A DNA stretch of 34,059 nucleotides, taken from NCBI GenBank assembly GCA_015064745.1, contig SVRR01000022.1, positions 1-34,059 of the forward strand, read 5' to 3'. Under the pieces are notes generated by a model, which was given only the letters and a program-made list of their open reading frames with translations, had not been told where the DNA came from and ran no database searches. Every line of letters starts with the position of its first letter. The stretch's first letter is position 1. The translations under genes and the position numbers were made by a program. This document shows, piece after piece, positions 1-34,059 of the stretch. This stretch comes from Oscillospiraceae bacterium (lineage in GTDB: Bacteria; Bacillota; Clostridia; Oscillospirales; CAG-272).

Positions 1-680
1 CGCCCGATGTTTCCTTCGTCGTTCCTTCGGAAACCACCCCTGCCGTTTTGACCCATACAAGCGCGCTCAAGCGCAAGATCTTCATCGGCGAGGATGCCGA
101 TACCTCCTATTACAAGGCACTCGACGGCGCAACGCGTGAGTGGATGTACGGAAATTTGCGTCATGCAAATCACACCCTCTACAAGTTTGATTTCGGCGCG
201 AGGGAAGATAAGGACTATCGCTCGGAGTTTCCCGTGCAATGCCTCTCGGATGCGGGGCGCAGCGCGAGATATATGCGCTTTACCCCCGTCTTTGGAGATG
301 CGGTCAAGTTCACCCCCAAGCAGGGCTACGGTTTTGCGAGTGCCGAGGGTATCACGGCGATCGACAGAGGTGCCCCCGATCTTTTGCGCCGCGACTTCTT
401 AGAAGGGGAGGGCGACGCCGAGTTTATCGTTGAAATGCCGAGAGGGCAGTACGAGCTGCTCGTTGTTTCGGGCGACGCAGAGGAGGCTTCCGTCACCCGC
501 CTTTCTACCGAGCAGGGCTATACGGCGGGCGGTAGCATCGTTCCCGCTGGTCGCTATCAGTGCGAGCTCGTTCCCATCCATCAGAAGAGGGACGCCCCGC
601 TTCGCCTCTTTATTTCCACTGATTCTGGATATAAATGGAAGTTAAATCTCATCGTGATTAACGTGCACAAAGGTTATTAA
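1..680 (+). CDS. C-terminal part of a probable carbohydrate-active enzyme or surface protein (5' truncated by window edge)
   Basis: The reading frame is open from the first bases (frame beginning at base 3) to TAA at 678-680, so the gene starts outside the window and about 225 C-terminal residues are seen. The segment has the look of a galactose-binding-like beta-sandwich: an FDFG motif after LYK, later a GYGF motif, and then a stretch of the type EFIVEMPRGQYELLVVSGD. This FDFG...GYGF...F-x-V-x-x-P-x-G-x-Y-x-x-x-x-x-x-GD pattern is known from the accessory domain of rhamnogalacturonan acetylesterases and related polysaccharide-degrading enzymes. The catalytic part must lie upstream, so the reaction cannot be named. 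The other carbohydrate gene in the window is the GH95 enzyme at 14939-17122, too far away to form one locus. A strong hairpin terminator follows the stop within 10 bases. Family assignment is by motif recall and is moderate. Confidence 0.6.
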   Translation, partial: PDVSFVVPSETTPAVLTHTSALKRKIFIGEDADTSYYKALDGATREWMYGNLRHANHTLYKFDFGAREDKDYRSEFPVQCLSDAGRSARYMRFTPVFGDAVKFTPKQGYGFASAEGITAIDRGAPDLLRRDFLEGEGDAEFIVEMPRGQYELLVVSGDAEEASVTRLSTEQGYTAGGSIVPAGRYQCELVPIHQKRDAPLRLFISTDSGYKWKLNLIVINVHKGY

Positions 681-686
681 GACACA

Positions 687-744
687 AAAAACGAGAGAAT
701 TCCGTAAACGCTCCCAAATGGAGAATACAGAATTCTCTCGTTTT
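687..744. terminator. Bidirectional intrinsic terminator
   Basis: Inverted repeat AAAACGAGAGAATTC (688-702) / GAATTCTCTCGTTTT (730-744), with a second small stem CTCC/GGAG (711-714 and 720-723) inside the loop. The outer arms are A-rich on the left and T-rich on the right, so it can end transcription from both sides. It sits between the convergent genes ending at 680 (+) and 746 (-). Confidence 0.85.
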
Positions 745-745
745 G

Positions 746-1510
746 TTATCCCTCGTTTAGCGGCAGGGATAAGATTTCGTTACGTCTTAAAAGCAGGTCG
801 TCCGTTGCGATTGCCGCCTCAAGCGTTTCTATCCCAACACGGTCAATCAGTGCGCCGAGTCGCTCTTTTTTGATGCCGTTTTCACGGTAGAAGAGCAACA
901 CCTTTTCGATTAGATCGGGGATTTCTTCTGCCTTGTAAAGCGTAGAAAGCGCAGTTCCTTGTCTTTGTAACGTTCTGCCCCACGTACCGCCGACAAACAC
1001 GCGGCAAAGAGAAACGCCGCCTTGGCGGCACCCTTCGACGCCAACGTCGTTGAGGCTTGGCTTCATACAACTGTTGGGGCATCCACCTACGCTGATTTTA
1101 AACTTATGGGGAAGAGCGACGTCACGCATTCCAATATAAAAACGCTCGTGAATGGTCTTTGCCATTGCTCGGGTATCAATGATGCCGAAAATGCAGGTCG
1201 TTCCCTTGCAGGCAGTGATGGGACGCACTTTGGCACCCGTTCCGCCGAAGAAAAGCCCGTGCTCCGCCATGAAAGCCTCCGCTTCGGGAATTTTATCGAA
1301 GGGAATTCCTATGATCTCAGCAGAAAGTCGGGAGGTAAAAGCCACGTCGCCCGAGCCGAATTTCTTGGCACATTCCGCTAAAACGGAAAGGTCGTCTGCC
1401 GTAAATAGACCGCCGATCGAAACTACTCTGCCGGAAAAACACTCCGTTCCGCGATTGAGAAGAAAGCCGCGGCCCTTTACGCTTGTGATATCTTCTTTCG
1501 TTATACTCAT
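746..1510 (-). CDS. Small (half-size) siroheme/[4Fe-4S] nitrite/sulfite reductase-like protein
   Basis: The 254-residue protein has the signature of the nitrite and sulfite reductase 4Fe-4S domain. C101 and C106 lie in TACKGTTCIFG and C144 and C148 in VGGCPNSC, the four cysteines expected to hold a [4Fe-4S] cluster bridged to siroheme. The first pair is spaced C-x4-C rather than the more usual C-x5-C. The N-terminal part (about 20-90) resembles the ferredoxin-like half domain of these reductases. Classical assimilatory enzymes contain two such repeats (about 550 residues); this is one unit and has no CxxCxxCxxxC ferredoxin insertion, so it resembles the low-molecular-weight sulfite reductases. 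Substrate (sulfite, nitrite or other) is not decided by the sequence. The ATG at 1510 follows a good ribosome site (GGAAGT) and a consensus promoter at 1565-1593. It is divergent from an ABC importer whose substrate may be iron or a corrinoid. Confidence 0.8.
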   Translation of the reverse strand: MSITKEDITSVKGRGFLLNRGTECFSGRVVSIGGLFTADDLSVLAECAKKFGSGDVAFTSRLSAEIIGIPFDKIPEAEAFMAEHGLFFGGTGAKVRPITACKGTTCIFGIIDTRAMAKTIHERFYIGMRDVALPHKFKISVGGCPNSCMKPSLNDVGVEGCRQGGVSLCRVFVGGTWGRTLQRQGTALSTLYKAEEIPDLIEKVLLFYRENGIKKERLGALIDRVGIETLEAAIATDDLLLRRNEILSLPLNEG

Positions 1511-1526
1511 TTTTACTTCCTTTCGA

Positions 1527-1555
1527 TTGACACGCGAGATGTCGTATGCTATAAT
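1527..1555 (+). promoter_or_regulatory. Sigma-70/SigA promoter for the ABC importer operon
   Basis: TTGACA (1527-1532), 17-base spacer, TATAAT (1550-1555): a perfect consensus. Expected start near 1562, about 55 bases before the ATG at 1617. It is the mirror image of the minus-strand promoter at 1565-1593, so polymerase footprints overlap. Confidence 0.88.
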
Positions 1556-1564
1556 GGTACCGTT

Positions 1565-1593
1565 ATTATAGCACGCTTTTTTATGCGTGTCAA
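1565..1593 (-). promoter_or_regulatory. Sigma-70/SigA promoter for the sulfite reductase-like gene
   Basis: On the minus strand TTGACA (1593-1588), 17-base spacer, TATAAT (1570-1565): a perfect consensus. It shares two arms with the opposing promoter: ATTGACACGC (1526-1535) against GCGTGTCAAT (1585-1594), and TGCTATAAT (1547-1555) against ATTATAGCA (1565-1573), all centred on base 1560. Confidence 0.88.
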
Positions 1594-1616
1594 TCCTTTT
1601 GTTGGAGGTGTCGAAA

Positions 1617-2558
1617 ATGAGTCGGTTTATAGGAGCGCTTGCGCTTTTGCTTGCGATTGCCTTGGCGCTTGGTGCTTGTGCGCCCGTCGCGGAGCCTCCT
1701 CCTCAAGCCGTTGCGGTTACCGATGCGCTCGGAAGAGAAGTCGCCGTCCCTGTGGAAAATTTGAGGGTCGCCGCGCTTCTCGGCAGCTTTGCCGATGTTT
1801 ATACGCTCGCAGGCGGAAGGGTCGTCGCGGCATCGGCAGACGCGTGGGAGGATTTTTCTCTCCCTCTCGAAGGTGCCGTAAATCTTGGCGGAGCTCATTC
1901 GCCAAGCCTCGAAGCCCTTTTTTCTGCATCTCCCACGCTCGTCCTCGCGAGTGCATCGAGCGCCTCCCACGTTGCTTTAAAGGAGCCCTTGGAGGCGGCG
2001 GGCATTTCGGTCGTTTATTTTAAACTTAACAGCGTAGAAGACTATCTTCATATGCTTCGCTTCTCTGCGGATCTCACGGGAAGAGAAGACCTTTATGAAA
2101 AAAACGGTGTTTCCGTGAAGGAACGGGTGGATGCAGTTTGTAACCTATACAAATCGTCTCCGTTGCCCGATGAGAAACGCAAGGTGCTTTTTTTGCGAGC
2201 ATCCTCCGGCTTCGTCAAAGCAAAGGGAAGCGAGGGAAGCGTGCTCGGTGAGATGCTCCTTGACCTTGGTTGCATCAACATTGCCGACATGGGCTCAGGG
2301 CTCCTTGAAAGCTTGAACGTTGAACAGGTTATAAAAGAAGAGCCGTATCATATTTTCATCGTCGCTATGGGGGACGATGAAGCGGCGGCGCTTTCCTCGC
2401 TTGATCAAATGATGTCGGAGAATCCTGCATGGGGAACGCTTCGCGCCGTTCAGGAGGGAAGGCTTCACGTCTTGGACAAAACTCTTTTTCATCTGAAACC
2501 GAACGCTCGTTGGGGGGGAGCTTATGAAACGCTTTTTGAAATCCTTGCCGAAGAATAA
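1617..2558 (+). CDS. ABC importer substrate-binding lipoprotein (FecB/BtuF type)
   Basis: A 313-residue lipoprotein of the periplasmic-binding-protein family that serves iron-siderophore, haem and cobalamin importers. The chosen start is ATG 1617, with GGAGG at 1604-1608; an upstream in-frame GTG at 1587 lies inside the promoter. The N-terminus is a lipoprotein signal, a hydrophobic run ending in LALGAC, so the mature protein would be anchored through that cysteine. It continues with VTDALGREVAVP, the usual opening of this family, and a second lobe begins around residue 180 (KVLFLRASSGFVKAKGSEGS). The last 35 bases overlap the permease gene, showing translational coupling. Siderophore, haem and corrinoid remain possible ligands. 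No cobalamin riboswitch is visible in the 55-base leader and no GTTAGC box like those at feo is present. Confidence 0.85.
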   Translation: MSRFIGALALLLAIALALGACAPVAEPPPQAVAVTDALGREVAVPVENLRVAALLGSFADVYTLAGGRVVAASADAWEDFSLPLEGAVNLGGAHSPSLEALFSASPTLVLASASSASHVALKEPLEAAGISVVYFKLNSVEDYLHMLRFSADLTGREDLYEKNGVSVKERVDAVCNLYKSSPLPDEKRKVLFLRASSGFVKAKGSEGSVLGEMLLDLGCINIADMGSGLLESLNVEQVIKEEPYHIFIVAMGDDEAAALSSLDQMMSENPAWGTLRAVQEGRLHVLDKTLFHLKPNARWGGAYETLFEILAEE

Positions 2559-3549
2559 GCACAGCCTTTCCTTGTGCTATCTTTTCGCTGTCCTTCTTGT
2601 CTTTTTTGCATTGCTCCTCGGTGTGATGTGCGGAAGTACGCCGCTTTCTCTCTCAAAGCTTCTTTCTGCCCTTGGCGATGACACGCGTACAAGCCCCGAA
2701 GCGAGAATCTTTTGGTACGTTCGTCTCCCACGCACATTGGCGTCCTTGTTCGCGGGGGGAGCGCTTGCGCTTTCGGGTGCCGTATTGCAAGGAACGCTCG
2801 GCAACCGTCTTGCCTCACCGAGCGTGATCGGCGTGAATGCGGGGGCAGGGCTTGCTGTTACGGTGGCGAGTGCCATGGGTGTTTTGGGCGGCTTTCGCCT
2901 TGCGCTCTTTGCCTTTCTCGGTGCACTTCTCTCGGTTCTTCTCGTTGCGCTCGGCGCAAAAAAATGGGGTGTCGGAAGAGGAACTGTGATCTTAATGGGC
3001 GTGGCGCTTAACAGCTTGCTCGGTGCCGCGAGTGATGCCGTTTCCGTTTTCTTTCCCGATGCCGCCGTTATGACTGTGGCGTTTCGCGTGGGAGATTTTT
3101 CTGGTGTCAGCTATGTCAAGCTCACACCCGCCGTCTTGCTGATACTTATAGCGTCGAGCCTTCTTTTTACACTTTCACACGAGCACGATGTTTTAACGCT
3201 TGGCGATGAAAATGCATACGGTCTCGGCTTGCGCGTGGGGAATGCCCGCTCTCTCTTTTTAATGCTTGCGGCAATGCTTTCGGGCGCGGCTGTTTGTCTT
3301 GCGGGGCTTCTTTCCTTCGTCGGACTTTTGGTGCCGCATGCGGTGCGCCCCTTTTCCGGTGCGTCGTCGAAACACCTTTTTCCGCTTTCTCTTCTTTTCG
3401 GTGGCGGTTTCGTTTGCCTTTGTGACACGTTGTCGCGTGTGGTGCTTGCGCCGTATGAGTTTCCCGTAGGCATTCCGATCGCGCTGATTGGCGCTCCCTT
3501 TTTCCTCTTTGTTTTGATAAATGGAAGGGAGGGGAAGCATTGTGCTTGA
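2524..3549 (+). CDS. FecCD/BtuC-family ABC transporter permease
   Basis: A 341-residue polytopic membrane protein of the FecCD family. It shows the family sequences RLPRTLASLFAGGALALSGA near residues 68-87, then GNRLASPSVIGVNAGAG (loop with the typical P-x-x-x-G-x-x-x-G pattern), and SFVGLLVPHAVRP near residues 265-277, the coupling-helix region that contacts the ATPase. About ten membrane segments are apparent, as in BtuC. It starts inside the lipoprotein gene (ATG 2524 after GGGGGAGC) and its stop overlaps the ATPase start by 8 bases. It forms the import channel with the ATPase at 3542; substrate as for the binding protein. Confidence 0.9.
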   Translation: MKRFLKSLPKNKHSLSLCYLFAVLLVFFALLLGVMCGSTPLSLSKLLSALGDDTRTSPEARIFWYVRLPRTLASLFAGGALALSGAVLQGTLGNRLASPSVIGVNAGAGLAVTVASAMGVLGGFRLALFAFLGALLSVLLVALGAKKWGVGRGTVILMGVALNSLLGAASDAVSVFFPDAAVMTVAFRVGDFSGVSYVKLTPAVLLILIASSLLFTLSHEHDVLTLGDENAYGLGLRVGNARSLFLMLAAMLSGAAVCLAGLLSFVGLLVPHAVRPFSGASSKHLFPLSLLFGGGFVCLCDTLSRVVLAPYEFPVGIPIALIGAPFFLFVLINGREGKHCA

Positions 3550-4291
3550 TCTTTCTTTCCTTTCGGTTGGTTATAAGGATAAAACGGTATTAAGCGACAT
3601 TCATCTTACCTTTGCCCCCGGCTCCTTGACAGCCATAGTCGGTCCGAACGGCTCGGGAAAAAGCACCCTTTTGAAAACGATGCTCGGAATTCTTCCTCCG
3701 AAAAAGGGAAAAGTCCTTTTAGACGGCTCGCCCCTTTCCTCAATGAAGCGCATAGAGATCGCCAAAAGGATCTCCTATCTAGCCCAAGACACACAGGTGC
3801 CCGATATGACCGCTTTTGAAGCGGTATTGCACGGAAGATTTCCGCATCTATCGTATCCGCGCCGTTACCGCGAACGCGATTACGCCATAGCGCGTGCCGC
3901 CATGGAAAGAACGGGGGTGCTCCCTTTTGCGGATATAAAGCTCTCATCCCTTTCGGGCGGTGAGCGTCAAAACGCCTTTATTGCCATGACGCTTGCGCAG
4001 GATACCGACGTCTTATTGCTTGACGAGCCGACGTCGTCGCTTGACGTTCGCCATGCGTACACCCTTTTATCCACTCTTAAAACGCTTGCTCGGGAAGGAA
4101 AAACGGTTGCGGTCGTTATGCACGATTTGCCTCTCGCCTTTTCGCTTTGCGATCGAGTTGCCCTTTTCGCTGAGGGACGGTTACTTGCGCAGGGTTCCCC
4201 TGCAAGCGTTCTCGCGTCGGGAATCGTTTCGCACACCTTTGGTGTATCGATAGGACATTCGGATGATGCGGGATATTATTATCGTTATTAA
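3542..4291 (+). CDS. ABC transporter ATP-binding protein (FepC/BtuD type)
   Basis: A 249-residue ATPase. The GTG at 3542 is preferred because GGGAGGGG (3527-3534) is correctly spaced and the resulting N-terminus MLDLSFLSVGYKDKTVLSDI is typical; an ATG at 3521 would add seven residues and place the ribosome site inside the coding region. It has Walker A GPNGSGKST, Q-loop YLAQD, ABC signature LSGGE, Walker B DVLLLDEPTSSLD and the switch histidine in VVMHDLP. It energises the FecCD permease. No clear terminator follows; the next promoter lies at 4305. Confidence 0.9.
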   Translation: MLDLSFLSVGYKDKTVLSDIHLTFAPGSLTAIVGPNGSGKSTLLKTMLGILPPKKGKVLLDGSPLSSMKRIEIAKRISYLAQDTQVPDMTAFEAVLHGRFPHLSYPRRYRERDYAIARAAMERTGVLPFADIKLSSLSGGERQNAFIAMTLAQDTDVLLLDEPTSSLDVRHAYTLLSTLKTLAREGKTVAVVMHDLPLAFSLCDRVALFAEGRLLAQGSPASVLASGIVSHTFGVSIGHSDDAGYYYRY

Positions 4292-4304
4292 TTTTTTAAA
4301 TTGC

Positions 4305-4333
4305 TTGCAAAGCGTATGCTTCTGTGTTAAAAT
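4305..4333 (+). promoter_or_regulatory. Probable promoter upstream of the 4361 gene remnant
   Basis: TTGCAA (4305-4310), 17-base spacer, TAAAAT (4328-4333), followed by AGGAGA (4350-4355) and ATG 4361. The promoter and ribosome site are intact although the gene behind them is broken. Confidence 0.65.
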
Positions 4334-4360
4334 ACAGTAATGAAATATTAGGAGATTTTT

Positions 4361-4755
4361 ATGCTGACATACCTACATTGCTATGCGGACGATCTTTGGG
4401 AAGAATATGAAAAAAGCGGGCTTTTGAAGGGAAGCTTCGGTATCCGCTTTTGCCAAAACGTTTTTGGCCGGAGGAGCTTCGCTTCAACGTCAAAGCCGCC
4501 AAAGGCACGCCCCTTTACGAATATATAAGGAAGCACAAATGCCCCTTTTACGTTGATCGCTTGCAAGGCGGCGTCATCATGTACGACTATACCTTCGACC
4601 CCGATCTGGTGAAGGAATACGAGCGTATGCTCGGTGACGATTTCCTCGGCTTCCAAATTCCCGATACGCGTATTCAAATGTGCTTTGCGCGCGGTGTCGC
4701 GCGTGCCTACGGCATCAAGCTCGGTGGCGGCGAATGGCTTTTTGCAAAGTTCTGA
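4361..4755 (+). pseudogene. Frameshifted and internally shortened conserved hypothetical gene
   Basis: From the ATG at 4361 (AGGAGA 6 bases upstream) the frame reads MLTYLHCYADDLWEEYEKSG and then LLKGSFGIRFCQNVF, after which it leaves the sensible reading and stops at TAA near 4530. A second frame picks up with WPEELRFNVKAAKGTPLYEY and continues through CPFYVDRLQGGV to TGA at 4753-4755. Adding one T to the T5 run at 4461-4465 joins the two into ...CQNVFWPEELRF..., so a single-base deletion (or assembly error) is the simplest explanation. The C-terminal end from FLGFQ to FARGVARAYGIK also looks spliced, as if a middle segment had been lost; I infer this from recall of longer relatives and am unsure. 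No function is recognised. Confidence 0.6.
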
Positions 4756-4770
4756 CTTGAAAATCTAACC

Positions 4771-4806
4771 AAAAAATCCGATTTTCATTTGAAAATCGGA
4801 TTTTTT
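4771..4806 (+). terminator. Intrinsic terminator
   Basis: Perfect 16-bp stem AAAAAATCCGATTTTC (4771-4786) / GAAAATCGGATTTTTT (4791-4806) with loop ATTT. The T6 tail makes it a strong terminator; the A6 run also permits function from the other strand. Confidence 0.9.
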
Positions 4807-4861
4807 ATATTTGGCGCGGCTTATGGGAAGAATAGAAACGAAAAAGAGCTTGGAGGAACAG

Positions 4862-6070
4862 ATGATTTACGGAATTTTAAAAGACATTAAGGAAGGGGAG
4901 TATCGCGTCATCTCTACCCCTGCCGAGGTAAGAAGCATCGTTGCCGCGGGCCACGAGGTCTGGGCACAGCATGATTGCGGCAAGGCGGCAGGCTTCCCCG
5001 ATGAAAAATACGCCGAGGCGGGCGCGAAGATCGTTATGACCGCCGAGGAGCTTTGGGCGGGCTGTGATATGGTCGCTAAGGTCAAGGAGTTTACTCCTGT
5101 CGAATACCCTTTGATGCGAGAGGGACAGATCCTTCTCGGCTGTATTCATCCCGCGGGACATCCCGAGGAAGTGGACGCGCTTTTGAAAAGCGGTTGTATC
5201 GCCTTCACGGCGGAGGACGCGCATCGTTATGGCTCTCCAAATTGTGAGGCGGCAGGCAAGCAGGGCGCGCTCTTCGGTCTTGAATCCATGCTCACCATCA
5301 ATGGGGGAAAGGGAATGTACGTCGGCGGCTTTGCGGGTGCGCGCCGTATGAACGTCCTCATTCTCGGCGCGGGTGTTGTCGGTAGAGGCGCGCTTGAGGT
5401 GCTTCATGCGCTCGGCGCAAACTGCACCGTCATGGATATCAACATCGCTCTTCTGCGCACGCTGCTTTCGCAGTATAAGAGTCAGATCAACACTATGCTT
5501 TGTAACAAGGAAGCCATCGCATCGGTACTCCCCGAAACGGATATGGTGCTCAACTGCGTGAAGTGGGATAAGAGCCGCACCGATTTTCTCATCGATAAGG
5601 AGATGCTTAAGCTCATGGAGCCCGGCTCGGTTCTCGTTGATGTTTCTAACGACGATCCCGGTGCTATTGAGTCGAGTCACGAGACTCACCACGATGATCC
5701 CAGATACGTTGTCAACGGCGTGGTACACTACTGTGTTTCCAACATTCCGGGTGCTGTGGCACATTCCACCTCGGTCGCTTATGCCTCCGAAATGCTCCCA
5801 ATGGTTATGAGTATTTTAAATGACGGTGTGGCGGAATGCTGTGCAAAGGACGGCTTCTACCGCAGAAGCCTTACCGTCTACCGCGGCTATCTCACCCACG
5901 AGGAAACGAGCGCGGTGCAGGGCAAGCCTTGGATCCGTCCGGAGAATATCCTTGAAATCGCCGACCGCCGTCTTGACCCCGCCCCGCCCGCGTCGAGTGC
6001 ACGATCCGATAACTTTTATCCGGAAATCGGAGAAGCAGAGAAAAGTAGAAAATATTTCGAAAAATCCTAA
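4862..6070 (+). CDS. Alanine dehydrogenase / PNT-family NAD(P)-dependent oxidoreductase
   Basis: A 402-residue member of the alanine dehydrogenase/pyridine nucleotide transhydrogenase family. Alanine dehydrogenase converts L-alanine to pyruvate and ammonia with NAD+. ATG 4862 is chosen because GGAGG lies at 4852-4856 and the N-terminus MIYGILKDIKEGEYRVISTP matches the family opening (MIIGVPKEIK...E-x-RV-x-x-TP). A longer frame from 4811 has no ribosome site. The Rossmann motif is VLILGAGVVGRGA at about residues 165-177, preceded by GMYVGGFAGARR; NIPGAVAHSTSVA matches the conserved N-x-PG-x-x-x-x-T/S segment. VAKVKEF and LGCIHPAGHPE occupy the places of the catalytic lysine and histidine loops. 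It is about 30 residues longer than typical Ald and diverges at the C-terminus, so a related activity such as carboxyethyl-ornithine synthase is possible. Confidence 0.8.
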   Translation: MIYGILKDIKEGEYRVISTPAEVRSIVAAGHEVWAQHDCGKAAGFPDEKYAEAGAKIVMTAEELWAGCDMVAKVKEFTPVEYPLMREGQILLGCIHPAGHPEEVDALLKSGCIAFTAEDAHRYGSPNCEAAGKQGALFGLESMLTINGGKGMYVGGFAGARRMNVLILGAGVVGRGALEVLHALGANCTVMDINIALLRTLLSQYKSQINTMLCNKEAIASVLPETDMVLNCVKWDKSRTDFLIDKEMLKLMEPGSVLVDVSNDDPGAIESSHETHHDDPRYVVNGVVHYCVSNIPGAVAHSTSVAYASEMLPMVMSILNDGVAECCAKDGFYRRSLTVYRGYLTHEETSAVQGKPWIRPENILEIADRRLDPAPPASSARSDNFYPEIGEAEKSRKYFEKS

Positions 6071-6089
6071 ACTTTTTTTTCAAAACCTC

Positions 6090-6118
6090 TTGCTTTTTTT
6101 GAAAACGTGTGCTATAAT
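6090..6118 (+). promoter_or_regulatory. Promoter of tRNA-Glu
   Basis: TTGCTT (6090-6095), 17-base spacer, TATAAT (6113-6118). Transcription should start near 6125, about 11 bases before the tRNA. Confidence 0.8.
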
Positions 6119-6135
6119 ATCACCGTTCGATCAAC

Positions 6136-6210
6136 GGCCCGTTGGTCAAGCGGTTAAGACGCTAGCCTCTCACGCTGGAAACATGGGTTCGATTCCCGTA
6201 CGGGTCACCA
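6136..6210 (+). tRNA. tRNA-Glu (anticodon CTC)
   Basis: A complete 75-base cloverleaf with CCA encoded (6208-6210). The acceptor arm GGCCCGT (6136-6142) pairs with ACGGGTC (6200-6206) with one G-T pair. The anticodon loop CTCTCAC is closed by CTAGC/GCTGG and gives anticodon CTC, reading GAG. The T arm holds GGTTCGATTCC. The body is very close to Bacillota tRNA-Glu(TTC). It is a single-tRNA transcription unit with its own promoter and terminator. Confidence 0.93.
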
Positions 6211-6250
6211 GAAAACAAAAACCACCTCGCATGAGGTGGTTTTTGTTTTC
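6211..6250 (+). terminator. Intrinsic terminator of tRNA-Glu
   Basis: Perfect 18-bp stem GAAAACAAAAACCACCTC (6211-6228) / GAGGTGGTTTTTGTTTTC (6233-6250), loop GCAT. It begins at the first base after CCA. Confidence 0.92.
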
Positions 6251-6252
6251 TG

Positions 6253-6308
6253 ACGGTCCGTACGGACCGTAATTGAACCCAACGCGTGCGGAACGCACGC
6301 GTATGGGT
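6253..6308. repeat. Consecutive palindromes downstream of tRNA-Glu
   Basis: ACGGTCCGTACGGACCGT (6253-6270) is an 18-base perfect palindrome. It is followed by a hairpin ACGCGTGCG (6282-6290) / CGCACGCGT (6294-6302) with loop GAA, extended by ACCCA (6277-6281) / TGGGT (6304-6308). There is no credible coding frame here. The stretch 6309-6366 is G+C-rich with short inverted segments such as TCTGC-TT-GCAGA. It looks like dispersed intergenic repeat or structured RNA; no known family is recognised. Confidence 0.6.
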
Positions 6309-6366
6309 GCGTGAGGCGGAGCGCAGAGCGGCGTCTGCTTGCAGAACGGCGGCAAGCCCGCCTCCC

Positions 6367-6493
6367 CCGATTTCGCCAAAGGCGAAAGTCGGCTCCGTAC
6401 GGGATCATCCAATGCTTCGCATTGATTCCATTCCACCTGCGGTGGATTCCATACGCTTGCTATGCGAGCGATTCCATCCACGGCTTCGCCGTG
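6367..6493. repeat. Array of five short hairpins, the last four separated by GATTCCAT-type spacers
   Basis: Five stems follow each other: CCGATTTCGCC-AAA-GGCGAAAGTCGG (6367-6392, one bulge), CAATGC-TTC-GCATTG (6410-6424), TCCACC-TGC-GGTGGA (6432-6446), CGCTTGC-TAT-GCGAGCG (6454-6470) and CACGGC-TTC-GCCGTG (6479-6493). All have three-base loops. Between the last four the spacer reads GATTCCAT, ATTCCATA and GATTCCATC, giving a period of about 22-25 bases. Stem sequences differ while the spacer is kept, the opposite of an ordinary tandem repeat. It ends directly at the terminator at 6496. Function unknown; it could be a structured RNA, a processed 3' region, or a REP-like protein-binding array. 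Confidence 0.7.
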
Positions 6494-6495
6494 AT

Positions 6496-6527
6496 AAAAA
6501 AAGCAAGGCAAGAGCCTTGCTTTTTTT
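6496..6527. terminator. Bidirectional intrinsic terminator
   Basis: Stem AAAAAAAGCAAGGC (6496-6509) / GCCTTGCTTTTTTT (6514-6527), loop AAGA. It overlaps the stop codon of the LysR gene on the minus strand by two bases and closes the hairpin array on the plus strand. Confidence 0.88.
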
Positions 6528-7392
6528 ACATCTCCTTCATTAACGAATACGCCGTTTCTTGGAAAGAATTAAGCCGTCTGTTTTTGTGAATAATGAGATA
6601 GTTGTTTCTGCGGCTGTCGAGGTCCTCAATCTTGATCTCCTTGAACTTGCCGCGCGCGATATGACCGCCAACGAAGCTCTCGGGTAAAAGGGCAATACCG
6701 AGGGAGGCGTAAACGGCGGTGATAAGCGCTTGGTCATTCACCGATTCCATGCGGGGGACGATATGGATGCCCTTGGCGGTGAGCAACTTCTCCAAAAATG
6801 CGCGCGATGCGCTTCCGTGGTCGCGGAGCAAAAGAGGGTAGTGGGCAAGCGCCTCGGCGGAAAGCGTATCGGGCACCTTGTCCGCCGCGTTCGCTACGGC
6901 AACCAGCCTATCGCGCATAAGAAGCTCTGCGCGCAGATAGGGAGAGGCGACCTCGCCCTCTACGATAGCAAAGTCAAGGTTTCCGTTTTCAATTTCCGCT
7001 TGAATGCTGGCGGAGGTTTTTATCATAAGCTGTGCTTCGATTTCGGGGTGCTCGGCGCCCAGACGCTTGAGATACGGCGGAACGACCGTCTGACCGAGCG
7101 TTAGGGAAGCTCCGATACGCACGCGCGGGCTTTGACCACCGAAGGACGCAAGGCGCTCAAAGCTTTCAAAGCCTGAGAGGATCTCCTTTGCCGTTACGAG
7201 AAGCTCACGCCCCGTATCGGTTAGAATCAAGCGCTGGTTGATGCGGTCGAAAAGCTTGACGTTATAGTACTTTTCAAGCTCGGATATGGCGTGCGAAACG
7301 GTGGGCTGCGCGATATAAAGCTGTTCCGAGGCGCGCGTCACACTGCCGCTTTCGCACACCGCAACGAACATTTTAAGATGTCGTAAAGTCAT
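6526..7392 (-). CDS. LysR-family transcriptional regulator
   Basis: A 288-residue LysR-type regulator. The N-terminal winged helix-turn-helix is clear: MTLRHLKMFVAVCESGSVTR, then ASEQLYIAQPTVSHAISELE, FDR and LTDTGRELL (about residues 1-65). The remainder (about 90-288) is the periplasmic-binding-like effector domain, with RVRIGASLTLGQTVVPPYL as its opening. This subgroup, with a CysL-like start, often responds to small anions or amino-acid metabolites, but the ligand is not deducible. ATG 7392 has GGTGG just upstream. It is divergent from trkA-trkH with interlocked promoters, so it may control potassium uptake, itself, or both (inference). Confidence 0.9.
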   Translation of the reverse strand: MTLRHLKMFVAVCESGSVTRASEQLYIAQPTVSHAISELEKYYNVKLFDRINQRLILTDTGRELLVTAKEILSGFESFERLASFGGQSPRVRIGASLTLGQTVVPPYLKRLGAEHPEIEAQLMIKTSASIQAEIENGNLDFAIVEGEVASPYLRAELLMRDRLVAVANAADKVPDTLSAEALAHYPLLLRDHGSASRAFLEKLLTAKGIHIVPRMESVNDQALITAVYASLGIALLPESFVGGHIARGKFKEIKIEDLDSRRNNYLIIHKNRRLNSFQETAYSLMKEM

Positions 7393-7423
7393 AAATCCAC
7401 CTATAACTTTTTTGAATAAACTT

Positions 7424-7438
7424 TATTACATTATAATA
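7424..7438. promoter_or_regulatory. Possible LysR operator (AT-rich dyad)
   Basis: TATTA-N5-TAATA (7424-7438) overlaps the -10 element of the lysR promoter; a second dyad AATAAAC/TTTATT lies at 7415-7427. LysR proteins commonly bind such dyads in the divergent region and repress their own gene. In an AT-rich promoter, chance dyads are frequent. Confidence 0.3.
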
Positions 7439-7458
7439 CTTTACTTATCTTCTGTCAA
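7430..7458 (-). promoter_or_regulatory. Promoter of the LysR gene
   Basis: On the minus strand TTGACA (7458-7453), 17-base spacer, TATAAT (7435-7430), a perfect consensus. The start should lie near 7424, about 30 bases from the ATG. Confidence 0.85.
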
Positions 7459-7468
7459 GGTGTATAAT
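7440..7468 (+). promoter_or_regulatory. Probable promoter of trkA-trkH
   Basis: TTTACT (7440-7445), 17-base spacer, TATAAT (7463-7468). Its -35 element lies within the spacer of the lysR promoter and vice versa, so the two cannot be occupied at once. Confidence 0.65.
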
Positions 7469-7517
7469 GATAAAAAATACGGAAATATTGCGCTATGACG
7501 CAAAAAGGAGCAAAGCT

Positions 7518-8873
7518 ATGAAGATCGTGATCATCGGTCTCGGTACCATGGGAGAAACGGTGCTCGGCAGCCTTAGCGGCGAGGGGCATACGGTGACGCT
7601 TATCGACGAGAACGAGCAGGTCATTTCCCGCATGATCGAAAAATATGACGTGGCGGGGGTCGTCGGCAACGGTGCTTGCATGGATATCCAAAAAGAAGCG
7701 GGCGCGAAAGGAGCCGACCTCGTGGTCGCCTTGACGTACAGCGATGAATTAAATATTCTTTGCTGTCTCGTTGCCAAGTACCTCGGCGTCAAGAATACCG
7801 TCGCCCGTGTTCGCAATCCCGATTACCGCAGTCAGATCATCGCCATGAAGGACGAGCTCGGTATCTCCATGATCGTCAATCCCGAAATGGAGACGGCGAA
7901 GGAGATATTTAACCTTATCAGCCTTCCTTCCATCGCGCAGATCGACCACTTTGCCAGAGGGAAGGTCTCGCTCGTGGAGATCGTGGCAGAGCGCGGCTGT
8001 GCGCTTGTTGGCGAAACCCTTATTTCGATTGCCAAGAAGCTTGCGAGCCGTGTCCTGATTTGCGCCGTACAGCGCGGTGGCGACGTCATTATTCCAAGCG
8101 GTCATTTCGTCATTGAAGAAAACGACCGCATCTATTTCACCTCCGAGGCGCGCGTGCTTGGCGAATTCTTGACCGAGGCGAACCTTGTCAAATCCCCCAT
8201 AAAGAGCGTTATGATCGCGGGCGGCGGACGAACGGCGTATTACCTTGCCGAAAAGCTTTCGGGTAAAAAATACCGTGTTAAGATCATTGAGAAAAATCAT
8301 GCGGAGGCGGAGCGTCTTGCCGAGCTTTTGCCGCGCGCTACCGTGCTTGAAGGCAACGCGACGCATCACGACCTTCTGCTTGAGGAGGGAATAGAATCGG
8401 TAGACGCCTTCGTTGCCCTTACCGACGGCGACGAGGCGAACATGCTGATGTCCATGTTTGCCAACAAAAAGCAGGTGGATAAGACCATTACCCTTATCCG
8501 AAGCGATGACCTTTACGATATGCTTGGCGAGGTGGGGATCCAAAACAACGTTTCCCCAAAGAACATCGTTTCGGGTAACATCTTGAGCTATATCCGTGCG
8601 CTCGCCAATAAGCGCGGCAGTAACGTTTTGACCCTCTACCGTTTGGTCGGCAACCGCGTGGAGGCGCTTGAGTTTGCCGCCAAGAAAAAGGAATATTTTT
8701 ACGATAAACCGCTAAAAGAATTGAAGATGAAGGATAACTCTTTGATCGCCTCCATCATTCGCGGCGAAGAGGTCATTATTCCCGACGGTAACTCTTGCAT
8801 TAAAATGGGAGATACCGTTATCGTCGTCACCACACACAAGAATTTTGACGACTTAAACGATCTTTTTGAGTGA
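7518..8873 (+). CDS. trkA: Trk potassium uptake regulatory subunit TrkA
   Basis: A 451-residue cytoplasmic gating subunit that binds NAD(H) or nucleotides and controls the TrkH potassium channel. It has two tandem RCK units. The first Rossmann fold starts at MKIVIIGLGTMGETVLGSL with an acidic residue ending the second strand (LIDENE). The second starts near residue 232 at SVMIAGGGRTAYYLAEKL with IIEKNH. Each is followed by a TrkA-C domain (about 140-220 and 370-450). ATG 7518 has AAGGAG at 7505-7510; an earlier in-frame ATG at 7467 overlaps the promoter and is rejected. trkH follows after 8 bases, so the two are co-transcribed. Length is as expected for two-domain TrkA. Confidence 0.93.
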   Translation: MKIVIIGLGTMGETVLGSLSGEGHTVTLIDENEQVISRMIEKYDVAGVVGNGACMDIQKEAGAKGADLVVALTYSDELNILCCLVAKYLGVKNTVARVRNPDYRSQIIAMKDELGISMIVNPEMETAKEIFNLISLPSIAQIDHFARGKVSLVEIVAERGCALVGETLISIAKKLASRVLICAVQRGGDVIIPSGHFVIEENDRIYFTSEARVLGEFLTEANLVKSPIKSVMIAGGGRTAYYLAEKLSGKKYRVKIIEKNHAEAERLAELLPRATVLEGNATHHDLLLEEGIESVDAFVALTDGDEANMLMSMFANKKQVDKTITLIRSDDLYDMLGEVGIQNNVSPKNIVSGNILSYIRALANKRGSNVLTLYRLVGNRVEALEFAAKKKEYFYDKPLKELKMKDNSLIASIIRGEEVIIPDGNSCIKMGDTVIVVTTHKNFDDLNDLFE

Positions 8874-8881
8874 GGTAGCAC

Positions 8882-10423
8882 ATGAACTGTAAAAATCTCG
8901 GAAAGCTGCTCGGAAAGATCATGGTGCTTGAGGGGCTTCTCATGCTTGCCCCCCTGCTCGTCAGCTTTATTTATCGCGAGAGTGTGAGAGGGAAGATCGC
9001 TTTTCTGCTTCCCATCTTGGCGCTCGTCGGTATCGGACTTTCCTTGCAGACCTTAAAGCCCGAGCGCTCCTTCCTTTATCAAAGAGAGGGCTTTGCGCTC
9101 GTAGCACTTGCGTGGATCGTTATGACCCTGTTCGGGGCGGTCCCCTTCGTCATCAACGGAGATATCCCAAACTATATCGACGCTTGCTTTGAGATCATGT
9201 CGGGGTTTACAACGACGGGGGCAAGCGTTATAACGGACATCACCCTCATATCGCGTGCGGGACTCTTTTGGAAAAGCTTCTCCCATTGGATCGGCGGTAT
9301 GGGAATTCTGGTTTTCATTCTGATCTTTATTCCGGAAAGCGACGAGGGCTCGTCAATGCACCTTTTGCGTGCTGAATCCGCAGGTCCGCAGGTGGGTAAG
9401 ATCGTCTCCAAAATGAAGGTGACGACCCGCATCCTTTACCTCATTTATCTTGGGCTCACCGTGCTTGAGGTGATCATACTGCTCTTTGACAGCCCCATTC
9501 CCGGCTACGAAAACGATAAGCTCTTTTTCAGTCTGCTCGCGAGCTTCGGGTGTGCGGGCACGGGCGGCTTTGGCTTTTTGCCCGGCAGTATTGAGCTTTT
9601 TCCCGCCTTCTCGCAATACGTGATGGCGGTCTTTATGCTCCTTTTCGGCTGTAATTTTGCCCTTTACTATCTTATTTTGATAGGCAACGTCAAAGCGGTG
9701 CTTAAGAGTGAGGAGCTTCGCGCCTATTTGCTTATTATCCTGCTTGCGGTTCTCCTCGTTTTCTTGGGACTCATCGGAAGCGTTGGCGATTTTGCGCAGG
9801 TCTATACGGGCGAGGAGGCGTTCCGCCATTCCTTCTTCCAGGTCGCTTCCATCTTGACGACGACGGGATATACCACCACCGACTATCAGCTTTGGCCGCC
9901 CCTTTCCGCCACCGTGCTTTTGCTTTTGATGTTCGTCGGCGGTATGGCAGGCTCCACGGCGGGCGGCATCAAGGTCTCTCGCGTCATGATTGCCGTGAAG
10001 GGTCTTTATATCAACGTGCGTAAAACGATCAATCCCCGCTACGTTCCGAAAGCGAAGTTTGAGGGCAAAACGCTCTCCGAAAGCACCATCCGGGGCGTCT
10101 TTATGCACATGACCTTCTATTTTCTCCTTATGCTTCTCGTTACGCTGATCCTCTCCTTTGATCCCGTGGGGGGGACGGCGATGACCGTCGTCTCCGACGG
10201 CGGCACTTACGAGGTCACGCACGGAATTTTTACCAATCTTACCGCGGCGTGCTCTTGCCTTTCCAACATCGGTCCCGCCTTCGAAGCGGTGGGACCCTAT
10301 GCTTCCTTTGCCGCGTACAGCGGCTTCTCAAAGCTCGTGCTGCTTTTTACCATGCTCATCGGCAGACTTGAGATTTTGCCCGTCTTCGTTCTCTTCAACG
10401 CAAAGACGTGGAAAAACAGCTGA
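8882..10423 (+). CDS. trkH: Trk-type potassium transporter membrane subunit TrkH
   Basis: A 513-residue polytopic protein of the TrkH/KtrB superfamily. The four P-loop selectivity segments are visible: SGFTTTGASV (about residues 107-116), CAGTGGFG (about 225-232), LTTTGYTTTDY (about 323-333) and LSNIGPAF (about 461-468), each with the filter glycine. About ten to twelve membrane segments fit the family. The start ATG 8882 has GAGGT 5-9 bases upstream, which overlaps the trkA stop. It mediates K+ uptake with the TrkA ring at its cytoplasmic face. Confidence 0.92.
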   Translation: MNCKNLGKLLGKIMVLEGLLMLAPLLVSFIYRESVRGKIAFLLPILALVGIGLSLQTLKPERSFLYQREGFALVALAWIVMTLFGAVPFVINGDIPNYIDACFEIMSGFTTTGASVITDITLISRAGLFWKSFSHWIGGMGILVFILIFIPESDEGSSMHLLRAESAGPQVGKIVSKMKVTTRILYLIYLGLTVLEVIILLFDSPIPGYENDKLFFSLLASFGCAGTGGFGFLPGSIELFPAFSQYVMAVFMLLFGCNFALYYLILIGNVKAVLKSEELRAYLLIILLAVLLVFLGLIGSVGDFAQVYTGEEAFRHSFFQVASILTTTGYTTTDYQLWPPLSATVLLLLMFVGGMAGSTAGGIKVSRVMIAVKGLYINVRKTINPRYVPKAKFEGKTLSESTIRGVFMHMTFYFLLMLLVTLILSFDPVGGTAMTVVSDGGTYEVTHGIFTNLTAACSCLSNIGPAFEAVGPYASFAAYSGFSKLVLLFTMLIGRLEILPVFVLFNAKTWKNS

Positions 10424-10449
10424 CGCTGTGCTTTTGTTTAATTTTTCCA

Positions 10450-10489
10450 AAGGAGACGGGGAAAACACGCCCCCGTCTTCTTGTTTTTT
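10450..10489 (+). terminator. Intrinsic terminator of trkA-trkH
   Basis: Stem AAGGAGACGGGG (10450-10461) / CCCCGTCTTCTT (10471-10482) with a nine-base loop, one G-T pair, followed by GTTTTTT. Confidence 0.85.
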
Positions 10490-10529
10490 CCAAAAATAAA
10501 AGGAGCAGGGAAAATATTTCAAAAAAGGC

Positions 10530-10558
10530 TTGACAAAAGGGAGAAAGCCGTGTATAAT
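10530..10558 (+). promoter_or_regulatory. Promoter of the feo operon
   Basis: TTGACA (10530-10535), 17-base spacer, TATAAT (10553-10558), a perfect consensus. Transcription should begin near 10565, exactly at the first GTTAGC palindrome. Confidence 0.9.
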
Positions 10559-10565
10559 ATCGGTG

Positions 10566-10581
10566 GTTAGCAAATGCTAAC
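10566..10581. promoter_or_regulatory. Metalloregulator box 1 (probable DtxR/IdeR-type iron box)
   Basis: Perfect dyad GTTAGC-AAAT-GCTAAC beginning at the predicted transcription start of feoA. The half-site resembles the TTAGG/GGTTAGC operators of DtxR-family iron repressors. A bound repressor here would block promoter clearance when iron is plentiful. Confidence 0.8.
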
Positions 10582-10599
10582 TCTATTTTGCCGCTATCG

Positions 10600-10615
10600 G
10601 TTAGCGTACGCTAAC
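10600..10615. promoter_or_regulatory. Metalloregulator box 2
   Basis: Perfect dyad GTTAGC-GTAC-GCTAAC, 34 bases centre-to-centre from box 1 and 26 bases before the feoA ATG. It has the same half-sites with a different four-base middle, so a protein rather than RNA structure is the likely reason for conservation. Confidence 0.8.
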
Positions 10616-10640
10616 TGTAAAGAAATGTGAGGGTGAGCAT

Positions 10641-10853
10641 ATGAATATAAAGCAAGCGAAAGAGGGGAAAACGTACGTCATCCAAAGCGTCAAAACGGGC
10701 GACGAGGAGTTAGATGCCTTTTTGTTTTCTCTCGGATGCTACGCAGGCGAGCCCATCACCGTCGTTTTCCATCGCAAGCATGGATGCGTCGTATCTATTA
10801 AAGACGGACGTTACAGCATAGACGATGCTTTGGCGAGCGCCATACAGATTTAA
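10641..10853 (+). CDS. feoA: FeoA-family ferrous iron transport protein
   Basis: A 70-residue SH3-like protein that acts as a cytoplasmic partner of FeoB. The family pattern is clear: LGCYAGEPITVVF in the middle, then VSIKDGRYSIDDALASAI at the end, matching the FeoA consensus L-G-x-x-x-G-x-x-I/V and the final x-x-A-x-x-I. GAGGGTGA precedes ATG 10641. It is first in the operon, 83 bases ahead of feoB, and stands behind two metalloregulator boxes. Length is normal for FeoA. Confidence 0.9.
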   Translation: MNIKQAKEGKTYVIQSVKTGDEELDAFLFSLGCYAGEPITVVFHRKHGCVVSIKDGRYSIDDALASAIQI

Positions 10854-10888
10854 GAATAAGCGGTGTATCGTTGTTTTTTTACCCCAAG

Positions 10889-10904
10889 GTTAGCCTATGC
10901 TAAT
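10889..10904. promoter_or_regulatory. Metalloregulator box 3, between feoA and feoB
   Basis: GTTAGC-CTAT-GCTAAT, one mismatch from the perfect dyads upstream of feoA, 33 bases before feoB. A weak TTGTTT (10871-10876) and TATGCT (10896-10901) may form an internal promoter overlapped by it, though the 19-base spacing is poor. Confidence 0.65.
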
Positions 10905-10936
10905 CTTTCAAGCAAGTACAGCAAAGGACATCTTTT

Positions 10937-12928
10937 ATGAAAATCGCGTTGATTGGAAACCCAAATTCCGGAAAGACAACCATGTACAACGCCCTGACGG
11001 GAAAGAACGAGACGGTCGGTAACTGGGCAGGCGTTACCATAGAGAAGAAGGAGCATCCCATCAAAAAGGCATATCATAAGGGCGAAGAGGCAATCGTTGC
11101 CGTCGATCTTCCGGGTGCCTACTCCATGTCTCCCTTCACGAGCGAGGAGAGCATCACGAGCTCCTACGTGAAGAAAGAGGATCCTGACATTATCGTGAAC
11201 ATCGTGGATGCGACCAATCTCAGCCGTAGCCTGTTCTTTACCACGCAGCTGCTTGAACTCGGCATACCCATGGTTGTGGCGCTTAACAAAAGCGATATCA
11301 ACAAGAAAAAGGAGACCGTGATCGACACGCAGGCGCTTTCGGCAAAGCTTGGCTGTCCTGTGATCAACACCGTCTCCACCTCAAAGCGAGGACTGAAAAG
11401 GCTCGTTGAGGCTGCCGTTGCCTGCGTCGGGACGGCACAAAGCGCTCCTTATACCGAGGGCGACGTTGACGTTGCCGATAAGGAGGCTGTCAAGCTGGCA
11501 GACCGCCGCCGCTTCGCGTTTGTGAACGGTATTGTTGAGGCGGTGGAATCGCGCAAGGTACATACAAAGGACAAAAACATCGGCGATAAGATCGATGCCA
11601 TTCTCACGAATAAATGGCTGGGTATTCCGATTTTCGGCGTCGTTATGACGCTCGTATTCCTCATTTCGCAGACTTGGCTCGGCACCTTTATCGCCGAGGG
11701 AATCACGTTTAATGAAGGCGAAGCAAACGAGCTTATCCTTCCGGGACTTGTGAGCATTCTCGAAATGTTCCAAGGCTGGGTGGAGATGCTTCTTGGAAAC
11801 GCGAATCCGCTTCTCTCCGCCCTTCTCGTAGACGGTGTCATCGGCGGTGTCATCGCCGTTGTCGGGTTTTTGCCCCTCGTCATGATAATGTATTTTTTGA
11901 TTGCCGTTTTGGAGGATTGCGGCTATATGTCGCGCGTTGCCGTCGTGCTCGATCCCATCTTCAAAAGGGTGGGGCTTTCGGGAAAGTCGGTCATTCCCTT
12001 CGTTATCGCGGTCGGGTGCGCCGTCCCCGGTGTCATGGCAAGCCGCACCATTCACAACGAGCGTGAGCGCCGTGCGACAGCTATGCTTGCGCCCTTTATG
12101 CCTTGCGGCGCAAAGATCCCCGTCATTGCCCTTATTGCGGGCGCTTTCTTTGATAATTCCGGCTGGGTGAGCGCGCTTATGTACTTCCTCGGCATCGTCA
12201 TCATTTTCGTCGGCGCTCTGCTCGTAGGTCTTTTGACAGGGCACAAGGGAAGAAAGTCTTATTTCATTATTGAGCTTCCCGAATATAAGATGCCTTCCTT
12301 CCTCGGCGCGTTCAAGTCGATGTGCAGCCGTGGATGGGCGTATATCGTCAAGGCGGCGACCATTATCCTTCTTTGCAATACCGCGGTGCACCTGATGCAG
12401 TCGTTTACGTGGCGCTTTTCCCCTGCCAACGCAACGGCATCCGATTCTATTTTAGCCTCTGTCGCGGGGCCTGTGGCATACCTTTTCGTACCTATTATCG
12501 GCGTGCTTTCTTGGCAGCTGGTCGCCGCTATCGTTACGGGCTTTGTGGCAAAGGAAAACGTCGTAGGAACGCTGGCGGTCTGCTTCCTTGGCACGGCTGA
12601 CGGCGCGGTGCTTGCCGACGTGCTTCCCCTGACCGCCGTTTCCGCGCTCGCTTACTTAATGTTTAATCTCTTTTCGCCCCCCTGCTTTGCTACGATCGGC
12701 GCTATGAGTGCCGAAATGAAGAGCGTGAAATGGCTTGCGGCAGGCATTGGACTTCAGCTGGGTGTGGGTTATACGGTAGCCTATCTCACCTATACGGTCG
12801 GTACACTCATCACCGCCCCCGCTACGCTCAACGCGGATGCCGCCATGGCAGGACTCATTGCCGTGCTGGCAATGGTGGGCACCCTCGTTGCCCTCGTTCT
12901 CCGAGCCGGAAGAAGGGCGGGTGCTTAA
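10937..12928 (+). CDS. feoB: Ferrous iron transporter FeoB
   Basis: A 663-residue GTP-dependent Fe2+ importer. The N-terminal G domain has G1 GNPNSGKTT (residues 7-15), G2 TVGNWAGVT, G3 DLPGAYS and G4 ALNKSD, followed by the helical GDI-like region (to about 215). The C-terminal membrane part has the two Gate repeats of nucleoside-recognition type, with CAVPGVMASRTI and PFMPCGAKIPVIAL near residues 357-395, and about eight membrane segments. It is toward the short end of the FeoB range. The start ATG 10937 is preceded by AAAGGA. It is co-transcribed with feoA and a cysteine-rich peptide gene. Confidence 0.96.
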   Translation: MKIALIGNPNSGKTTMYNALTGKNETVGNWAGVTIEKKEHPIKKAYHKGEEAIVAVDLPGAYSMSPFTSEESITSSYVKKEDPDIIVNIVDATNLSRSLFFTTQLLELGIPMVVALNKSDINKKKETVIDTQALSAKLGCPVINTVSTSKRGLKRLVEAAVACVGTAQSAPYTEGDVDVADKEAVKLADRRRFAFVNGIVEAVESRKVHTKDKNIGDKIDAILTNKWLGIPIFGVVMTLVFLISQTWLGTFIAEGITFNEGEANELILPGLVSILEMFQGWVEMLLGNANPLLSALLVDGVIGGVIAVVGFLPLVMIMYFLIAVLEDCGYMSRVAVVLDPIFKRVGLSGKSVIPFVIAVGCAVPGVMASRTIHNERERRATAMLAPFMPCGAKIPVIALIAGAFFDNSGWVSALMYFLGIVIIFVGALLVGLLTGHKGRKSYFIIELPEYKMPSFLGAFKSMCSRGWAYIVKAATIILLCNTAVHLMQSFTWRFSPANATASDSILASVAGPVAYLFVPIIGVLSWQLVAAIVTGFVAKENVVGTLAVCFLGTADGAVLADVLPLTAVSALAYLMFNLFSPPCFATIGAMSAEMKSVKWLAAGIGLQLGVGYTVAYLTYTVGTLITAPATLNADAAMAGLIAVLAMVGTLVALVLRAGRRAGA

Positions 12929-12932
12929 TACC

Positions 12933-13094
12933 ATGGTCGATTTTGTCGTTGTCGGTGTCCTTTTGCTCGTTTTGGGTGCCGCCGCCTTCTATCTCATCCG
13001 CGCGAAGAAACGCGGACAGCGGTGCGTTGGATGTCCCTGTGCGAAATCCTGTGGCGGCAAATGCGGCGAAAAGCCAAAAAATGAAACTCGATAG
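12933..13094 (+). CDS. FeoB-associated Cys-rich membrane peptide
   Basis: A 53-residue peptide with one N-terminal membrane helix (VVVGVLLLVLGAAAFYLI), a basic junction RAKKRGQR, and a short tail containing five cysteines: CVGCPCAKSC then KC. This is the layout of the FeoB-associated Cys-rich membrane protein family, found next to feoB in Bacillota and thought to act in iron delivery or sensing. ATG 12933 lies 4 bases after the feoB stop; an in-frame GTG at 12921, overlapping feoB and better placed behind GAAGGGCGG, is an alternative start adding four residues. Confidence 0.85.
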   Translation: MVDFVVVGVLLLVLGAAAFYLIRAKKRGQRCVGCPCAKSCGGKCGEKPKNETR

Positions 13095-13098
13095 ACCA

Positions 13099-13129
13099 AA
13101 AAACGCATCCGTTTCACGGATGCGTTTTT
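13099..13129. terminator. Bidirectional intrinsic terminator
   Basis: Stem AAAAACGCATCCGT (13099-13112) / ACGGATGCGTTTTT (13116-13129), loop TTC. It separates the convergent feo and MFS operons. Confidence 0.9.
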
Positions 13130-13136
13130 CTCTTTT

Positions 13137-14435
13137 TTAGTCGATTGCTTTTCTCTTCTCAACCGCGCGGCAGAGAAGCACCGCAAGCGCGGTAAACGCG
13201 GCAACTGCCAAGGCGGCGATAAAAATGCTTTCGTTCGGAATGAAGGATTCCGTACCGTCCGAGCCTATCATGACTTCGGCGTCCCTTAAAACGAATGCAC
13301 CGATAGCGGGTCCCACGATGCCGGGAATCAGCACCTGTCCGACGATGCGAATGCCTTGGAACGCACCGGCTTTCCCCTCGGGAATATGATCGCGGAGCAT
13401 CGCCCCAAAGACCGCCATGCCCGACAGATATCCCGTCATCATAAGGAGCGAACCGAGAAAAACGGGAAGCGTCGCGCGGAAAAGCGTCAAAAGAATATAG
13501 CCGAGCGCAAGCACGCCGAGCGCGGGAAGCGCCGAACGGAAGAAGCCGAGCTTGTCGTAGACCTTGCCGTAGAAGGCGGTGGCGACCGAGGCAAGCACAA
13601 TGGCGGGCGCCATGACGAAAACGTAATCAGTCATGCCGAGCGCTACCTCATAATATATAATGAGGTAGGGCATAAAGATCTGAATGGAAATGCCGAAAAC
13701 GGCAAAGGCAAGCACCGTCGCGTAGAGAAGCGCGTTTTTCTTCACCGTCGTGGGACGGAAGCTGTAAAGCACCGTTTTCAAGTAGCCGTCCTCGGATGCG
13801 GTCGGATTCGTTGGCTCGTCGACGAGGAACAGCGCCGCGACACCCGAAACGAGCACCACGCCGCCGATGATAATAAAGATGACCGTCCAAGCAGACGCCT
13901 CTTTAAGATCAAAGGACATAAAACCGCCGAACACCACGAGAATGGCGACGAGAGGCATCATGGCGTTGATGCCCTCTACCGCGCCGCGGTGCCGAGGGTC
14001 GGCGGCGTCGGTCAGCCAAGCGTTAAAGGCGGCGTCGTTTGCCGTTGAGCCGAAAAAGGTCATCAAGCAGTCAAGCAAAACGGTTACGGTGACGCAAACG
14101 GCGGAAACGGAGACCGCCGTAGGGAGAAGCGCTCCTATCACGTCCTTGCGTACGAGGGCAAAAAGCAGGATAGAAGCACCCCAAAGGATGTAGCCGAGTG
14201 AGATAAAAAGGCGTCTTTTTCCCACACGGTCGGAAAGTGCTCCGATGAGAACGGTCGTTACGGTCGCAACCACTGACGAGGCGGCAACCATTAGGGATAT
14301 ATCGGCGGGGGATGCCGAAAACATGTTATAGATGAACACGTTGAAATACATGTTCTCTACCATCCACGCGACTTGGCCGATAAGACCGAAGAGAATGAGC
14401 GCCGCGTAAAAGCGGCGGTTTTTATTTTTCGTCAT
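13137..14435 (-). CDS. MFS transporter
   Basis: A 432-residue major facilitator with about twelve membrane segments. The loop between segments 2 and 3 has GALSDRVGKRR, matching the family motif G-x-x-x-D-R-x-G-R/K-R. A long central hydrophilic stretch with VDEPTNPTASEDGYLKT (about residues 210-230) divides the two six-helix halves. Its start overlaps the GNAT gene stop by 4 bases (ATGA-type), and both follow the GH95 gene, so a sugar or oligosaccharide substrate is plausible by context; the sequence alone does not show a substrate. Confidence 0.85.
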   Translation of the reverse strand: MTKNKNRRFYAALILFGLIGQVAWMVENMYFNVFIYNMFSASPADISLMVAASSVVATVTTVLIGALSDRVGKRRLFISLGYILWGASILLFALVRKDVIGALLPTAVSVSAVCVTVTVLLDCLMTFFGSTANDAAFNAWLTDAADPRHRGAVEGINAMMPLVAILVVFGGFMSFDLKEASAWTVIFIIIGGVVLVSGVAALFLVDEPTNPTASEDGYLKTVLYSFRPTTVKKNALLYATVLAFAVFGISIQIFMPYLIIYYEVALGMTDYVFVMAPAIVLASVATAFYGKVYDKLGFFRSALPALGVLALGYILLTLFRATLPVFLGSLLMMTGYLSGMAVFGAMLRDHIPEGKAGAFQGIRIVGQVLIPGIVGPAIGAFVLRDAEVMIGSDGTESFIPNESIFIAALAVAAFTALAVLLCRAVEKRKAID

Positions 14436-14926
14436 AGCTGATTCCTTTCACAACGCTGAAACAGAATGCGCTCACCGACGTCGGGAATGTTCGCCGTACC
14501 GCACTCCGTAAAGCCTGCCTTTTTTAATGCCGCTTGCATTACGAGATTGTCCTTGTGCGTGTCGATCTTCAAGTTTTCGCGGACGGAAAGGCAAAAATCG
14601 ACGCACGCGCCGAGCATTCCCTTTTTCGTTCCCGCGCTTGCGACACGGTGAATTGCTCCGTAAGAAAGGGGATTTAACCACGAAACGGAGAGGGCGTCGT
14701 ATACGGGATCTCCTTCGGGGAAAAAGGCGAACACGCCGTGAATCCCCTCTTCGTCCTCAATTAAGTAAAGGCTTTCGGCTTCTATGTCGGCTGACAGAAG
14801 CGCGTAGGAGGGATATCCGCCTTCCCATTGTGTTGGGTTGCCCGTTTCCCTCATAAATCCGCGCGCCCGTTCGTAAATGGCGAGGATTTCGGTAAGCTCG
14901 CTCGCTTTCGCTTTTCTGATTTGCAT
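14432..14926 (-). CDS. GNAT-family N-acetyltransferase
   Basis: A GNAT fold protein of 164 residues if started at the second ATG (14926), which stands 8 bases after AGAGG; the first ATG (14932) is too close to it. The beginning IRKAKASELTEILAIYERAR and the end DTHKDNLVMQAALKKAGFTECG are typical; the D/N-x-N-x-x-M/A-x-x-x-x-x-K-x-GF element is the acetyl-CoA/substrate segment of this subgroup. The usual Q/R-x-x-G-x-G/A pyrophosphate loop is replaced by AGTKKGMLGACVDF. Substrate unknown. It lies between GH95 (7-13 bases upstream) and MFS (4-base overlap). Confidence 0.85.
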   Translation of the reverse strand: MQIRKAKASELTEILAIYERARGFMRETGNPTQWEGGYPSYALLSADIEAESLYLIEDEEGIHGVFAFFPEGDPVYDALSVSWLNPLSYGAIHRVASAGTKKGMLGACVDFCLSVRENLKIDTHKDNLVMQAALKKAGFTECGTANIPDVGERILFQRCERNQL

Positions 14927-14938
14927 AGACATATCCTC

Positions 14939-17122
14939 TTAAAACGAGATTTCCATGGGTTGATTTTTCGTTAAGCGGACGGACAGATCCTTGCCGTTCG
15001 CGCGGAGCTTCACGCGGATATCTTTTTCTGCTTTCAAGGTGCAGCCCGTCACGCGGCCGTCCTCCCATTTTGCGTCCACCGTCACGCCGCCGCGCGCGCG
15101 AAGCCCGTAAAAGCGACCGCTTCCGTATTCGGGATAGGAGGGGAGCGCGGGTAAAAGCGCGATCTCGCCCGCATGGCTTTGCAAAAGCATTTCCGCGATG
15201 GCGGCAGTCGTGCCGAAATTGCCGTCGATCTGGAAGGGCGGATGGGTGTCAAGAAGATTGTCCAAGGTAGACTTTGCAAAGAGCTTGTCTATAATATCGG
15301 CGGCACTGTCACCGTCTTCAAGCCGCGCAAAAAGATTGATCAGCCAAGCGCATGACCACCCCGTGTGACCGCCGCCGTTTTCAAGACGCATTTTGATCGT
15401 TTGACGGATGGCATCCATAAGCGCGGGCGTGTGTCTTGTGATCTCCCATCCGGGATAAAGCGGAAAAGCGTGAGAGATATGGCGATGCCCCGGTTCCACT
15501 TCCTCATATTCCTTTTGCCATTCAAGAAACTGCCCTTTTGAACCGATCTTGTATTCGGGGAGCTTGGCAAGCGCCGCCTTGGTCTCCTCCAGCATCTCAC
15601 TGTTGATGGAAAGGAGCTCCTCTGTCTTAACATAAGCCTCAAAAAGACCTCTTAAAATGGCGATATCCATGGTGGGCGAGAGGCAGAGAAAGGCTTTAAC
15701 ACGCTCACCGTCCTTCTCAATGAAGTATTTGTTCTCGGGAGAGGTCGAGGGACCCGTCGTAAGATACCCATGCTCGTCCGTGAAGGTGAAATCGAGAAAG
15801 AAACGAACGCATGCGGCGATATAGGGATATGCCGTCTCTTTTAAGAAACGGAGATCGGGAGAAAAAAGGTAATGCTCCCACATAGCGTAAGCCAGCCATG
15901 CTCCGCCCATTTGCCAAAGTCCCCAAACACCGTCGGCGGGGGCGGCAAAGCCGTAAATATCGCTTAAATGATGCAATACCGTGCCGCCGCAGTGGTAAAA
16001 GTCACGCGCCACGCGTGCGCCTCCTTCAAGGAGATACCCATTCATGTAGTCAAAGAGAGGAAGCGCGCATTCGGAGAGGTTGGTCGTCTCGGCGTGCCAA
16101 TAGTTCATTTGCAAATTGATATTCGTATGGTAGTCGGAGTTCCATATTGCTTTAATGTTTTCATTCCAAAGACCCTGCAAATTTGCGGGAAGCGTCCCCT
16201 CTCTTGAAGAGGATACCAGCAAGTATCGTCCGAAGCTGAAATAGAGGTTTGCAAGTCGCGAATCTCTTTTGCCGTCACGCACACGCGAAAGGCGTTCGGG
16301 GACGGGAAGCGCGTCAAGGGACTTCTCACCGTCGTAAAGCACGGCGGCGCGACCCATGAGACGCGAAAAATCATTCTTGTGCTCCGCAAAGATCTCGTCA
16401 TAGGGAAGGGAGGCGGGGGATTTTGCTTCGGCGTCTGCCGCCGCCGTAATGCGGATCTCAAGATGCCTTGCGTTCTTGGCGCAAAGGCAGTCGGCTTCCG
16501 CGGAAAGCACGCCGTCCTCCGTCAAAAAGCAGAGCTTGACGGAAAAGGTATGCTTGCCACACGCCGTTTTGCCCGAAACCGTCATTTCTCCGTCAAGGAT
16601 AACGACCTCGGCGTTTTCCCTTTGGTAGCTTGCACGGAGAGAAAGGGGGGCATCGCCGTCAAAGCGAAGCACCACGGTTCGTTGCGGATAAGAGGCGAAG
16701 AGGGTGCGGCGGTAATTGGCGTCGCCGATACGGTAGGAAACGGTGGCAACGCCGTGAAGAAGATCTATATCGCGGCGATATTCCGTAGCATCGCCGTTTT
16801 CCGCGTGCGTGACGTCAAAAAAAAGGTCGCCCGCCGTCTCAAAGGAGCCGATGCGCGTGAAGTGCGGGGTGAGAGTTTCCTTGGCAAGCTCGTCGCCGCA
16901 TTCGCCGCGGAGAAGTGCATCGCGCAAAGCGTGAAAGCGCTCGTAAAAGCCCTCGGATAAGGGTGTTTTAACACCGTTTGCCCAAATTTTTTCCTCGTTG
17001 AGTTGCAGACGCTCTCGCGTAACACCGCCGAACAGCATAGCGCCCAGCGAGCCGCAACCGACGGGGGTGGCGTTTTCCCAGCTTGTAGCCTCGTTTTCGA
17101 GATGAAGAGTGAAATTTTCCAT
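14939..17122 (-). CDS. Glycoside hydrolase family 95 (alpha-L-fucosidase or alpha-L-galactosidase)
   Basis: A 727-residue GH95 enzyme, which removes terminal alpha-1,2-fucose (or L-galactose) from glycans by inversion. The N-terminal beta domain opens with [20 protein letters not shown] and LQLNEEKIW. The (alpha/alpha)6 barrel has [20 protein letters not shown] and [11 protein letters not shown], in which N334 and N336 are the paired asparagines that activate water in the family. E463 in STSPENKY is the expected general acid, and D633 in QIDGNFG the conserved aspartate. There is no signal peptide, so it acts inside the cell on imported oligosaccharides, fitting the MFS gene in the same operon. 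Start ATG 17122 has AAGGAG upstream. Confidence 0.93.
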
Positions 17123-17156
17123 AGAAAAACTCCTTGGTTTTTTGACTTGCTTTTAC

Positions 17157-17185
17157 AGTATACCATACCCTGAAAACCTTGTCAA
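17157..17185 (-). promoter_or_regulatory. Promoter of the GH95-GNAT-MFS operon
   Basis: On the minus strand TTGACA (17185-17180), 17-base spacer, TATACT (17162-17157). Start near 17150, a short leader of about 28 bases. No obvious sugar-repressor palindrome is seen next to it. Confidence 0.83.
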
Positions 17186-17269
17186 GCCGTCCACGGCGGA
17201 AAAAGATAAGCGCTTTCCCCCATTTTTTTAAAAAAATCTTAAAAAAATCCTTTATTACGGCAAAAACGG

Positions 17270-17298
17270 TTGACATTTGAAAAGCAAGATGTTACAAT
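17270..17298 (+). promoter_or_regulatory. Promoter of the 2-oxoacid dehydrogenase operon
   Basis: TTGACA (17270-17275), 17-base spacer, TACAAT (17293-17298). Start near 17305, 40 bases before the E2 ATG. The 85-base gap to the GH95 promoter is A+T-rich (runs of T and A at 17223-17245), which could act as an UP element. Confidence 0.85.
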
Positions 17299-17344
17299 GA
17301 AATGTGATGAAAAACGTAAAATCCATATTGAAAGGAATGTTAAA

Positions 17345-18691
17345 ATGGCAACTCCAATTATCATGCCCCGTCAGGGACAAAGCGTTGAGTCTTGTATCAT
17401 CACCTCTTGGAACAAAAAGGTGGGCGATACGGTCGAAAAGGGAGATATTCTTTTCTCCTATGAAACCGATAAATCCTCCTTCGATGAGGCAGCTCCCGAA
17501 AGTGGCGTTCTTCTTGCTATCTTCCACGAAGAGGGTGACGACGTCCCCTGCCTTGAGAACGTTTGCGTGATCGGCGCTGCCGGCGAGGACATCTCTGCCT
17601 TTGCTCCCGCAGGCGAGGCTGCTCCCGCGCCTATCGCAGAAGCTGCTCCCGCACAAGAAGCCGCACCTGCCGCCGCGCCCGTAACCGAGGCTGCTCCCGA
17701 AGCAACCGCTGCCGCAAGCGGCGCGATCTCCCCCAGAGCCAAGGCACTGGCGGAAAAGACGGGTGCCGACCTTTTGAAAGCAATCCCCACCGGTCCTAAC
17801 GGACGCATCATCGAGCGCGACGTACAGTCTTTGCTTGACCGTGGCTTGACCGTTTCGGGTGCCGCATCCGCCTCCTACACCGCGCCCGTTGAAGGCACCG
17901 GCGCAAACGGACGTGTCGTTCTTGCCGATCTCACGGCGCCCGCAGCTCCCGCAGCCGCACCTGCCGCAGCAGCTCCCGCAGCTTCCGTCGCAGAGTACGA
18001 GGACGTCAAGATGCCCAACATCCGCAAGATCATCGCAAAGCAGATGTGCGCATCCCTTACGGAAATGGCACAGCTCACCTATAACACCTCCTTTGACGCT
18101 ACTAAGCTTCTTGCGTTCCGCAAGTCGCTCAAAGCAGGTGCCGAGAAGATGGGTCTTGCCAATATCACCCTGAACGACGTTATCCTGTACGCCGTTTCCC
18201 GCGTGCTCAAGTACCCCAAGCACCGTGTGTTTAACGCACACTGTCTTGGAGACACCGTTCGTTACTTCAACAACGTCAATATCGGTATCGCCGTTGATAC
18301 CGAAAGAGGACTTATGGTTCCCACCGTCTTCGGCGCGAACAACATGTCCCTCAATGACATTTCCAAGGAAGCGAAGAGCGTGATCACCGCCGCACAGAGC
18401 GGTAAGATCAGCCCCGACTATCTCACGGGTGCGACCTTCACCGTTTCTAACCTCGGCTCTCTCGGCATCGAGTCCTTTACGCCTATCATCAATCCTCCCC
18501 AGACCGCGATCCTCGGCATTGACTGCGTAAGCAAGCGCATCAAGGAGGTAGATGGTGAGGACGTCGTTTACTCCGCTATGGGTCTTTCTCTCACCGCAGA
18601 CCATCGTGTGATCGACGGTGCGGACGCCGCAAGATTCTTGCAGGACGTCGCTTTTGCACTTGAGAACATCGACCTTTTGATGGCGAAGTAA
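17345..18691 (+). CDS. Dihydrolipoamide acyltransferase (E2) of a 2-oxoacid dehydrogenase complex
   Basis: A 448-residue E2 core protein. The lipoyl domain is residues 1-80 with the lipoylated lysine K43 in ETDKSSFD. An Ala/Pro-rich swinging linker (about 85-125) follows, then the peripheral subunit-binding domain (about 129-165, ISPRAKALAEKTGADLL and PTGPNGRIIERDV). A second GTGANGRVVLADL segment (184-196) looks like a partial copy of that domain's end, which I recall from other clostridial E2 proteins. The catalytic domain (about 218-448) has H420 and D424 in DHRVIDG. The start ATG 17345 has AAAGGA; an earlier frame from 17270 is inside the promoter. Acetyl (pyruvate) is more likely than branched-chain acyl but not proved. 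Codon use is strongly biased, suggesting high expression. Confidence 0.92.
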   Translation: MATPIIMPRQGQSVESCIITSWNKKVGDTVEKGDILFSYETDKSSFDEAAPESGVLLAIFHEEGDDVPCLENVCVIGAAGEDISAFAPAGEAAPAPIAEAAPAQEAAPAAAPVTEAAPEATAAASGAISPRAKALAEKTGADLLKAIPTGPNGRIIERDVQSLLDRGLTVSGAASASYTAPVEGTGANGRVVLADLTAPAAPAAAPAAAAPAASVAEYEDVKMPNIRKIIAKQMCASLTEMAQLTYNTSFDATKLLAFRKSLKAGAEKMGLANITLNDVILYAVSRVLKYPKHRVFNAHCLGDTVRYFNNVNIGIAVDTERGLMVPTVFGANNMSLNDISKEAKSVITAAQSGKISPDYLTGATFTVSNLGSLGIESFTPIINPPQTAILGIDCVSKRIKEVDGEDVVYSAMGLSLTADHRVIDGADAARFLQDVAFALENIDLLMAK

Positions 18692-18707
18692 GAAGGGAAG
18701 TGTCGCA

Positions 18708-20066
18708 ATGTACGATTTGATTATTCTCGGCGGCGGTCCTGCCGGCTACAACGCCGCAGAACGCGCGGGTCACGCAGGTCTTAAAACTCTCGTGATCGAA
18801 GAAAGAGCGCTCGGCGGCGTTTGCCTGAACGAGGGCTGTATCCCCACAAAGACCCTTCTTTATTCCGCGAAGATCTACGATTACGCCAAGCACGGCGCCG
18901 ATTACGGCGTTACCTTCGGCTCTGCCGCCATCGACCACGCCTTCGTCGTAAACCGCAAGAACGGCGTTGTCAAGCAGCTCGTCGCGGGCGTTGGCGCTAA
19001 GATGAAGAAAAGCGGTGTTGAGGTCGTCAAGGCTTCTGCCGTGATCAAGGAAAGAAACGCCGAGGGCTTCGTCGTAACTGCCGAGGGCAAGGATTACGTC
19101 GGTAAGCAGCTTCTCATCGCTACCGGCTCCGCCCCCGCCCTTCCTCCCATCGACGGTCTTGCCGATTCACTGAAAGAGGGCTTTGCGCTCACCAACCGTG
19201 AGGTGCTTGATCTCCCCGCCATTCCGAAGACCATCGTTGTCGTCGGCGGCGGCGTTATCGGCCTTGAAATGGCTTCCTACTTCAACTCTGTCGGCGCTAA
19301 GGTTTACGTCGTTGAGATGATGGACCACATCGCGGGTCCTGTTGACCGTGAGATCTCCGCTCTTCTCCAAAAGGATTACGCCGCACGCGGCGTTGAGTTC
19401 ATCCTCGGCGCTCGTGTGACCTCTATCAAAAATAAGACCGTCACCTACGAGAAGGATGGAAAGACGGTAGAGATCCCCGCAGACTATGCCCTTGTTTCCA
19501 TCGGCAGACGTCCGAGAACGGCAGGCATCGGCTGTGAGAATATCGGGCTCCACCTGGAAAGAGGCGCTATCGTCACGAACGAAATGGGTAAGACCAACGT
19601 TCCCGGCGTTTGGGCGGCAGGCGACGTCAACGGCAAGTCCATGCTGGCGCACACCGCTTATCGCGAGGGTGAGGTTTGTATCAACAATATCCTTGGCAAA
19701 AAGGATAAGGTGAACTACAACTCCATTCCCGCCGTTATCTATACCAACCCCGAGGTTGCCTCCGTCGGCGAGACCACCGAGACCGCCAAGGAAAAGGGTC
19801 TTGATGTAAATATCCAAACGCTGACGTTGAAGTACAGCGGAAGATACATCGCCGAGAACGAGCACGGCTACGGTATCCTCAAGGTCATCACCGACAAGAA
19901 GCACAAAAACATCGTCGGACTGCATATGATCGGCTCCTACGCCTCCGAGATCATTTACGGTGCTGCCATGATGGTAGAGACCGAGATGCGCGTAGAGGAT
20001 ATTCAGAAGATGGTATTCCCCCATCCCACGGTATGCGAGGTCATCCGTGAAGCTATGTTTGAATAA
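18708..20066 (+). CDS. lpdA: Dihydrolipoyl dehydrogenase (E3)
   Basis: A 452-residue flavoprotein disulfide reductase that reoxidises the E2 lipoamide and passes electrons to NAD+. The FAD site is LIILGGGPAGYNAAERAG, the redox pair is C39/C44 in GGVCLNEGCIPTK, the NAD site is VVGGGVIGLEMASYF, a second FAD contact is VWAAGDVNG, and the C-terminal catalytic H439 and E444 are in PHPTVCE. It lacks the N-terminal lipoyl domain that some clostridial E3 proteins carry. It starts 16 bases after the E2 stop behind AGAAGGGAAG and shares its high codon bias. Confidence 0.95.
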   Translation: MYDLIILGGGPAGYNAAERAGHAGLKTLVIEERALGGVCLNEGCIPTKTLLYSAKIYDYAKHGADYGVTFGSAAIDHAFVVNRKNGVVKQLVAGVGAKMKKSGVEVVKASAVIKERNAEGFVVTAEGKDYVGKQLLIATGSAPALPPIDGLADSLKEGFALTNREVLDLPAIPKTIVVVGGGVIGLEMASYFNSVGAKVYVVEMMDHIAGPVDREISALLQKDYAARGVEFILGARVTSIKNKTVTYEKDGKTVEIPADYALVSIGRRPRTAGIGCENIGLHLERGAIVTNEMGKTNVPGVWAAGDVNGKSMLAHTAYREGEVCINNILGKKDKVNYNSIPAVIYTNPEVASVGETTETAKEKGLDVNIQTLTLKYSGRYIAENEHGYGILKVITDKKHKNIVGLHMIGSYASEIIYGAAMMVETEMRVEDIQKMVFPHPTVCEVIREAMFE

Positions 20067-20087
20067 AAATTAAAAGGAGATAGAAAA

Positions 20088-22574
20088 ATGCCGAAAAGTC
20101 AATACGTCGACCCTGCGAAAGCCTTTGACGCAGGCTACATCCATTTTGAGGACATCCCCGTATGTCAGTACAACAAGACCCTTGAAGAAGAGCTTAAGAT
20201 CTACTCCAAGGACGACATGATGCGCATCTATCGCGACATGGCGATCATCCGCGAGTTCGAGACCATGCTCAACGAGGTCAAGGTCAAGAGCTGCTACAAC
20301 TGCGTGGAGTACAACAACCCCGGCCCTGCCCACCTTTCCATCGGTCAGGAGGCTTCCGCTGTCGGTGAAGCGTACTCGCTTGACATCAACGACCTTTCCT
20401 TCGGTTCTCACCGTAGCCACGGCGAGATCCTTGCTAAGGGTCTTTCTTCCATTCATAAGCTCGACGATAAGGAGCTTTACGACATCATGAAGGAGTTTCT
20501 TGACGGTGCGGTTCTTTCCGTCGTTGAGAAGCACATGAACGCAGGCGGCAACGTCAAGGAGCTTGCTATCAACTTCCTGCTCTACGGCGCACTTGCCGAG
20601 ATCTTTGCCCGCAAGACCGGCTTTAACCGCGGTCTCGGCGGATCGATGCACGCCTTCTTCATTCCCTTTGGTCTGATGCCCAACAACGCGATCGTCGGTG
20701 CTTCCGCGCCCATCGCGCTCGGTGCAGCACTCTACAAGCGCTCCAACCACAAGCCCGGTATCGTCATCTCCAACTGCGGTGACGGTGCAACCGGACGCGG
20801 TCCCGTGCTTGAAGCACTCAACTTCGCTTCCATGGACCAGATCACCAAGCTCTGGGGCATGGACGGCAAGTTTGAGGACGGCGGTATGCCTATCCTCTTC
20901 AACGTCTTTAACAACCACTACGGTATGGGCGGTCAGACCCGCGGTGAGACCATGGGTTACGATATGGTTGCACGTCTCGGCGCAGGCTTCAACCCTCAGC
21001 AGATGCACGCGGAGCGTGTTAACGGCTACGATCCTCTCGCTGTCATCGACGCCGTTACCCGCAAGAAGAAGCTCCTGCTTGAAGGCAAGGGTCCCGCACT
21101 TCTTGACGTCGTGACCTACCGTGTATCGGGTCACTCTCCTTCCGATTCCTCTACTTACCGTACGGCAGAAGAGATCGAAGCTTGGAAGGCAGCAGATCCT
21201 ATCCTCGCGTTCAAGACCAAGCTTATCCTCGGCGGTGTTGCTACCGAGAACGAGTTTGCCAAGATCCACGAGGACATCACGGCACGCATGACCGAGGTCA
21301 TGAAGCTCGCGATCAACGATGAGATCTCGCCCAGAATGGACCTCAACAAAGAGCCCGACGCCATTTCTTCCATCATGTTCTCTAACGAGAAGGTGGTTTC
21401 CATGGATCCTTCGCGTGAAGCTGACGTTCTTATGCCCAAGGACGAGTGCCCCCGTGTCAAGGAGATCAAGGGCAAGATCCGCACCGCAAAGGACGCTTCC
21501 GGCAAGCCTGTCTCCAAGATGAAGATGTATAACGTCTGCGACGGTCTCTTTGAGCCTATCATCGATAAGTTCTACGAAGACCCCACCCTTATCGCATACG
21601 GTGAAGATAACCGCGACTGGGGCGGCGCGTTCGGCGTTTACAAGAAGATGACCGAAGCCATCCCCTACCACCGCTTCTTCAACTCGCCTATCTCCGAGTC
21701 CGCTATCGTCGGCTCGGCAGTCGGCTACGCAATGTGCGGCGGCCGTGCTATCGTTGAATTGATGTACGCAGACTTTATCGGCTGTGCCGGCGACGAGATC
21801 TTCAACCAGATGGCAAAATGGCAGTCCATGTCCGCAGGTATCTTGAAGATGCCTATCGTCCTCCGCGTGTCCGTCGGCTCCAAGTACGGCGCACAGCACT
21901 CGCAGGACTGGACGGCACTCTGCTCACACATCCCCGGCTTGAAAGTCGTATTCCCCTCCACGCCTACCGATGCGAAGGGTCTTATGACTACGGCTCTTAG
22001 CGGTACCGACCCCGTCGTCTTCTTCGAGTCGCAGAGAGTTTACGGCTTTGGTGAAGAGTTCCGCAAGGACGGTGTTCCCGAGGGTCACTTTGAGATTCCC
22101 TTCGGTGAGCCCGATATCAAGCGCGAGGGTAAGGACGTTACCATCGTCACCATCGGTGCCGTTCTTTACCGCGCAATGGAAGCGGCAAAGATCCTCGAAG
22201 AGAAGTATGGCATCTCCGCCGAGATCATCGACACGCGCTCCATCGTTCCCTTTAACTATGAGAAGGTGATCGAGTCCGTCAAGAAGACGGGTAAGGTGCT
22301 CTTTGTCGGCGACGCTTGTGAGCGTGCCTCCGTCATGCGCGATATGGCTTCCAACATCACCGAAATGGCATTTGACTATCTTGACGGTCCTCCCGTTGTC
22401 GTTGGCTCCCGCAACTGGATCACGCCTGCTTTCGAGCTTGAAAAGAGCTTCTTCCCGCAGGCAAGCTGGATCATCGACGCTATCGCCGAGAAGATCATGC
22501 CCATTCCCGGTTATGTGCCCGAAACCAACTTCACCGATCTTGAGAAGATCGAGCGCAGCAAGAAGGGCATTTAA
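20088..22574 (+). CDS. 2-oxoacid dehydrogenase E1, alpha and beta subunits fused
   Basis: An 828-residue thiamine-pyrophosphate enzyme that carries E1 alpha (about 1-470) and E1 beta (about 478-828) in one chain. The alpha half has the TPP motif, starting [10 protein letters not shown] (about residue 229) and ending [12 protein letters not shown] (about 271), plus [13 protein letters not shown] and [14 protein letters not shown]. The beta half starts with [19 protein letters not shown] and has [50 protein letters not shown] and the C-terminal [11 protein letters not shown]-like Rossmann part. Usually these are separate PdhA and PdhB genes; fused forms are known in some Clostridia. The complex oxidises pyruvate or another 2-oxoacid and feeds acyl-CoA. 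AAAAGGAGAT precedes ATG 20088, 22 bases after E3. Substrate identity is inferred only. Confidence 0.9.
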
Positions 22575-22590
22575 TTCTAATTTGTAAAGG

Positions 22591-22620
22591 ATTAGGGGCA
22601 TGCGAGAGTATGCCCCTAAT
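22591..22620 (+). terminator. Hairpin between E1 and lipoate ligase genes (attenuator or processing site)
   Basis: Perfect 11-bp stem ATTAGGGGCAT (22591-22601) / ATGCCCCTAAT (22610-22620), loop GCGAGAGT, followed by TTGGGTTTT. It is 17 bases after the E1 stop and 10 bases before the favoured lplA start. The tail is only partly T-rich, so partial termination is expected, giving less ligase than dehydrogenase. Confidence 0.65.
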
Positions 22621-22629
22621 TTGGGTTTT

Positions 22630-23592
22630 ATGAAATATCTTCGTTTACATTCGACCGACCCTTATTACAATCTTGCCGTGGAAGAATATCTTTTGCGACA
22701 CACGCGGGACGATATTTTTATGCTTTGGCAGAATGAACGAACGGTCGTCATTGGAAAAAATCAGAATGCCTATGCCGAGGTCGACCTCGACTATGCGAAA
22801 AAAGAGAATATTCGTGTTTCACGCCGTATTTCGGGTGGCGGTGCCGTCTATCACGATATGGGTAACGTCAATTATACCTTTATTACGTCAAGTGAGCGTG
22901 CAACGGCACTGGATTACGCCTATTTCACACGCCCCATTATCGAGGCGTTAGCCACCCTTGGCGTAAAAGCGGAGCTTTCGGGCAGAAACGACCTTGAATG
23001 CGAGGGAAAAAAGTTTTCCGGCAACGCGCAATATACGGGTGACGGACGCATCCTTCACCACGGCACCCTTCTTTACGATACGGATGCCGATGTCATGTCG
23101 CGCGTTTTGCGTGTCGACAAGGAAAAGCTGGCACACCGCGCCGTAAAATCGCACAAGGGAAGAGTCGGCAACCTTGCCCCTCTCCTTCGCGGCATCACGG
23201 CAGAGGAGTTTATCAAGAGCATCGAAGCGCACGTCTTGAAAACTACGGGTGCCGAACGCATAGAAATCCCCGCGACAGATGTCATAGAGGCTCTTAGAGA
23301 ACGTAACGCTTCGCGCGAGTGGATCCTCTCCGAAAAGCGGTATCTAACCGATTATACCGTGAAGCGTCGCAAGAAGTATCCCTTCGGCATCGTGTGCATC
23401 GAAATGGTGCTCGCAGGGGAAAAGATCGAAAAGGTGTGCATCTGCGGCGACTTTTTTGGCACAAGCCCCGTCGGCGCGCTGGAGGATGCCCTTTGCGGTC
23501 AAACCCTTGACGCGCTTCCCCCCATCGACCCCTCTCCCTATATCGCTGGCATGACAGGGGAAGATCTTCTATCTCTCTTGCTTGAAACCTAA
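22630..23592 (+). CDS. lplA: Lipoate-protein ligase
   Basis: A 320-residue ligase that activates lipoate with ATP and attaches it to the lysine of E2-type domains. The family sequences are LHSTDPYYNLAVEEYLL, RTVVIGKNQNAYAEVD, SRRISGGGAVYHDMGNVNYT, and KFSGNAQYTGDGRILHHGTL, with K after S-H-KGRVGNL. The C-terminal accessory domain (about 240-320) is present. ATG 22630 gives the typical MKYLRLHSTD start, but its ribosome site is weak; ATG 22600 (with AAAGGA 8 bases upstream) lies inside the hairpin stem and would add ten residues. It closes the complex operon, so it probably lipoylates the E2 at 17345; no lipoate synthase is seen in the window. Confidence 0.92.
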   Translation: MKYLRLHSTDPYYNLAVEEYLLRHTRDDIFMLWQNERTVVIGKNQNAYAEVDLDYAKKENIRVSRRISGGGAVYHDMGNVNYTFITSSERATALDYAYFTRPIIEALATLGVKAELSGRNDLECEGKKFSGNAQYTGDGRILHHGTLLYDTDADVMSRVLRVDKEKLAHRAVKSHKGRVGNLAPLLRGITAEEFIKSIEAHVLKTTGAERIEIPATDVIEALRERNASREWILSEKRYLTDYTVKRRKKYPFGIVCIEMVLAGEKIEKVCICGDFFGTSPVGALEDALCGQTLDALPPIDPSPYIAGMTGEDLLSLLLET

Positions 23593-23629
23593 AAGAACGC
23601 AGAGCATTCGCTCTGCGTTCTTCCTTTTT
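23593..23629. terminator. Intrinsic terminator, convergent operons
   Basis: Stem AAGAACGCAGAG (23593-23604) / CTCTGCGTTCTT (23611-23622), loop CATTCG, then CCTTTTT. It serves the lplA side and, with its A-rich left arm, possibly the glycerol-1-phosphate dehydrogenase side. Confidence 0.88.
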
Positions 23630-24896
23630 ATTTCTGCCCAAACAAATCGTAATACATCCAAAGGACGGTGTATCTGTCCTTTAAGTCCTTGGCGTAGAGA
23701 CGGGCGTCTTCAATCTTTTTTTGCCCGTACAAGCCGTCAAACTCGCGCTTATTCAGCCCAACACGGGAAGCAAGCGCCTCCATCTCGTCCGCCGTGGGTG
23801 CATCCGCAAGGATTTTCTTGATCTCGTCCCATTTTTCACGGTAGACGCGCACACGGTCAAGCTCGTACCAACCGAGCTTCTTTTGCAGGGCGAGCACCTC
23901 GTCGGCAACGCCGCCGTAAATGCGGCGGATCTCTGCTTCGTATTTCTCCTTGTCAAAGGAATACGTAAAGCCGTCAAGAGAGGGAAGCGCCAAAAGCTTT
24001 TCGCGCAGGCACGCCGTCTCTATGGCAGAAAAGCAAACGTCGATACCGTGTGGGAGATATTCCTCGTTTCGCTCAATGCCTACGATTTCAAAGTAGTGAG
24101 ACAGATGATGCTCACTGCCCGAAGCGGGACGGGAGTTCCCGACGTAAGCCATGAGAATGCCTACGGCAACGAGTGCCTCCATCAGAGCACCGATAGCGTC
24201 GGGGTCGCACGCGCGAATGCCGTCCGCCAAGCGGACGGTTTTCTCAACCTCCTCCATCGTCGCACCGAGAACGGTGGGGCAGATGTATTCGTCAAGCACG
24301 CAAGCGGCGAGCCGCCAGTCGTTTAAGCAGGCGTATTTACCGATAATATCGCCGTAGCCCGCGCGAATCATCTCTATGGGGGCGTTCGCCAAAACCGACG
24401 TGTCGGCAATAATGGCACGTGGGACAGATGCATTCTTCGTTACCTTCATGCCGTCAAGAATGAGTGCCGAGCCGACCGAGGCGTAGCCGTCCATGGAGGG
24501 AGCAGTCGCCACGATATCGTAGCGAAGCCCGCTTTGAAAGGAGGTGATCTTGCAAAGGTCGTTGATGACACCGGAGCCGACACCAACGATAAGATCGGTC
24601 TTTTCGGTCACTTGTGAAAGTATGGCGTCAATGGCCTTTTCATTCGGAATGAGAATGCTGTCACCGGGAAAGATGAGAGCGTTTTCAATGCGTTTGCCAA
24701 GTCGGAGCATAACACGCTCGCCTGCCGCCGCGTAGGTGTTCTCGTCCGCAACGAGCAGAATATGGCGGTAGCCCTCGGTGATGCGGGAAAGAGACGCAAA
24801 AGCATCTTCTCCAATGATAACGTGTTCTATCGGGCAGACATGCGGCTTGCCGCACGCACAAGGGTCGATTCCCTTTAAAAGCTCCTTGATCTGCAC
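23628..24896 (-). CDS. sn-glycerol-1-phosphate dehydrogenase (AraM/EgsA family)
   Basis: A 422-residue iron-alcohol-dehydrogenase-fold enzyme that reduces dihydroxyacetone phosphate to sn-glycerol-1-phosphate. Family features: IVGVGSGVINDLCK (nucleotide loop), YDIVATAPSMDGYASVGSAL, GYGDIIGKYACLNDW with the metal-binding aspartate, and RPASGSEHHLSHYFE and LPHGIDVC with metal-binding histidines. In Bacillus AraM makes the G1P used for heptaprenylglyceryl phosphate; in some Clostridia the gene accompanies arabinose genes, which are absent here. CACGKPHVCP near residues 13-22 is a cysteine-rich start seen in relatives. It begins at GTG 24896 behind AAGGAG. Length is slightly above the Bacillus enzyme. 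Confidence 0.88.
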   Translation of the reverse strand: MQIKELLKGIDPCACGKPHVCPIEHVIIGEDAFASLSRITEGYRHILLVADENTYAAAGERVMLRLGKRIENALIFPGDSILIPNEKAIDAILSQVTEKTDLIVGVGSGVINDLCKITSFQSGLRYDIVATAPSMDGYASVGSALILDGMKVTKNASVPRAIIADTSVLANAPIEMIRAGYGDIIGKYACLNDWRLAACVLDEYICPTVLGATMEEVEKTVRLADGIRACDPDAIGALMEALVAVGILMAYVGNSRPASGSEHHLSHYFEIVGIERNEEYLPHGIDVCFSAIETACLREKLLALPSLDGFTYSFDKEKYEAEIRRIYGGVADEVLALQKKLGWYELDRVRVYREKWDEIKKILADAPTADEMEALASRVGLNKREFDGLYGQKKIEDARLYAKDLKDRYTVLWMYYDLFGQK

Positions 24897-24928
24897 AGCG
24901 TTGCTCCTTGCTTTTTGTTTACGTATTC

Positions 24929-24957
24929 ATTATACATTTCTCCCCTTGTTTTGTCAA
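24929..24957 (-). promoter_or_regulatory. Promoter of the glycerol-1-phosphate dehydrogenase gene
   Basis: On the minus strand TTGACA (24957-24952), 17-base spacer, TATAAT (24934-24929): a perfect consensus, start near 24923, leader about 27 bases. Confidence 0.87.
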
Positions 24958-24974
24958 GAAATATTAGAAAAATG

Positions 24975-25003
24975 TTGCTTTTTCCTTCGTTATGCTGTAT
25001 AAT
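24975..25003 (+). promoter_or_regulatory. Promoter of the MATE-GNAT-fumarase operon
   Basis: TTGCTT (24975-24980), 17-base spacer, TATAAT (24998-25003). Start near 25010, 25 bases before the MATE ATG. It is back-to-back with the glycerol-1-phosphate dehydrogenase promoter, 17 bases apart. Confidence 0.78.
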
Positions 25004-25034
25004 AAAATTTGTATGGAAAGGTGGTGCGCAAAGC

Positions 25035-26414
25035 ATGAAAACGAAAACAAAAACAGAGCTCATGTATGCCACGATGCACCCGTGGCGTTTGTTTTTCCTT
25101 GTGGCACTTCCGGGCATGATCAGCATGTTCGCCATGTCGATCTACAGCGTTTTTGAGGGCGCTTTTATCGGACAGATCCTCGGTGAAGCGGCGTTTGCTG
25201 CCATCAATATCGCCTTTCCACTCGTTCTCATCAATTTTTCACTCTCCGACCTCATCGGCGTCGGCGCATCCGTTCCCATCTCCATTGCGCTTGGCAAGGA
25301 GGATTATGAGACGGCAAACAACGTCTTTTCTTCCTCTATCCTCTTGATCCTCATTACCTCCCTCTTTATGGGAACCCTTATATTCTTTGCGGCAAATCCT
25401 CTCGCGCGCATGATGGGGGCGGACGGCTCACTCCTTGACACCTCCGTCAGATACCTTCGCACCTTTGCCTTAACAAGTCCCCTCACGACCATCTTTTTCG
25501 CGATGGACAACTATCTTCGCATCAGCGGCTACGTTAAGACAAGTATGCTTATAAATGTCATTTCGAATTTTGCTACCGTCGGACTTTTGGCATTCTTCCT
25601 GATTGCTCTTGAAATGGATGTTGTGGGTACGGCGCTTGCCGTCTCCATTTCCATGTGTGCTTGCTCTCTTGTGGCTATGATCCCCTTTGTAAGGGGAAAG
25701 GCGCTTTTGAAATTCAAAAGACCTCGCATCCGTTTTTCCATGCTCAAACAGATCTTCGCTTGCGGCTCTCCGATCTTTCTTAACAACGTTTCGGGGCGCG
25801 TGACCTCTATTCTGATGAATATTTCGCTCATGACGCTTGGGGTGATCGAGCTTGGCGAGGGAGGCGGAACGACCGCCGTTGCCGTTTACGCCGTCTTGAT
25901 GTACGCAAGCGATCTTTGCTGGCCGCTTCTTTACGGCATCAGTGATTCTCTCGCGCCCTCCATTGGATATAATTGGGGTGCGGGCGATTACAGCCGCGTA
26001 AAGAAGATCGTCGGGTGCAATTACATCGGTACTGCCGTCGTTGGCATCCTTTCTACGAGCATCCTCTTTTTCTTCCCAAGAACGCTTGCCTCTATCTTTG
26101 TCAATGCCGCAGACGCAAGGCTGCTTGAAATTTCTACGTACGCTATCCGTATCTTTTGTGTCACCTATCTTTTTCGTTGGGTCGCCGTTACCACGCAAAG
26201 CTTCTTCAGTGCCATCGAGAAGCCTGCGCTTGCCACTATCATGTCGGTGTCTGTTGCCTTCCTTCTTCCCGTATTGCTTTTGGGGGCGCTTTGGTCGTTC
26301 GGGCTTGATGCTATTTGGTTCAACTTCGTCGGTGTCAATATTCTCGCCGCCGTTCTTGCCGCATTCTTGCTTTTGTACGTTCGCCGCGAGATAAACAGAA
26401 AGGAAAAAGCATGA
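25035..26414 (+). CDS. MATE-family multidrug/metabolite efflux transporter
   Basis: A 459-residue membrane protein of the MATE/MOP superfamily with about twelve membrane segments in two six-helix halves. It begins LMYATMHPWRLFFLVALPGM, a common start of clostridial MATE proteins, with SIYSVFEGAFIGQILGEAAF and GVGASVPISIALGKEDYETA following. The second half has SPIFLNNVSGRVTSILMN and GYNWGAGDYSRVKKIVG. ATG 25035 follows AAAGGTGG; upstream in-frame codons (from 24915) lie before the promoter. It exports cationic drugs or metabolites by Na+ or H+ antiport (family knowledge); substrate unknown. Its stop overlaps the GNAT start. Confidence 0.9.
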   Translation: MKTKTKTELMYATMHPWRLFFLVALPGMISMFAMSIYSVFEGAFIGQILGEAAFAAINIAFPLVLINFSLSDLIGVGASVPISIALGKEDYETANNVFSSSILLILITSLFMGTLIFFAANPLARMMGADGSLLDTSVRYLRTFALTSPLTTIFFAMDNYLRISGYVKTSMLINVISNFATVGLLAFFLIALEMDVVGTALAVSISMCACSLVAMIPFVRGKALLKFKRPRIRFSMLKQIFACGSPIFLNNVSGRVTSILMNISLMTLGVIELGEGGGTTAVAVYAVLMYASDLCWPLLYGISDSLAPSIGYNWGAGDYSRVKKIVGCNYIGTAVVGILSTSILFFFPRTLASIFVNAADARLLEISTYAIRIFCVTYLFRWVAVTTQSFFSAIEKPALATIMSVSVAFLLPVLLLGALWSFGLDAIWFNFVGVNILAAVLAAFLLLYVRREINRKEKA

Positions 26415-26860
26415 CTTTTTTAAAAATCGATACATCGGAAAAAAAGAATTACCTTGATCTTCTTCTCATCGCTGATGAGTCGGAGAAAATGATCGACCTC
26501 TATCTTTCGCGCGGCGATATGTACGCACTTGAAGAGGACGGTAAAACGCTTTGCGTATGCGTCGTGACCGACGAGGGAGAAGGGATGCTTGAAATCAAAA
26601 ACATTGCCGTCTCCCCCGAAGCACAGGGGCGTGGCTACGGACGGCGAATGATAGAATACGTAGAGGAACAATACCGCGGCAAGTATAGCTGCTTGCAGGT
26701 GGGTACGGGAGATTCGCCCTTAACCATTCCCTTTTACGAAAAGTGCGGCTTCGTCCGTTCTCACGTAATTCCCAATTTCTTTACGGACAACTACGACCAC
26801 CCCATCGTCGAGTGCGGAGTCACGCTCGTTGATATGGTATACCTCAGAAAAGACTTGTAA
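26411..26860 (+). CDS. GNAT-family N-acetyltransferase
   Basis: A 149-residue acetyltransferase with the acetyl-CoA loop EAQGRGYGRRMIEYVEE (about residues 73-89; Q/R-x-x-G-x-G/A) preceded by EIKNIAVSP, and the C-terminal FYEKCGFVRS. Acetylation substrate unknown; the subgroup resembles the YyaT/small-molecule type. ATG 26411 overlaps the MATE stop (ATGA), so the two are translationally coupled; resistance genes are sometimes paired this way but nothing specific supports that here. Fumarase alpha follows after 17 bases. Confidence 0.88.
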   Translation: MTFLKIDTSEKKNYLDLLLIADESEKMIDLYLSRGDMYALEEDGKTLCVCVVTDEGEGMLEIKNIAVSPEAQGRGYGRRMIEYVEEQYRGKYSCLQVGTGDSPLTIPFYEKCGFVRSHVIPNFFTDNYDHPIVECGVTLVDMVYLRKDL

Positions 26861-26877
26861 ACGGAGAGCATTTAACA

Positions 26878-27717
26878 ATGAGAGAAATAACCGCCGCGCT
26901 TATTACAGAGACGGTGAAAAAGCTGTGTATTGACGCGAATTGTCACCTCACCGAGGACGTAAAGCAGTGTATACGCGATTGCCGCGCTGTTGAAAACGGT
27001 ACTGTGGCAAAAGAGATCCTTGATCGCATCATTGAGAACTGTGAGATTGCGGACGAAAACGATCTGCCCGTCTGTCAGGATACGGGCGTTGCCTGCGTTT
27101 TCGTTAAGGTAGGACAGGACGTACATATTACGGGTAATTTGTACGACGCCATCCATGAGGGCGTGAGACAGGGGTATCGTGAAGGGTATCTCCGCAAGAG
27201 CGTCGTTCGCGACCCTCTTGACCGTGTGAACACGGGGGATAATACCCCTGCCATGATATATTGCGACATCGTGCCCGGGGATACGCTTGAAATTACCGTT
27301 GCCCCCAAGGGCTTCGGCAGTGAGAATATGAGCAAGATCGCCATGCTTTCTCCCTCGGACGGAATTGACGGCGTCAAAAGATTTATCCTCGACGCAGTGG
27401 AGGCGGCGGGTCCCAACCCGTGTCCCCCGATCGTCGTTGGCGTTGGCATCGGCGGTACCTTTGACAAGGCGGCGTATCTTGCCAAGTGCGCGCTTTTACG
27501 CCCTCTTGATCAGCGCAACGAAAACCCCTTTTACTCCGCGCTGGAACAAGAGCTGCTTGAAAAGATCAATGCGCTCGGTATCGGTCCGCAGGGCTTTGGC
27601 GGCAGAACCACGGCACTTGCGGTGAATATCGAAACCTTTCCCACGCATATTGCGGGACTTCCCGTGGCAGTCAATATCAATTGTCACGTGACCAGACATA
27701 AAACGGAGGTGCTTTGA
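26878..27717 (+). CDS. Fumarate hydratase class I, alpha subunit (or L(+)-tartrate dehydratase alpha)
   Basis: A 279-residue subunit of an oxygen-sensitive [4Fe-4S] hydro-lyase. The three cluster cysteines are C66 (PVCQDTG), C182 (NPCPP) and C269 (NINCH). Other family segments are GFGSENMSK (about 146-154), VGVGIGGTFDKAAYLAKCA and GPQGFGGRTTALAVNIE. Fumarate to malate is the common role in anaerobes; tartrate dehydratase has the same fold and cannot be excluded. GGAG lies before ATG 26878. Its stop TGA shares a base with the start of the beta subunit. Confidence 0.92.
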   Translation: MREITAALITETVKKLCIDANCHLTEDVKQCIRDCRAVENGTVAKEILDRIIENCEIADENDLPVCQDTGVACVFVKVGQDVHITGNLYDAIHEGVRQGYREGYLRKSVVRDPLDRVNTGDNTPAMIYCDIVPGDTLEITVAPKGFGSENMSKIAMLSPSDGIDGVKRFILDAVEAAGPNPCPPIVVGVGIGGTFDKAAYLAKCALLRPLDQRNENPFYSALEQELLEKINALGIGPQGFGGRTTALAVNIETFPTHIAGLPVAVNINCHVTRHKTEVL

Positions 27718-28289
27718 TGGCGATTCGGATCACTTCTCCCCTCACACGCGAGAGCGCAAGAGCGCTCAAAGCAGGCGACAGCTGCCTTTTATCCGGGGTG
27801 ATCTATACCGCGCGAGACGCCGCGCATAAAAGGCTCTGTGCGCTTATCGAAAGCGGACAGCCACTCCCCCTTGACATTAAGGATACGGTTATATATTTTG
27901 TAGGTCCTACCCCCGCAAAGCCGGGGCAGGTCATCGGCTCTGCGGGACCCACCACATCCTACCGCATGGACGCGTATAGCCCCGCCTTGATTGCCGAGGG
28001 TCTCACGGGTATGATCGGCAAGGGAAAGCGCGCTCCCGAAGTTGTATCCGCCATGAAAAAGCACGGCGCGGTTTACTTTGGCGCAATCGGAGGCTGCGGC
28101 GCCTTGCTCAGTAAATGTATAAAGAAAGCGGATGTGGTCGCGTATGATGACCTTGGCGCTGAGGCGATCCACCGCCTGGAGGTGGAGGATTTCCCCGTAA
28201 TCGTCGTTATTGATGCGGACGGCAACAATCTGTACGAAAGCGGCAGGGAAGAGTACCTAGCATCGCGGGATGCGGATCAAGCTCGCTAA
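27717..28289 (+). CDS. Fumarate hydratase class I, beta subunit (or tartrate dehydratase beta)
   Basis: A 190-residue swivelling domain that completes the active site of the class I hydratase. Typical segments: LKAGDSCLLSGVIYTARDAA, IYFVGPTPAKPGQVIGSAGP, TTSYRMD, LTGMIGKGKRA and YFGAIGGCGALLSKCIKKA, then YDDLGAEAIHRLEVEDFP. ATG 27717 overlaps the alpha stop (TGATG) with GGAGGT upstream. In enteric class I fumarases both parts are one chain; the split form is common in Clostridia. It ends the operon, with a terminator at 28364. Confidence 0.92.
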   Translation: MAIRITSPLTRESARALKAGDSCLLSGVIYTARDAAHKRLCALIESGQPLPLDIKDTVIYFVGPTPAKPGQVIGSAGPTTSYRMDAYSPALIAEGLTGMIGKGKRAPEVVSAMKKHGAVYFGAIGGCGALLSKCIKKADVVAYDDLGAEAIHRLEVEDFPVIVVIDADGNNLYESGREEYLASRDADQAR

Positions 28290-28363
28290 AACGAAGCGAA
28301 AAATCGTGCTAGCCGTTTTTACGGAAAATACCGTTGATAATGCTTGGCAAAAAATTAATATTA

Positions 28364-28405
28364 AGCCTCCGATAGGAAAAATCCTTGTCGGAGGCTGATT
28401 TTTTG
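28364..28405 (+). terminator. Intrinsic terminator after the fumarase operon
   Basis: Stem AGCCTCCGA (28364-28372) / TCGGAGGCT (28388-28396) with an inner AGGA/TCCT pairing, followed by GATTTTTTG. Confidence 0.87.
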
Positions 28406-28454
28406 TCTCAAAAACTCCTATCTCTACTTTCGGCAATTCTCTCTATGGGGAAAT

Positions 28455-28580
28455 TTAAATCAGTTTGCGAAAGTCGTTCGTTGGCGGCAGACAACGGTGG
28501 CCTTGGCACACGTAATAGGTGGTCTTGCCGTTTTTGAGAGGATATTCTTTGGTTGAATTTTGCAAGAGGATCACGATGAC
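28455..28580 (-). pseudogene. C-terminal remnant of a YyaL/thioredoxin-domain (DUF255) protein gene
   Basis: The minus-strand frame ending at 28455 finishes with EYPLKNGKTTYYVCQGHRC and LPPTNDF. This matches the usual last residues of YyaL/spermatogenesis-associated-20-type proteins (Y-P-x-x-x-G-K-x-T-x-Y-V-C-x-x-x-x-C-x-x-P). These are 600-700-residue proteins; only about 35-40 recognisable residues are left, and the frame upstream (to 28721) reads through a REP-like hairpin at 28600 with no family resemblance. I take it for a decayed gene end. Family assignment is by motif recall. Confidence 0.55.
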
Positions 28581-28599
28581 GTTATGCGGTAACGCAAGG

Positions 28600-28619
28600 G
28601 GCGACCGTAAACGGTCGCC
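28600..28619. repeat. REP-like palindrome
   Basis: GGCGACCGT-AA-ACGGTCGCC, a perfect 9-bp stem with a two-base loop, flanked by GGG and TCT. Short intergenic palindromes of this type are often dispersed in genomes. Only one copy is seen in the window. The flanking stretches 28411-28454 and 28620-28797 hold no convincing gene. Confidence 0.5.
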
Positions 28620-28797
28620 TCTCAATATTTGCGGTGCAGTAGGCAAAGAAAAGGGATTTTCCAAAAGCACTCCAAAACGCCCATAATAAATGCTTGAAAC
28701 CGGTGTCTTGTGCCGAAACATAACGTTTGTGCGAAAAATTGGGGTCTTTTGGCGAAAGAGTAAGTTGAGATATTAAAAAATCAGTCCTGATCTTGCG

Positions 28798-28824
28798 AAA
28801 AAGCACCCTTATAGGGTGCTTTTT
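28798..28824 (+). terminator. Intrinsic terminator without a recognisable gene
   Basis: Stem AAAAAGCACCCT (28798-28809) / AGGGTGCTTTTT (28813-28824), loop TAT, T6 tail. It stands in the decayed segment; the gene it served is gone or is the remnant on either side. Confidence 0.8.
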
Positions 28825-28832
28825 TGCTTTGA

Positions 28833-28970
28833 GTGACAAGCCTTGAACTTGCGGTCACTGCCCCACCAAGTGCCTGCATCGCCTATCTCACAAGTCCCTA
28901 CCGCGGCGCGGGACAAACGGTACGCATGGCGGAGCGTGCGGGCTTGACGGTGATCAACACCGCGCAATAA
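28833..28970 (+). pseudogene. C-terminal remnant of a SLOG/YpsA-like (DUF1273) gene
   Basis: An open frame from 28833 to TAA at 28968-28970 ends with SACIAYLTSPYRGAGQTVRM followed by AERAGLTVINTAQ. This resembles the last strand-helix-strand of clostridial DUF1273/SLOG proteins (V-C-I-A-Y-L-x...GG-T-x-x-T-V-R-x-A-x-x-x-G-L-x-V-I-N). The complete family is about 150-200 residues; here only about 35 fit and the frame is closed upstream by TGA 28830-28832. It has no ribosome site and lies directly behind a terminator. A hypothetical small peptide is less likely than a decayed gene end. Confidence 0.6.
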
Positions 28971-28973
28971 AAG

Positions 28974-29005
28974 AAAAACTCGATTTCTTTCGAAATCGAG
29001 TTTTT
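28974..29005. terminator. Bidirectional intrinsic terminator
   Basis: Perfect 14-bp stem AAAAACTCGATTTC (28974-28987) / GAAATCGAGTTTTT (28992-29005), loop TTTC. It ends the TasA-like operon on the minus strand and the gene remnant on the plus strand. Confidence 0.92.
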
Positions 29006-29016
29006 TAATTTGAAGA

Positions 29017-30078
29017 TCACTCCGCGGGAATGCCCGCAAGCACCTGCTCAATGGTCGATCCTGCTTTCACGTTGTTGTAGACCTTGGCGCTCTCCCATGT
29101 GTCCGTGTTGAAGGAGTTGTGGCTTCCCCAACCGCCCGAGTAGTTGTTCGAATTTGCGACGCCCTCAAAGAGCTCGCCTCTTTGCTCCCACTCACCCGCG
29201 TCGTTTTGCACGTAGATCGCCGCAAAGACCTGCACCTCGGAGGGACGGAACAAGCTGCCGGAGATCGTTTCGCCCGTCATGTATATAACCATTTCGTCGG
29301 CGCTCGTGCCACCGATATCCTCGCGCTTGATCATGGCGGTAACGTTGGTTTCCGTGCCGTCGCCTTTAATATCAAGCGTCAAAAGATGCTTGCCGTTCAC
29401 GGTAAAGAGCTCGTCGATCGCCCTTGAGTCGGCGTCCGTTGCGCCCGCTACGTTGCCCATATAGGTGTTGTTCGCGCGCCCACCCGCCGTATTGTCCATG
29501 GCGTCTATGAGCTTATTATAGGAAACGGAATCGTTCAGGATAGCACCGAACTGTCCGATCGCGCCCTTGACGGCAATTTCGGGAATATATTCATCGGACG
29601 GAACGAAGGAAAGATTGACGATGGAGTTTAACGTCCTGCTCGACGCAACGCCGCTTTTGTACTTATAGGTCACGTCAAAGCTCGTGGATGCGCCCGCGGA
29701 AAGCGCAACGCCCTTTTTGATCGAGGTCGCCACCGTGATTGCGGTGTTGTCGTAGGTGTCGGGGCCCTCGGTATACGTCAAACCGTTAAAAACGTACGGA
29801 TATTCGGTGTTGTTTTTCACCGTCACACGCAGAATCGTCTGCGCGGACGTGCTCGCGGCAAGAGTTACGGTGCTACCGAGCACAGTGCCTGATTTCGTAA
29901 TGTTCGTTGCGCTTCCGTTCGATACCGTAACGGCGGAAATATAGACGATCTCGGGCACCTTACCCGTACCCTGACCGCTGACGGTCAGCTCGTCGTTAAG
30001 GGCGGCATAGCCTATCCCCAAAAAGGCAGTAGACATAAAAAGGGTGCAAAGGATCATCGCCAAAGCACGAATCTTCAT
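29017..30078 (-). CDS. Large TasA-like secreted protein with SipW-type signal peptide
   Basis: A 353-residue exported protein. The signal peptide (about 1-25) ends FLGIGYAALNDEL, closely parallel to the SipW cleavage region of Bacillus TasA (...WA-AFND), so cleavage before ALND is expected. The same GIGYAALND is present in the small protein at 32862-33365. The mature part begins with a beta-rich domain (VTVSNGSATNITKSG, TLRVTVKNNTEYPYVFNGL-like strands, about 30-170) rich in Thr, Ser and Asn, as in TasA/camelysin folds. A second domain (about 175-353) has SYNKLIDAMDNTAGGRANN, DKGDGTETNV-like and WGSHNSFNTDTW segments that I do not recognise. No LPXTG or membrane anchor is seen. It is last in the operon, separated from the DUF5305-like gene by a GC-rich hairpin. 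Inferred to be a fibre or matrix protein released by the peptidase at 31674. Confidence 0.75.
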   Translation of the reverse strand: MKIRALAMILCTLFMSTAFLGIGYAALNDELTVSGQGTGKVPEIVYISAVTVSNGSATNITKSGTVLGSTVTLAASTSAQTILRVTVKNNTEYPYVFNGLTYTEGPDTYDNTAITVATSIKKGVALSAGASTSFDVTYKYKSGVASSRTLNSIVNLSFVPSDEYIPEIAVKGAIGQFGAILNDSVSYNKLIDAMDNTAGGRANNTYMGNVAGATDADSRAIDELFTVNGKHLLTLDIKGDGTETNVTAMIKREDIGGTSADEMVIYMTGETISGSLFRPSEVQVFAAIYVQNDAGEWEQRGELFEGVANSNNYSGGWGSHNSFNTDTWESAKVYNNVKAGSTIEQVLAGIPAE

Positions 30079-30101
30079 TCCTTTGCACCTCTCTTTCTTT
30101 T

Positions 30102-30128
30102 CCTCGCGAGGGGGTTCCCCTCGCGAGG
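30102..30128 (-). other. GC-rich hairpin between the DUF5305-like and TasA-like genes
   Basis: Perfect 12-bp stem CCTCGCGAGGGG (30102-30113) / CCCCTCGCGAGG (30117-30128), three-base loop. On the transcribed (minus) strand it is followed by AAAAGAAAG, not a T run, so it is not a terminator. It could protect or delimit a processed transcript and let the last gene be expressed at its own level. Confidence 0.7.
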
Positions 30129-30139
30129 TATTCTTTGTT

Positions 30140-31624
30140 TTAGTCTTGCTTGAGTTCTTCCGCGGAAGTTTCCTCTGCGGATGTTTCCTCGATGGGAGTG
30201 TCCTCTACGGGCTCGGATTCGGGAGCGTCCTCCACAGCCTCCGCCTCGGCTTCCTCCTCGGCGTCCGCGATTGTGGGAATTGCCTCTTCTTCCGTTTCTT
30301 CGGTCACTTCCGTTTCGTCGGTTGCTTCGGTTTCCTCGGTCACTTCCGTTTCGTCGGTTGCTTCGGTTTCCTCGGTCACTTCCGTTTCGTCGGTTGCTTC
30401 CGTTTCTTCGGTCACTTCCGTTTCCTCGGTTGCTTCAATTACAGGCTTTGCTTCCTCCTTGTCAGACTTGAAGAAGGCGATGATTCTCTTGAAGAAGGCG
30501 ACGAAGAAGTTGTCGTCCTTTTCGGTACCGAGGATCGCCTCGGGCGTCATACCCGTACCGTAGATATCGTCGTAATCCTCAACGCGGATCTCGTAGCAGT
30601 AAAGGATGCCCATATTCGAGGGGATGACGAAGCTGGTCGCCGTCGCGTCCTCGTTTTCATACATAAGAAGGGGAGAGCCGACGGTGTCGCGCACCTCAAG
30701 CATCTCGTTGAAGTTCTTGATGTAAACGAGTTGATAGCCCTCCTGTGCGAAGGGAGTCGTGATCTCCTGAATAAAGGACTTGTAGCTTGCGATCAAGCGC
30801 TTAACGCGGACCGCGTAGTTGATATCCTCGTTTCTCGTGAAGTAGATAAAGCAAGCAAGGAATGCGGCGCCAAGCACGGAAAGACAGCTGAACACTCCCG
30901 TCAAAACGAGGAAGAGCTTAACGGCGACGCCCGCCTCGCACTCGAGGTATTGCATTGCACTCATCGGAACGCTCGAGGTGGTTTCGGGACGGAAGGTGAG
31001 GTCGATGAGAGGCAGCTTTAAGGTCGATTCATAGGTCTTGGGCATGGAATAGGTGCGATTGCCGACCGTATCGACGCGCATGGTGACCGAAACGTACGCG
31101 TCCACGTTGGTAAGCTTGTATGCGTCAATAAATTCAGCCGCCTGCGCTCTGTATGCGTCGTAGTCGACCGTAACGGTGTTCAAAAGGTGTGTATTACCCT
31201 CTACCGCGGCAGAGGTCGGCACCTTAATGACGTCCACGGGCTGGTAGATCGGCACCTTCGAGGTTCTGTCTGCAACGACGAGGGTGATGGTGACGGACTC
31301 GGTATAGAAATACGTTACGTCGGGCTCGTCCACTGCGATGGTGTAAACGAACTCCGCTTGCACCTCGTCCGTAAGATCGGCGACGTAGGACTGATTCTGG
31401 TTCTGCCACTCGTCAAGATATTCGTTGGGGAAGAGCTTTACCTTGTAGGCAATATTGCTCGTTTCGCTGTAGGAAACGAACAGCGTGTCGTCGAGGGCTC
31501 GGTAAACGATCCCGAACACCGCCGACAGGAGAACAAGCCCGCAAAGGATAAGCGAGAAAATCATAATCCGTTTTTTACGGTTCAGCCTGTATTCCCTTCT
31601 TCGCTTTTTTTCTGCTTCAGACAT
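30140..31624 (-). CDS. DUF5305-like membrane protein with acidic repeat tail
   Basis: A 494-residue bitopic/two-span protein. A strongly basic N-terminus (KKRRREYRLNRKKR) precedes the first membrane segment (about 18-40). An outside domain of about 200 residues follows, with NIAYKVKLFPNEYL near its start, as in DUF5305. A second membrane segment (about 233-265, KLFLVLTGVFSCLSVLGAAF) leads to an inside domain (about 266-390). Residues about 400-445 are a tandem repeat of ATDETEVTEETE, encoded by 36-base DNA repeats at 30301-30435, and the end is rich in E, A and S. DUF5305 proteins are found next to signal peptidases in Archaea and Bacillota; their role is unknown. The place between the peptidase and the large substrate suggests a part in export or assembly. 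ATG 31624 has AAAGGA. Confidence 0.7.
   Translation of the reverse strand: MSEAEKKRRREYRLNRKKRIMIFSLILCGLVLLSAVFGIVYRALDDTLFVSYSETSNIAYKVKLFPNEYLDEWQNQNQSYVADLTDEVQAEFVYTIAVDEPDVTYFYTESVTITLVVADRTSKVPIYQPVDVIKVPTSAAVEGNTHLLNTVTVDYDAYRAQAAEFIDAYKLTNVDAYVSVTMRVDTVGNRTYSMPKTYESTLKLPLIDLTFRPETTSSVPMSAMQYLECEAGVAVKLFLVLTGVFSCLSVLGAAFLACFIYFTRNEDINYAVRVKRLIASYKSFIQEITTPFAQEGYQLVYIKNFNEMLEVRDTVGSPLLMYENEDATATSFVIPSNMGILYCYEIRVEDYDDIYGTGMTPEAILGTEKDDNFFVAFFKRIIAFFKSDKEEAKPVIEATEETEVTEETEATDETEVTEETEATDETEVTEETEATDETEVTEETEEEAIPTIADAEEEAEAEAVEDAPESEPVEDTPIEETSAEETSAEELKQD
30301..30435 (-). repeat. 36-bp tandem repeat inside the DUF5305-like gene
   Basis: About 3.7 copies: 30301-30336, 30337-30372, 30373-30408 and a partial copy 30409-30435. 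Copies 1 and 2 are identical; copy 3 has two changes. The period of 36 keeps the frame and encodes twelve residues, so copy number change by slippage would alter tail length without breaking the gene. Confidence 0.92.
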
Positions 31625-31673
31625 GATATAGTCCTTTCTGTGAAAAAACCAAAAATTTTTCTCGGAATTTACT

Positions 31674-32804
31674 TTAATTAAACAGCCCTCTTAACCAAAG
31701 GGTGGGATAGCCGAAATAAGGTATTTTACCCTTCACGACGCCGATAATGTCGGCGTCGGTAGTATAGCCGCTATCGAGGTAATCGTTTGCGTCACCTTGG
31801 GTAAAATAACGATTGCGCCCGTTGACACGGGAAATATCGACGATGCGATGCACTGTCACACGGTCGTTGTGGTAGAAGACGATGACGTCCTGCTCGTCCA
31901 CAAATTGCCCTGTATATTCCTCAAAGATGACAGCGTCGCCCTTGTTGATCGAGCCCGTCATGCTATCGGTCGCAATGATGAGAAGTCCGAAGCGAAATTC
32001 GTTGGAGATCAGCATCATAAAGGAAGTAACGAAGATCAGCGCCGACACGACCATGGCGTACAGCCATTTTCCCGCACGGCGCTTCTCGGTCGTTTTGACA
32101 GTTTTTCCGTAAAGCAGACGCAAAAGGAAGAGGAGCGCAGGGGGCAAAAGAATGGAAACAAATGAGGAAAGAGAATCAGGCATGCCCGATCGGATGGGGA
32201 TAAGAAAGGGAGCAAGAGAGGTCACAAGGCGGAAGCTGATGGCAGGCCAAACACCGTAGTGCTTTCCCGTATATTGATAAAGAGGTTGTGCGGCAAGCGC
32301 GGGCAAAAGCGTCGCGCCCATAAGGTCCATAAAGTGATAAAAGTTCGTCACCGCGGAAAAGGAAGTGACGAGTAGCACCTCGGAAAGAGTACCGATAACG
32401 TACGCCACCGAGCGAGCGAAAAATCCCTTTTGACCGAGAAAGGCACATCTCGTGATTTCGATCGAAATAACCGTAATGGTAATGGGAAGAATATACGATA
32501 AAAGGGAACGAAAAGAAAATGCTACATCGGCAAGAAAGAAGCCGAAATGAAGTCCCGAAAGAAGACACAGCGCCGTGTACAGCACGGCGACGAGAAGGGT
32601 AACGAAGAGCACGGCGCGTCTATGCACCGAGGAAAAGGGCATCTTCTTAAGATAAAGGAAGGCGAAAAAGGCAAAAACAGGGGTGATCGCCGCAACGGCG
32701 TAGCGCGCGGCATTGCGAGAGAGAAGGCATAGGACAAGGAAGAGAAGAAGGCATAGAGAGATACCGATCACGAACGGTCGTCGGTCGAGCACGGGGCGTC
32801 TCAT
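31674..32804 (-). CDS. Signal peptidase I, ER/SipW type, with large N-terminal membrane domain
   Basis: A 376-residue protein whose last ~120 residues are a signal peptidase of the S26B (SipW/SEC11) type. S281 in ATDSMTGSINKGD is the nucleophile. H319 in VTVHRIV stands where bacterial-type enzymes have lysine, the mark of the ER type. TQGDANDYLDSGYT holds the third conserved segment (aspartate), then GVVKGKIPYFGY. Residues 1-270 form about six to eight membrane segments; SipW of Bacillus is only about 190 residues with two spans, so this extension is unusual. It probably cleaves the GIGYA-ALND signals of the two neighbouring secreted proteins. ATG 32804 has GGAGAAAGGA. The 57 bases to the gene before it contain no terminator. 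Confidence 0.88.
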   Translation of the reverse strand: MRRPVLDRRPFVIGISLCLLLFLVLCLLSRNAARYAVAAITPVFAFFAFLYLKKMPFSSVHRRAVLFVTLLVAVLYTALCLLSGLHFGFFLADVAFSFRSLLSYILPITITVISIEITRCAFLGQKGFFARSVAYVIGTLSEVLLVTSFSAVTNFYHFMDLMGATLLPALAAQPLYQYTGKHYGVWPAISFRLVTSLAPFLIPIRSGMPDSLSSFVSILLPPALLFLLRLLYGKTVKTTEKRRAGKWLYAMVVSALIFVTSFMMLISNEFRFGLLIIATDSMTGSINKGDAVIFEEYTGQFVDEQDVIVFYHNDRVTVHRIVDISRVNGRNRYFTQGDANDYLDSGYTTDADIIGVVKGKIPYFGYPTLWLRGLFN

Positions 32805-32861
32805 ATTCCTTTCTCCTTTCCTTGTCCTCAGCGCGATCGTGCGCCGCGTTACGGGGTGAAA

Positions 32862-33365
32862 TTAGCCTGCAGAGGATACGTTGAAACTAATGCCGAAGCT
32901 CTCTGCTTCATCAAAGTCAGCTGCAACGGTCTGCTTGAGGACGATCTTGATAACAACCTCGATCTCAGCGCCGGCTGCGATGCTGTTACCCGAGGGGTAC
33001 TCAGCGGTCACACGGAAGTGGTCAGAGTCCTGAGAGGTGTTGGTCACGATGGTCGCGGGAACGGCGGAATCGTTCTTCACAGTCACGGTACAGGTCGCCG
33101 TATCACCAACGATTGCGAGGGTGTCGTCAATGGTGACATTAACGGTATCGGGCTTTTCGCCTGTGACAAACTCAGCCGTACAATTCACAACAGAGGGCGT
33201 GCCGGTGTAGTAGACTTCTCCGTCGAACGCGTCATCGGCCGCACTCTTGGTAAGGATACCGCTACCGTTTGCGTGGAGCGCGTCATTGAGGGCTGCGTAA
33301 CCGATACCCATAGTGACGACGGTCACGAGAGTGAGGGCGAGAATTGCAAGTCTTCTTGCTTTCAT
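32862..33365 (-). CDS. Small TasA/camelysin-like secreted protein with SipW-type signal peptide
   Basis: A 167-residue exported protein. The signal peptide MKARRLAILALTLVTVVTMG ends GIGYAALNDAL, the same cleavage region as in the large protein at 29017-30078. The mature part has an immunoglobulin-like beta pattern: ATCTVTVKNDSAVPATIVTN and AGAEIEVVIKIVLKQTV, as in TasA/camelysin and DUF11-like folds. It is acidic and rich in Thr, Ser and Val, with C-terminal SFNVSSAG and no anchor. As first gene of the operon, immediately after the long leader and a GGAGAAAA ribosome site, it is likely the most abundant product. Role inferred as a fibre or matrix subunit. Confidence 0.78.
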   Translation of the reverse strand: MKARRLAILALTLVTVVTMGIGYAALNDALHANGSGILTKSAADDAFDGEVYYTGTPSVVNCTAEFVTGEKPDTVNVTIDDTLAIVGDTATCTVTVKNDSAVPATIVTNTSQDSDHFRVTAEYPSGNSIAAGAEIEVVIKIVLKQTVAADFDEAESFGISFNVSSAG

Positions 33366-33520
33366 TGTGTTTTCTCCTTTTTTTTTTTTTTATATCACGG
33401 ATATTCTCCGCAGATACCAAAAATCTCAAGCCCTTTTGCGAAATTTCAAGGTTTTTCGCACGAAACGCGCGTTTCAAACAAAGGCTTTCCTAGTATACTA
33501 TACAGTTGTAAATTTGTTGC
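33366..33520 (-). promoter_or_regulatory. Long structured leader of the TasA/SipW-like operon
   Basis: The predicted start (near 33520) leaves about 155 bases before ATG 33365. It contains GTATA-C-TATAC (33493-33503) just after the start, a perfect palindrome GAAACGCGCGTTTC (33462-33475), a GCGAAA/TTTCGC stem (33438-33459), a TATC..CGGA/TCCG..GATA stem (33392-33416), and an A14 run (33391-33378 on the minus strand) directly before GGAG. No known riboswitch is recognised. Confidence 0.5.
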
Positions 33521-33526
33521 GGATAT

Positions 33527-33555
33527 ATTATAACATAAAGCAAACGCTTTGTCAA
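33527..33555 (-). promoter_or_regulatory. Promoter of the TasA/SipW-like operon
   Basis: On the minus strand TTGACA (33555-33550), 17-base spacer, TATAAT (33532-33527): a perfect consensus. Such a strong promoter suggests that a repressor or the leader controls the operon. Confidence 0.87.
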
Positions 33556-33582
33556 CCCTCCACGAACTTAAAAAAACAATAA

Positions 33583-33801
33583 AAGAAGTTAGTAAATTTT
33601 TATCGTTTAGATGAAAGAATTCTCGGATATATGTCACGTCATCACGAGAATTTAGAGAAAAGCTTTATGGATGAGCAGAAACAAACCTTTGAGAACTTTC
33701 ACGATTGTTGGAGTGAGTATATGAGCTTGGTGGAGGCGGCAATCTTTGAATACGCTTTCAAACTGGGGATGCAGATTGCTATTGAAACTTTGACTGAATA
33801 A
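33583..33801 (+). pseudogene. DUF6809-like protein, C-terminal part (small gene or 5'-truncated remnant)
   Basis: The frame open from 33583 to TAA 33799-33801 reads KKLVNFYRLDERILGYMSRH, then ENLEKSFMDEQKQTFENFHD, and ends EAAIFEYAFKLGMQIAIETL. The last part fits DUF6809 proteins of Clostridia (E/F-x-x-x-x-x-x-x-L-x-x-x-E-x-x-x-I/F-x-Y-G/A-F-K-L-G). Resemblance seems to begin before the only ATG (33631), which has no ribosome site, and TAA at 33580 closes the frame, so the N-terminus is probably lost. The fragment is 56 residues from that ATG. It abuts the operon promoter at 33527-33555. Function unknown. Confidence 0.5.
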
Positions 33802-33807
33802 CCCACG

Positions 33808-33845
33808 AGGGCTGACAGAAGAAAAACTGTCAGCCCTTATGGTTT
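33808..33845 (+). terminator. Probable intrinsic terminator
   Basis: Stem AGGGCTGACAG (33808-33818) / CTGTCAGCCCT (33827-33837), eight-base loop, followed by TATGGTTTT. The tail is only moderately T-rich. Confidence 0.7.
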
Positions 33846-33852
33846 TGAACGC

Positions 33853-33881
33853 TTGAAATATTCATAAAAATATGGTATAAT
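33853..33881 (+). promoter_or_regulatory. Promoter upstream of the XRE regulator
   Basis: TTGAAA (33853-33858), 17-base spacer, TATAAT (33876-33881). Start near 33888, giving a leader of about 125 bases that contains the hairpin at 33922-33960. A nearer TATACT (33985-33990) lacks a good -35 box. Confidence 0.75.
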
Positions 33882-33921
33882 TATCTCACCGATCAATAAG
33901 AATTTGACGGTTATTTTTGCT

Positions 33922-33960
33922 CTACCGTTGGTTTACTTCTCCTCACTAAACCAACGGTAG
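33922..33960 (+). promoter_or_regulatory. Perfect 14-bp hairpin in the leader of the XRE gene
   Basis: CTACCGTTGGTTTA (33922-33935) / TAAACCAACGGTAG (33947-33960), loop CTTCTCCTCAC. There is no T run after it. The loop's CTCCT is complementary to AGGAG in the ribosome site AAAGGAGG just before ATG 34012, so loop-to-ribosome-site pairing is possible. It may alternatively be a DNA operator. Confidence 0.55.
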
Positions 33961-34011
33961 GTGTACGTTAAATCAGATATCAGTTATACTGTATGCGAAA
34001 GGAGGTCGTCT

Positions 34012-34059
34012 ATGGATCAATTGAAGATGGGAAGATTTATCGCCGAGTGCAGAAAGCAG
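34012..34059 (+). CDS. XRE-family helix-turn-helix regulator (N-terminus only, cut by window end)
   Basis: ATG 34012 follows AAAGGAGG (33999-34006 region) and gives MDQLKMGRFIAECRKQ before the window ends. This is the usual first helix of clostridial XRE/Cro-C1 regulators (MDQ-x-K-x-G-x-F-I-A-x-x-R-K-x-x-x-x-T-Q). Nothing after it can be seen. It is transcribed away from the TasA/SipW-like operon, with a gene remnant between them. Confidence 0.75.
   Translation, partial: MDQLKMGRFIAECRKQ

What the first reader, a model, noticed from the sequence alone, without database searches (positions are those of the whole stretch)
29017..33365. Four-gene TasA/SipW-like secretion operon with a DUF5305-like partner
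Seen: two secreted proteins (167 and 353 residues) share the signal-peptide end GIGYAALND, and between them lie an ER-type signal peptidase and a DUF5305-like membrane protein, all on one strand behind one strong promoter. Known: Bacillus tapA-sipW-tasA makes matrix fibres with a dedicated ER-type peptidase. Inferred: this is a clostridial fibre or matrix system in which the DUF5305-like protein is an assembly or export factor. Gene order (small substrate, peptidase, DUF5305, large substrate) and content differ from Bacillus.
Basis: partly seen in the sequence, partly recalled or inferred. Interest (0 to 1): 0.8.

Follow-up and report, generated by a model that had tools for sequence, protein, structure and literature searches.

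The report
Gut clostridial surface fibre operon
Uncultured clostridia, many from ruminant guts, carry a conserved four-gene operon that probably builds a two-part surface fibre by inserting a strand of one subunit into the next, together with two membrane parts whose roles have not been worked out.

Summary
A 12/12 promoter lies upstream and a terminator-like hairpin downstream. The order S-P-D-T recurs in 24 of 26 related loci and 17 of 20 further ones; flanking genes are not conserved. T's first domain is homologous to S. Both begin, just after the predicted cleavage site, with an alternating strand (L2-x-D4-x-L6-x-V8-x-G10-x-A12). S and T of one genome match there far better than S and T of different genomes (41 genomes), mainly on one face of the strand. 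S aligns at profile level with substrates of other DUF5305 clusters, whose profile finds AbpX (archaeal fibre) and TasA in the PDB. Best reading: a TasA/AbpX-type donor-strand fibre, S the main subunit, T a modular co-subunit. P's undescribed polytopic membrane half is almost never found without DUF5305 (25 of 26 genomes; 7 of 32 DUF5305 genomes lack it). I propose that the two are a membrane processing and hand-over unit; this is inference. The structure of D could not be predicted because the queue was full.

The parts
32862..33365 (-). S: small secreted protein, 167 aa; signal peptide 1-24 (predicted), one beta-sandwich domain; proposed main fibre subunit
   Evidence: AlphaFold2 model with mean pLDDT 87.5
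33252..33293 (-). proposed donor strand of S (residues 25-38, ALNDALHANGSGIL)
   Evidence: alternating motif and S-T co-variation; no secondary structure and low pLDDT there in the model
31674..32804 (-). P: ER-type signal peptidase, 376 aa
   Evidence: TIGR02228 59.5 bits; catalytic residues 28 of 28
32070..32804 (-). polytopic N-terminal membrane domain of P (residues 1-245), without a Pfam match; invariant E116, R119, P168
30140..31624 (-). D: DUF5305 membrane protein, 494 aa: two TM segments, an ectodomain of about 190 aa, a conserved cytosolic part, an acidic repeat tail
   Evidence: PF17231 31.8 bits over residues 132-334; TM segments by hydropathy
30143..30529 (-). acidic, low-complexity C-terminal tail of D, very variable in length among relatives
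29017..30078 (-). T: large secreted protein, 353 aa; N-domain homologous to S, then a C-terminal module
   Evidence: hhalign 98.8% over 164 columns against S
29962..30003 (-). proposed donor strand of T (residues 26-39, ALNDELTVSGQGTG)
33527..33555 (-). sigma-70-type promoter, 12 of 12 matches, spacer 17, TG before the -10
28974..29005 (-). terminator-like hairpin after T, 14 pairs, T-rich tail
30102..30128 (.). 12-pair GC-rich hairpin in the D-T gap; on the mRNA strand no T-run follows it; few other loci have a strong fold there

Best explanation
The operon makes a donor-strand-exchange surface fibre of the TasA/AbpX kind. S and T are exported by Sec with unusual signal peptides whose cleavage by P frees an N-terminal beta-strand (L2-x-D4-x-L6-x-V8-x-G10-x-A12). 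That strand inserts into the incomplete beta-sandwich of the next subunit. S, the first gene and a single domain, is the main subunit. T carries the same domain plus a variable C-terminal module, so it enters the same fibre as an end piece or decoration that gives it a binding function. P's polytopic half and DUF5305 (D) sit together in the membrane and couple cleavage to hand-over or anchoring of the subunits. Shown by computation: gene content, order, homologies, motif, co-variation, pairing of P's membrane domain with D. Inferred: the fibre itself, the strand exchange, the S:T roles, the job of D.
For: Conserved S-P-D-T block with unconserved flanks. T's N-domain is homologous to S. In 41 genomes S and T of the same genome match at 46.9% over the first 14 mature residues; the excess over between-genome pairs averages 0.217 at even and 0.069 at odd positions, is largest at +8, +4 and +12 and absent at +1. 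It replicates in 17 separate genomes (0.454 against 0.302, 0 of 20,000 permutations), where the signal peptide shows none (0.266 against 0.266). In the S model these residues are unstructured beside an 8-strand sandwich. S aligns with substrates of other DUF5305 clusters (98.4%, 166 columns), whose profile finds AbpX (E 8.2e-15) and TasA (4.4e-5), the AbpX match starting at the first residues of its chain, WSETLSLSATISTG. TasA and ABPx are called donor-strand fibres in passages of PMC9674648 and PMC11952670. P's membrane domain and D: 25 genomes with both, 1 with the domain alone, 7 with D alone, of 398.
Against: S and T reach no TasA/camelysin model, and the S profile alone finds no TasA or AbpX in the PDB at E up to 1, so the link goes through the other clusters' substrates. 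The N-terminus of a precursor model is often floppy anyway. S-T within-genome excess is not wholly confined to the strand: domain columns 10-23, which overlap it by four, 0.245 against 0.169 (0 of 10,000 permutations); columns 20-33 p 0.044, 90-103 p 0.011, 100-113 p 0.024; the rest of the domain p 0.045; the signal peptide p 0.055 in 24 genomes and 0.019 in the reduced 22. Odd strand positions also exceed chance (p 0.0002). Which of S and T is the main subunit is untested. No fold search or D structure could be run. In one locus (L037) no S was found.
Confidence: 0.7

Rival explanations
1. S and T are secreted but do not form a fibre: they are soluble or wall-associated binding proteins, and the shared N-terminus is only the recognition site of the dedicated peptidase.
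For: TasA resists the ordinary E. coli peptidase because of residues from P3 to P4' (passages of PMC10269814), so the early mature region can be part of the recognition. T modules in some relatives look like binding modules: PF21606 in 2 of 26, LRR_5 in 1, Flg_new in 3.
Against: The S-T excess is absent at +1, largest at +8, +4 and +12, and sits mainly on one face of a strand, which peptidase recognition does not predict. The same kind of motif opens the AbpX chain.
Confidence: 0.17
2. D (DUF5305) is the fibre's membrane anchor or base that itself donates the first strand, as TapA is thought to do for TasA.
For: In the window D continues after its first TM segment as ALDDTLFVSYSE, like ALNDELTVSG of T. 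S and T carry no C-terminal TM segment (0 of 26 each), and only 1 of 26 S and 0 of 26 T have an LPxTG-like end, so something else must hold the fibre.
Against: The D segment does not co-vary with S (p 0.19) or T (p 0.75) across 39 genomes, in a run in which several cuts were misplaced. In the other DUF5305 clusters that I read, the stretch after the first TM segment of D looks different.
Confidence: 0.2
3. The system is a secretion-stress or toxin-delivery cassette unrelated to fibres.
For: None found beyond the lack of a functional assay.
Against: Profile-level homology of the substrates to structural fibre subunits; no toxin family among the matches of S or T.
Confidence: 0.03

Closest known systems
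Bacillus subtilis tapA-sipW-tasA
   Same: Dedicated ER-type signal peptidase beside its secreted substrates; TasA polymerises by an N-terminal donor strand (passages of PMC9674648); TasA is found by the profile of the sister-cluster substrates.
   Different: P has an additional polytopic half of about 245 aa; a DUF5305 gene takes part; gene order S-P-D-T; no fifth gene in the unit (a TapA search was not run); S and T below PF12389. That B. subtilis lacks DUF5305 is recalled; PF17231 was found in 0 of 14 control genomes, but whether B. subtilis is among them was not shown.
Archaeal bundling protein AbpX (PDB 9sj2, 9rhp; by its name the ABPx fibre of Pyrodictium abyssi)
   Same: Best solved match of the sister-cluster substrates, with the W/L-x-E/D-x-L-x-L/V strand at the start of the chain.
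   Different: Archaeal; reached only through the sister-cluster substrates, not from S directly.
Clostridium perfringens sipW-bsaABCRSD
   Same: Clostridial signal peptidase SipW with secreted subunits; BsaA forms filaments and needs SipW (passages of PMC7395162).
   Different: sipW comes first and a two-component system lies in the operon; no DUF5305 or polytopic peptidase is mentioned in the passages that I read.
Bacillus cereus sipW-tasA, calY, capP
   Same: Two SipW-processed subunits that co-polymerise (passages of PMC13082335), as proposed for S and T here.
   Different: A secreted chaperone-like protein, CapP, and no DUF5305 mentioned in the passages that I read; calY and capP are transcribed apart from sipW-tasA.

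Membership tests
TasA/camelysin (PF12389) | Pfam match above the cut-off | tested here: not met
   no PF12389 row for P0001 or P0004; a sister-cluster substrate (L126) reaches exactly the cut-off as printed, 22.5 bits
TasA/AbpX-type donor-strand fibre | profile-level homology of the subunit | tested here: met
   transitive only: S to A7 98.4%; A7 to AbpX 8.2e-15 and TasA 4.4e-5; not from S directly
TasA/AbpX-type donor-strand fibre | free N-terminal donor strand after the signal peptide, shared by co-polymerising subunits | tested here: inconclusive
   motif, co-variation and undocked N-terminus agree; no complex was modelled
TasA/AbpX-type donor-strand fibre | filaments observed | not testable with these tools
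   needs electron microscopy
TasA/AbpX-type donor-strand fibre | fold like TasA in a structure comparison | not tested
   Fold search not accepted, queue full; pdb_via not available
ER-type signal peptidase (TIGR02228) | model cut-off and Ser-His-Asp in place of Ser-Lys | tested here: met
   59.5 bits against 51.85; S281, H319, D338, D344 in 28 of 28
Bacillus SipW equivalog (NF046067) | cut-off 190 bits | tested here: not met
   38.6 bits
DUF5305 (PF17231) | Pfam cut-off 29 bits | tested here: met
   31.8 bits
Sortase-built pilus | LPxTG-type end and C-terminal TM segment on the subunits | tested here: not met
   LPxTG-like in 1 of 26 S and 0 of 26 T; C-terminal TM in 0 of 52
Multi-subunit signal peptidase like the eukaryotic complex | D structurally similar to an accessory subunit of that complex | not tested
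   D structure job never accepted

The most novel reading that the evidence does not exclude
Across the phylum, DUF5305 and the undescribed polytopic domain of these peptidases make a bacterial multi-subunit ER-type signal peptidase, comparable in layout to the accessory-subunit complex of the eukaryotic ER (recalled, not compared here), that does not merely cut but loads freed subunits onto a growing donor-strand fibre. This would be a fibre assembly platform for single-membrane cells, where no usher exists.
Probability: 0.3. Interest if true: 0.85.

Novelty: new variant of a known kind. Interest (0 to 1): 0.62.

Why it matters
It gives DUF5305, a family for which the held library has no paper at all (search 'duf5305': 0 papers), a context and a testable role, and shows that such clusters are widespread: DUF5305 matches in 37 of 398 genomes and 30 of 267 genera of the phylum sample. 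It also offers a sequence-only signature of donor-strand partners: co-variation of two paralogous N-termini within genomes, mainly on one strand face. How donor-strand fibres are nucleated and held in cells without an outer membrane is an open question that this operon makes directly testable. Of 29 related records 17 name deer, goat or sheep gut in their titles, where surface fibres may serve attachment (inference).

Tried and rejected
Donor strand supplied by D: not supported, no co-variation (several S, T and D cuts were misplaced in that run, so it is a weak negative). Sortase pilus: rejected. Conserved hairpin between D and T as an expression device: present in the window, but most other D-T gaps are short and fold weakly; the strongest others are L045 and L055. 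Conserved neighbours: no flanking gene family is shared by more than 4 of 26 loci. Direct PDB relatives of S, T or D from their own profiles: none convincing; the best for S is a C5a peptidase domain at E 0.037, T has none, D 0.23. Plasmid copies of DUF5305: no match with the one D protein tried. The archaeal side of DUF5305 was not reached; that the family is common in archaea is recalled, not tested.

Earlier runs of the co-variation test: (17 genomes; 8 of 26 T proteins had no cut and one T cut was misplaced) gave 0.445 against 0.320 and was superseded (24 genomes, every cut printed). One search crashed and was replaced with a stricter cut rule that changed two T cuts. Left out of the tests: L037 (no S), L040 (no T), the second S of L045 and the second T of L046, and the three new loci without the full block. 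Placed by hand, not by best phmmer hit: S of L046, T of L043 and L060, T of L051 (its hit was to S), and the two D proteins of G071; one D hit (L063) was dropped as low-complexity.
Full report
What is there. On the minus strand, in this order of transcription, lie S (32862-33365), P (31674-32804), D (30140-31624) and T (29017-30078). A promoter-like site with all 12 consensus bases and an extended TG stands at 33555-33527, and a 14-pair hairpin with a T-rich tail at 29005-28974 closes the unit. Promoter-like sites in this stretch are not rare in general (9 found, 5.6 expected in shuffles), so one transcript is likely, not shown. P0002 reaches TIGR02228 (59.5 bits against 51.85) but not the Bacillus SipW equivalog (38.6 against 190), and its Pfam matches to S24 and S26 stay just below their cut-offs. 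P0003 reaches PF17231 (31.8 against 29). S and T reach no Pfam cut-off; S has weak matches to beta-sandwich families (Cep192_D3 E 0.0012, ASH 0.0049), T none.

The block is real. P0003 searched in 117 related genomes matched 25, of which two (G108, G081) match only in the acidic tail and are discarded, leaving 23 with the window's own. A Pfam search of 295 genomes of the order matched 7, 5 of them over the cut-off. Reading the loci gave S-P-D-T in 24 of 26, counting one with two S and one with two T. In L037 no S was found, and the contig of L040 ends within D. Two further loci of one genome of another family (G071) carry P-D, one of them with a secreted protein in front. A scan of named genome contigs gave 29 loci, 9 already seen; of the 20 others 17 have S-P-D-T, two begin or end at a contig end without the rest (L171, L177), and one (L180) has D-T with no S or P found. 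The titles name uncultured Clostridia, Oscillospiraceae or Eubacteriales; 17 of 29 name deer, goat or sheep gut. The window's own source is unknown to me. Flanking genes are not shared: the commonest family occurs in 4 of 26 loci, so the four genes are the unit.

The peptidase's membrane half and DUF5305 go together. P0002 matches 50 of 117 relatives, but matches that include its membrane half occur only in the 23 genomes with D and in G071; the others start at residue 234 or later. In 398 genomes of the phylum PF17231 is found in 37, 32 over the cut-off. Of the 31 such loci outside the window's own, 26 have an ER-type peptidase hit on the same strand within 4 kb, 21 of them with the polytopic domain, and 21 have at least one secreted protein with a SipW-like signal end by a simple pattern. 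The 5 without are L126, whose genome carries the domain about 5 kb from D, and L136, L138, L148 and L152. Conversely, the polytopic domain is found in 27 of 398 genomes. One match (G732) is marginal with stops inside and is set aside; of the 26 left, 25 have DUF5305 over its cut-off, while 7 of the 32 DUF5305 genomes lack the domain; Fisher p 2.9e-32. The query for this (A6) has 11 of its 14 rows from the same sample, so its strong scores are partly by construction; that it found only one genome without D is not. The domain has no Pfam match in P0002 or in four relatives and keeps E116, R119 and P168. In 23 loci, distances of P and D correlate (r 0.55), as do those of S and T (0.55), more than the cross pairs (0.33-0.42).

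S and T belong together. Profiles of S and T align over 164 columns (98.8%): T is the S domain plus a C-terminal module. That module varies: in 26 T proteins, 3 have Flg_new repeats, 2 a BgaA-like CBM, 1 an LRR region, and 18 carry a YIGNV-like motif by pattern. Neither S nor T has a C-terminal TM segment, and only one S has an LPxTG-like end.

The donor-strand test. Just after the predicted cleavage (GYA|A) both proteins run L-x-D-x-L-x-V-x-G-x-A, hydrophobic or small at most even positions. If this strand is inserted into a neighbour of the same fibre, S and T of one genome should share its inward face. In 24 genomes the first 14 mature residues match at 0.479 within and 0.344 between genomes (0 of 10,000 permutations). 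The signal peptide gives 0.287 against 0.267 (p 0.055; 0.019 in a reduced set of 22), and the rest of the domain 0.161 against 0.151 (p 0.045); columns 10-23, which overlap the strand by four, give 0.245 against 0.169 (0 of 10,000), and three later windows p 0.011-0.044. In 17 genomes not used before: 0.454 against 0.302 (0 of 20,000), signal peptide 0.266 against 0.266 (p 0.53). Pooled over 41, the excess is 0.217 at even and 0.069 at odd positions (odd also exceeds chance, p 0.0002), largest at +8 (0.42), +4 (0.32) and +12 (0.27), none at +1. S matches its own T better than the T of the genome with the most similar S (0.469 against 0.395). Recognition by the peptidase would be expected nearest the cut; gene conversion would be expected to spread further. 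Neither is excluded outright.

Link to known fibres. The S profile alone finds nothing fitting in the PDB. Seventeen secreted proteins from DUF5305 clusters elsewhere in the phylum (A7) give a profile that finds AbpX 9sj2 (8.2e-15), 9rhp (3.1e-9), and 8aur (4.4e-5, 'major biofilm matrix component') and 5of1 (4.6e-5, 'spore coat-associated protein N'), both TasA (the identification rests on these names and on PMC9674648 and PMC13082335). The AbpX alignment starts at residue 2 of the chain, WSETLSLSATISTG. In 9rhp the same letters stand at the chain's C-terminal end, which I take for a construct with the donor strand moved to complete its own fold; that is inference from the sequence. The TasA alignments begin later and do not cover the strand. 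S aligns with A7 at 98.4% over 166 columns. TasA and ABPx are described as donor-strand fibres in passages that I read (PMC9674648; PMC11952670). The AlphaFold2 model of S (mean pLDDT 87.5) has the signal helix 2-21, no secondary structure over 22-39 with low confidence there (block means 58 and 68), and eight strands from 51 to 165, as expected of a subunit waiting for a strand, though precursor N-termini are often loose.

Mechanism proposed. Sec exports S and T; P cuts them; the freed strand of each inserts into the next subunit; T brings its module into or onto the S fibre; P's membrane half and D form the membrane unit that processes and hands over or holds the subunits. A dedicated ER-type peptidase fits because residues P3 to P4' of TasA hinder the ordinary E. 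coli enzyme (passages of PMC10269814). The last step, the job of D, is the least certain: D donating a strand itself is not supported.

Literature. Passages seen: PMC7395162, PMC9674648, PMC9715654, PMC13082335, PMC11952670, PMC10269814; listing only: PMC10151520. No paper in the held library contains 'DUF5305'. Searches for TasA/SipW with archaea, Clostridia, sortase or camelysin showed, in the listings and passages that I looked at, no description of this four-gene block; subscription papers are mostly not held.

Limits. No structure of D, no complexes, no fold search, no archaeal genomes, no experiment.

Noticed in passing
window 23628-24896: A gene that by eye looks like a glycerol-1-phosphate dehydrogenase (the enzyme type of archaeal lipids); not searched.
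   Followed up: no
window 17270-23592: By eye a 2-oxoacid dehydrogenase cluster with an apparently fused E1 alpha-beta protein of 828 aa, E2, E3 and a lipoate ligase.
   Followed up: no
window 30143-30529: Acidic repeat tail of the DUF5305 protein (TEVTEETEATDE repeats); whole D proteins range from 352 to 1150 aa among relatives, so the tail is highly variable.
   Followed up: partly
window 34012-34059: Start of a divergently transcribed gene that by eye looks like a helix-turn-helix regulator, cut by the window end; no flanking family is shared by more than 4 of 26 loci.
   Followed up: partly
L046:8415-10483, L048:10895-12963, L058:5047-7691: In three loci a response regulator and, by eye, a sensor-like protein lie directly upstream of S on the same strand, a possible control system.
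   Followed up: no
L139:5206-5865, L145:8463-9089: DUF5305 clusters in other families can carry a sortase-like gene (TLTTC motif); genes in L123 and L130 look alike by eye. None was seen beside the window's operon.
   Followed up: no
L126:2780-6345, L127, L141: Some other DUF5305 clusters hold several SipW-type substrates side by side, most with the same W-x-E/D start, suggesting multi-subunit fibres.
   Followed up: partly
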